Origin: a virus
Length of the DNA: 35,850 nucleotides
Virus record (IMG/VR): IMGVR_UViG_3300032116_000675
Location: 1 to 35,850 of that record
Strand: one strand, 5' to 3'
Made by a program: the position numbers and the translations under genes
Shown: positions 1-35,850 of the stretch, one piece after another
Numbering within the stretch: position 1 is the stretch's first letter
How the letters are laid out: each line of letters opens with the position of its first letter
Notes under the pieces: generated by a model
The model's input: only the letters and a program-made list of their open reading frames with translations
Databases searched by the model: none
Told to the model about the DNA's origin: nothing

Positions 1-129
1 CCTGAAATCGCAACAGAATTTGGTATTCGCAGTGTACCTACTTTAGTATTGATGGAAGATAATATGGCATCAAAAAGACTCATAGGAAATAAAACAAAAC
101 AAGAATTAGAGGCATTCATCAATGATTAA
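1..129 (+). CDS. Thioredoxin, C-terminal part (gene enters from the left edge)
   Basis: The reading frame is open from base 1 to the TAA at 127-129 and gives 42 residues beginning PEIATEFGIRSVPTLVLMED. The R-S-V-P-T segment is the cis-proline loop that packs against the CxxC active site in thioredoxins, and the final beta strand and helix (ending E-A-F-I-N-D) match the family's C-terminus. The CxxC itself lies outside the window. The stop codon overlaps the nrdB start by 8 bases, so the two are translationally coupled. A phage thioredoxin or glutaredoxin next to a class I ribonucleotide reductase usually acts as its reductant; that role is inferred from position. Confidence 0.85.
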   Translation, partial: PEIATEFGIRSVPTLVLMEDNMASKRLIGNKTKQELEAFIND

Positions 130-1114
130 AAAGCACGATACAAAACTAACAGACGAAAGAACCGCATTTAAACCATTCGCATATCCTTGGGCGTATAACG
201 CATGGTTGCAGCACGAACAAGCTCATTGGCTTCATTCGGAAGTTCCAATGATCGAAGATGTAAAAGATTGGAAAAATAAATTAACAACAGAACAGAAACA
301 GTTTCTCACACACATTTTTAGATTCTTCACACAAGGTGATATCGATGTTGCTGGTGGGTATGTAAAGAACTATTTACCATATTTTCCACAACCAGAAGTT
401 CGTATGATGTTATTAGGTTTCGCAGCTCGTGAAGCATTACATATTGCAGCATACTCACACTTGATTGAAACATTAGGATTGCCTGATACAATGTACAATC
501 AGTTCTTAGAATATCAGGCAATGAGAGATAAACATGATTACGTACTTAATCTTAGCTCACAGAATGGTGATGCTGCTTCTACTGCTACTCACATTGCAGT
601 ATTCAGTGCTTTCACCGAAGGGATGCAACTATTCAGTTCCTTTATCATGTTACTTAACTTCCCACGCAATGGTACGATGAAAGGTATGGGACAAATCGTT
701 ACTTGGTCTATTGTTGATGAGACAATGCACGCTGAGAATATGATTAAATTGTTCCGTACATATGTAGAAGAAAACAAAGAAATCTGGAACGATGATTTAA
801 AATCTAGGATATATACTATTGCAGAGAGAATGGTAGAACTAGAAGATAAATTTATTGACCTAGCTTTCGAGATGGGTCCAATGGAGAACCTAGATGCTGA
901 AGATGTTAAGCGCTATATTCGCTATATTGCTGACCGCAGGCTTATTTCTCTTGGTCTTAAAGGGATTTTCAAAGTAAAGAAAAATCCATTACCATGGGTC
1001 GAAGAAATGATTAATGCTCCTATTCATGGCAATTTCTTTGAGAATCGTGTTACTGATTATGCTAAAGGTGCATTGTCTGGACAATGGGAAGAAGTTTGGG
1101 GTAAAGCTGCATAA
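122..1114 (+). CDS. nrdB: Ribonucleoside-diphosphate reductase, small (beta) subunit, class Ia
   Basis: 330 residues. This subunit holds the di-iron/tyrosyl-radical cofactor that the large subunit uses to reduce ribonucleotides to deoxyribonucleotides for phage DNA synthesis. By spacing with E. coli NrdB, the metal ligands are D73, E104, H107 (R-E-A-L-H), E166 (F-T-E-G), E200 and H203 (D-E-T-M-H). Y111 follows H107 by four residues, the position of the radical tyrosine, so this looks like a classical Tyr-radical enzyme. The C-terminus ends W-E-E-V-W-G-K-A-A rather than with the acidic/aromatic tail typical of E. coli. The ATG overlaps the thioredoxin stop. The large-subunit gene is presumably upstream, outside the window. 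Confidence 0.95.
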   Translation: MIKKHDTKLTDERTAFKPFAYPWAYNAWLQHEQAHWLHSEVPMIEDVKDWKNKLTTEQKQFLTHIFRFFTQGDIDVAGGYVKNYLPYFPQPEVRMMLLGFAAREALHIAAYSHLIETLGLPDTMYNQFLEYQAMRDKHDYVLNLSSQNGDAASTATHIAVFSAFTEGMQLFSSFIMLLNFPRNGTMKGMGQIVTWSIVDETMHAENMIKLFRTYVEENKEIWNDDLKSRIYTIAERMVELEDKFIDLAFEMGPMENLDAEDVKRYIRYIADRRLISLGLKGIFKVKKNPLPWVEEMINAPIHGNFFENRVTDYAKGALSGQWEEVWGKAA

Positions 1115-1120
1115 AGTAAT

Positions 1121-1138
1121 ATGACAATCCGATGACGG
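1121..1138 (-). promoter_or_regulatory. Pho-box-like direct repeat upstream of pstS (inverted orientation)
   Basis: Read on the minus strand the 18 bases are CCGTCAT-CGGA-TTGTCAT: two 7-bp half-sites with a 4-bp spacer. This matches the geometry of the PhoB box (CTGTCAT, 4 bp, CTGTCAT) at 12 of 14 half-site positions. It lies about 84 bases upstream of the pstS ATG and points away from it, which is unusual because Pho boxes normally replace the -35 element in the forward direction. Downstream on the plus strand are a CTGT-T-ACAG palindrome (1141-1149) and an extended -10-like TGTGATATT (1182-1190). Host PhoB control of phage pstS is known in cyanophages; here it is a hypothesis. Confidence 0.4.
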
Positions 1139-1188
1139 TTCTGTTACAGTTCCGTTTAAGGATCATGATTTCATAGATAAGTGTGATA

Positions 1189-1204
1189 TTGTGCATTTGC
1201 ACAA
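1189..1204. repeat. Inverted repeat in the pstS leader
   Basis: TTGTGC-ATTT-GCACAA is a perfect 6-bp stem with a 4-base loop, ending 7 bases before the AGGAGA ribosome-binding site of pstS. There is no U-tract, so it is not a terminator. It could be an operator or a 5' mRNA stabiliser. Confidence 0.5.
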
Positions 1205-1221
1205 TTCTTATAGGAGAAATC

Positions 1222-2244
1222 ATGAGAAATTTACTTTTATCTTTATTACTATTCACAGGAGTCGCATCAGCAGCAGAATTTACTGGAGCCGGTGCGACTT
1301 TTCCATTTCCAATCTATGCAAAGTGGGCTGAAGCATACAAAGCACAAACTGGCATTGGTCTAAACTATCAATCAATTGGTTCAGGTGGTGGTATTCGTCA
1401 AATCAAAGCCAAGACAGTTGACTTTGGTGCAAGTGATATGCCACTTAAGAAAGAAGAATTAGACAAAGAAGGTCTTGTTCAGTTCCCAGCCATCATTGGT
1501 GGTGTTGTACCAGTTTACAATCTTGACGGTATCGATGCAGGTAAACTAAAGTTGACACCTGATGTAATTGCAAACATTCATTTAGGTAAAATCACCAAAT
1601 GGAACGACAAAGCAATTGCAGAATTAAATCCTGGTGTAAATCTACCTGCAATGAACATCACAGTCGTTCATCGTGCAGATGGTTCAGGCACTACATTTAT
1701 CTGGACAAACTTTTTGGGCAAAGCCAATGCAGATTTTCAAAAGACTGTAGGTGAAGGCACAGCAGTTAAATGGCCAGTAGGTGTAGGTGGTAAAGGTAAC
1801 GAAGGTGTAGCAGCACAAGTACAAAGACTAAAAGGTGCATTTGGTTATGTTGAATATGCATACGCAAAGCGTAATAAAATTCCTTATGCAGCATTAAAGA
1901 ATCGTGATGGTAATTTTGTGCTGCCTGATGATACTACATTCAAGGCAGCAGCCGCAAATGCAGACTGGGTAAATGCACCGGGCATGTATTTGTTACTCAC
2001 ATGGCAGACAGGTAAAGATGCATGGCCAGCAACAGGTGCAAGTTTCATTCTCATGCACAAGCAACAGGCAGACGCATTGACAGGTCGTGCAGTTCTCAAG
2101 TTCTTTGATTGGAGTTATAAGAACGGTGGTCAAATGTCAACAGAGTTGGAGTATGTTCACATGCCACAAGATGTAATTAAATTAGTTCAGGACAATTGGA
2201 AGAAAGACTTCCGTGGCCCAGACAACAACCCAATTTGGAAATAA
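1222..2244 (+). CDS. pstS: Phosphate ABC transporter substrate-binding protein PstS (periplasmic)
   Basis: 340 residues from the ATG at 1222. This start is preferred over the ATG at 1183 because AGGAGA lies at 1212-1217 and the product begins directly with a Sec signal peptide (MRNLLLSLLLFTGVASA, cleavage before A-E-F). Phosphate-binding loops of the family are visible: G-A-T-F (24-27), G-S-G-G-G (53-57), V-D-F-G-A-S-D (66-72) and R-A-D-G-S-G-T-T (151-158). The protein delivers periplasmic phosphate to the host PstCAB permease; no phage pstCAB is seen, so it must use host partners. The porin gene starts 6 bases downstream, so the two form one transcription unit closed by the terminator at 3677. 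It is a known type of phage auxiliary metabolic gene. Confidence 0.95.
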   Translation: MRNLLLSLLLFTGVASAAEFTGAGATFPFPIYAKWAEAYKAQTGIGLNYQSIGSGGGIRQIKAKTVDFGASDMPLKKEELDKEGLVQFPAIIGGVVPVYNLDGIDAGKLKLTPDVIANIHLGKITKWNDKAIAELNPGVNLPAMNITVVHRADGSGTTFIWTNFLGKANADFQKTVGEGTAVKWPVGVGGKGNEGVAAQVQRLKGAFGYVEYAYAKRNKIPYAALKNRDGNFVLPDDTTFKAAAANADWVNAPGMYLLLTWQTGKDAWPATGASFILMHKQQADALTGRAVLKFFDWSYKNGGQMSTELEYVHMPQDVIKLVQDNWKKDFRGPDNNPIWK

Positions 2245-2250
2245 GGATAA

Positions 2251-3660
2251 ATGATGAAATTATTAAAGAAACTTTCTATTGTAGTTGCACTAGCAGCCGT
2301 AATTCCTGCATATGCTGATGAGTATAAAGAGACATTGAATATTCTAAGAGAGAAGAATGTAATCACTCAAAAAGAATATGAAGCAAAACTCAAAGCATAT
2401 GAAGAAAGAGAAGAAAACAAAAAGTTCATTGAACAAAGAATTGACAAAGACGTTAGTGAATCTGTCAAATACAGACAAGCCAGAGCAAACGATGGTTCAG
2501 TCACAGAAAATGGAATCGGACTCAAATCAAAAGATGGTAACAACACCATCCAATTTACAGGTCGATTACATATGGACTATCGAAACTACACACCAAATTA
2601 TGGTGTCGGTCAAACCACGGATTCGTATCAAAACTTAGCAGAGATGCGCCGTGGTAGATTTGGTATTCGTGGACAATTTGCAAAAGACTTCAAGTATGAA
2701 TTTTCCGGTAATTTTGGTAATGATGTTGGTGCCGCTTCTTCAACAACCACAATGGATGTTGCATGGGTAAACTACGCAGCCAATCCAGAACTACAATATC
2801 AATTTGGTTTGTTTAAGATGCCATTCAGTCTTGAGCAACTGCAAAGTTCCAACAATCTTGATATGATGGATCGTAGTTTAGTTGGTCAAGTTGAAGGTGA
2901 ATTTATTCCAGGTAAAGAAACTGGTTTTATGATTCATGGTGTACCAAAACCCGGTTTGACATACGCCATTGCAGCAAGTCGTGGTCGTGCTAACAAAGAC
3001 GCCGTATCAGATGGATTTGATTACATCGGTCGTGTTACTACAAACATTGCTGAATTGCAAGGTAGCAAAGCATACACACTACACTTAGGTGCTGCATATA
3101 GTATAGGTGAGATTAAAGGTGGTGTTGCACCAGCAAGTGGTAGAACAGAGGCACGTTCACAAAATGCTTGGTTCACCGGTTCGGCACTGAGTGGTGTAAC
3201 CGAAAGAACTCGTCAAGGTCTTGAAGCAGCATTTGCATATAATGCTTTGAAAGTACAAGCAGAACAATTTAATTTCATATATGATCCTACAACAGGAAAC
3301 AATCAGGAAATTAAAGGCTATTATGTTCTTGCAGCATATAATCTGACTGGTGAATCATATAACTACAAAGATGGTGTGTTTGGTGCAATCAAGCCTGCTA
3401 ATCCACTAGACAAAGGCGGCAAAGGTGCTGTGCAAGTCAATGTACGTATGAGTGAGTTTGATGCTAGTAACATTACAGTAGCCACAGGTAAATCAAATCG
3501 TGCTACTGCAATGACTTATGGTCTAACTTGGTTCGCTACAGACAACCTACGTTTTATGGTTAACTATGTTGACACCAAATTTGATGCACTTGTGGGTAGT
3601 TCAGGTAGTCGTGTAAACGGCGACAAGGCCATTATGTTCAGAAGCCAACTGAACTTCTAA
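2251..3660 (+). CDS. Outer-membrane porin of the phosphate-selective OprP/OprO type
   Basis: 469 residues from ATG 2251, or 468 from the adjacent ATG 2254; an A-A-G-G-A site precedes both. A signal peptide (K-L-L-K-K-L-S-I-V-V-A-L..., cleavage after A-Y-A) is followed by a charged helical segment (about 25-70), then a beta barrel. The block R-R-G-R-F-G-I-R-G with K-Y-E-F-S-G and the later G-L-F-K-M-P-F-S-L-E are characteristic of the Porin_O_P family. The last residue is Phe after Q-L-N, the outer-membrane assembly signature. Paired with PstS it would raise phosphate passage across the outer membrane. Selectivity for phosphate over polyphosphate or other anions cannot be told from the sequence. 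Small-molecule porins are less common in phages than pstS. Confidence 0.88.
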   Translation: MMKLLKKLSIVVALAAVIPAYADEYKETLNILREKNVITQKEYEAKLKAYEEREENKKFIEQRIDKDVSESVKYRQARANDGSVTENGIGLKSKDGNNTIQFTGRLHMDYRNYTPNYGVGQTTDSYQNLAEMRRGRFGIRGQFAKDFKYEFSGNFGNDVGAASSTTTMDVAWVNYAANPELQYQFGLFKMPFSLEQLQSSNNLDMMDRSLVGQVEGEFIPGKETGFMIHGVPKPGLTYAIAASRGRANKDAVSDGFDYIGRVTTNIAELQGSKAYTLHLGAAYSIGEIKGGVAPASGRTEARSQNAWFTGSALSGVTERTRQGLEAAFAYNALKVQAEQFNFIYDPTTGNNQEIKGYYVLAAYNLTGESYNYKDGVFGAIKPANPLDKGGKGAVQVNVRMSEFDASNITVATGKSNRATAMTYGLTWFATDNLRFMVNYVDTKFDALVGSSGSRVNGDKAIMFRSQLNF

Positions 3661-3676
3661 TTACATTTGTTTTATT

Positions 3677-3702
3677 AAAAGCCCCGTAAGGGGCTTTTTT
3701 TT
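3677..3702 (+). terminator. Intrinsic terminator after the pstS-porin unit
   Basis: AAAAGCCCC-GTAA-GGGGCTTTT forms a 9-bp perfect stem with a 4-base loop, followed by an 8-base T run. It lies 16 bases after the porin stop and isolates the phosphate genes from the Fe-S carrier gene. Confidence 0.93.
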
Positions 3703-3704
3703 CG

Positions 3705-3712
3705 TCTAAATA
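3705..3712 (+). promoter_or_regulatory. Late-promoter-like octamer before the Fe-S carrier gene
   Basis: TCTAAATA differs at one position from the T4 late consensus TATAAATA. It sits directly after the terminator, and a start 6 bases downstream (3718) would leave a 14-base leader containing the AAGGAGA ribosome site at 3720. The position makes sense for restarting transcription. Confidence 0.45.
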
Positions 3713-3731
3713 AACATCAAAGGAGACTTCT

Positions 3732-4052
3732 ATGATCACAATGACTGAACTCGCATCACGTAAAACTTTAAACTCTTTGAACAAAAGAGGAAAAGGATTA
3801 GGTATTAAGGTTGGTGTTAGAACCACAGGTTGTAGTGGTTTAGCTTACACACTAGAATATGTTGATAGTGTATCGGATACAGATACTATATACGAATCTA
3901 ATGGTGTTAAAATTTTTGTTGACCCAAAACATATTCCTTATCTGAATGGAATGGAAATAGATTGGAAAAGAAATGGACTCAATGAAGGTTTTGATTTTAT
4001 AAATTCTTTAGAAAAAAATCGATGTGGTTGTGGTGAGAGTTTCAATATTTAA
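3732..4052 (+). CDS. A-type iron-sulfur cluster carrier (IscA/ErpA/HesB family)
   Basis: 106 residues, the usual family length. The three cluster-binding cysteines are present: C34 in T-T-G-C-S-G-L, and C98 and C100 in the terminal C-G-C-G-E-S-F. A-type carriers accept Fe-S clusters from the Isc/Suf scaffold and pass them to target enzymes in the cytoplasm. A strong AAGGAGA precedes ATG 3732; an internal ATG at 3741 is a less likely start. Related genes occur in many T4-like phages of aquatic bacteria. Its client here is unknown; the nearby iron enzymes (NrdB, the double oxygenase) use non-cluster iron. Confidence 0.92.
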   Translation: MITMTELASRKTLNSLNKRGKGLGIKVGVRTTGCSGLAYTLEYVDSVSDTDTIYESNGVKIFVDPKHIPYLNGMEIDWKRNGLNEGFDFINSLEKNRCGCGESFNI

Positions 4053-4061
4053 GGAGAAGTA

Positions 4062-4511
4062 ATGAAAATAACAAAAATACTTTTAACGGGTCTATTGTCT
4101 TTCGCTTGTATAGGAAATGTTTATGCTGACAAAGCAGCAAAAGGCGTAACGTATGATGCACAGATTGTACGTGTAAATGATGGTGATACTGTAGTTATCG
4201 CAGCACCATTTTTACCTGCACCACTTAAACCAGAGTTAGCAGTTCGTATCTATGGTGTAGATACGCCAGAAAAAGGTTTTCGTGCTCAATGCCCACAAGA
4301 GGACGAGCGAGGAAAAATGGCAACAAAGTTTACAACAAGCGCTGTATCAAAGGCAGTTAAACGTCAGGTTATCTTATACGGCTGGGATAAATTTGGTGGT
4401 CGTGTCTTGGGTGACATCATTTTAGATGGCCAGAGTCTACGTTCTATGTTAATTCAAAACGGTTTTGCTCGAGAATATTTTGGCGAAGCTAAACAATCAT
4501 GGTGTCAATAA
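4062..4511 (+). CDS. Secreted thermonuclease-like (staphylococcal nuclease family) protein
   Basis: 149 residues with an N-terminal signal peptide (M-K-I-T-K-I-L-L..., cleavage after V-Y-A at 22). The nuclease fold is marked by R-V-N-D-G-D-T (37-43), R-I-Y-G-V-D-T-P-E (62-70) and D-K-F-G-G-R-V-L-G-D (109-118). R62, E70 and R114 correspond to the catalytic Arg35/Glu43/Arg87 of the S. aureus enzyme, and the Asp residues of the D-G-D motif bind calcium. It should hydrolyse DNA or RNA in the periplasm or outside. Roles such as host DNA salvage or superinfection exclusion are possible but not shown. A GGAGAAG site precedes ATG; the stop overlaps the next start (TAATG). Confidence 0.88.
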   Translation: MKITKILLTGLLSFACIGNVYADKAAKGVTYDAQIVRVNDGDTVVIAAPFLPAPLKPELAVRIYGVDTPEKGFRAQCPQEDERGKMATKFTTSAVSKAVKRQVILYGWDKFGGRVLGDIILDGQSLRSMLIQNGFAREYFGEAKQSWCQ

Positions 4512-4660
4512 TGGCGTCGTTGAAACATACCTGTGGTGAATGTTCTTCAGAGTTTACGATACGCTATGACGAAAACAAATGTGAAGATGATCCTCATTAT
4601 TGTCCTTTTTGTGGAGAATACTTAATTGAAACTGAGGACTTTGGTGATGATGACGAATGA
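4511..4660 (+). CDS. Zinc-ribbon microprotein
   Basis: 49 residues (begins M-A-S-L-K-H-T-C-G-E-C, ends in an acidic E-D-F-G-D-D-D-E tail). Cysteines C8, C11, C31 and C34 form two CxxC pairs separated by 19 residues, a rubredoxin-like zinc ribbon. It is translationally coupled at both ends: TAATG with the thermonuclease gene and ATGA with the next gene. The function is unknown; such ribbons often bind nucleic acid or polymerase. Confidence 0.75.
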   Translation: MASLKHTCGECSSEFTIRYDENKCEDDPHYCPFCGEYLIETEDFGDDDE

Positions 4661-5061
4661 CCTGGTACTTTCATAATACTGGCGAAGAATTTACTGAAGA
4701 TAATATAGACGGCCATTTTGGGTTTGTATATTGTATTACACATACTCAAACTGGTCGTAAATATATTGGTAAAAAGTTTTTCACCAAATCTAAAATAAAA
4801 CAAGTCAAAGGTAAAAAGAAAAGAACCCGAGTATCATCCGATTGGATGACATACTGGGGTTCCAATTTATTATTACAAGAAGATGTTAAGATAAATGGTG
4901 AAGATCAATATGTAAGAGAGATACTTCACCTTTGTAAAACTAAATCTGAATGTTCTTATTGGGAAACGTGGGAGATATTCTCTCGACACGCACTATTGAA
5001 TGAATCCTACTATAATCAATGGGTTTCTTGCAAAATCACAAAAAAACACTTACTTAAGTAA
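4657..5061 (+). CDS. GIY-YIG-like phage protein (putative Seg-type nuclease relative)
   Basis: 134 residues. The N-terminal part has G-F-V-Y-C-I-T (22-28) followed by G-R-K-Y-I-G-K-K (33-40), the two strands of a GIY-YIG nuclease core. A later Y-W-E-T-W-E-I-F supplies a candidate catalytic Glu and a final N-E-S-Y-Y-N supplies the Asn. Similar proteins in T4-like phages are annotated as Seg-like homing endonucleases, but they are widely conserved and may not be mobile. It overlaps the convergent gene at 5050 by 12 bases. The palindrome TTACTTAAGTAA (5049-5060), followed by T residues, straddles the two stop codons and could act as a weak two-way terminator. Confidence 0.65.
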   Translation: MTWYFHNTGEEFTEDNIDGHFGFVYCITHTQTGRKYIGKKFFTKSKIKQVKGKKKRTRVSSDWMTYWGSNLLLQEDVKINGEDQYVREILHLCKTKSECSYWETWEIFSRHALLNESYYNQWVSCKITKKHLLK

Positions 5062-5352
5062 TTTTGTATTGTTATCAGGATTCATTGATAACATGTTGGA
5101 AAATATCTTTTGAGTTTCTTCATTAGATTTCACCATCTCATTTCTAAAACTTTCAACAGCTGCACCAGTTTGACGAGACATTCCTGAATTTTCAATCAAC
5201 AACATAGGAATAAAAGTCATAGCACAGTTCCATTCTTCAACTTGTTTACCTGTATTGATATTATAACCTTCAACTTTAGTGAACCATGCACATTTAAATT
5301 GTACACATTCTTCTTTCAATATAGGACAAAAACTTCCCGGTTTTAATTGCAT
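5050..5352 (-). CDS. Conserved small phage protein with four cysteines
   Basis: 100 residues. The N-terminal half carries C9, C16, C21 and C43 (C-P-I-L-K-E-E-C and F-K-C-A-W-F), suggesting a bound metal or Fe-S cluster. The C-terminal half is helical and polar (R-Q-T-G-A-A-V-E-S-F-R-N-E-M). I recognise the pattern from other T4-like phages, where it has no assigned function. It is the last gene of the minus-strand cassette, 22 bases after the double oxygenase gene, with an AGGAG ribosome site. Confidence 0.75.
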   Translation of the reverse strand: MQLKPGSFCPILKEECVQFKCAWFTKVEGYNINTGKQVEEWNCAMTFIPMLLIENSGMSRQTGAAVESFRNEMVKSNEETQKIFSNMLSMNPDNNTKLLK

Positions 5353-5374
5353 AATATACTCTCCTGTTTAAAAT

Positions 5375-6532
5375 TTAAATAAACCATGTAATAATAGAAT
5401 ATCGTGTTCCTTTTGTTACTGGAATAATTTCATGGGGATACATGAAACTAGAGGGAAATAATAATGCTGATCCTCTTTTCAACTTGTATTTTAGTTCTCT
5501 ATCAAAAAACGCAAATTCACCACCCTCATAATCATCATTTAACATAAAAGAACATGATACTGATCTCGGGTGTAATTTATAAGAATCAGTATGTTGACGA
5601 TAAAACTGTCCGACATCATATCTCAATAACTGATACCCAGAATCTTGTTCGATATGACAATTTGGAAATAATTCATTATATTTTTTAATAGCTAAATGAG
5701 CACCTTGAAAAATCCTATCATCCAATTGTTGCCTAATTTTACTATTTTTTGCAATTATTTCGGGTACAGAAATTCCAATTTCATTGACATTTCTTACTTT
5801 CAAATCTATTTCGCCAATTCCTACAGTTGATGATGCCCATATACTGTCGTTTGCATATTCATTTAAAATATCATCACAAGTTTCATCAGAAAGTATGTTT
5901 TCTAATACGATAATATAATCATTTAAATTTTTTTTATAAACATTTTTTATAGGTTCTGGTTGTTCATCATCAATTATTTGTTTTGGTTTTTCTTTGGTTT
6001 TTATTTTATCAAAGTAAGCATATGATTTATCACCTCGACTTCTAACATAATGTAAAAAGACTTGAATATATTCCGTTCCAGTAAATTGTTTTCTCCAATG
6101 ATCAGCATCACATCCTAAATACATCATGGCATCTCCAGGACGTAAATTCAATTCTACTTCTTCTCCTTTTGGAGTTTGAATATAAATTGGCCATTCTTTA
6201 TCGCCATCTAGATGTATTGTTAAACTTATTTCACATGCATCCCTATCTCTATGGCGTTCGAGAACACTACCATCTTTATATACCCTAGCATATGAATACG
6301 TAGGTAAAACAGTTTCTCCTAAGATTTCACTGACAATTGGTGTTCGTTCACATAGTAATTCTAAAAAATCTATGAAATTATAATCTGTTAATGAATTGGG
6401 AGCTTGACTGTCTCCAACATTTTTATTTTCCAAACAATGATGTTTGAAATTGGAAGCAGTTACTTTAGCTCTTGATTCACTAATGAAGTTGGGAATATAG
6501 ATGTAATTATTTTCTATCAATGAGGTATTCAT
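5375..6532 (-). CDS. Protein with two tandem 2OG-Fe(II) oxygenase-like domains
   Basis: 385 residues. Domain 1 (about 75-165) has the facial triad pattern H94-R-D96 and H145 (D-A-D-H-W) within a jelly-roll-like segment, but the 2-oxoglutarate-binding Arg is not evident (G-T-E-Y replaces G-x-R). Domain 2 (about 205-385) is a prolyl-4-hydroxylase-like fold with H314-T-D316, H367 (Y-P-H-E) and R377 in K-G-T-R-Y-S, all the expected catalytic residues. A charged linker (about 168-205, K/E/P-rich) joins them. The gene lies among tail fibre genes on the same strand, so a fibre or other virion protein is a plausible substrate; this is inference. Single-domain relatives are common in cyanophages. Confidence 0.82.
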   Translation of the reverse strand: MNTSLIENNYIYIPNFISESRAKVTASNFKHHCLENKNVGDSQAPNSLTDYNFIDFLELLCERTPIVSEILGETVLPTYSYARVYKDGSVLERHRDRDACEISLTIHLDGDKEWPIYIQTPKGEEVELNLRPGDAMMYLGCDADHWRKQFTGTEYIQVFLHYVRSRGDKSYAYFDKIKTKEKPKQIIDDEQPEPIKNVYKKNLNDYIIVLENILSDETCDDILNEYANDSIWASSTVGIGEIDLKVRNVNEIGISVPEIIAKNSKIRQQLDDRIFQGAHLAIKKYNELFPNCHIEQDSGYQLLRYDVGQFYRQHTDSYKLHPRSVSCSFMLNDDYEGGEFAFFDRELKYKLKRGSALLFPSSFMYPHEIIPVTKGTRYSIITWFI

Positions 6533-6546
6533 AACAAATTTTACTT

Positions 6547-6861
6547 TTAGGTATTTTGAGAATTTTGAGAATTATAAAAATTAAGCCATACTTGATAACA
6601 ATTTAATGCCCATTGTGGCAATTCAGTTATATTTAGGTTAGCATCATTTGATTTGAATTCGATCCAACCAGTTCCTTGACCATATTCCAATCCTTCTAAA
6701 TGACTGTTATTGGGATCTGGCCAAACTGGATTATTCCATTGTAATGCATGAACATTTGTTGGTATACCACATGATGACAAGTCCAATTCGATAAAACCAC
6801 CTTGATCTGTACCTACTGTTCCATCAATGGGTATAATAGTTAATTTATGTGTCTGTAACAT
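6547..6861 (-). CDS. Conserved small protein of the tail fibre cassette
   Basis: 104 residues with no signal peptide or membrane segment. The central segment N-V-H-A-L-Q-W-N-N with G-W-I-E-F-K and the terminal I-T-E-L-P-Q-W-A-L-N-C-Y resembles proteins found beside fibre genes in T4-like phages of aquatic bacteria. No biochemical function is known to me; a fibre chaperone or a minor virion protein are options. It has its own strong late promoter octamer (6881-6888) and an AAAAGGAGA ribosome site, so it can be expressed separately from the tip genes upstream. Confidence 0.72.
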   Translation of the reverse strand: MLQTHKLTIIPIDGTVGTDQGGFIELDLSSCGIPTNVHALQWNNPVWPDPNNSHLEGLEYGQGTGWIEFKSNDANLNITELPQWALNCYQVWLNFYNSQNSQNT

Positions 6862-6880
6862 ATTATCTCCTTTTCTTTTT

Positions 6881-6888
6881 ATTTATAT
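6881..6888 (-). promoter_or_regulatory. Late promoter (TATAAATA) for the gene ending the fibre cassette
   Basis: The plus strand reads TATTTATA, so the minus strand carries a perfect copy of the T4 late octamer TATAAATA. The expected start, 6 bases downstream at about 6875, leaves a short leader with AAGGAGA before ATG 6861. It does not overlap the neighbouring coding sequences. Confidence 0.75.
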
Positions 6889-6889
6889 A

Positions 6890-7381
6890 TCAATTTAAAG
6901 TAGCAATAATAACATCAACATAACGAACAGCAATAGTAAAAACTGTTCCTGAAGCAGTAACGCTTATTGGATGCGAATGTCCTGTAGATGTAGCTGGATC
7001 TAGACTTGTTGTTGAATCCATGCGCCCACTCACAAAAAGTCCTGTTGGTGCAGTTGTGCCAGCAGCACGTTGAGTAACTGGACTACCTGACAAACTACCT
7101 TGTGGAGTAGGAGTTCCTGGACTTGGTATAGGATGATTATGTAATGGTATTTGAGAAATTGATAATGTTGTTGCAGCTGATGCTCCGGAAAAAGGAGAAT
7201 TAGTAAATGTATATGCTGTTGGTGAAAATACTGTAGTAAAATCTACTGATCCACCAGAAGAAGTTGCTCCGTTAGTAACTCTTAATGTATGATTATTAAA
7301 ATTTACTGTTTCTTTAGTCCAACCTGTTGGAGCCGAAGTTTGTCTAAAAATAGTTTTTGTGCCAGAAGTAAATATAGGCAT
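6890..7381 (-). CDS. Tail tip/collar-like protein, paralogue 1
   Basis: 163 residues. It begins with a strand and the motif Q-T-S-A-P-T-G-W-T-K, followed by L-R-V-T-N-G and S-G-G-S-V-D-F-T-T-V-F, a pattern shared with the next two genes and common in phage tail collar/fibre tip proteins. Two HxH motifs occur, H-N-H in I-P-L-H-N-H-P and H-S-H in T-G-H-S-H-P; in the T4 gp37 tip such pairs bind iron in the trimeric needle. The C-terminus A-V-R-Y-V-D-V-I-I-A-T-L-N is nearly the same in the paralogues. The sequence between the HxH pairs is variable, as expected of a receptor-binding surface. Confidence 0.78.
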   Translation of the reverse strand: MPIFTSGTKTIFRQTSAPTGWTKETVNFNNHTLRVTNGATSSGGSVDFTTVFSPTAYTFTNSPFSGASAATTLSISQIPLHNHPIPSPGTPTPQGSLSGSPVTQRAAGTTAPTGLFVSGRMDSTTSLDPATSTGHSHPISVTASGTVFTIAVRYVDVIIATLN

Positions 7382-7383
7382 AA

Positions 7384-7854
7384 TTAATTCCTAGTTACAG
7401 AGATGATATCCACATATCTAACTCTAAGATCAATCCCACCACCTGAAATAGTTGGACTAGATAAAGTTGTAGAATCTGGATGAGTATGAGAACCACCACC
7501 ACCTGGATTGTTATTACTTACAACTCCAGGATTTGCGGATGCCGCTAAAGTTGATCCGGAAGCAGCTTGAGTTCTTGTAACTGATGATGCAATAAAGGAT
7601 ACGTTGTGTCGATGTGCAGTAAATGTTGAGTTGTCTATAGTGGTTGCACCTATTGTAACAGCTGAAACTGAAGTTGCTGTACCCGCATAATTAGAAAATA
7701 CTGTTGAAAACGCTGTGCCACCTAAATTATTGACAACACTCCCTGTAACTACCCTCAACATATAATCATTATCCGTGACATTCTTAGTCCATCCGGTAGG
7801 AGGAGTAGTCATTTTCATTATTGTGATATTTCCAGATCCGATAATAAGTGCCAT
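7384..7854 (-). CDS. Tail tip/collar-like protein, paralogue 2
   Basis: 156 residues. It shares the P-P-T-G-W-T-K entry, the L-R-V-V-T-G segment and the terminal R-V-R-Y-V-D-I-I-S-V-T-R-N with its neighbours. HxH motifs are H-R-H (F-T-A-H-R-H-N) and H-T-H (G-S-H-T-H-P). The stop lies two bases before the start of paralogue 1. The middle is Gly/Asn-rich (N-N-N-P-G-G-G-G). It is the most divergent of the three. Confidence 0.78.
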   Translation of the reverse strand: MALIIGSGNITIMKMTTPPTGWTKNVTDNDYMLRVVTGSVVNNLGGTAFSTVFSNYAGTATSVSAVTIGATTIDNSTFTAHRHNVSFIASSVTRTQAASGSTLAASANPGVVSNNNPGGGGSHTHPDSTTLSSPTISGGGIDLRVRYVDIISVTRN

Positions 7855-7857
7855 TGA

Positions 7858-8388
7858 TTAAGTCCTTGTTGCTAAAATTACATCAACATATCTAACTGCT
7901 AAATTTAATGAAGCATATGTACCCGAAATTGTAGATCCGACAAGAGGGTGAGCATGCGACGCGTTCGTTCCTGGGTGAGTATTGATTACTCCGGGATCAA
8001 ATGATCCTACAAGACCAAAAAGAGTTTGAGGTCCTGCGGCAGTCGCAGGAGAAATAAACCTTCTACTAACAGCGGGGTTTGTATGGGTATGCAAAGGAAT
8101 TTGAGCAGAAGTAAGTGTTGTGGCACCTAAAGTTCCACCATACGTTAAAGATCCAGATAAACTTCTAGATGTAAGTGCGGTAGTAAAATTTACCGAACCC
8201 CCAGATGATACTGATCCGGAAACGCCGCGCAAAGTATAATCGTCCGCAGAAGTATCTTTGGTCCATCCTGTTGGTGCAGTTGTTTGTACAAAAACCATTG
8301 TTGCACCTTGATAATTTGGATCTTCTGGATCACCACTGTTTATTATCGATGAGAGAACAAATGTGTTTAATGAATTTATTCTAGGCAT
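7858..8388 (-). CDS. Tail tip/collar-like protein, paralogue 3
   Basis: 176 residues. It has an extra N-terminal segment (M-P-R-I-N-S-L-N-T-F...) before the shared Q-T-T-A-P-T-G-W-T-K, then G-S-V-S-S-G-G-S-V-N-F-T-T-A-L, HxH motifs H-T-H (I-P-L-H-T-H-T) and H-A-H (A-S-H-A-H-P), and a C-terminus A-V-R-Y-V-D-V-I-L-A-T-R-T. It directly follows the giant fibre gene (2-base gap), so it is likely translated with it. Three tandem copies suggest either a heterotrimeric tip or alternative tips. Confidence 0.8.
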   Translation of the reverse strand: MPRINSLNTFVLSSIINSGDPEDPNYQGATMVFVQTTAPTGWTKDTSADDYTLRGVSGSVSSGGSVNFTTALTSRSLSGSLTYGGTLGATTLTSAQIPLHTHTNPAVSRRFISPATAAGPQTLFGLVGSFDPGVINTHPGTNASHAHPLVGSTISGTYASLNLAVRYVDVILATRT

Positions 8389-8390
8389 AA

Positions 8391-11300
8391 TTATCCAAAC
8401 GTAGCTTCAGAACCAAAGACGGTCCATGCGCCACTTGTACGTATTAAAGTAAATGAATAGATTTCTTTTTTACTTGCTGAAGCAGTAGGTACGGTGTTAT
8501 TAAACCAGTTGATTGTTTGAGCGGCACCATCTATTTGTACAGCACTAGGATAATATGCAGTACCACCTTGTATAACAATTATAGAAACAACAATTGTTCT
8601 GTCTGCTGTTGTTGGTACATTTGTAAAGTTTGCTGTCCAGTTTGCTGAAGGACTTGTATGATAAAAAGTTGTACCATTCTGTAAATTATGTGTAACAGTA
8701 CCAGTTGCACCAGTTAATGTAGAGAGAACTTCTGTTGTTTCTGCTAAAGTAGTTACACCAGTAACAGACAAATCACCAGAAATTGTACCACCGCTGGTAG
8801 CTAATCGAGTATTCGCAGAAGCGAAAGCACCATTAGCATAACTTGATGCGGCAGTAACATTTGTTGAAGATGTGTTCGCAGTACCAAACGCCGAATTTGC
8901 GTATGATCCTGAAGTTACTGCTCTTTGATCTGCGGTATTTGCAGCACCAAATGCAGCATTAGCATAAGAACCACTTGTTACTGCTCTTTGGTCAGCCGTT
9001 GCAGCATTAGTGGTAGATGTATTGGCTGCACCATAGGCACTATTAGCATAACTTGATGCTGAACCGGCATTAGTAGTAGCAGTGTTTGCTTGACCGTATG
9101 CAGAGTTAGCATATGAACCTGATGTTACAGCTTTTTGGTCAGCTGTTGCAGCATTAGTAGTAGCAGTGTTTGTTTGAGTATATGCAGCATTAGCATATAC
9201 ACCAGAACTTACTGCTTTCTGATCAGCTGTTGCAGCATTGGTAGTTGCTGTATTTGCTTGGCCATAAGCAGAGTTAGCATAACTACCAGATGTTACAGCA
9301 CGTTGGTCTGAAGTATTAGCAACTCCAAACGCAGCATTAGCATATGTACCACTTGTTACTGCTCTTTGGTCAGCCGTTGCAGCATTGGTGATAGCAGTGT
9401 TTGCTTGACCGTATGCAGAGTTAGCATATGAACCTGATGTTACAGCTTTTTGGTCAGCTGTTGCAGCATTAGTAGTTGCTGTGTTGGCTTGTCCGTATGC
9501 AGCATTAGCATATACACCAGAACTTACTGCTTTCTGATCAGCTGTTGCAGCATTGGTAGTTGCTGTATTTGCTTGGCCATAAGCAGAGTTAGCATAACTA
9601 CCAGATGTTACAGCACGTTGGTCAGCAGTTGCAGCATTAGTGTTTGCAGTATTGGCTTGGTCATAAGCAGAGTTAGCATAATTAGATGCAGATGCGGTAT
9701 TAGCCAATGCAGTATTCGCAACACCAAATGCTGAATTAGCATAACTGGACGCAGAATTAGCAGTATCTCTAGCATATTGATCTGAACCGCTAGTTCCTGT
9801 ATTAGCAGCTGCAAAAGCAGCATTTGCATAAACACCAGCAGAAATAGAATTAACATTGGCTGTATTAGCGACACTGTAAGCTGAATTGGCATAAGAACTG
9901 GCACTTACGGCCGTTTGATTGGCGGTATTAGCTGTATTATATAATTCTTTAATTACATTCGCAGAAGTTAGATTTGCGAATGTAAGATTGCCTGAGCCGT
10001 CAGTTCTAATATAATCATCATTTAAACCACCAGTAATGTGTACATTTCCAATTGGTCCCAACAGAACACTTTTTGCAATACTGGTATCTAAGTTTGCACG
10101 TATATTAACTGTGTTACTCGAAGCAATGACACGAATTTGTTCATTTTCATTATTCATGCCGCCAGTAGCAATCACAACATCATTTTCAATTAATGTGCCA
10201 ATTATTAAACTACCGCCGCCCGTTGTTGTATTTCCTGATACATACAGGTAACCATCATTTGGTCCAACTAAAGTATAATCTGGATCATTATGTGTGCTTG
10301 AGCCGATACCCATATCAATATAAGTATCGTTTTCTGTACCATTGTCAGCAGTTGCAACATAATCTGAAGATGCATTACTTCCAAAGTTAATGTTTTGAAT
10401 GTTTATTTGCGAGTAACTATCTTCGTTTGTCGATGCTTGAAAAACTGTGTGTGGCTGATAATCATATCCAACAGGAATACCGGCATATAATGCGTTATGC
10501 CCATTCGCTTCACCAAAAAATTGGCCACTATTACCTGTAACTTGTAAAGATGTAACATTTCCTACAAAACTAACATTACCCAAAACAGTAAGGTCATTTT
10601 GAACTGTTACATTACCAGTTATTGTACCACCAGATGAATTAAATTTAGTGTTAGCTAATGTATACGCAGAGTTGGCATAAGAGCCAGAAGTTACAGCTCT
10701 TTGATCAGCGGTGTTAGCACCAGCAAAAGCGGCATTAGCATATGTGCCAGCACTTACTGATTTCTGGTCTGCGGTATTAGCCGAAGCAAATCCAGAATTG
10801 GCATAACTGGATGCTGAGTTAGCCACATCAAAAGAACTGTTAGCATATACACCAGATGTTACAGCTTTTTGATCAGCAGTGTTAGCACCAGCAAAAGCGG
10901 CATTAGCATAAACACTAGCACTAACAATATTTGCGTCTAATATAGGTATAGAACTTAGGATGGAGTTTATATTAAGATTAGCAATATTCGCAACACCAAA
11001 TGCTGAGTTAGCATAAGAACCACTTGTTACTGCTCTTTGGTCTGCTGTTGCAGCATTGGTAGTAGCAGTATTTGCCTGATCATAAGCACTATTAGTATTA
11101 ACCAATGTAGTATTAGCAACACCAAATGCTGAGTTAGCATAACTAGAAGCAGATACAGTATTAGATAATGCGGTATTAGCAACATCGTAAGCTGAATTGG
11201 CATAACTGCCACTAATTATAGCTTTTTGATCAGCTGTTGCAGCATTAGTAGTTGCTGTGTTAGCTTGGCCATATGCTGAATTGGCATAACTGGAGGCCGA

Positions 11301-13364
11301 ATTAGCAGCATTTCTTACCCACGTATCAGTGGCATTATTGGCAGTTTCAAATGCAGCATTAGCATATACACCAGAACTAATGGCTTTTTGATCAGCAGTA
11401 GCAGCATTGGTGTTGGCGGTGTTTGCTTGTAAATATGCTGAGTTAGCATAAGAGCCACTTGTTATTGCTCTTTGGTCAGATGTAATCGCATTGGTGTTGG
11501 CAATGTTTGCTTGTAAATATGCTGAATTAGCATAGTCACCAGAAGTAACAGCTCTTTGATCAACAACTGCAATATTCGTATTTGCTGTGTTTGCTTGTAA
11601 ATATGCTGAATTAGCATACGAACTCGCCATAGTAGCTTTACTATCAGAAGTATTGGCTGTAGAGAAAGAACTGTTAGCATAGTCACCAGAAGTAACAGCT
11701 CTTTGATCTGCTGTTGCAGCATTGGTAGTTGCTGTATTAGCTTGACTGTATCCACTATTGGCATAACTACTTGCACTATTTGATGCATCTCTTGCCCAAC
11801 TATCTGTAATTCCACTGTTTGCAACAGCAAATGCAGCATTAGCATATACACCAGCAGAAATAGAATTAATATTTGCTGTATTAGCCACAGAAAATCCAGA
11901 ATTAGCATAATCACCAGAAGTTACTGCCTTTTGATCTGCCGTATTCGCAACAACAAAAGCACTATTTGCATATGAACTAGCTGCGTTAGCTGTATTTCTA
12001 GCTAAAGTGTCTGATGATCCTGTATTTGCTGCAGCATAAGCAGCATTAGCATATACACCAGCAGAAATAGAGTTATTGTTTGCTGTATTGGCTAGACTAT
12101 AAGCACTATTTGCATATGAACCGGATGTTAATGCTTTTTGGTCTGCTGTGGAGGCATCTGTTAATGCTGTATTTGATATACCAAATGCTGAGTTTGCGTA
12201 ATCACCACTTGTTACTGCTTTCTGATCAGCTGTTGCAGCATTTGTTGTTGCAGTATTTGCTTGACTGTAAGCAGCATTGGCATATGAACTGCCAGAGTTA
12301 GCTGTACCAAATGCTGAATTCGTATGATCTACAGGATCATATCCTCTAACTCTAATTGTATCGGTTACTATATTGGCCGTAAGATTTGCAATACTGAAAC
12401 TTGAGTTAGCGATATCGATAACATTATTTGGTGAAGATGTATCGAAACTGGGATCTTCGTAGTTATAAAACAAATAATATTTACCATCTGTAGCATCTCG
12501 GAAAAGACCAGTATGTTTTCTGGTGACACCAGCATCTGGACTATAGTGACCAAAGAAACCCATATCTAAAGTATCAGAAGTTTCATTATTTGCAGCTAGT
12601 TGAATTAATGGATCATCAATTTTAATATCCGAAACTGATATTGTTGTGGCGTTTCCAGATACTATCAAATTACCAGTGATATTTAAATCTCCAGATATTG
12701 TACCACCAGTCAAATTTAATTTACTATTTGCAGTACTGTAAGATGAATTTGCATAAGAACTGGCAGAGTTCGCTACACTAAAGGCTGAATTGGAATAACT
12801 TGAAATAGATAATGTATTGCTTGATGCGGAATTTGCTACACCAAAAGAAGTATTAGCATAGTCACCAGAAGTTACTGCTCTTTGATCCGCTGTAGCTGCA
12901 TTGGTCGTTGCAGTATTTGCTTCATTATAAGCACTATTAGCGTAAGAACTAGCACTACTGGAATTGTCAATAGAAGTATTAGCTTGTGCATAAGCTGAAT
13001 TAGCATACGATCCACTAGTTACTGATTTTTGATCAACAGTATTAGCCGCAGCAAATGCAGAATTAGCATAAACACCAGCACTATTCGCTGTATTTCTAGC
13101 TAAAGTATCTGGTGATCCTGTGTTGGCTGCAGCGTAAGCGGCATTAGCATATACACCAGAACTATTCGCAGTATTTCTAGCATATGCATCTATTGGATCT
13201 GTTACAGCTGTATTCGCCGCAGCAAATGCAGAATTAGCATATGACGCCGCAGAGTTAGCCGCAGCAAAAGCAGAAGATATGTTTGCTGCAATCGATGGAC
13301 TTAAATCAGATTGTTGAATCGTTCCTGGTTGAATTAGACCATCTGTTAGTTGTGTTAATGGCAT
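8391..13364 (-). CDS. Giant repetitive tail fibre protein
   Basis: 1657 residues. The N-terminus (M-P-L-T-Q-L-T-D-G-L-I-Q-P-G-T-I) is a virion-anchor-like module also present at 16542. Most of the protein is Ala/Asn/Ser/Thr-rich repeats of the form S-Y-A-N-S-A-Y-x-x-A-N-T with or without the insert A-T-T-N-A-A-T-A-D-Q-K-A-V-T-S-G. Repeat periods are 21 or 28 residues, multiples of seven, as for a trimeric coiled coil. Two unique insertions interrupt it: about residues 221-341 (G-G-T-I-S-G-D-L-N-I-T-G then F-F-G-H-Y-S) and about 905-1141 (G-G-T-I-T-G-N-V-T-V). Residues from about 1521 form a C-terminal globular head ending F-G-S-E-A-T-F-G. It is probably the long fibre shaft; attachment of the tip proteins encoded next is inferred. 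Confidence 0.88.
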   Translation of the reverse strand: MPLTQLTDGLIQPGTIQQSDLSPSIAANISSAFAAANSAASYANSAFAAANTAVTDPIDAYARNTANSSGVYANAAYAAANTGSPDTLARNTANSAGVYANSAFAAANTVDQKSVTSGSYANSAYAQANTSIDNSSSASSYANSAYNEANTATTNAATADQRAVTSGDYANTSFGVANSASSNTLSISSYSNSAFSVANSASSYANSSYSTANSKLNLTGGTISGDLNITGNLIVSGNATTISVSDIKIDDPLIQLAANNETSDTLDMGFFGHYSPDAGVTRKHTGLFRDATDGKYYLFYNYEDPSFDTSSPNNVIDIANSSFSIANLTANIVTDTIRVRGYDPVDHTNSAFGTANSGSSYANAAYSQANTATTNAATADQKAVTSGDYANSAFGISNTALTDASTADQKALTSGSYANSAYSLANTANNNSISAGVYANAAYAAANTGSSDTLARNTANAASSYANSAFVVANTADQKAVTSGDYANSGFSVANTANINSISAGVYANAAFAVANSGITDSWARDASNSASSYANSGYSQANTATTNAATADQRAVTSGDYANSSFSTANTSDSKATMASSYANSAYLQANTANTNIAVVDQRAVTSGDYANSAYLQANIANTNAITSDQRAITSGSYANSAYLQANTANTNAATADQKAISSGVYANAAFETANNATDTWVRNAANSASSYANSAYGQANTATTNAATADQKAIISGSYANSAYDVANTALSNTVSASSYANSAFGVANTTLVNTNSAYDQANTATTNAATADQRAVTSGSYANSAFGVANIANLNINSILSSIPILDANIVSASVYANAAFAGANTADQKAVTSGVYANSSFDVANSASSYANSGFASANTADQKSVSAGTYANAAFAGANTADQRAVTSGSYANSAYTLANTKFNSSGGTITGNVTVQNDLTVLGNVSFVGNVTSLQVTGNSGQFFGEANGHNALYAGIPVGYDYQPHTVFQASTNEDSYSQINIQNINFGSNASSDYVATADNGTENDTYIDMGIGSSTHNDPDYTLVGPNDGYLYVSGNTTTGGGSLIIGTLIENDVVIATGGMNNENEQIRVIASSNTVNIRANLDTSIAKSVLLGPIGNVHITGGLNDDYIRTDGSGNLTFANLTSANVIKELYNTANTANQTAVSASSYANSAYSVANTANVNSISAGVYANAAFAAANTGTSGSDQYARDTANSASSYANSAFGVANTALANTASASNYANSAYDQANTANTNAATADQRAVTSGSYANSAYGQANTATTNAATADQKAVSSGVYANAAYGQANTATTNAATADQKAVTSGSYANSAYGQANTAITNAATADQRAVTSGTYANAAFGVANTSDQRAVTSGSYANSAYGQANTATTNAATADQKAVSSGVYANAAYTQTNTATTNAATADQKAVTSGSYANSAYGQANTATTNAGSASSYANSAYGAANTSTTNAATADQRAVTSGSYANAAFGAANTADQRAVTSGSYANSAFGTANTSSTNVTAASSYANGAFASANTRLATSGGTISGDLSVTGVTTLAETTEVLSTLTGATGTVTHNLQNGTTFYHTSPSANWTANFTNVPTTADRTIVVSIIVIQGGTAYYPSAVQIDGAAQTINWFNNTVPTASASKKEIYSFTLIRTSGAWTVFGSEATFG
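9075..9623 (-). repeat. Near-identical internal duplication in the fibre gene
   Basis: The block 9075-9308 recurs at 9390-9623 with an offset of exactly 315 bp, which is 105 codons or 15 heptads. Long stretches are identical (for example around 9101-9165 and 9416-9480), and differences are clustered near 9167-9195. The identity is much higher than between other repeat units, pointing to a recent duplication or gene conversion that kept the coiled-coil register. Confidence 0.8.
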
Positions 13365-13376
13365 ATCTTTTTCTTT

Positions 13377-16058
13377 TTATTTTGTTAAAAATGTTGATGT
13401 AGGTGGTGTAAAGTTAGAAGTATATCGTGCGTAACCCTTGGTAATGCGGAAGTCATCAATATAGCCATTAAAGTAGTAGTTATCGATGTCCACATAATAT
13501 CTTCCTAAAGCCATCACCTTTAGTGTTGTTGCTTGCGATGTCGTAGCAGGAGTGCCTTCGCTTGTTCCGTTCAAATAAAGTTTTAATTGCGTACCATCGT
13601 GTACCACAGCAAAGTGATACCAAGTGTTTGCACTTATCGTTGTTGATGATGAAATAGTCACCAATGCACTTCCAGAGGTGGCTATCTCAACATTTATTTT
13701 CAACGGACTCCCAAACAATGTGATAGCAATAGCATAGGCTGATATGCCGCTGTTTCGCGTTGTATAGATGCCGTAAATTTGCCCAGCAGTTGCAGCCGAT
13801 GGGTATATCCAGCCTTCTATTGTGAACTTTTCGTTAGATGCAAAAGGCACTAACTCGCTTGACGGAAACTTTAGGTAATCCCCCGTACCATCGAAGTACA
13901 TCGAGCTACCACCAAACTTACTCTGCGTCGTGCTGATCCGCGCGTTGCCTACTGTCTCTAGTACGTTCTTGGCGGCCGAGTCTACGACACCTGCGTTGGT
14001 GAAGTTGAGGAACAGGCTGGTCGCGGACGCAGCGAAAGAAGTGTTGACGTTTGATGTGCTCGGATAGGCCGAAGCGGAATCTGCGCCAGATGCCGATAGC
14101 GGCCTTGTCGGTGGAGTAAATGCACCCGTATAAACCGCAGTGCCTTTAACAAATCTTGCATTAGAAATAAAACCAGGGAAGAACCAAGTATCACCTCGAT
14201 TGCAACCAATGTTTACACCACCTACTCCAGTCGAGCCCCAACTTCCGTAATTGGCAGTTGCGTAACGTGTTCCATTAATAAAAATTGATATGTTGCCGCT
14301 AACATCTCTTACGAACACTACGTGGTGCCATGCTCCTATTATCCAAGTAAAGGTTGCAGTTAAAATTGTACTGCCCGAACTTGTAGCCTGCCACACTACA
14401 TTTGAACTAGATAATACAAACCTAAAGGGTTGACATTCGCTGATGTCAAAAATACAGTTAGTAGTCAATGCTGAGGTAGGATATATCCAACATTCGTAGG
14501 TAAAGGTGGTTATAGAACTAAATCCTTCTCCTGTACTTGGTACTCTTAAAAAATCTCCAGTACCATCAAAGAACCCACTACCACCTACAGTAGCCGCGCT
14601 GTATGCAGCAGTAGGAGCGAATGGGCTGAAGGCTTGGACGCTAACATCACCGTGGCGTGTGATAGCAAAACCGTTGGTGCTGTTGTCGATAAAACGATTC
14701 GACTGACATGTTAGTAACGAAGTGTTCGTAATTGCTGTTAGCGGTGCGGTTGGTACAGTCAACGTAGTGAGTGTCGGATCATAGGGCGTTGAACCTTTTA
14801 TAACCCTTGCATTAGAAATATATCCAGTAAACGGGTCTGTTCCACTAGCATATGCCCCGACTCTTACATCTGTAGTAGCGGAGTAATTATTACTATGGCT
14901 TGATAAAGTTGCCGACCTACTACCATTTACAAATAAAGAAAGTGTTGTACCAGACCTGCATACTGCAACATGGTTCCATTGGTTAATGGCAGGGGCAGAT
15001 GGGTTCAGCCAAATCGTATTCCATCCCTGCCAACGAATTAACCCTGTACCAGTAATCATCAACGCCCATTGAGCATCGCTGTTGCTCTCAAGATTGGCAA
15101 CTAAATAACCGCCGGTAGCAGTACTCGATGTCTTATAAAACCAGCACTCTACACAGAAGTCACCAGCGCCAAAAGACGTAGAGCTGCCTGAAGCAGTCTG
15201 TAAGTAATCGCCAGTTCCATCAAAGAAGTTACTCCACCCAGTCTGGCTAAACGGCGAGAACGTACCCTGCGTCGTGTTGCCGTTACGAGTAATGGTGAAG
15301 TTATTAGTGCTGGAATCTTGGAACACGTTGTTGTTAGCATTGTTTGTGCCATTACCCGATAACAACAATGTAGTTAGGTTGAAGTATGGGTCAGGAATTT
15401 GTACTGTTATATTAAATGATCTTGCAGTTTCTTGGTTTTGTGCATCAATCGCATCAACACTAAAACTATAAGTCGTTTCTGTACCTACACTCACTGTGCC
15501 ATAAAAATATCCATTTGATGCTAAGAATGTACCTGAAGGCAAAGAACTACCAGAAGAAACTGCATATGTAATTGTACCATCGCCTGCTGCACCTGAAGCC
15601 ACTAAATTAATTGCAAATGCGGTCCCTGAGTCTTGAGTTGTTAATGGTGATGTTGTAGTCCATGAAGGTGTACCATTTGCATTAAGTGATCGTAAATAGA
15701 TAGAACCCGATCCATCTGTATTGACCACATAAACATCTAATAATCCACTACTTAATGCTGGTACTGTAACATTTAATCGTGAAGAACTTACAAATGCTGT
15801 TGATGTTGCTGCTGTACCTTGAATGTAAACTACAGCACCACTTTGAAATCCTGTACCATTGATAATCATGAATCCGCCAGCTGTATCGATGGCAGTATCA
15901 TCTTTTACGACAAACGTAGAATTCGCAATTTGAATTGAAGAAATATTTACTGTTGCACCGCCACCACCACTACCTGTAATAATATTTACGGGTGTCGCTG
16001 CTGCAGCTGTAACACCTCTATTGACTAGTGTTTGCGAACCCGTTCTACGAATTGCCAT
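13377..16058 (-). CDS. Large adhesin with three LamG/concanavalin-like domains
   Basis: 893 residues. Order: N-terminal strand (M-A-I-R-R-T-G-S-Q-T-L-V) and a Gly linker; an IPT/TIG-like Ig domain (about 40-120, M-I-I-N-G-T-G-F then D-V-Y-V-V-N-T-D-G); a putative Ig/cadherin-like domain (about 130-222); then three LamG-like jelly rolls at about 270-425, 480-650 and 705-890. Each has F-D-G-T-G-D-(Y/F)-L, an aromatic W-(F/I)-Y strand, W-x-H-(V/F)-A/V-V and a closing G-(Y/F)-I-x-x-x-R-x-x-K-G. Such domains bind glycans, so a role in host surface recognition is likely. It lies 12 bases before the giant fibre gene and overlaps the upstream gene by one base. Local base composition is mosaic (see findings). 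Confidence 0.82.
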   Translation of the reverse strand: MAIRRTGSQTLVNRGVTAAAATPVNIITGSGGGGATVNISSIQIANSTFVVKDDTAIDTAGGFMIINGTGFQSGAVVYIQGTAATSTAFVSSSRLNVTVPALSSGLLDVYVVNTDGSGSIYLRSLNANGTPSWTTTSPLTTQDSGTAFAINLVASGAAGDGTITYAVSSGSSLPSGTFLASNGYFYGTVSVGTETTYSFSVDAIDAQNQETARSFNITVQIPDPYFNLTTLLLSGNGTNNANNNVFQDSSTNNFTITRNGNTTQGTFSPFSQTGWSNFFDGTGDYLQTASGSSTSFGAGDFCVECWFYKTSSTATGGYLVANLESNSDAQWALMITGTGLIRWQGWNTIWLNPSAPAINQWNHVAVCRSGTTLSLFVNGSRSATLSSHSNNYSATTDVRVGAYASGTDPFTGYISNARVIKGSTPYDPTLTTLTVPTAPLTAITNTSLLTCQSNRFIDNSTNGFAITRHGDVSVQAFSPFAPTAAYSAATVGGSGFFDGTGDFLRVPSTGEGFSSITTFTYECWIYPTSALTTNCIFDISECQPFRFVLSSSNVVWQATSSGSTILTATFTWIIGAWHHVVFVRDVSGNISIFINGTRYATANYGSWGSTGVGGVNIGCNRGDTWFFPGFISNARFVKGTAVYTGAFTPPTRPLSASGADSASAYPSTSNVNTSFAASATSLFLNFTNAGVVDSAAKNVLETVGNARISTTQSKFGGSSMYFDGTGDYLKFPSSELVPFASNEKFTIEGWIYPSAATAGQIYGIYTTRNSGISAYAIAITLFGSPLKINVEIATSGSALVTISSSTTISANTWYHFAVVHDGTQLKLYLNGTSEGTPATTSQATTLKVMALGRYYVDIDNYYFNGYIDDFRITKGYARYTSNFTPPTSTFLTK

Positions 16059-16387
16059 TAGGTCAACTCCGTACCAAATAGATTGAAACTTAAACTGGTA
16101 TTATTTGCATACACAGTGATTACATCGGTATTACCTAATGTCATACCCATCGTTAAATGAATCGAATCATTTCCTGGTACGGCAGTATCATATGCTATGT
16201 AATGTTTGTTTGCAATGGTTTCACCGGCAGGACGTATAGCAATTCTAAATGTACCACCAGTTGATGAACGATTACATACTGAGATTGATGATGCTACTGC
16301 TTGAGTAGATGCAGGTACAGTATATAATGTCGTATCAGTTGTGGCTGATGGTGCTGATTGTCCTAAAACTTTATATGTTGTTGGCAT
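16058..16387 (-). CDS. Small virion-associated beta-sandwich-like protein
   Basis: 109 residues (M-P-T-T-Y-K-V-L-G-Q-S-A-P...). The pattern L-Y-T-V-P-A-S-T-Q-A-V-A-S-S-I-S-V-C-N-R followed by F-R-I-A-I-R-P-A-G and Y-A-N-N-T-S-L-S-F-N-L-F-G is found in small structural proteins next to T4-like phage fibres. The stop overlaps the start of the LamG adhesin (one base), so expression is coupled. Role inferred from context only. Confidence 0.75.
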   Translation of the reverse strand: MPTTYKVLGQSAPSATTDTTLYTVPASTQAVASSISVCNRSSTGGTFRIAIRPAGETIANKHYIAYDTAVPGNDSIHLTMGMTLGNTDVITVYANNTSLSFNLFGTELT

Positions 16388-16389
16388 TT

Positions 16390-16542
16390 TTACATTCCCG
16401 AAAGTACGAATGGATGAAATTGTGCTGCTGTATTTGCTGTAGCCATTGCGTAATTAATGTTCGCAGTAACTTCAGTATTTAAGTCTACTGTTTTAATTGT
16501 ACCTGGTTTAATAAGACCAGTTGATAGTTTTGTAATCGTCAT
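16390..16542 (-). CDS. 50-residue stand-alone copy of the fibre N-terminal module
   Basis: 50 residues starting M-T-I-T-K-L-S-T-G-L-I-K-P-G-T-I and ending F-V-L-S-G-M. The first 40 residues match the start of the 1657-residue fibre (M-P-L-T-Q-L-T-D-G-L-I-Q-P-G-T-I ... A-N-I-S-S-A-F-A-A-A-N), including the A-N-T-A-A beginning of the repeat region, and then the frame stops. It may be a truncated fibre left by module exchange, or a short protein occupying the same virion socket. No clear ribosome site precedes it; the ATG lies four bases after the stop of the fragment at 16547, so coupling is possible. Confidence 0.6.
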   Translation of the reverse strand: MTITKLSTGLIKPGTIKTVDLNTEVTANINYAMATANTAAQFHPFVLSGM

Positions 16543-16546
16543 ATGT

Positions 16547-16639
16547 TTAGAAAGTAATTGAACCTGAACCTGTGAATGTGTAAATCGTATCTGAACCTAA
16601 TGTTGTAACTGTTATTTTTAAATTAAGCCCATGTGCCAA
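16547..16639 (-). pseudogene. Fragment of a fibre C-terminal segment
   Basis: A short open frame, +1 relative to the end of the upstream 214-residue gene, encodes G-L-N-L-K-I-T-V-T-T-L-G-S-D-T-I-Y-T-F and then T-G-S-G-S-I-T-F before the stop. The closing Y-T-F-T-G-S-G-S-I-T-F pattern is typical of the last strand of phage fibre and glycine-rich tail proteins. No ATG is available (TTG at 16639 is possible). It is best explained as the original 3' end of a fibre gene put out of frame, or a very small coupled gene. Confidence 0.4.
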
Positions 16640-17267
16640 TAGAAATATTTGAACCTGAACTTCCGAGTTTGGTTAATTTGCAATAACTTCCTATTGAAGT
16701 TGTATAAGCACCACCAGGTGCTGCACTTAATAAATATAGTGGAATAAAAGTTCCTCCTGAATTTATACTAAAACTTCCACGAATTTGAATTACAATAAAT
16801 CCCGCAGCACTAGTTAAACCACTTAAAATTGCTGTTTGAGTGTTAACAGAAATGAATGATTGAATACTATCTGTAGTTATACCTTGAGTAAAACTGGCAG
16901 TATTATATTTAATTATACTTGAATAGTTTATATTATTAAAAGTTGATGTTCCACCAAATCCAATTAAAAAGTTATGTGATGTTACACCGGCTGATTTAGA
17001 AAATGCGTAAAGGGCTTCAATTTCATATTGAGTATTTGATTCTACTGTAGCAGAAGCTCCAAAAACACTTTGATTTCCGGTAGCATTTGAACCAACTACA
17101 GGTGAATTTAATCGATATAATAAGAAATCTGTTTTATTAACACATGAAGTTAATCTACCTTGAGCATCAACTGTTAATGACGGAGATAAACCCGATGTAT
17201 TACCATAAGAACCTGGTGTAACTTCGGTATTTGCTAAATTAAATGATTTTACTCTTGTATTGGCCAT
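16623..17267 (-). CDS. Fibre-like structural protein, first gene of the host-recognition cassette
   Basis: 214 residues. The N-terminus M-A-N-T-R-V-K-S-F-N-L-A-N-T is followed by a segment with L-T-V-D-A-Q-G-R-L-T-S, a common phage fibre motif. The rest is beta-rich with few charges (V-F-G-A-S-A-T-V-E-S-N-T-Q-Y-E-I-E-A-L-Y; N-F-L-I-G-F-G-G-T-S), resembling the head domains of cyanophage structural proteins. It ends T-K-L-G-S-S-G-S-N-I-S-I-G-T-W-A. It is preceded by an AAGAGG site and a late-promoter-like octamer, so it probably heads the minus-strand operon. Confidence 0.72.
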   Translation of the reverse strand: MANTRVKSFNLANTEVTPGSYGNTSGLSPSLTVDAQGRLTSCVNKTDFLLYRLNSPVVGSNATGNQSVFGASATVESNTQYEIEALYAFSKSAGVTSHNFLIGFGGTSTFNNINYSSIIKYNTASFTQGITTDSIQSFISVNTQTAILSGLTSAAGFIVIQIRGSFSINSGGTFIPLYLLSAAPGGAYTTSIGSYCKLTKLGSSGSNISIGTWA

Positions 17268-17288
17268 GAATACCTCTTGATTGATACA

Positions 17289-17296
17289 CTATTTAG
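17289..17296 (-). promoter_or_regulatory. Late-promoter-like CTAAATA before the minus-strand cassette
   Basis: The minus strand reads A-C-T-A-A-A-T-A-G here, sharing the TAAATA core with the perfect octamers at 6881 and 25122 and the near-match at 3705. It lies 22 bases upstream of ATG 17267, in the only gap between the divergent late and early blocks. On the other strand a weak sigma70-like pair (TTGCAG at 17324, TATATA at 17347, spacer 17) faces the early genes. Confidence 0.45.
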
Positions 17297-17369
17297 TCAA
17301 ACTCACAATTACCCTATTTTATATTGCAGCACAACATAAAATTGGATATATACTTGTATAGGAGTTTTT

Positions 17370-17513
17370 ATGAGTTATCTACAAAAAATAATCAATTTTC
17401 TAGCACCGGATCATAAATCGGAGATAGAACTATTTATTGAGTCAAAAAATCCAAAGTCTACCGCTGATGTAGAACATTGGATTCAATATTATTCAAATTA
17501 CAGGAGAAACTAA
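17370..17513 (+). CDS. 47-residue protein, first gene of the early block
   Basis: Starts M-S-Y-L-Q-K-I-I-N-F-L-A-P-D-H-K-S-E-I and ends H-W-I-Q-Y-Y-S-N-Y-R-R-N. A TAGGAG site lies 6 bases before the ATG. The pattern L-F-I-E-S-K-N-P-K-S-T-A-D-V-E-H-W resembles small proteins of unknown function in Gram-negative bacteria (DUF3563-like by eye), so it could be host-derived. One base separates it from the next gene, whose ribosome site lies in its last codons. Confidence 0.7.
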   Translation: MSYLQKIINFLAPDHKSEIELFIESKNPKSTADVEHWIQYYSNYRRN

Positions 17514-17514
17514 T

Positions 17515-17763
17515 ATGTTTTATACATTCCCAACAGTACCAACTTTCAATGAAGTCGCAGAGCGTCAAAAAGATTTTATGAAAGCTTTCGTTGATTTGAA
17601 AGTTGATGGCTACAAAGCTTATATCAAAGCTTTCGACAATGCTACATATTCCTTTTTTACTACATATACCAAAGAGTCTGAAAAATTTGTAGTAGGATTA
17701 GGGAACTATGCAAAAGAAGCCATTGACTTTGAGCCAGGTAAGGTACAATCAAATAAAAAGTGA
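17515..17763 (+). CDS. Small helical protein, faintly phasin-like
   Basis: 82 residues. After M-F-Y-T-F-P-T-V-P-T-F it is predicted to be a single amphipathic helix: F-V-D-L-K-V-D-G-Y-K-A-Y-I-K-A-F-D-N-A-T then S-F-F-T-T-Y-T-K-E-S. The aromatic spacing and the G-Y-x-A-Y motif recall the short phasins that coat polyhydroxyalkanoate granules, but the match is by eye only. A CAGGAGAAAC site precedes the ATG. The next reading frame starts inside its 3' end. Confidence 0.65.
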   Translation: MFYTFPTVPTFNEVAERQKDFMKAFVDLKVDGYKAYIKAFDNATYSFFTTYTKESEKFVVGLGNYAKEAIDFEPGKVQSNKK

Positions 17764-17977
17764 TTTAAAATTTTGGTCACCAGTAGAACGAAATGGGTGG
17801 TACATTAAATTCTCCTTTTTAAAGGATGAACAAGTACTACTCATTTTTGTTTCTGCTTACACATGCCAAACTATCATTCGTTATTTCGATAACGAAAATG
17901 AAGCAGTTAAGTATATAAACTTTCTTTGCGAAAAAAATCCTAGTATATTATTACAAGGCAACGAGAACCCAGCATAG
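17708..17977 (+). CDS. Hypothetical 89-residue protein
   Basis: The core (F-W-S-P-V-E-R-N-G-W-Y-I-K-F-S-F then I-I-R-Y-F-D-N-E-N-E-A-V-K-Y-I-N-F-L) is a small alpha/beta protein that I recall from other phages without function. The start at 17708 gives a 56-base overlap with the upstream gene and an AGGGA site. The first 20 residues look unlike the rest, so translation may begin later by a non-ATG codon. The stop lies in the loop of the terminator at 17967. Confidence 0.65.
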   Translation: MQKKPLTLSQVRYNQIKSDLKFWSPVERNGWYIKFSFLKDEQVLLIFVSAYTCQTIIRYFDNENEAVKYINFLCEKNPSILLQGNENPA

Positions 17978-17990
17978 TCTGGGTATTTTT
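17967..17990 (+). terminator. Intrinsic terminator-like hairpin ending just before the next ATG
   Basis: ACCCAG-CATAGT-CTGGGT forms a 6-bp stem with a 6-base loop, followed by ATTTTT. The T run ends at 17990 and the next gene's ATG is 17991, so there is no room for a ribosome site outside the hairpin. It may end the short three-gene unit or control translation of the next gene. Confidence 0.6.
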
Positions 17991-18305
17991 ATGGCAAAAG
18001 AAAAATCTTGTCCTCGCTGCGGCACCACCCACACAAAACGTGGTCCATATTGCTCAAGGTCTTGCGGCAATGTTCGTGAGCATACCGAAGAAGATAAAAA
18101 AGTTCGCCGCAAAAAACTTATTGAATATCACCAAACACCTGAAGGTATTGCTACCCAAGAAAAATCTCGCCGCATGGTCACGGCAATGAACAAAGGTGAA
18201 GATTGGAGAGAAATTTCGGTAGATGATTTTGCTGTTGACATTCCTGACGTAACCGATTATAATCTAGATTACGATTCATCATGGGCTCGGGCAGAAAAGT
18301 GGTGA
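17991..18305 (+). CDS. Small zinc-binding protein
   Basis: 104 residues. The N-terminus has C-P-R-C-G (7-11) and Y-C-S-R-S-C-G (20-26), a treble-clef-like zinc site, followed by a highly basic helix (K-V-R-R-K-K-L-I-E-Y-H) and an acidic C-terminal half (V-D-I-P-D-V-T-D-Y-N-L-D-Y-D). Probably a nucleic-acid-associated protein; no family name can be given. No Shine-Dalgarno is visible because the terminator hairpin abuts the start. Confidence 0.7.
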   Translation: MAKEKSCPRCGTTHTKRGPYCSRSCGNVREHTEEDKKVRRKKLIEYHQTPEGIATQEKSRRMVTAMNKGEDWREISVDDFAVDIPDVTDYNLDYDSSWARAEKW

Positions 18306-18307
18306 GC

Positions 18308-18336
18308 TTGACAAATACCTTTTTCCGTGTTACAAT
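18308..18336 (+). promoter_or_regulatory. Strong sigma70 early promoter, start at the next ATG
   Basis: TTGACA (18308-18313), 17-bp spacer, TACAAT (18331-18336). The expected start 6-7 bases downstream coincides with ATG 18342, and no ribosome site precedes that ATG, predicting a leaderless message. The preceding GCTTG matches the phage's other early promoters. Confidence 0.85.
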
Positions 18337-18341
18337 GACGT

Positions 18342-18749
18342 ATGATTATCAATGGAAAAATACCGAAAACGCATCTCTTGGCAATTAACCATTTTGCCGA
18401 GTTACTATTCACGCCTGCAAGAATCTATCAATTAGAAATTACGGTAAAATATAAAAATTTAGACGTTTTCGGTCTAGTCTATATAGATAATTACAACCTT
18501 AAAGGCAAACCAGATTCTTTTATCATTGAAATAGATCGTTGTTTGAGTACAGATGATAAACTAAAAACCTTGGCACATGAAATGGTTCACGTAAAACAAT
18601 ATTCGTTAGGATATTTAAATGAATCGATGACAAGATGGCGAGGCAAAAAAGTTTCTCAAAATATCACCTACGAAAACAAACCTTGGGAAATTGAAGCAGA
18701 ACTCTACGGTTTAAACCTTTATGAATCTTTTGTAGCAAATTACCAATGA
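18342..18749 (+). CDS. SprT-like zinc metallopeptidase
   Basis: 135 residues. The motif L-A-H-E-M-V-H-V-K-Q-Y (residues about 83-93) is an HExxH zinc site preceded by D-K-L-K-T. The downstream R-W-R-G-K and W-E-I-E-A-E segments fit SprT/Spartan-like peptidases, where a third ligand lies after the helix. Cellular homologues act on DNA-protein crosslinks. It is a common gene in T4-like phages, but its target is unknown. It is the first gene of an operon running to 21392, and its stop overlaps the next start (ATGA). Confidence 0.82.
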   Translation: MIINGKIPKTHLLAINHFAELLFTPARIYQLEITVKYKNLDVFGLVYIDNYNLKGKPDSFIIEIDRCLSTDDKLKTLAHEMVHVKQYSLGYLNESMTRWRGKKVSQNITYENKPWEIEAELYGLNLYESFVANYQ

Positions 18750-19006
18750 AAGATTTACTTAAATTTCTACCACAAATACTCTCGGCCTTGCCAGAGTTAT
18801 CAAAGTATATTAAAATAATTCCTATACTGCTTGTATTAGCAGGCATTGGTTATGGTGCATACTATTATTTTTCGAATTACAAAGATCCCTATAAATGCGT
18901 AAACAATCAAGTATTTGAACAAATACGTGTTGATTCAAATGTTTATGTTTTTAAAGGCGAAGTCTGTATTGACGGTGAAAGGGTAAATAGTGAGTATAAA
19001 GAATGA
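18746..19006 (+). CDS. Small membrane protein with periplasmic cysteines
   Basis: 86 residues. A helix (P-Q-I-L-S-A-L-P-E-L-S-K-Y) leads into one membrane segment (I-I-P-I-L-L-V-L-A-G-I-G-Y-G-A-Y-Y-Y, about 25-42). The soluble tail has two cysteines (Y-K-C-V-N-N-Q and G-E-V-C-I-D-G) that could form a disulfide if outside. The same plan (membrane helix, C..C tail) recurs in the small gene at 24756. Function unknown. Confidence 0.72.
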   Translation: MKDLLKFLPQILSALPELSKYIKIIPILLVLAGIGYGAYYYFSNYKDPYKCVNNQVFEQIRVDSNVYVFKGEVCIDGERVNSEYKE

Positions 19007-19730
19007 ATCGTCATGTAATATTTGTGGTGAGAAAAAATTTCAACAAAAAATGTGTGAAAATTGTGGAAGCGAGTCTAGGCATAGATTGCTTTATTCCACA
19101 TTAGAAAAGTATGGATATTTAAACAAAAAAACCACATTCGAAAATATAAGAGTTTTACATATTTCTCCTGATCCAGGAATAGTAAATAATTTATTTTCAA
19201 TAATTGGATCAGGATATTACTTATCTGACTATAAATCAAAATACTACGAAAACTATAGTGAAAACTTACCCATACCTTTCCTTAGGTTAAAACTACCGGA
19301 CGATATTAGAATATTTTCCGACAATTACTTCGACCTTATCATACATTCTAGTGTTTTAGAACATATTCCGGGAAAATATGTCGATCATTTAACTGAACTT
19401 GTTAGAATCCTTAAACCTAAGGGACGTATGATATTTCATGTTCCTCTTGCAAAAGATTTTTTATCAACAAAAACAATAGAAGGAGGCGAGTTTTTAACTA
19501 GTGATGAAGAAAGAATTCTTATACATGGAGAAAACGACCATTACAAAACTTTTGGGTATGATTTCTTCATAGAAATTAAAAAACTAAATGGAAATTTTTG
19601 CGTCGAAACATTCACAGAAGAATTTAAAAAGAGTATCGAGGCTTTTCATGTTAAAATCACACATTTAAATCAATTAACTACTATTTTTACTTTTACAAAA
19701 AATGAAAATACACAAGAAAGCAGCAATTAA
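18990..19730 (+). CDS. Zinc-ribbon class I SAM-dependent methyltransferase
   Basis: 246 residues from a GTG start supported by GAAAGGG 6 bases upstream. The N-terminal C-N-I-C-G and C-E-N-C-G pairs form a zinc ribbon (about 9-28). A Rossmann-type methyltransferase follows: R-V-L-H-I-S-P-D-P-G (motif I position), Y-L-S-D-Y-K-S, F-D-L-I-I-H-S-S-V-L-E-H-I-P (motif IV) and L-K-P-K-G-R-M-I-F-H-V-P (motif VI region). The S-x-V-L-E-H-(I/V) signature is typical of small-molecule or glycan methyltransferases rather than DNA methylases. The substrate is unknown. Confidence 0.83.
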   Translation: MSIKNESSCNICGEKKFQQKMCENCGSESRHRLLYSTLEKYGYLNKKTTFENIRVLHISPDPGIVNNLFSIIGSGYYLSDYKSKYYENYSENLPIPFLRLKLPDDIRIFSDNYFDLIIHSSVLEHIPGKYVDHLTELVRILKPKGRMIFHVPLAKDFLSTKTIEGGEFLTSDEERILIHGENDHYKTFGYDFFIEIKKLNGNFCVETFTEEFKKSIEAFHVKITHLNQLTTIFTFTKNENTQESSN

Positions 19731-19980
19731 GACAGCTCTCATCATACTGTCTTTCTTCATGCTGATATTATTTCTAACCTTTATTATGATGAACATTCCA
19801 ACAAATTGGATTCTTCCTATGTTTGGTATCGTTTTACTTGGTATTCTTATACATGCCATTTACAAAGTAGTTTTAAATCAAATGAAATGGGATGAAGAAA
19901 TGTTGGAAAGAGAACAAGAATGGAAAAGACTTGACGCTGAACGATATGAAAGAAAGATGACACAAGATGACATTAAATGA
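19702..19980 (+). CDS. Two-helix membrane protein with a charged tail
   Basis: 92 residues. Two membrane segments (about 9-30, A-L-I-I-L-S-F-F-M-L-I-L-F-L-T-F, and 36-56, L-P-M-F-G-I-V-L-L-G-I-L-I-H-A) are followed by a charged amphipathic helix (E-E-M-L-E-R-E-Q-E-W-K-R-L-D-A-E-R). It overlaps the methyltransferase gene by 29 bases and the next gene by 14. No function is recognised. Confidence 0.7.
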   Translation: MKIHKKAAIKTALIILSFFMLILFLTFIMMNIPTNWILPMFGIVLLGILIHAIYKVVLNQMKWDEEMLEREQEWKRLDAERYERKMTQDDIK

Positions 19981-20254
19981 TGAAGTGATGAATTCTCTGT
20001 CAACCATTTGGGCTCAAATGAGTGTCAGCCAGAGTGAATTTCTTTTATTCTCAATAAAAGATGAGAATGAATACAAGGAATTGATCAAAGAAAGGTTGAT
20101 TGGAAAATTATTAGATGAACTGATGAAATCAAATCATATTGAATTTACTGCACAGGACGATATGAATGAAATGAGTAAAATATATCGTGCCAGACTTGTT
20201 TCGATACCCAATCATTTAGTAGGAAAACTCCGAAAAGAAGGAAAAATACTATGA
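19967..20254 (+). CDS. Hypothetical helical protein, 95 residues
   Basis: Mostly helical and charged (S-E-F-L-L-F-S-I-K-D-E-N-E-Y-K-E-L-I; L-I-G-K-L-L-D-E-L-M-K). It ends with a basic stretch K-L-R-K-E-G-K. No motif or family is recognised. It is embedded in the operon with overlaps at both ends. Confidence 0.65.
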   Translation: MTLNDEVMNSLSTIWAQMSVSQSEFLLFSIKDENEYKELIKERLIGKLLDELMKSNHIEFTAQDDMNEMSKIYRARLVSIPNHLVGKLRKEGKIL

Positions 20255-20682
20255 TTTACTATGACGATGAACGAGAATATAGTGAAATTGTCGAACAATG
20301 GATTCGAGATTTCATTGCAACAATGGATGAAGGCACATTAGAGGCCGGTGACGATTCCGGTGAAGCACCATTTGGTGTGAAAATCATTTTTGATGGGTAT
20401 GGTTATGATGAAGAAAATGATTTAGAAAATAATGATACAAACACAATGTCGTTTGCGGTATTCATACACAAAAATTCATTGACGGAGGAATTTCCACCGC
20501 ATGAATTGACACCGTGGGCTCTGATTCATCGACCAAAAGAAGAAGTTTGTATTTGGGCTTGGTATGATGTAAATGCTGATGTTGTTGAAATCATACCGTT
20601 TGAAGATAATAATTCTACAGAGTTGGATCCACAATTCGTTACTGATTTGATTTTTAAAATTTATGCGAGAGAATTAGAATGA
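20251..20682 (+). CDS. Hypothetical acidic protein, 143 residues
   Basis: Strongly acidic (D-D-E-R-E-Y-S-E-I-V-E-Q-W; D-E-E-N-D-L-E-N-N-D) with a conserved-looking aromatic centre (L-T-P-W-A-L-I-H-R-P-K-E-E-V-C-I-W-A-W). No signal peptide or catalytic motif is visible. The low isoelectric point could suit a DNA mimic, but that is only a possibility. Coupled by ATGA to both neighbours. Confidence 0.65.
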   Translation: MIYYDDEREYSEIVEQWIRDFIATMDEGTLEAGDDSGEAPFGVKIIFDGYGYDEENDLENNDTNTMSFAVFIHKNSLTEEFPPHELTPWALIHRPKEEVCIWAWYDVNADVVEIIPFEDNNSTELDPQFVTDLIFKIYARELE

Positions 20683-21392
20683 GAAATAATTTCTTTGAAA
20701 TCACTTGGTCAGATTATAATTTCTGGCATATGTATTTTGTATGGCCTACAGAAAATAGTGAGGACAAATATTTAAAAATTTCATTTGGTTTTTGGAAATT
20801 CTTTGCAAGTATTGGACTATGGCCAACAAAAGGTGTCGGAGATTTTTCTTCAATTATGGGACCAAAATATGGATTCTCATATAGTGATGGTGTTTTGTTT
20901 ATCTTTAAAGGCCTCGATAAGTACACAGCGATTGATATGCCGTGGCGTTGGCAAATTGTTCGCCATGACCTTTTGCTACCTAATGGTAGTGTATATGAAA
21001 GCAATCGTTGGGATTATTATGGCAAAGAAATTGGTAAACATTACCAATGGCATCAAATTCTAGAAGGCTGGCACGATCCAAATATTCGAAAGAGTTTATT
21101 AGATCGTTGTACTCGAACAGTAGAATTGGATCATTATACAAAAGATGGCAGAAATCAAAAAGCGACTATCGCACTCACCGGCGAAGAAAGAGAATGGCGT
21201 TGGTTATGGTTTACATGGTTGCCAATATTCAATAAAGTTGAAAGGGTCGTTTCATGTGATTCAGATATTGAATTAGGCAAAAAAGCAGGAACATGGAAAG
21301 GCGGCATGATGGGTTGGAGTTGTGAGTGGTTATTAAATGAAAGTATGGAAGGAGCATTTTGGAGATGGTATGATAAGTGGGATGGCAATTAA
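20679..21392 (+). CDS. Tryptophan-rich phage protein, 237 residues
   Basis: Very rich in Trp and Tyr (F-W-H-M-Y-F-V-W-P; W-R-W-Q-I-V; R-E-W-R-W-L-W-F-T-W-L-P-I-F; F-W-R-W-Y-D-K-W). The segment W-K-G-G-M-M-G-W-S-C-E-W near the end is distinctive. I recall similar proteins of unknown function in other large phages. It has no signal peptide. It is the last gene of the operon starting at 18342; a new promoter follows. Confidence 0.7.
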   Translation: MRNNFFEITWSDYNFWHMYFVWPTENSEDKYLKISFGFWKFFASIGLWPTKGVGDFSSIMGPKYGFSYSDGVLFIFKGLDKYTAIDMPWRWQIVRHDLLLPNGSVYESNRWDYYGKEIGKHYQWHQILEGWHDPNIRKSLLDRCTRTVELDHYTKDGRNQKATIALTGEEREWRWLWFTWLPIFNKVERVVSCDSDIELGKKAGTWKGGMMGWSCEWLLNESMEGAFWRWYDKWDGN

Positions 21393-21423
21393 TTATGAGT
21401 GTGTTACCTATACAACAATCACA

Positions 21424-21452
21424 TTGACAAAAAAATTTAGATGAAGTATAAT
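21424..21452 (+). promoter_or_regulatory. Consensus sigma70 promoter
   Basis: TTGACA (21424-21429), 17-bp spacer, TATAAT (21447-21452): a perfect match to the bacterial housekeeping consensus. It drives the long operon that begins at 21483. The leader is about 25 bases and contains AAGGAG at 21472. Because it covers the ATG at 21441, that codon cannot be the start of the next gene. Confidence 0.9.
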
Positions 21453-21482
21453 ACAATAAACTCATTCATTCAAGGAGATATT

Positions 21483-21677
21483 TTGGACAACGGCAATAAA
21501 GAAATTCTAATCGATAAAGACGATTTAGAATCTATTTTACAAAAGGTGAAAGAACTTGGTTGTGATACGCCTTTTTACATTCGACAAAAACAAGAGCAAG
21601 AGAGTGATTCTTCATTTGAAATTGAAGTGCCTTTTAAATTAAAAGGAATTTTCGGTTTTTTTACGTTTAGGGTCTAA
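21483..21677 (+). CDS. Hypothetical 64-residue protein with a TTG start
   Basis: The TTG at 21483 is chosen because AAGGAG (21472-21477) lies 5 bases upstream, while the in-frame ATG at 21441 is inside the promoter. The product starts M-D-N-G-N-K-E-I-L-I-D-K-D-D-L and ends K-G-I-F-G-F-F-T-F-R-V, an alternating hydrophobic strand. No family is recognised. Confidence 0.68.
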   Translation: MDNGNKEILIDKDDLESILQKVKELGCDTPFYIRQKQEQESDSSFEIEVPFKLKGIFGFFTFRV

Positions 21678-21681
21678 CACA

Positions 21682-21906
21682 ATGGACGATACAATTTTCG
21701 ATGACGAGATCATCGAAGCTGCGGTAAAATTAGACGAGTTTTTGCTTGAATTAGTTAAACAGGGTTTTGGTGTAAATGCAATTAATGGTATTGTGTTAGC
21801 CCGACTAATGATGCTAAACAGGGAAACCGATAATGAATCTGATTTTTATACATTTCTAGGAACAATAAAAAAAGAAAGAATCACAACACCTAAAATACTA
21901 CAATGA
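21682..21906 (+). CDS. Hypothetical acidic helical protein, 74 residues
   Basis: Begins M-D-D-T-I-F-D-D-E-I-I-E-A-A-V-K-L-D-E and continues as a helix with F-L-L-E-L-V-K-Q-G-F-G-V-N-A-I-N-G-I-V. The core pattern (helix, then G-F-G-x-x-A-I-x-G-I-x-L-A-R-L) recalls small helical phage proteins of unknown role. Overlaps the next gene by ATGA. Confidence 0.65.
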   Translation: MDDTIFDDEIIEAAVKLDEFLLELVKQGFGVNAINGIVLARLMMLNRETDNESDFYTFLGTIKKERITTPKILQ

Positions 21907-22055
21907 ACGCAAATAATGTCATTTACTTAAAGCCTCAAGAAAAGCCAGAACCTATAATTGATTCTGATTACTTTGGTTCTGAGAAAATTCCAGTAAATGA
22001 CTTATTATCTTTAATTGATTTAATGAAGAAAGCAAAAGAGAATGGGAATTCTTAG
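21903..22055 (+). CDS. Hypothetical 50-residue protein
   Basis: M-N-A-N-N-V-I-Y-L-K-P-Q-E-K-P-E-P then a helical C-terminus (V-N-D-L-L-S-L-I-D-L-M-K-K-A-K). Support comes from its ATGA overlap upstream and the overlap with the next start. Function unknown. Confidence 0.6.
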   Translation: MNANNVIYLKPQEKPEPIIDSDYFGSEKIPVNDLLSLIDLMKKAKENGNS

Positions 22056-22200
22056 TCTTTTTGTTGATACTTTTTTTTCTTGGTTATTTTGGCACTGGTC
22101 AAGTGAAAATTATAATGAGGGTAAAAAAGTTTCTGCCTATCTTTATTTGTTTATGAGCGCCATGTTTGGTGCATTTGTTTTGAATACACTATTTAAATAA
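22042..22200 (+). CDS. 52-residue membrane microprotein
   Basis: Starts M-G-I-L-S-L-F-V-D-T-F-F-S-W-L-F-W-H-W (an aromatic interfacial helix) and contains a second hydrophobic stretch (S-A-Y-L-Y-L-F-M-S-A-M-F-G-A-F-V-L). Overlaps the preceding gene by 14 bases. Probably an inner-membrane protein; role unknown. Confidence 0.6.
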   Translation: MGILSLFVDTFFSWLFWHWSSENYNEGKKVSAYLYLFMSAMFGAFVLNTLFK

Positions 22201-22219
22201 AAGAATTGAGGAAAATATT

Positions 22220-22399
22220 ATGAAAGTTTTAACCACTACCACAATCGGTCGTTCGGTATCAATTGTGTGTAATCAAATTGTTAGAGTTGAAGAACATGGT
22301 GATTCGCATCGATCATGGATTTTTACAACAGATGGACAATCAGTTGTTGTTGATATGCCTTATCTCGAAGTTGTAGGATTTTTAAAAAGTATTGATTGA
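22220..22399 (+). CDS. Hypothetical 59-residue beta-rich protein
   Basis: M-K-V-L-T-T-T-T-I-G-R-S-V-S-I-V-C-N-Q-I followed by D-G-Q-S-V-V-V-D-M-P-Y-L-E-V-V. Alternating residues suggest a small beta-barrel. A TTGAGGA site precedes the ATG. No family is recognised. Confidence 0.65.
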   Translation: MKVLTTTTIGRSVSIVCNQIVRVEEHGDSHRSWIFTTDGQSVVVDMPYLEVVGFLKSID

Positions 22400-22408
22400 G
22401 AGTAAATA

Positions 22409-22591
22409 ATGTGGACTCTAGTTATCATGTTGCACGCCATTTCACCGAATGTACCTCCATCAAAAGGATCAATAACTTTACCTACTCAAAGTATTGAAGA
22501 ATGTCATCAAGTACGGGATTATGTAAAAAAGGCCTGGGAGTCTGACAAATATAGAGTAACAGCAAATTGTGTACCTAGTGCTAGGAGATAA
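22409..22591 (+). CDS. Small exported-looking Cys protein (paralogue of the minus-strand gene at 24919)
   Basis: 60 residues. A short hydrophobic N-terminus M-W-T-L-V-I-M-L-H-A-I is followed by K-G-S-I-T-L-P, S-I-E-E-C and V-T-A-N-C. The minus-strand protein at 24919 has the same M-W-x-L, K-G-S-I, E-A-E-C and V-N-A-S-C landmarks at similar spacing, so the two are paralogues with two conserved cysteines that could form a disulfide. It may be secreted or membrane-anchored. Function unknown. Confidence 0.68.
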   Translation: MWTLVIMLHAISPNVPPSKGSITLPTQSIEECHQVRDYVKKAWESDKYRVTANCVPSARR

Positions 22592-22592
22592 T

Positions 22593-22862
22593 ATGCAGCA
22601 ATTAGAAATAAAGTTTTTTTGGCCACTAACAGAACAAATTCCTCTTGACCTCGATTATACAGGTTGCGAATCATCAAAACTTTCACCATTAAAATTACAT
22701 TCGAATTATACTATACAAAATATAAATCATACTAACACTACCTTCGTTGCTAGCAATTTATCGATTGATGTAGATACTACAGTAATTAAAACAAAAGATG
22801 AACCACCATTCTATCGTAAGATGCTTTATAAAATGATGGGTATAAAATGGGAGAAAAAATGA
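22593..22862 (+). CDS. Conserved phage protein, 89 residues
   Basis: The start at ATG 22593 is chosen over the one at 22569 because AGGAGA lies at 22583-22588. The N-terminus M-Q-Q-L-E-I-K-F-F-W-P-L-T-E-Q-I-P-L-D-L is recognisable from T4-like phages and has no known function. The middle is rich in Asn/Thr/Ser strands; the end (F-Y-R-K-M-L-Y-K-M-M-G-I-K-W) is a basic amphipathic helix. Confidence 0.72.
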   Translation: MQQLEIKFFWPLTEQIPLDLDYTGCESSKLSPLKLHSNYTIQNINHTNTTFVASNLSIDVDTTVIKTKDEPPFYRKMLYKMMGIKWEKK

Positions 22863-23008
22863 GTGATACAAAATTCATGGAAGAATACACTGAGATGATA
22901 ATTGAAGAATGTCGTAAGGCTTTGCATCCTGAGCTTCGTGATATGATATCTCGCGGTCAAGCATTTGATTTAATCAAAAAACATTTTGGTATAAAAGAAG
23001 ATGAATGA
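22859..23008 (+). CDS. Member 1 of the (F/Y)-x-E-x-I-I-x-E-C / K-H-F-G paralogous family
   Basis: 49 residues. The core Y-T-E-M-I-I-E-E-C-R is followed by I-K-K-H-F-G-I-K-E at the end. This two-part pattern recurs in six more proteins of this operon. It is the shortest copy, lacking the N-terminal extension of the others. ATGA overlaps on both sides. Confidence 0.68.
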   Translation: MSDTKFMEEYTEMIIEECRKALHPELRDMISRGQAFDLIKKHFGIKEDE

Positions 23009-23655
23009 GTTTTAGAATTTTAATTATGGGATTGCCTGGCTCAGGTAAAACTTATTTAGCCAATGAATTGCAGGAGCAATTACATAAAAAAGGATTTTCA
23101 GTTGAGTGGTTTAATGCTGATGAAATAAGAGAACGATTTAATGATTGGGATTTTTCTGAAGAAGGTAGAATCAGGCAAAGCTCTAGAATGAAAGAACTAT
23201 CAGAAAAATCTTCAGCTAATTTTGTTATCTGCGATTTTGTTGCTCCACTACCTAAAATGCGAGAAGTTTTTTCTGCTGATATGACCATATGGTTAGACAC
23301 AATTGATGAGAGTCGATTTGAAGATACGAATAAAATATTCGTAAGTCCAGAAAAATATGATTATAGAATTATGGCTAAATCGGCTAAAAGGTGGGCTTCT
23401 GTAATATCAGATAAACTAGAATCTAATTTTTATGAGTCTGAAGAAAAACAGTATAGAAGTTTAACTAAAGCCATTACTTGGCGAGTAACAGGTACTTTAG
23501 ATACATTCATCGTAAGTCTTTTATTGACAGGTGAACCTAAGATAGCAATGAGTATTGCTAGTGTGGAATTTTTTACTAAAATTATTTTATATTATTTTCA
23601 CGAAAGAGTGTGGAATAAAATTTCATGGGGTAGAGATGTCCAAAAAAGTATTTGA
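23005..23655 (+). CDS. APS-kinase-like P-loop kinase fused to a DUF2061 membrane domain
   Basis: 216 residues. The N-terminal domain (1-about 145) has Walker A G-L-P-G-S-G-K-T (9-16), the CysC-like F-N-A-D-E-I-R (with N-A-D in place of D-G-D), N-D-W-D-F-S and G-R-I-R-Q-S-S-R-M. From about 151, Y-R-S-L-T-K-A-I-T-W-R-V-T-G-T and F-F-T-K-I-I-L-Y-Y-F-H-E-R-V-W form the two-helix DUF2061 signature, which should anchor it to the membrane. Adenylylsulfate kinases make PAPS, but the active-site change and the next gene (a nucleotidyltransferase rather than a full ATP sulfurylase) leave the true substrate open. Confidence 0.8.
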   Translation: MSFRILIMGLPGSGKTYLANELQEQLHKKGFSVEWFNADEIRERFNDWDFSEEGRIRQSSRMKELSEKSSANFVICDFVAPLPKMREVFSADMTIWLDTIDESRFEDTNKIFVSPEKYDYRIMAKSAKRWASVISDKLESNFYESEEKQYRSLTKAITWRVTGTLDTFIVSLLLTGEPKIAMSIASVEFFTKIILYYFHERVWNKISWGRDVQKSI

Positions 23656-24004
23656 TTGGCAGAAACCTACTGTTCAAATGTTAGGTCGATGGCAACCATG
23701 GCATGCTGGTCACAGATCATTATTCGAACGTGCTATACAAAAAACCGGACAAGTGTGTATTATGATTCGTGATTGTCAAGGATGGCAAAATAACAATCCT
23801 TTCGATATAAAACAAGTGATAAAATTCATTCGTGATGATTTAGATGATGAATATAAAGGAATGTATGAGATACTCATTGTGCCGAATATTGTAAACATTA
23901 CTTATGGTCGGGATGTGGGTTATGTCATTGAGCGAGAACATTTTGATGAAAATACAGAATCTATATCTGCCACTAAAATAAGAGAGAGTATGAAACATGA
24001 ATGA
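23636..24004 (+). CDS. HxGH-type nucleotidyltransferase (cytidylyltransferase-like)
   Basis: 122 residues from ATG 23636; the longer frame from 23555 would lie inside the kinase gene. Motifs are G-R-W-Q-P-W-H-A-G-H (HxGH nucleotide-binding site) and I-S-A-T-K-I-R (the ISxTxIR phosphate-binding motif). The family transfers AMP or CMP to phosphorylated or carboxylated acceptors. It overlaps the kinase gene by 20 bases, so the two act together very probably. It is shorter than NadD or ATP sulfurylase. The acceptor is unknown. Confidence 0.8.
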   Translation: MSKKVFDWQKPTVQMLGRWQPWHAGHRSLFERAIQKTGQVCIMIRDCQGWQNNNPFDIKQVIKFIRDDLDDEYKGMYEILIVPNIVNITYGRDVGYVIEREHFDENTESISATKIRESMKHE

Positions 24005-24251
24005 TCAAATAAAAGAATTGATGCAGAAGTATGGCATACACAAATATATTGATGCTGATTGCCAGTCGAGGATTGAAATGATATCTGATTTGATTATCAA
24101 AGAATGTATTGCTTGTTGTGGTAGTCAGGCCGATAAGAAAAATATCCTTAAACGATTTGGTTATGAAGTGCCGAGTGATATAAAATATAAGGGACCAGAT
24201 GCTCATTGGTCGATTACAAGTCAATACAGTAGAGATTACAATTTACCATGA
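23997..24251 (+). CDS. Member 2 of the E-C / H-F-G paralogous family
   Basis: 84 residues. M-N-D-Q-I-K-E-L-M-Q-K-Y-G-I leads to I-S-D-L-I-I-K-E-C-I-A-C-C-G and then I-L-K-R-F-G-Y-E-V-P. A C-terminal extension (D-A-H-W-S-I-T-S-Q-Y) is not shared. Function unknown; see the finding on the family. Confidence 0.68.
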   Translation: MNDQIKELMQKYGIHKYIDADCQSRIEMISDLIIKECIACCGSQADKKNILKRFGYEVPSDIKYKGPDAHWSITSQYSRDYNLP

Positions 24252-24526
24252 GTCGATTAAATTGTGATGAACTGCTAGTTATATTGCAGGAAGAATGTGC
24301 CGAAGTTTCGCAAATCATTTCGAAGATTCATCGTTACGGCCTAAGAGGTTATAATCCTTTGACTAGTGAATATAATGATGATTTACTACACAAGGAAATT
24401 GGTGATTTATTGTGTATGATTGAACTCTGTATTGAGAAAAGAATTTTAAATGAAGGTGAGTTGACCGTACATATAAAGAAAAAACGTGAAAAGTTAAAAA
24501 AGTGGAGTAATTTAGATCATGAATGA
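24248..24526 (+). CDS. MazG-like nucleotide pyrophosphohydrolase
   Basis: 92 residues. L-Q-E-E-C-A-E-V-S-Q gives the ExxE-type metal site on the first helix and L-H-K-E-I-G-D-L-L-C-M-I-E gives the ExxD motif on the second, as in all-alpha NTP pyrophosphohydrolases (MazG/dUTPase-2 type). It should hydrolyse NTPs or (d)NTPs to monophosphate and pyrophosphate. In phages, MazG has been proposed to act on the dNTP pool or on stress nucleotides. It is coupled by ATGA and an 8-base overlap to family members on each side. Confidence 0.82.
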   Translation: MSRLNCDELLVILQEECAEVSQIISKIHRYGLRGYNPLTSEYNDDLLHKEIGDLLCMIELCIEKRILNEGELTVHIKKKREKLKKWSNLDHE

Positions 24527-24752
24527 AAAGTTTAAACTATTGGCCGAAAAGTCGGGTTTCCTACTATGGGAAGATGAGCCATGGAAGCCAGAAGGTGCTA
24601 TCGTTGATTGGTCGTCACAATATGATGGTGAGTTGGAAAAGTTTGCTGAGTTGATTATTAATGAATGCTTAGGTATATGTGAAGAACTAGGTGATAAAGG
24701 AATGGATGGTCATTATTGTGCTGATAAAATCAGTAAAACATTTAGGAGTTGA
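24519..24752 (+). CDS. Member 3 of the E-C / H-F-G paralogous family
   Basis: 77 residues. M-N-E-K-F-K-L-L-A-E-K-S-G-F then K-F-A-E-L-I-I-N-E-C-L-G-I-C and an ending I-S-K-T-F-R-S where H-F-G is replaced. The middle (D-W-S-S-Q-Y-D-G-E-L) is divergent. Confidence 0.68.
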   Translation: MNEKFKLLAEKSGFLLWEDEPWKPEGAIVDWSSQYDGELEKFAELIINECLGICEELGDKGMDGHYCADKISKTFRS

Positions 24753-24755
24753 AGA

Positions 24756-24929
24756 ATGAAATTTTTTGTGATTATGATGACCACGGTCGTTTTGATTTTA
24801 TTGCTGAGTTGGATTATAATGTTGCCACTTAGTTTTAAAGACCAGGAGTGTACAGCTAAGAACGGTATACTGGTGAAAACGGTCGATGGTTATTTTTGTC
24901 TTGACCGTAAAGTTGTAATTAAAATGTAG
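24756..24929 (+). CDS. 57-residue membrane microprotein with two cysteines
   Basis: One membrane helix (V-I-M-M-T-T-V-V-L-I-L-L-L-S-W-I-I-M-L) followed by E-C-T-A-K-N-G-I-L-V-K and G-Y-F-C-L-D-R-K. The N-in topology would place the cysteines in the periplasm. Its last 11 bases overlap the end of the minus-strand gene at 24919. Confidence 0.65.
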   Translation: MKFFVIMMTTVVLILLLSWIIMLPLSFKDQECTAKNGILVKTVDGYFCLDRKVVIKM

Positions 24930-25116
24930 AGTTGGGTGTAAGGTAGTCTTTGAAGGTACAAGATGCGTTGACTTTTGTGCCTTTGAGTGAGAGTGAATGA
25001 ATGGCCTTTTCCATATCGGCGGTACACTCTGCCTCTGTTTTGTAGAGGTTAAATATTGAGCCCTTATGTTTGTGTGGGGGCTCTGATGAAAGTACGATGA
25101 GAAGGAGTAACCACAT
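24919..25116 (-). CDS. Minus-strand small exported-looking Cys protein inside the early plus-strand block
   Basis: 65 residues, M-W-L-L-L-L-I-V-L-S-S then K-G-S-I-F-N-L-Y, T-E-A-E-C and V-N-A-S-C-T-F. It is a clear paralogue of the plus-strand protein at 22409, which supports it as a real gene despite its strand. A perfect TATAAATA lies 6-13 bases upstream of its ATG and no ribosome site is visible, so it may be expressed late as a leaderless message. Its ATG abuts that of the plus-strand gene at 25117. Confidence 0.68.
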   Translation of the reverse strand: MWLLLLIVLSSEPPHKHKGSIFNLYKTEAECTADMEKAIHSLSLKGTKVNASCTFKDYLTPNSTF

Positions 25117-25272
25117 ATGATTATTTATAGAGAATTGCCGATTGATGAAAAGAATCGCCTAGTACAGGAGTTTGTAGAGACAACGGTTGATTTGCCGAAT
25201 CCGCACAATTATCCGAAAGTGGTGCAAACCATGTTTCGTTTTTTTCTTTATGGAAAGGGTATTGAGGTATGA
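25117..25272 (+). CDS. Hypothetical 51-residue protein
   Basis: M-I-I-Y-R-E-L-P-I-D-E-K-N-R-L-V-Q-E-F then V-V-Q-T-M-F-R-F-F-L-Y-G-K-G-I-E-V. Preceded by AAGGAG at 25102-25107, which lies inside the antisense gene. Ends with an ATGA overlap. Its first codons contain the late promoter of the divergent gene. Confidence 0.65.
   Translation: MIIYRELPIDEKNRLVQEFVETTVDLPNPHNYPKVVQTMFRFFLYGKGIEV
25122..25129 (-). promoter_or_regulatory. Late promoter octamer for the minus-strand gene at 24919
   Basis: The plus strand reads TATTTATA, so the minus strand carries TATAAATA, a perfect match to the T4 late consensus. Late starts lie 6 bases past the octamer, which is exactly 25116, the A of that gene's ATG. 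Confidence 0.68.
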
Positions 25273-25673
25273 GTGAATATACTGCTGAGGATGTCATTCG
25301 AAAAATTACTGAGAATAAGGCCAGATTAAAGACTTTGCTTGATGATTCTTATTTTGTTGATGAAGATGGTTATCCTACTGATCGAGCATTAGAGGCTATT
25401 GAAAAGTGGCATTGGGACGATATACCTGGCTGGTTTAAGTTTATCGAAGGACTATGGGCATATCATGACTTTGGCTGGAATGAAAAGAATGAACCACACG
25501 ATTGGGATAAGGATAAAATAGTTCATCGTTATTATATTTCGACCGCAGGTTGGTCGGGTAATGAATCGATTATACGAGCCATGCAAAGAAACGAGATGAT
25601 GTGGCATTTAAATTGGGTACAGTCTCGCCGTGGTGGTCATTATATCTTTGAGTTGAAGGAGATTAAAGAATGA
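25269..25673 (+). CDS. Conserved phage protein, 134 residues, Trp-rich
   Basis: Helical N-terminus (A-E-D-V-I-R-K-I-T-E-N-K-A-R-L) followed by A-I-E-K-W-H-W-D-D-I-P-G-W-F and I-S-T-A-G-W-S-G-N-E-S-I-I-R-A-M, ending W-V-Q-S-R-R-G-G-H-Y-I-F-E. The S-T-A-G-W-S-G-N-E and S-R-R-G-G-H blocks are familiar from many tailed phages. No function is known to me. Confidence 0.75.
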   Translation: MSEYTAEDVIRKITENKARLKTLLDDSYFVDEDGYPTDRALEAIEKWHWDDIPGWFKFIEGLWAYHDFGWNEKNEPHDWDKDKIVHRYYISTAGWSGNESIIRAMQRNEMMWHLNWVQSRRGGHYIFELKEIKE

Positions 25674-25942
25674 GTTTACAGCATCGAAATACTGAGACAT
25701 TATATGACCGTATAGCTAATGAGGCGCACGATACGGCTTACCAGCAATATACCGAGAGGTTAAAAAGTGAGAAGGCCGATCAGGTCATTTTTGCGGATAT
25801 GTTTAATCGTATCTATGGTGAGATGATTGTCCGCGAGTGTTCGAAGGTGGCTCGAGAGCATACATTAAAGAGCTCAGGTATACAGAATCCGTATACAGGT
25901 GCGGTCATGGTGGAAAACGAGATAAACCGACATTTTAAATGA
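25670..25942 (+). CDS. Member 4 of the E-C / H-F-G paralogous family
   Basis: 90 residues. I-Y-G-E-M-I-V-R-E-C-S-K-V-A-R-E-H is the core and V-E-N-E-I-N-R-H-F-K the ending. It has the longest N-terminal part (helical, Y-D-R-I-A-N-E-A-H-D-T-A-Y-Q-Q-Y). Confidence 0.68.
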   Translation: MSLQHRNTETLYDRIANEAHDTAYQQYTERLKSEKADQVIFADMFNRIYGEMIVRECSKVAREHTLKSSGIQNPYTGAVMVENEINRHFK

Positions 25943-26076
25943 ATAAGTTATTACTGGTGTTATTACTTTCCGGCTGTGCCTCACCGTATCAATTGAGAGT
26001 AATATCGGTGTCTGACCGACCTGCCACGCATTGTATAGAAAAGAATCGTATTGTTTGCGAGTGGAGTACAAAATGA
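25939..26076 (+). CDS. 45-residue putative lipoprotein
   Basis: M-N-K-L-L-L-V-L-L-L-S-G-C-A-S-P: a short signal peptide ending in the lipobox L-S-G-C, so lipidation at C13 is likely. The mature part has two more cysteines (T-H-C-I-E and I-V-C-E-W). ATGA overlaps on both sides. It could sit in the inner or outer membrane; an Rz1-like role is possible but the Pro content is low. Confidence 0.72.
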   Translation: MNKLLLVLLLSGCASPYQLRVISVSDRPATHCIEKNRIVCEWSTK

Positions 26077-26282
26077 ACGAGAGATTACGAGAGTTGGAAA
26101 AACAGTGCTGGAGTCATTATATTGATGGTGTATTGATAGATGGTCATTTACATTTTGATGTACAAAAGTTTGCCGAATTGGTTATACAGGAGTGTGCTTT
26201 AGTTGCTGCCTTGATGGAAACTATGGGAAGAAAAGATATAGGTTCCGCGATACTAGATCGATTTGAGATACCTTTAAAATGA
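26073..26282 (+). CDS. Member 5 of the E-C / H-F-G paralogous family
   Basis: 69 residues from ATG 26073, chosen because it overlaps the lipoprotein stop in the usual ATGA way. M-N-E-R-L-R-E-L-E-K-Q-C-W, then K-F-A-E-L-V-I-Q-E-C-A-L-V-A, ending I-L-D-R-F-E-I-P. Confidence 0.68.
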   Translation: MNERLRELEKQCWSHYIDGVLIDGHLHFDVQKFAELVIQECALVAALMETMGRKDIGSAILDRFEIPLK

Positions 26283-26446
26283 ATAATCCTGTTACTGAGA
26301 GAATCAAGGAGTATTTACTGTCTGGTGGGTTATTCGATCCTGAACGTATGGATCATGTAAAAGTCCGTGATTTACTGGTCGAGGCCGCCGCAGAGATAAA
26401 ACGGCTGGAAGAATATGAATGGATGTATAAGGAACTGAATAGATGA
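26279..26446 (+). CDS. Conserved phage protein, 55 residues
   Basis: The segment S-G-G-L-F-D-P-E-R-M-D-H-V-K-V-R-D-L-L is a widely occurring motif in small phage proteins. It is followed by a helix (A-A-A-E-I-K-R-L-E-E-Y-E-W). Function unknown. Confidence 0.7.
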   Translation: MNNPVTERIKEYLLSGGLFDPERMDHVKVRDLLVEAAAEIKRLEEYEWMYKELNR

Positions 26447-26685
26447 ATGAAAAATTGAAAGAACTGAAGAACCGAGCCTTTGAGATGACCGAATGGGGGG
26501 AGTTGTACTATGATGTTATATTGGAGAGGTTTGGCGAGTTGATTATTGAGGAATGTATTGGACAAGGCGATACTTTAGCAAACCACTACATCAATACACA
26601 CTCCGAACAGGAACAGGTGATATTATTGGCTTCTATTGCCGATTATTCAAATGAGATTAAGAAACATTTCGGAGTTGAAGAATGA
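26443..26685 (+). CDS. Member 6 of the E-C / H-F-G paralogous family
   Basis: 80 residues. M-N-E-K-L-K-E-L-K-N-R-A-F-E, then R-F-G-E-L-I-I-E-E-C-I-G-Q-G, ending E-I-K-K-H-F-G-V-E-E. It is the best match to the family's combined pattern. Confidence 0.7.
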   Translation: MNEKLKELKNRAFEMTEWGELYYDVILERFGELIIEECIGQGDTLANHYINTHSEQEQVILLASIADYSNEIKKHFGVEE

Positions 26686-26927
26686 AACGATTATACAAGA
26701 GTACCAAAGTCGTATATGATGCTCATTTGAAGGAGTATCAGGTGTACTATAAGAACTGGTTTATCTGGAGGTATGATTCGTGTTATAAATTTGATGATCA
26801 AACAACGAAATATCCTGTGCATTATAGTTCTGAAGAAACTGCCAAAGAGCGTGCAATTTATCGTGCTAAGAGTATGTTGAATAGTGTAGAGGTTTGGAGA
26901 GGTACACAATACTGGAGAACTGAATGA
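26682..26927 (+). CDS. Conserved phage protein, 81 residues
   Basis: Tyr-rich N-terminal strands (K-V-V-Y-D-A-H-L-K-E-Y-Q-V-Y-Y-K) and a helix with E-E-T-A-K-E-R-A-I-Y-R-A-K-S-M-L. The A-K-E-R-A-I helix is common in small phage proteins of unknown role. Overlaps both neighbours by 4 bases. Confidence 0.7.
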   Translation: MKRLYKSTKVVYDAHLKEYQVYYKNWFIWRYDSCYKFDDQTTKYPVHYSSEETAKERAIYRAKSMLNSVEVWRGTQYWRTE

Positions 26928-27133
26928 TGAATAAACGAATCGGAGAACTGGCCGAGCAGGCTGCACTATTAGGTCCCAGTAGTAGAATCGGTAATGCTCA
27001 TGAAGCCACAGAAAAGTTTGCCGAGTTAATCATAAAGGAATGTGCTGATTTGTTTAAACTGACCTTTACCGATGAGCAGTACCAGAGGCGTATAGATAAG
27101 ACCATCTATAAACATTTTGGATTGAAAGAATGA
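26924..27133 (+). CDS. Member 7 of the E-C / H-F-G paralogous family
   Basis: 69 residues. I-G-E-L-A-E-Q-A-A-L-L-G, then K-F-A-E-L-I-I-K-E-C-A-D-L-F, ending T-I-Y-K-H-F-G-L-K-E. Last copy of the series; coupled to the membrane microprotein by ATGA. Confidence 0.7.
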   Translation: MMNKRIGELAEQAALLGPSSRIGNAHEATEKFAELIIKECADLFKLTFTDEQYQRRIDKTIYKHFGLKE

Positions 27134-27228
27134 CTGCGCTAGTTTGGACGACATTCTTTTTCGGTGTAGCCGTAGGTGTTATGATATCTATTGCTATAGT
27201 TCAGTATGTTACATGGCCTAAGAAATGA
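27130..27228 (+). CDS. 32-residue membrane microprotein
   Basis: M-T-A-L-V-W-T-T-F-F-F-G-V-A-V-G-V-M-I-S followed by I-A-I-V-Q-Y and a basic end. One membrane helix. Supported by 4-base overlaps on both sides. Confidence 0.6.
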   Translation: MTALVWTTFFFGVAVGVMISIAIVQYVTWPKK

Positions 27229-27407
27229 AAATAATCAAAGTATCCCACAATTCAACCCAAGTAGCGATTACCGTAGACACCGGGAATGGGTATGAAATCC
27301 ACTTATATAATGAGAATGGGTATGTGGAAATGCATAGTCGAGCCGATACCCTTGAAACCGCACTAGAATATCACCAGCACCTATGCGAGAAATGTAGTAT
27401 CAAATAG
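27225..27407 (+). CDS. Hypothetical 60-residue protein
   Basis: Strands M-K-I-I-K-V-S-H-N-S-T-Q-V-A-I-T-V-D and Y-E-I-H-L-Y-N-E-N-G-Y-V-E-M, then a helix L-E-T-A-L-E-Y-H-Q-H-L-C-E-K-C. Last gene of the operon started at 21424; a new promoter follows. Confidence 0.68.
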   Translation: MKIIKVSHNSTQVAITVDTGNGYEIHLYNENGYVEMHSRADTLETALEYHQHLCEKCSIK

Positions 27408-27432
27408 ATAATTGTTGTCAAAAAGACAATGG

Positions 27433-27461
27433 TTGCCAAATCCACCGTTTTATGAGATAAT
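27433..27461 (+). promoter_or_regulatory. Sigma70 early promoter
   Basis: TTGCCA (27433-27438), 17-bp spacer, GATAAT (27456-27461), in an 81-base gap between genes. It reads into the zinc-ribbon gene at 27489. Confidence 0.75.
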
Positions 27462-27488
27462 TACTCCATACTGAGAGAGGTTATCAAA

Positions 27489-27683
27489 ATGACTACACCA
27501 ATTTGTCCTTGTTGTTCTACCGCACTTGTTCCGCGAGTATTTGCCGGGTACTATGACCGATTTACTTGTTGGACTTGCGCCTGTACTGATTCTGACACTC
27601 TGATTCCCGGCTCGACTATTCTTGCTGGTGGGTATGGGTGGGGAACTGACGGCGACCTTGCAACCGCTGATGATTTAGGGTGA
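27489..27683 (+). CDS. Zinc-ribbon protein, 64 residues
   Basis: C-P-C-C (6-9) and C-W-T-C-A-C (27-32) provide two CxxC knuckles; the remainder is Gly-rich (I-L-A-G-G-Y-G-W-G-T-D-G-D). A small nucleic-acid- or protein-binding ribbon is likely. First gene after the promoter at 27433. Confidence 0.7.
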   Translation: MTTPICPCCSTALVPRVFAGYYDRFTCWTCACTDSDTLIPGSTILAGGYGWGTDGDLATADDLG

Positions 27684-27687
27684 TAAA

Positions 27688-27846
27688 ATGAACAAAGTTT
27701 TTATTGTAGTAGAACCGATACCATATGAGGGTGATACTGTCCTCCGTGTATTTGCAAAGTATGATGATGCTATTGCCTATGGTGAAGCACTAGTTGCTGA
27801 GAATACTATAGAGGAATTCGATGTATATGAGCGTGAGGTCTACTAA
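27688..27846 (+). CDS. Hypothetical 52-residue protein
   Basis: M-N-K-V-F-I-V-V-E-P-I-P-Y-E-G-D-T-V-L-R followed by a helix (Y-D-D-A-I-A-Y-G-E-A-L-V-A-E). An alpha/beta fold similar to many small phage proteins that display side-by-side strands. Stop overlaps the HNH start (TAATG). Confidence 0.65.
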   Translation: MNKVFIVVEPIPYEGDTVLRVFAKYDDAIAYGEALVAENTIEEFDVYEREVY

Positions 27847-28241
27847 TGAAAAAGAAAATTATTGATATATCGAAGCGTCCAAAATGCTCCCATCCGGGGT
27901 GCAATAACCCTGGACAGCATACGGGAAATTACCGTAAAGACGGCACTCCACTTTTCCGTAAACAATGCACAAAACACCACGGAATGCGATACGGTATTAT
28001 GGGATGGGAATATAAACAATACCGTAAAGATTATTGTGAGAATAAAGACGGCCGATTAGGGTTTAAGTGTAATTATAAGATCCGTATAGAGGGTCAATTA
28101 CAAGTAGACCATAAGAACGGCAATCCATCAGATAACCGTAAAAGAAACCTCCAAACATTGTGTGCGAACTGCCACACCTTTAAAACGCTAATGAATAAGG
28201 ACTATAGTAGTCCAGGACGCAAGTATTATAAGACCGCATAG
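27846..28241 (+). CDS. HNH endonuclease
   Basis: 131 residues. The nuclease core is L-Q-V-D-H-K-N-G-N-P-S-D-N-R, then L-Q-T-L-C-A-N-C-H: the D-H pair, the N-N of D-N-R-x-x-N-L and the final H match HNH, and C-x-x-C-H provides part of a structural zinc site. An N-terminal C-S-H-P-G-C and Q-C-T-K-H-H form a second zinc knuckle. Its separation from a split gene gives no sign of an intron, so it may be a free-standing homing or host-DNA nuclease. Confidence 0.85.
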   Translation: MKKKIIDISKRPKCSHPGCNNPGQHTGNYRKDGTPLFRKQCTKHHGMRYGIMGWEYKQYRKDYCENKDGRLGFKCNYKIRIEGQLQVDHKNGNPSDNRKRNLQTLCANCHTFKTLMNKDYSSPGRKYYKTA

Positions 28242-28461
28242 AGAACCGAAGTATAGTGCAGCCAGTGTATAGGAACATGCAATATAATGCACTTTAGTGG
28301 GATAAAGTGGGATTTTGTGTCATGCAAACGCACTAGCTGGACGTAGCGAAAAAAGCGAACTATAACGAAAAGAAACGAACATTCGAAAAACATTGTCATT
28401 TCTGTAAGTTATCAGAGTATTAACGAGATTCCGTTGCATTTCTGACAACCTCAAATAATGC
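28242..28461. other. Non-coding stretch before the 28462 promoter
   Basis: No convincing gene is present on either strand. Visible elements are GTGCA...TGCAC around a TATAAT (28283-28288) with no matching -35, two AGGGAT-like repeats (AGTGGGAT at 28296 and 28306, spacing 10 bp), a CATTTCTG direct repeat (28397 and 28437, spacing 40 bp), and TTGTCA/TGACAA arms (28393 and 28443). These could be operator sites for an early regulator or a short untranslated RNA; nothing decides between them. Confidence 0.5.
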
Positions 28462-28489
28462 TTGCCATTCCTGCCAAAACCTGTATGAT
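28462..28489 (+). promoter_or_regulatory. Early promoter of the GCTTGmC/CTGTATrAT class
   Basis: TTGCCA (28462-28467), 16-bp spacer, TATGAT (28484-28489), with GCTTG and CCTG flanks shared with the promoters at 29493, 29755, 30176 and 33719. The expected start is at or near ATG 28496, which has no clear ribosome site, so the message may be leaderless. Confidence 0.82.
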
Positions 28490-28495
28490 GTAGGT

Positions 28496-28768
28496 ATGGT
28501 AAAGAGAAAAACGAAATTTGATGTAAGTGAGGCCTGCGGGTGGGTCGGCATGATACTAATACATGCGGCTACGCTCCCCACTAGTCTGGGAGTGATACTA
28601 GGCTATAGTGATAAGTTGCCGCCCCTGAGCATGGTTCTACTAGTCTGGAGTGGCTTGTTTCTGTTTCTGATACGTGCCCTAGCTCGGAACGATAAGTTGT
28701 ATATAATCAGTAACGCTGTGGGCTTCTTCTTTAACAGCATACTACTGGCTCTAATAGTGTTTAAATAA
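28496..28768 (+). CDS. Multi-pass membrane protein, 90 residues
   Basis: Three probable membrane helices: G-W-V-G-M-I-L-I-H-A-A-T (about 15-35), S-M-V-L-L-V-W-S-G-L-F-L-F (about 44-60) and I-S-N-A-V-G-F-F-F-N-S-I-L-L-A (about 70-89). The fold resembles small inner-membrane proteins of the CBU_0592 type in spacing, but this is uncertain. First gene after the promoter at 28462. Confidence 0.7.
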   Translation: MVKRKTKFDVSEACGWVGMILIHAATLPTSLGVILGYSDKLPPLSMVLLVWSGLFLFLIRALARNDKLYIISNAVGFFFNSILLALIVFK

Positions 28769-28774
28769 GGAATA

Positions 28775-28942
28775 ATGATGTATACCTGTGATGAAAGAAA
28801 ATTCAAGACGCTGAAAGCCGCTGTGGCCTATGCTACGAAGGCATGGAGGGAGACTGGCGTGACACCGAGTATTGAGCCTGTGGTGGTGCTGAACAAAAAC
28901 CCTGGCTATATTGCTTACCTTGCGAACGGAATGAAACTATGA
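28775..28942 (+). CDS. Hypothetical 55-residue protein
   Basis: M-M-Y-T-C-D-E-R-K-F-K-T-L-K-A-A-V-A-Y-A-T-K... then I-E-P-V-V-V-L-N-K-N-P-G-Y-I-A-Y. TAAGGA lies 7-8 bases upstream of the first ATG. Ends with ATGA. Confidence 0.65.
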   Translation: MMYTCDERKFKTLKAAVAYATKAWRETGVTPSIEPVVVLNKNPGYIAYLANGMKL

Positions 28943-29181
28943 ATAAACTTGAATGGGAAATACAGGCCTACGGGTCGCCGAAAGATAAAATTCTGGAGTC
29001 TGTACAGGATTCTCTGACTTTTAAACTAAGTGGTCCTGGCATGGTAGTGGCTAGCTACTTGTCCGATGCTCAGGAGCTGATAGCTTCTAATCAGTCGGGT
29101 GCAAATGAAGTTGCTCGCCAGTGTATCAATATAGCTAAAATGATTATGATGGAGTTTGAGCTGGGCTTTAATCCGCGATGA
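28939..29181 (+). CDS. Conserved phage protein, 80 residues
   Basis: Helical. The central block F-K-L-S-G-P-G-M-V-V-A-S-Y-L-S-D-A-Q-E-L and the E-V-A-R-Q-C-I-N-I-A-K helix are shared with small proteins of many tailed phages. No function is known. Confidence 0.75.
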   Translation: MNKLEWEIQAYGSPKDKILESVQDSLTFKLSGPGMVVASYLSDAQELIASNQSGANEVARQCINIAKMIMMEFELGFNPR

Positions 29182-29489
29182 GAAAAAAACGAAATGACCG
29201 GAACTATGTACTATATCAAATTATCTGGCCGGATACTGGTGACAGCTATATTGGCCTTACTGTTGCTACCGGCCGTGCTTTTCTACGCTCTGTTAAGGTC
29301 CGTGTCCAAAAGCACCTATCCCGAGCTAAGTGTGAATCTAAAAATTGGGAGCTCTGTAACTTTATACGCCAGAACCCGGAAGTAGAGCTGGACTATGAGG
29401 TACTGGAGGTGGTGCGAGGCCGTAAGCCAGCCTATCAGCGTGAACGAGAACTGATATCAGAATTGCAACCCTCCCTCAATACATTTTAA
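29178..29489 (+). CDS. GIY-YIG nuclease domain protein
   Basis: 103 residues, essentially the domain alone. Y-V-L-Y-Q-I then G-D-S-Y-I-G-L-T give the paired strands; R-V-Q-K-H provides the catalytic Arg/His helix; Y-Q-R-E-R-E-L-I-S-E-L the catalytic Glu helix; L-N near the end the conserved Asn. A free-standing nuclease is possible as homing, repair or host-DNA degradation enzyme. It precedes a promoter. Confidence 0.82.
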   Translation: MRKKRNDRNYVLYQIIWPDTGDSYIGLTVATGRAFLRSVKVRVQKHLSRAKCESKNWELCNFIRQNPEVELDYEVLEVVRGRKPAYQRERELISELQPSLNTF

Positions 29490-29492
29490 TGC

Positions 29493-29520
29493 TTGCCAAA
29501 ACCCAGGTTACCTGTATAAT
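29493..29520 (+). promoter_or_regulatory. Early promoter of the GCTTGmC/CTGTATrAT class
   Basis: TTGCCA (29493-29498), 16-bp spacer ending CCTG, TATAAT (29515-29520), immediately downstream of the GIY-YIG gene. Confidence 0.88.
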
Positions 29521-29551
29521 GGGTACCGTGGTGATTTGATTGGAGCTTGAA

Positions 29552-29638
29552 ATGTTTACTTTTTTGATAATTGTCGGTTTGATAGGCTTTTGGGGCTATC
29601 TGGCTCATACAAGCGGTACTGTTACTACTTTGGGTTAA
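29552..29638 (+). CDS. 28-residue membrane microprotein
   Basis: M-F-T-F-L-I-I-V-G-L-I-G-F-W-G-Y-L-A, then H-T-S-G-T-V-T-T-L-G. One membrane helix. TTGGAG precedes the ATG by about 6 bases and a promoter by about 30. Short but well placed. Confidence 0.55.
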   Translation: MFTFLIIVGLIGFWGYLAHTSGTVTTLG

Positions 29639-29643
29639 TTGTC

Positions 29644-29751
29644 ATGATTGAAATAGAACCGATTGTTTTCCTTTTTGTAATTGTTACACCTTTTGTAATG
29701 GCCTACCTGCTGTGGGATGCATTGTCAGATAGAAAAGATTGCCGCAAATAG
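29644..29751 (+). CDS. 35-residue membrane microprotein
   Basis: M-I-E-I-E-P-I-V-F-L-F-V-I-V-T-P-F-V-M-A then W-D-A-L-S-D-R-K-D-C-R-K. One membrane helix and a charged cytoplasmic tail. No clear ribosome site; starts 5 bases after the previous stop. The stop is 3 bases before the next promoter. Confidence 0.5.
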   Translation: MIEIEPIVFLFVIVTPFVMAYLLWDALSDRKDCRK

Positions 29752-29754
29752 TGC

Positions 29755-29783
29755 TTGCCACTTGCCAGGGTTTTCTGTATAAT
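29755..29783 (+). promoter_or_regulatory. Early promoter of the GCTTGmC/CTGTATrAT class
   Basis: TTGCCA (29755-29760), 17-bp spacer ending TCTG, TATAAT (29778-29783). A second TTGCCA at 29762 is too close to serve as -35. Confidence 0.88.
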
Positions 29784-29815
29784 GACGGTGTTGGGTTTGA
29801 GAGAAAATTATCAAA

Positions 29816-29992
29816 ATGAATATAAATGACATTAATGCTGAGCTCCAGTATCTAGCCCGAGCTTACTATGATGAGCTGACTGAAATTGAATATAATGAGA
29901 TGCTAGAGGCTATGTTCGGCTCCGATCCGCGATGGAACGGTCCTGACTGGGATTGGAATGAAGGCCTCTGGTATTGGGAGACTGTTAAATGA
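29816..29992 (+). CDS. Hypothetical acidic 58-residue protein
   Basis: A helix (I-N-A-E-L-Q-Y-L-A-R-A-Y-Y-D-E-L) followed by an acidic aromatic tail (G-P-D-W-D-W-N-E-G-L-W-Y-W-E). Net charge strongly negative. GAGAG lies about 10 bases upstream. Overlaps the next gene by ATGA. Confidence 0.65.
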   Translation: MNINDINAELQYLARAYYDELTEIEYNEMLEAMFGSDPRWNGPDWDWNEGLWYWETVK

Positions 29993-30192
29993 TTGAAAAG
30001 ATTAGTGAATTTGTAAGAATCCGTACTGAGGGTAGCCCCTTTGAAGTTGTCTATGATGTAATTGTCGAAGTGTTAAAAGATGGTGAGTGGACGTATTATT
30101 CGGGTTATAACAGCTTGTCAAATGATTACGCTTTTACGAGCGCTCGAGAAGCTGCTCTCCGGGCAGGAAAAGTGCTTGACATTTCCGCCTAA
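29989..30192 (+). CDS. Hypothetical 67-residue protein
   Basis: Strands I-S-E-F-V-R-I-R-T-E and Y-D-V-I-V-E-V-L-K-D-G-E-W and a terminal helix (S-A-R-E-A-A-L-R-A-G-K-V-L). The promoter at 30176 starts inside its last codons. Confidence 0.68.
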   Translation: MIEKISEFVRIRTEGSPFEVVYDVIVEVLKDGEWTYYSGYNSLSNDYAFTSAREAALRAGKVLDISA

Positions 30193-30203
30193 ACCTGTAT
30201 AAT
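30176..30203 (+). promoter_or_regulatory. Strong early promoter of the GCTTGmC/CTGTATrAT class
   Basis: TTGACA (30176-30181), 16-bp spacer ending CCTG, TATAAT (30198-30203). It has both hexamers at consensus and serves the H1-like gene with a good AGGAG site, suggesting high early expression. Confidence 0.9.
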
Positions 30204-30239
30204 GTACTTTGTTGATTGAGATTACTAGGAGTTAATATT

Positions 30240-30536
30240 ATGAAAACCGTTACTGAATTGAAAACTGCGATTTCCGCAACCCGTGAAACCCTGAAGGCTC
30301 TCCGCGCTGAGTTGGCCACTGCTCGATTCGAAGTGAAAGCCTCGAAGGCGATTACTAAGGAAATGAAAGCGAAGGCTAAAGCTGAGAAAGCTGCATCCCG
30401 CGAAGCTAAGAAAGCTGAGCGTATTGCGAAGCTCGAAGCGAAGCTTGCTGCGATGAAAGCTCCGAAAGTTGGCCTTGCTGCGAAAAAAGCTGCACGTAAG
30501 CCAAGTCCTGTAACCGTTATCTCTATGAGCGCTTAA
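30240..30536 (+). CDS. Ala/Lys-rich, histone-H1-like protein
   Basis: 98 residues from ATG 30240, supported by AGGAG at 30227-30231; the ATG at 30216 lies upstream of that site. After M-K-T-V-T-E-L-K-T-A-I-S-A-T-R it is a long Lys/Ala/Glu helix (for example K-A-K-A-E-K-A-A-S-R-E-A-K-K-A-E-R) ending in a basic tail with A-A-R-K-P-S-P. Composition resembles bacterial H1-like DNA-binding proteins, so DNA condensation or host nucleoid interference is plausible. The codons are more GC-rich than those of its neighbours (many GCG/CGC/AAG), fitting high expression or recent transfer. Confidence 0.72.
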   Translation: MKTVTELKTAISATRETLKALRAELATARFEVKASKAITKEMKAKAKAEKAASREAKKAERIAKLEAKLAAMKAPKVGLAAKKAARKPSPVTVISMSA

Positions 30537-30537
30537 T

Positions 30538-30855
30538 ATGAAAGCACTATTCACCACCCAGGTTTACGAAAATTATGCATGGCGCGAGGACGGCTCTATC
30601 GGCAAGGGCGATGCAGCATACTGGAAAGCCAAGGGTGGTGATGAGTATGTTGTGCTGAATGTTGATCAGAGCCGCATGACAGAAATTCTGCAGCGAGTTC
30701 GCAAGATTGTCGAGCGAAATGACGATTATATTCGGGAGACTGTTGTGAACCTCCAGCTGGTCGAGGACGATTATCTGACTGATTATGAGCGAGATCAGCT
30801 TGAATATGATGGCCAAATAGAATTTCCCGCAAAGGTGCTAGAATGGGTAAGATGA
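30538..30855 (+). CDS. Conserved phage protein, 105 residues
   Basis: M-K-A-L-F-T-T-Q-V-Y-E-N-Y-A-W-R and Y-W-K-A-K-G-G-D-E-Y-V-V are a recognisable start seen in many phage and a few bacterial proteins. The C-terminal half is an acidic helix-rich segment (Y-L-T-D-Y-E-R-D-Q-L-E-Y). No function is known. Starts one base after the H1-like stop, so both are probably made together. Confidence 0.75.
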   Translation: MKALFTTQVYENYAWREDGSIGKGDAAYWKAKGGDEYVVLNVDQSRMTEILQRVRKIVERNDDYIRETVVNLQLVEDDYLTDYERDQLEYDGQIEFPAKVLEWVR

Positions 30856-31004
30856 AAGAATTTGTAATTGAGATTGTCGAAATGATAAGTGACGGCTATA
30901 CGATAGCTCAAGTAGCTGACTATACAGGGCTGCCGCAGGACGTGGTGTTCGATATAGCTCAACGATACAGCTTGACAGAGCCCGAGCCCACTACACTACA
31001 GTAG
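30852..31004 (+). CDS. 50-residue helix-turn-helix-like protein
   Basis: M-K-E-F-V-I-E-I-V-E-M-I-S-D-G-Y-T then I-A-Q-V-A-D-Y-T-G-L-P-Q-D-V-V-F-D-I, which has the spacing of a resolvase/MerR-type HTH (A-x-x-x-G-x-x-x-x-x-V). It may regulate phage promoters. The CCCGAGC repeat arm (30981) lies in its end. Confidence 0.6.
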   Translation: MKEFVIEIVEMISDGYTIAQVADYTGLPQDVVFDIAQRYSLTEPEPTTLQ

Positions 31005-31200
31005 CTCGGGAGCTGTGGTCAAAAGCGAAAAAGCGGCAGAGGGAAGGAGTCCTCTACAAGCAGACTACAGTTCGTATAAGGTTCTTTAGCTCTGTTACTT
31101 TGGACGATTTTCGAATCCCTCCAAGAAATCGCAGTAAAATTTTTTCCGGTATCCGGAAGTCTCTGGAAGTCGCATCAGAATTTTTATTATGGAGAACAAA
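30981..31200. other. Structured non-coding leader with three inverted repeats
   Basis: Between the HTH-like gene and ATG 31201 there is no gene. Visible are CCCGAGC/GCTCGGG (30981-30987 and 31004-31010, 16-base loop), GAGGGA/TCCCTC (31039-31044 and 31116-31121) enclosing AGTC/GACT (31048 and 31063) and ACAG/CTGT (31067 and 31092), and the tight TTCCGG-TAT-CCGGAA (31144-31158). None is followed by a T run. The enclosed 83-base unit is of tRNA size but does not fold as a tRNA. A structured RNA or a long regulated leader is possible. Confidence 0.5.
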
Positions 31201-31401
31201 ATGGCAAAAGTAGATGGTCAAATCGTAAACGTGGGTGATGCTGTTGGCTTTAAGTGTGACATTGAGCAGTGGGGTTATATCACTAAGATCAATGGTAGTA
31301 TGTTGACATTGAAAGCACCGTATGATTCAGGCTTTAATGGTGATTATATTGGTGGTAATGAGTATCATGTGGTCGATGCTGATAGTTGCTGGATTGATTA
31401 A
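31201..31401 (+). CDS. Small SH3-like beta protein, 66 residues
   Basis: Start at ATG 31201, with GGAGA 5-6 bases upstream; the earlier ATG at 31189 overlaps that site. M-A-K-V-D-G-Q-I-V-N-V-G-D-A-V-G-F-K then W-G-Y-I-T-K-I-N-G-S-M-L-T-L is a small barrel pattern (KOW/SH3-like). Related proteins occur in cyanophages without function. Confidence 0.7.
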   Translation: MAKVDGQIVNVGDAVGFKCDIEQWGYITKINGSMLTLKAPYDSGFNGDYIGGNEYHVVDADSCWID

Positions 31402-31402
31402 T

Positions 31403-31600
31403 ATGGACAACATGGAATTTCTAAAGCGTGCAGAGAGGTATGCAGAGGCGCGTGGTGATTCGTATTTCTTCAAGCAGTACTATACCTCATACCGTGAGTG
31501 GTACAATGTGGAAGATTCTGTGTGGTCTGCGCTGTCTTGGTTATATGATGAAGATTCTGCGGATCTACTGAAGTATCAATATTGGGGACCTGCACTATGA
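31403..31600 (+). CDS. Hypothetical 65-residue protein
   Basis: From ATG 31403 (the longer frame starting at 31322 lies within the previous gene): M-D-N-M-E-F-L-K-R-A-E-R-Y-A-E-A-R-G, then Y-Y-T-S-Y-R-E-W-Y-N-V-E-D-S-V-W-S. Aromatic and helical. The end overlaps the next gene by ATGA. Confidence 0.68.
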   Translation: MDNMEFLKRAERYAEARGDSYFFKQYYTSYREWYNVEDSVWSALSWLYDEDSADLLKYQYWGPAL

Positions 31601-31806
31601 GTATCAGTACCTATACGAGAAAAGCGAAGTATATTGACCTGAAGGATTACTGTCCTTTCTCTGAGAAAAACGATTTTATCGAATTGACTGAGTGGAGTAA
31701 TGGAGAAGGTATGGATGTGTTTGTATCTGGTACCTCTGATAATAAATTCTCTCTGACATGGGGTCAATGGGAAGCACTGCAAGTATTAGTGAATTATAAG
31801 GATTAA
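31597..31806 (+). CDS. Conserved phage protein, 69 residues
   Basis: Start at ATG 31597 by ATGA overlap, not 31582. M-S-I-S-T-Y-T-R-K-A-K-Y-I-D-L, then W-S-N-G-E-G-M-D-V-F-V and S-L-T-W-G-Q-W-E-A-L-Q-V-L. The W-x-N-G-E-G and S-L-T-x-G-Q blocks are common in small phage proteins. Confidence 0.7.
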   Translation: MSISTYTRKAKYIDLKDYCPFSEKNDFIELTEWSNGEGMDVFVSGTSDNKFSLTWGQWEALQVLVNYKD

Positions 31807-31807
31807 T

Positions 31808-32080
31808 ATGCCAGTCGTACTTAGGCCTGAAGTTGAGGCATCCGAAAGTTTAGATTCGAATGAAACGGTGGTAACTGAACCGATCATTGTGGTCAAACCT
31901 GCGGAGACTATAACGGTAACAAAGACTGTGGGTGGTAATGTAATGGCTGAGGCTATCGCAATAATTTTAGTCTTATTGTTGGTTTATGGATTGTTTCGAT
32001 TGGTGTTATTTGTAATTCCCTATATGATTGGTTTAGGTTTGGTGGCGGGTTTGGGTTACTTTGGATATCTTTTACTGTGA
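31808..32080 (+). CDS. Membrane protein with an acidic N-terminal tail
   Basis: 90 residues. A soluble N-terminus rich in Val/Glu/Thr (1-46) is followed by two membrane helices (I-A-I-I-L-V-L-L-L-V-Y-G-L-F and Y-M-I-G-L-G-L-V-A-G-L-G-Y-F). No holin-specific motif. TAATATG joins it to the previous gene. Confidence 0.68.
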   Translation: MPVVLRPEVEASESLDSNETVVTEPIIVVKPAETITVTKTVGGNVMAEAIAIILVLLLVYGLFRLVLFVIPYMIGLGLVAGLGYFGYLLL

Positions 32081-32090
32081 GTAAATAAAT

Positions 32091-32174
32091 ATGGGTTATA
32101 CTGTTTTACTTGTTTCCATCATTGTGATAATTGTGTTTTGTATGATCATATTATGTGTTGATGACGACCACTAG
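32091..32174 (+). CDS. 27-residue membrane microprotein
   Basis: M-G-Y-T-V-L-L-V-S-I-I-V-I-I-V-F-C-M-I-I then L-C-V-D-D-D-H. One helix with an acidic tail. No ribosome site is visible; the start is preceded by GTAAATAAAT. Small and uncertain. Confidence 0.45.
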   Translation: MGYTVLLVSIIVIIVFCMIILCVDDDH

Positions 32175-32175
32175 T

Positions 32176-32331
32176 ATGATCGAAAAAATCAGAACCATTA
32201 CAGACCGACACCCCATTAAAAACTATCCATTCTCCAGAGATGGTGAGGCTTACCATTGTACCCTCTGCCATAAAGTCTGGTTAAAAGAAAAACAAGCCAA
32301 AGAACACGATTGTAAACCTATTGAGAAGTGA
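32176..32331 (+). CDS. 51-residue zinc-finger-like protein
   Basis: C28-T-L-C31 and H43-x-x-C46 (K-E-H-D-C-K-P) form a C2HC zinc site after a basic N-terminus (I-E-K-I-R-T-I-T-D-R-H). The last codons contain the first copy of the 22-bp-spaced repeat. Possibly a DNA- or RNA-binding factor that could act on the repeat itself. Confidence 0.65.
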   Translation: MIEKIRTITDRHPIKNYPFSRDGEAYHCTLCHKVWLKEKQAKEHDCKPIEK

Positions 32332-32364
32332 TTGTAAACTTAAAATGAAAGCATTGTAAACTTA
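32309..32364 (+). repeat. Three 12-bp direct repeats at 22-bp spacing
   Basis: ATTGTAAACCTA at 32309, ATTGTAAACTTA at 32331 and ATTGTAAACTTA at 32353. The spacing is exactly 22 bp each time, two turns of B-DNA, so the copies lie on one face of the helix. The first is inside the preceding gene's 3' end and the last reaches the start codon of the next gene. They may be operator or iteron-like sites, or a remnant of tandem duplication. See findings. Confidence 0.8.
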
Positions 32365-32609
32365 TGAACCTTTATATTGGTGATTATTGGGTACCGTTTC
32401 CACGTTCAGAATATGGTGGTACGTGGGTTGTCATGGCGGAAAATGGTGGACAAGTCATTGACATTCTCAAAGAAACCTGTTATGATGATGAATATGAACA
32501 TTTAATTCCAGAGGCTGTTTCGAATGCCAAAGTATTCCCTCTGGATAAAAATGAACTATTCCGTGTGGCCTCAAATAAACCCCAATTGATTGAAAAATTC
32601 TATACATGA
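32364..32609 (+). CDS. Hypothetical 81-residue protein
   Basis: M-N-L-Y-I-G-D-Y-W-V-P-F-P-R-S-E-Y-G-G-T then V-I-D-I-L-K-E-T and a terminal helix. The start codon overlaps the third repeat of the 22-bp array, and no Shine-Dalgarno is visible. Overlaps the next gene by 4 bases. Confidence 0.68.
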   Translation: MNLYIGDYWVPFPRSEYGGTWVVMAENGGQVIDILKETCYDDEYEHLIPEAVSNAKVFPLDKNELFRVASNKPQLIEKFYT

Positions 32610-32875
32610 CCAAAAATTATGAATGGCGTGAACGAAACGCCAAGTGGTACTACTACGATACCGAAACAGGTATGATTGTCGGCTCTACGTTTAAAGTGGC
32701 ACTACAAGAAGTCTGGGGCTCCGTGGTCAACACGGGAAGTTACGAGTTCGCTTTCAAAATGGATGATGAACGACCGCTCGGCCACTATATCGAACAGGAC
32801 TTTGCTAAGAGAGCTGTGGAAAATTATTGGGCAGTCCAAAGTCGGACTCTGTTGGAAAACAAATTCGTTGGATAG
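32606..32875 (+). CDS. Conserved phage protein, 89 residues
   Basis: Aromatic N-terminus (Y-E-W-R-E-R-N-A-K-W-Y-Y-Y-D-T-E-T-G), then I-V-G-S-T-F-K-V-A and a helix-rich end (A-K-R-A-V-E-N-Y-W). The phrase Y-D-T-E-T-G-x-I-V-G is typical of small virion or packaging-associated proteins in other phages, but the role is unknown. Confidence 0.68.
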   Translation: MTKNYEWRERNAKWYYYDTETGMIVGSTFKVALQEVWGSVVNTGSYEFAFKMDDERPLGHYIEQDFAKRAVENYWAVQSRTLLENKFVG

Positions 32876-32890
32876 CGCGGAAGCGCCGGA

Positions 32891-33316
32891 ATGGACATAA
32901 AACATAAAATTATCTGTGACTATGCAGATTCTACGAATTCTTCGGAAGATACTCTAGAGTTTCTCATACAAAATTGTAGAGATATATGTAAAGAACATTC
33001 CTTTAATACGTTTAAGGAAATGACCTTAAACTACAGAATTTGTTTCGATCAAAGAAATAAGTCTAAAATCATAAAAGACTACGAGAAGTATATTCTAACA
33101 AAAACAAAATACCATAAAAGCAATTTGGCAATCAGTTATAATATGATCGATCAAATCGGCGTAAGTGAAGAACTAGAAAAGAAAATTATAAATTTTATGT
33201 ACAGTCAAATTCAAGATAGTTACTTAGATAAGTTTCGGCAACTGGATAATGCAAAACTTAAAAAGTATATGATTATGAATTATGTTGATAAAAACATTTT
33301 GACAAGAGGTAAATAA
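32891..33316 (+). CDS. Hypothetical Lys-rich helical protein, 141 residues
   Basis: No family recognised. Strongly AT-rich codons and Lys/Asn/Ile-rich residues (N-K-S-K-I-I-K-D-Y-E-K-Y-I-L-T-K-T-K-Y) contrast with the previous gene. The start is preceded by a small GCGC-GGAA-GCGC hairpin (32875-32886). The composition suggests a later arrival. TAATG joins it to the next gene. Confidence 0.65.
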   Translation: MDIKHKIICDYADSTNSSEDTLEFLIQNCRDICKEHSFNTFKEMTLNYRICFDQRNKSKIIKDYEKYILTKTKYHKSNLAISYNMIDQIGVSEELEKKIINFMYSQIQDSYLDKFRQLDNAKLKKYMIMNYVDKNILTRGK

Positions 33317-33477
33317 TGAATCGTAAACGACAAATCTTGGACCACCTCATAAATGACCTCTATGACCAATACTGGGAAATGATTGAGTTGGCCGTTGAAT
33401 GTTCCGATATGCAAGAAGCTCGGGATGTGATTGACTATATTCGTGAAAAGGTAAATACACAATGGACAGGCCAATAA
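33316..33477 (+). CDS. Hypothetical helical protein, 53 residues
   Basis: M-N-R-K-R-Q-I-L-D-H-L-I-N-D-L-Y-D-Q-Y-W-E then E-A-R-D-V-I-D-Y-I-R-E-K. A helical hairpin, coupled on both sides (16-base overlap with the next gene). No family recognised. Confidence 0.62.
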   Translation: MNRKRQILDHLINDLYDQYWEMIELAVECSDMQEARDVIDYIREKVNTQWTGQ

Positions 33478-33563
33478 TCTTTGTGGTTACAATGGTAAAC
33501 GGTTTTCTTTCTTTTGGTTTTATTTGGTTAGGGTTTAAACTCGGACAATGGATATACGGCTGA
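33462..33563 (+). CDS. 33-residue membrane microprotein
   Basis: M-D-R-P-I-I-F-V-V-T-M-V-N-G-F-L-S-F-G-F then I-W-L-G-F-K-L-G-Q-W. One membrane helix. Overlaps both neighbours. Confidence 0.52.
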   Translation: MDRPIIFVVTMVNGFLSFGFIWLGFKLGQWIYG

Positions 33564-33703
33564 TTTTTGATTTTCTGAATGATATCGAAATTCGTGAGGA
33601 CCCTAAAACGGGGACCATTACAAATTCTGTAATCGTTATGGTTTCTGCAGCTGTTATTCAATTGACATTTGTTGCAATTGTGATAACTTCGTTGTTCTTT
33701 TGA
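33548..33703 (+). CDS. 51-residue membrane protein
   Basis: A soluble acidic N-terminus (I-F-D-F-L-N-D-I-E-I-R-E-D-P-K-T-G-T-I) and one C-terminal membrane helix (V-I-Q-L-T-F-V-A-I-V-I-T-S-L-F-F), a tail-anchored layout. Overlaps the previous gene by 16 bases; the promoter at 33719 follows. Confidence 0.6.
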   Translation: MDIRLIFDFLNDIEIREDPKTGTITNSVIVMVSAAVIQLTFVAIVITSLFF

Positions 33704-33718
33704 TAACAAAAATAATGC

Positions 33719-33746
33719 TTGCCTTCCACCGTGGTTCCTGTATAAT
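33719..33746 (+). promoter_or_regulatory. Early promoter of the GCTTGmC/CTGTATrAT class
   Basis: TTGCCT (33719-33724), 16-bp spacer ending CCTG, TATAAT (33741-33746), in a gap of 72 bases. A GATAAGGA ribosome site precedes ATG 33776. Confidence 0.86.
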
Positions 33747-33775
33747 CAATCCTGTTGAGTTGATAAGGACGCATT

Positions 33776-33976
33776 ATGTGGAATCTCGAAGGTCTGGAAG
33801 TTAGCGGAATGTACATGGGTGAATTCCCAGTGACAGGTGTTGTCGAATTGTCAAGAGTGCAATACGGCGGCGAAGTCTCCCATCATGTCGTTTTGACAAC
33901 ACCAGTTGTTGTCTATAATGCAATTCGTGACCGAGTGATTCTGGAAAACAAATTTATTGAAACTGTAAGGGGTTAA
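33776..33976 (+). CDS. Conserved phage protein, 66 residues
   Basis: M-W-N-L-E-G-L-E-V-S-G-M-Y, then F-P-V-T-G-V-V-E-L-S-R-V-Q-Y-G-G-E and H-H-V-V-L-T-T-P. A small beta-barrel pattern (F-P-x-T-G-x-V-x-x-S-R-V-x-Y-G-G) that recurs in many phages. No known function. Confidence 0.73.
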   Translation: MWNLEGLEVSGMYMGEFPVTGVVELSRVQYGGEVSHHVVLTTPVVVYNAIRDRVILENKFIETVRG

Positions 33977-33978
33977 TC

Positions 33979-34356
33979 ATGGCTTACGTATCTCAAGAAT
34001 TGAAATCTAAATTGGCACCTCAGATTAAAGCAATTTGCAAAAAGTATGGCGTAAAAGCCAGTCTTGCTGTGCGTAATCATTCTACGCTAGCGTTAAATAT
34101 AAAATCTGGTAAAATCGATTTTATCAGCGATTATGGTAATTCTGATGATGCTCGAAAGTTCGGCATCCAGGTAAACCCCTACTGGTACAAAGACCACTTT
34201 ACCGGCAAATCTAAGGCCTTTTTGTCTGAAGTGATTCCTGCTATGAATGATGGAAACTGGGATAAATCCGAAATTCAATACGATTACTTTAATGTAGGTT
34301 GGTATATTGATGTAAATATCGGTAAATGGAATAAACCTTACGAACTAACAAAATGA
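33979..34356 (+). CDS. Widely conserved phage protein, 125 residues
   Basis: M-A-Y-V-S-Q-E-L-K-S-K-L-A-P-Q-I-K-A-I-C-K-K-Y-G... (helix) then A-S-L-A-V-R-N-H-S-T-L-A-L-N-I-K-S-G-K-I-D-F; central Q-V-N-P-Y-W-Y; and F-N-V-G-W-Y-I-D-V-N-I-G near the end. This family is frequent in T4-like and other tailed phages and in plasmids, without established activity. Co-transcribed with the preceding gene. Confidence 0.78.
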   Translation: MAYVSQELKSKLAPQIKAICKKYGVKASLAVRNHSTLALNIKSGKIDFISDYGNSDDARKFGIQVNPYWYKDHFTGKSKAFLSEVIPAMNDGNWDKSEIQYDYFNVGWYIDVNIGKWNKPYELTK

Positions 34357-34523
34357 TAAAAGAATATTTGATTATGGGTGTCGCCATACTTGGCGCACTC
34401 TTTTTAGCTATTTGGACTTATCCGAAAAATGATACTGTAATTTCCTGTAGTATTGCGGAAATTAGTCCTGATTATACGCAGCAAATGCGTGAACAATGCC
34501 GTCAATTGAGGAGTGTTAAATGA
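34353..34523 (+). CDS. Membrane-anchored small protein with S-P-D-Y-T motif
   Basis: 56 residues. One N-terminal helix (Y-L-I-M-G-V-A-I-L-G-A-L-F-L-A-I-W) and a soluble tail (V-I-S-C-S-I-A-E-I-S-P-D-Y-T-Q-Q-M) with a basic helix. The I-A-E-I-S-P-D-Y-T segment is characteristic of a small phage family with two conserved cysteines (C32, C48). Function unknown. Confidence 0.7.
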   Translation: MIKEYLIMGVAILGALFLAIWTYPKNDTVISCSIAEISPDYTQQMREQCRQLRSVK

Positions 34524-34714
34524 GTTTAGCTATTGTAAATTTTATTTTAGGTGTAGCAAATATTTTTATTGCTGGTATGAATTCCAGTATGATACTCTTT
34601 CGAAAGAAAGATGGTATTCGAATTGACTATAAAGATTATCTAGCAACACTTATACCACTCACTGTGGGTGTTTATTTGTTGATTTACACCATTGGTCAAC
34701 TTGGAGGTAATTGA
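34520..34714 (+). CDS. Two-helix membrane protein, 64 residues
   Basis: Membrane helices about 2-22 (I-V-N-F-I-L-G-V-A-N-I-F-I-A) and 43-60 (T-L-I-P-L-T-V-G-V-Y-L-L-I). Between them F-R-K-K-D-G-I-R-I-D-Y. The stop overlaps the next ATG (TGATG). Confidence 0.65.
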   Translation: MSLAIVNFILGVANIFIAGMNSSMILFRKKDGIRIDYKDYLATLIPLTVGVYLLIYTIGQLGGN

Positions 34715-34899
34715 TGAAATATCTCTATCGATTTTTATTTAAAAAAGATATCACCAATTTTGATTTGATTGGTGTGGTGGCGATTACTTTTTTGGCTATA
34801 AATAAAAGTCTTTGGTTTTACATACTGATTATTCCTTTCGTTGTACTCAGTGTGATTTTAACTACGCATTTCGAAGTGACAGAAAAATTAAATAACTAA
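34714..34899 (+). CDS. Two-helix membrane protein, 61 residues
   Basis: The ATG at 34714 is chosen over the TTG at 34711 because GGAGG (34703-34707) is better spaced. M-K-Y-L-Y-R-F-L-F-K-K-D then L-I-G-V-V-A-I-T-F-L-A-I and F-Y-I-L-I-I-P-F-V-V-L-S. Unknown role. Confidence 0.63.
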   Translation: MKYLYRFLFKKDITNFDLIGVVAITFLAINKSLWFYILIIPFVVLSVILTTHFEVTEKLNN

Positions 34900-34905
34900 T
34901 AAATA
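34898..34905 (+). promoter_or_regulatory. Late-promoter-like octamer directly before ATG 34911
   Basis: AATAAATA differs at one base from TATAAATA. The expected start, 6 bases downstream, is 34911, the A of the next ATG, and no Shine-Dalgarno is visible. The arrangement is the same as at 25122, which argues against chance, but AT-rich DNA makes single hits weak. Confidence 0.4.
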
Positions 34906-34910
34906 CAAAT

Positions 34911-35117
34911 ATGACCTGTGATAACGAAACTATACACCAAATTAACCGCCATTTGTTCTCTATGTTGGGTTCTGCCGAACTAGTTTACAAATGGTGGGAA
35001 TCTCCTAACAAGTATTGGGAAGGAAACACGCCAGCTTCTGTTTTCGAAACGGGTGAACAAGGTGTTCAAGAGGTGTATAACTATGTCATGTGGCACAGTT
35101 ACGGCGCAGGAGGTTAA
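34911..35117 (+). CDS. MbcA/ParS/Xre toxin-binding-domain-like protein
   Basis: 68 residues. G-S-A-E-L-V-Y-K-W-W-E-S-P-N-K-Y-W, then T-P-A-S-V-F-E-T-G-E-Q-G-V-Q-E-V and Y-N-Y-V-M-W-H-S-Y-G recall the C-terminal domain of MbcA/ParS/Xre antitoxins (a helix with S-P-N, the T-P-x-x-V/L turn and a final Y-G). Stand-alone copies of this domain occur in phages, where they could neutralise host RES-type toxins; no toxin gene is adjacent here. The match is by eye. Confidence 0.55.
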   Translation: MTCDNETIHQINRHLFSMLGSAELVYKWWESPNKYWEGNTPASVFETGEQGVQEVYNYVMWHSYGAGG

Positions 35118-35352
35118 AATTTTAATTTCACTAGATGGTTTGACCAAAAAAGAAAAGAAAATGCTTCAAATTATGTGGAGCATGGACAATAAAGAACAAC
35201 TTCAATATTGGGTAAGTTCATTGAATAAACGTGATCGTATAACTGCAACATCCTTACTGATGTTAATTAAGTATGAAATGATGGAAAATATGATGGATGA
35301 TGATTATACAGAAGCCAATGAAGTATTAAGTAAATTCACATTATCGGAATAA
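35083..35352 (+). CDS. Hypothetical helical protein, 89 residues
   Basis: ATG 35083 (preceded by AAGAGG at 9 bases) is preferred over the GTG at 35053. M-S-C-G-T-V-T-A-Q-E-V-K-I-L-I-S-L-D-G-L then K-K-E-K-K-M-L-Q-I-M-W-S and acidic helices. Overlaps the end of the previous gene by 35 bases. Confidence 0.65.
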   Translation: MSCGTVTAQEVKILISLDGLTKKEKKMLQIMWSMDNKEQLQYWVSSLNKRDRITATSLLMLIKYEMMENMMDDDYTEANEVLSKFTLSE

Positions 35353-35358
35353 AATAAT

Positions 35359-35697
35359 ATGGGAATGTTTGATTATTTGCGTTTTGAAGGTAATGAGTAT
35401 CAAACCAAAGATACGCCGAATCAATTACTTGATAATTATGAGTTGAAAGATGGATTTTTGTATGAAGAACAGTATCAATCACGCTGGGTTGATGACGAAA
35501 ATTCGCTTTTCAAAGGCTATTTGGAAAAATTTAATGAAAATTGGGTAAAAAATGAAACTTTTACGGGCGAAATTCGTTTCTATCGTCACTTAGACAAAAA
35601 ATACACTGAATGGGAAGAATTTTCAGCGTACCTTGTTCGAGGAAAAATCGAAAAATTAGTAAAATTAGAGGAAAATGAGCATAAAGTCATTTTTTGA
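35359..35697 (+). CDS. Conserved phage protein, 112 residues
   Basis: M-G-M-F-D-Y-L-R-F-E-G-N-E-Y-Q-T-K-D is the typical start of a small phage family. A beta-rich middle (Y-E-L-K-D-G-F-L-Y-E-E) and F-T-G-E-I-R-F-Y-R follow. No function known. Confidence 0.72.
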   Translation: MGMFDYLRFEGNEYQTKDTPNQLLDNYELKDGFLYEEQYQSRWVDDENSLFKGYLEKFNENWVKNETFTGEIRFYRHLDKKYTEWEEFSAYLVRGKIEKLVKLEENEHKVIF

Positions 35698-35705
35698 GTG
35701 AAAAA

Positions 35706-35850
35706 ATGTTTAAAGATTCAATAAAAATTCGAAATTTTGTAGCAAAAGACTTAAGAACGCCAAAATATTCACTGAAAAGACAAAAAACAGCGAAAGATTT
35801 TGTTCGATCTGTCGAAAAAATGAAAATACGAAAAGAAATCCGAGAAAATT
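35706..35850 (+). CDS. Small basic conserved phage protein (cut by the right edge)
   Basis: 48 codons are visible: M-F-K-D-S-I-K-I-R-N-F-V-A-K-D-L-R-T-P-K-Y-... then S-L-K-R-Q-K-T-A-K-D-F. The V-A-K-D-L-R-T-P-K-Y motif followed by basic residues is common to short proteins in many tailed phages. No stop is seen before base 35850. Confidence 0.65.
   Translation, partial: MFKDSIKIRNFVAKDLRTPKYSLKRQKTAKDFVRSVEKMKIRKEIREN

Follow-up and report, generated by a model that had tools for sequence, protein, structure and literature searches.

The repeat array in the window

The DNA analysed here, a 35,850-nt stretch of a viral record that we call the window, carries a short group of regularly spaced repeats directly before the start of a gene at 32364, and the question is what such a group is: an operator, a replication element, a remnant of duplication, or something else. 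The 12-mer ATTGTAAAC(C/T)TA is present at 32309, 32331 and 32353, with start-to-start distances of 22 and 22 bp, just as the first-pass annotation had described it. Copy 1 (32309..32320, + strand, ATTGTAAACCTA) indeed lies within the 3' end of a C2HC zinc-finger-like ORF, where it encodes HDCKP; this ORF of 50 aa (32179..32331, +) stands 5' of the array and has no Pfam or PHROG match. Copy 2 (32331..32342, +, ATTGTAAACTTA) shares its first base with the end of the TGA stop (32329-32331). Copy 3 (32353..32364, +, ATTGTAAACTTA) overlaps the ATG at 32364 by its final base, the A, and is preceded by the A typical of third sites. The downstream gene (32364..32609, +, 81 aa) belongs to PHROG 21741, known from T4-like cyanophages. 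The complete three-site array (32309..32364, +) has gaps of 22/22, and its spacers TTGAGAAGTG and AAATGAAAGC are mutually unrelated, which shows that it is not a copied 22-bp unit; this lack of relation between the 10-bp spacers is also why the array is missing from the output of Tandem Repeats Finder. The annotation had seen neither a Shine-Dalgarno nor matching promoter hexamers for the next gene. No Shine-Dalgarno precedes the ATG at 32364, in agreement with that, but promoter-like hexamers do exist on the minus strand, where a promoter scan finds TTTACA-18-TACAAT twice, built from the repeats themselves.

A search for further copies, proposed with the annotation, was run over the whole 35,850-bp record and gives none at 0-1 mismatch. 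At the level of two mismatches there are 12 additional matches, and the total of 15 against 15.0 expected is what chance predicts for the record. The array is the sole 12-mer triple in the window (at most 1 mismatch, equal spacing of 13-40), and none of 30 windows simulated by an order-1 Markov model has such a triple. No motif copy is found on the minus strand near the array.

Close relatives and gene content of the window phage

The window is a piece of a large T4-like phage: its gene at 32364 has known counterparts in Synechococcus and Prochlorococcus myoviruses, and a near-identical ribonucleotide reductase is found in many IMG/VR contigs. The zinc-finger gene was found in a single relative, G004/L104 (214 kb; 76% aa identity), where copy 1 is kept as coding sequence. 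About 1 kb (32324..33314, +, from the BLASTN alignment ends), containing copies 2 and 3 together with three genes, is missing from G004, and the zinc-finger gene there runs directly into the homologue of the gene at 33316. Since this coding sequence is conserved in G004 without the array, part of the match of copy 1 in the window may be fortuitous. In addition, no repeats are found upstream of the relatives of the gene at 32364. The annotation took lack of conservation in relatives as the mark of a tandem-duplication remnant, so that by this measure the array would be a local remnant; the pattern scan described below showed the opposite.

Several other genes in the window are worth recording. 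A 237-aa protein (20679-21392, +) matches the CBASS inhibitor family Acb3 (PF25187, E 5.7e-22), and its gene is likely an anti-defence gene. At 1183-3660 (+) a gene for a PstS-like phosphate-binding protein directly precedes one for a phosphate-selective porin O/P (PF07396, E 9.9e-45), which suggests a phage-carried phosphate-uptake pair. A 216-aa ORF (23005-23655, +) has an APS-kinase-like domain followed by a DUF2061 membrane domain, and a tail-fibre-like protein of 1657 aa (8391-13364, -) contains many imperfect 63/84-bp repeats.

Recurrence of the array in viral contigs

Exact pairs of the motif at 22 bp are present in unrelated viral contigs, and with the gap left free exact pairs occur only at 21 or 22 bp (or at 42, two units of 21). 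Direct pairs of the looser motif TTGTMAACYTA fall into 31 independent families. The spacing is 21 or 22 bp in 16 of these, and 20 families in all lie within spacings of 16-30, so that 16 of 20 have it there. The complement motif, a control of the same composition, gives scattered spacings, mostly codon multiples. A second peak at 31-33 bp comes partly from palindromic repeats of Bacteroidetes-type phages, which we regard as something different from the array. These are tandem palindromes GTAAAC-YTANNR-GTTTAC at 32-bp spacing in probable Bacteroidetes phages (L137, L141, L148, L149, L152, L156, L163, L165, L168, L172, L174, L178), some of them beside terminator-like hairpins and T runs. Chance may account for one motif pair, at W02:7741-7769 of Synechococcus phage DSL-LC03.

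The scan for three copies (TTGTNAAC x3, spacing 20-23 bp) yields 63 families, a count which, like the other family counts, depends on nucleotide de-duplication. Among the 24 families with divergent spacers, 22/22 is found in 10 and 22/21 in 9, against 0 of 9 for the complement control, of which long ORFs span 8. On the whole, about 30 largely independent arrays of the same layout are present in IMG/VR, nearly all with exactly three copies, and the gap order is directional, 22 first and then 22 or 21. This recurrence of 22/22(21) in many unrelated phages lends good support to the suggestion, made from the window alone, that the copies are phased on the same face of the DNA as in cooperative operators or iterons. 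It also refutes, together with the unrelated spacers of the window, the idea of a tandem-duplication remnant, though the nearest relatives lack the array.

The open-ended scan gives the core W-TTGT-M-AAC-Y-T-W. The letters at positions left open in the search are far from random: position 5 has 41% A, 54% C and 0% T, and at position 9 C and T together make up 92%, T being as frequent as C. In 32 arrays, a set in which the de-duplication threshold leaves a few related phages as separate rows, 95 of the 96 sites have A or T immediately before the core. At site 3 this base is A in 28 of 32 arrays, compared with roughly half at sites 1 and 2. Such site-specific preferences show that the three sites are not equivalent. 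The array in the window obeys every spacing and letter rule derived from the other arrays.

Several families have near-identical spacers, showing that slippage also makes such arrays. Some arrays lie inside coding sequence, either of a RecF-like gene (L293) or of a T4 gp59-like gene, where they encode DCKL repeats; the 21-bp periods of coding arrays could be explained by repeats at the protein level. The gp59-like protein of T4-like phages has a 7-residue repeat DCKL(I/M)xE, for which the ATTGTAAACTTA motif, recurring at 21 bp, supplies the codons, and which is present in two or three copies depending on the lineage (L121-L124, L127, L128, L130, L131, L135, L136, L154, L164).

No triple is present in ten isolate or named phage genomes. 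A consensus array used as BLAST query on phage records returns nothing, being too short for the method. In 257 Gb of bacterial genomes, scanned with the A-type motif ATTGTAAACYTA, there are no 22-bp pairs; the C-type triple, checked in 395 Bacteroidota genomes, has 2 matches, of which one belongs to a long tandem repeat open in one frame.

Genomic placement and carriers

Whole array-bearing records, from 27 to 170 kb, have one array each, in a single orientation and with no inverted partner array; as many viral records are fragments, one per genome here means one per record. Relative to the genes, arrays occur in both orientations. Some are located between tRNA genes (L007, L125/L129, L245, L299), where the array alone occupies one inter-tRNA gap, and others at junctions of structural or lysis genes or in the interior of the gp59-like gene. 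A role as tRNA processing spacer was rejected, as most carriers have no tRNA beside the array. In a clade of P22-like podophages (TerL about 63%, MCP 63-87% aa identity) the array is found near TerS-TerL, 5' of the portal gene, or between the scaffold and coat genes, and three arrays at these different loci have nine bases before site 3, GGGTCAACA, in common, which suggests that the unit moves. NrdR-like zinc ribbons of about 60-70 aa are encoded just 5' of TerL in aquatic P22-like podophages (L289, L166, L263, L273, G041 (L445)). No protein family is common to the carriers, the maximum being 4 of 13 records.

Weighing the explanations

The two readings offered by the annotation, operator and iteron, are borne out as to architecture. 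Taken as replication iterons, the three sites would load an origin-opening initiator, as in iteron plasmids and lambda ori. In common with the iterons of theta-replicating plasmids and lambda ori, the array has direct repeats about 22 bp apart, some two helical turns, in small number (three here) and as one array per replicon or record; it is restricted to phages, and its spacing agrees with that of iteron plasmids. However, plasmid iterons are usually conserved across the entire unit, whereas the arrays conserve 11-12 bp only, with unrelated spacers and a core that spans unrelated phages. The carriers have no initiator gene in common, no Rep-like match is seen among the window proteins tested, the locus of the array differs even between related phages, and the GC skew of the window does not switch at the array, although the skew profile itself is uninformative on replication start. 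We therefore hold an origin function to be unlikely. Local control is improbable as well: a regulator such as the neighbouring zinc-finger protein would bind the array and control the next gene, which fits the position of the array right against a start codon, as seen in the window and also in L006 and several podophages. An operator of NrdR-like zinc-ribbon genes looked promising in four podophages, where the array is directly 5' of such a small gene, but it fails in the remaining carriers, most of which lack such a zinc ribbon, and the zinc-ribbon gene of G041 has no array there. Neighbouring genes vary, and so does the orientation of the array relative to the next gene. The autoregulation by the zinc-finger protein proposed in the annotation is not supported, since G004, the nearest phage in which this gene was seen, has it without the array, the coding copy 1 being the sole repeat there, and the other carriers have no common gene.

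A further candidate is the biotin repressor BirA of the host, for which the array would be a site or a decoy. The core equals the BirA half-site TTGTMAACC, and the conserved specificity of BirA across bacteria would explain why the carriers are unrelated. BirA operators, though, consist of inverted half-sites with 14-16 bp between them, whereas the arrays are three direct sites at 21-22 bp, and because of this difference the array does not qualify as a BirA operator. The array of the window has no inverted partner, position 9 of the arrays is T as often as C, and no biotin genes are seen near arrays, which makes BirA binding very unlikely. According to PMC545781, the consensus is TTGTAAACC-N14/15-GGTTTACAA, and position 5 may also be C. 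BirA-type operators were found in 43 of 149 Bacillota genomes, and the literature, searched for the motif and variant forms of it, gives only BirA sites, in bacterial context.

A mimic of transposon ends is an idea of a different kind, in which three transposase-binding repeats would give the phage genome target immunity to a DDE/AAA+ transposon of IS21, Tn7 or Mu type. It would explain the single copy per genome and the free position and orientation, and ends of these types bear two or three direct asymmetric repeats near 22 bp, those of the IS21 family two about 22-27 bp apart; a passage of PMC11208146 cites immunity to repeated IS21 transposition as early work. Yet the IS21-family ends surveyed mismatch in the core, the repeats seen (AAAACTGACCCA type) agreeing with the motif only in GTCAA/TTGAC; three Mu-transpos_C loci lack the motif, and no transposon ending in array repeats was found. 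The array itself has no transposon tip and no second inverted end, and the ORFs around arrays, examined as listings, show no recognisable transposase, so we give this reading very little credence. Tandem antisense promoters, each pair of copies forming TTTACA-18-TACAAT on the minus strand, can point to scores of 10/12 for both matches and to some tRNA-cluster arrays so oriented. C-type arrays, however, turn the -10 into GACAAT, orientation relative to genes is inconstant, and the terminal T of the -10 is kept in 28 of 32 at site 3, which could only be a -35, against about 50% at sites 1 and 2, the would-be -10s; promoters are thus highly improbable. Simple tandem duplication helped by chance might seem to suit the missing copies 2 and 3 of the closest relatives and the identical spacers of some arrays. 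In the window the spacer was not duplicated with the repeat, and the motif recurs with its spacing in many unrelated phages with a negative control motif, leaving this explanation with hardly any probability. Finally, the stoperators of mycobacteriophages L5 and Bxb1 are many scattered single sites per genome in temperate phages; they resemble the array in being asymmetric sites of 12-13 bp in short gaps near stop and start codons, and differ from it, which is one phased triplet.

With the BirA, IS21 and minus-strand promoter readings failing, we prefer, as on balance the probable one, the reading of the array as a discrete, portable, cis-acting set of candidate protein-binding sites that is largely independent of position and neighbours. 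The triple is probably a docking site for a DNA-binding protein, because many unrelated phages carry the three-copy pattern, each of them once in its genome; protein binding, cooperativity and action in cis are what we infer from the sequence patterns. The element would comprise about 55 bp, with three direct asymmetric sites of 11-12 bp (W TTGT M AAC Y T W) on one helix face, which a sequence-specific protein probably occupies head-to-tail and cooperatively. This protein would be widely available; it may come from the host or from another mobile element, or may be too divergent to show as a common phage gene. The element would act on the phage DNA largely regardless of position and neighbouring genes. 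There is one per genome, related phages can have it at different gene junctions, and it would be tolerated wherever a stop-start or inter-tRNA gap fits it.

Meaning for phage biology

More tentatively, we may be seeing a previously unrecognised, portable and phage-specific three-site element, present in phages that have no common gene, that recruits the same kind of host or mobile-element protein across hosts, possibly as a decoy or for protection of the whole genome, for example by transposition target immunity. A fixed 55-bp architecture, present once per genome in unrelated phages yet hardly ever in bacterial chromosomes, points to a phage-host interaction that is common and escapes gene-based annotation. 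As the element is short and its consensus defined, the binding partner would be directly accessible by DNA pull-downs.
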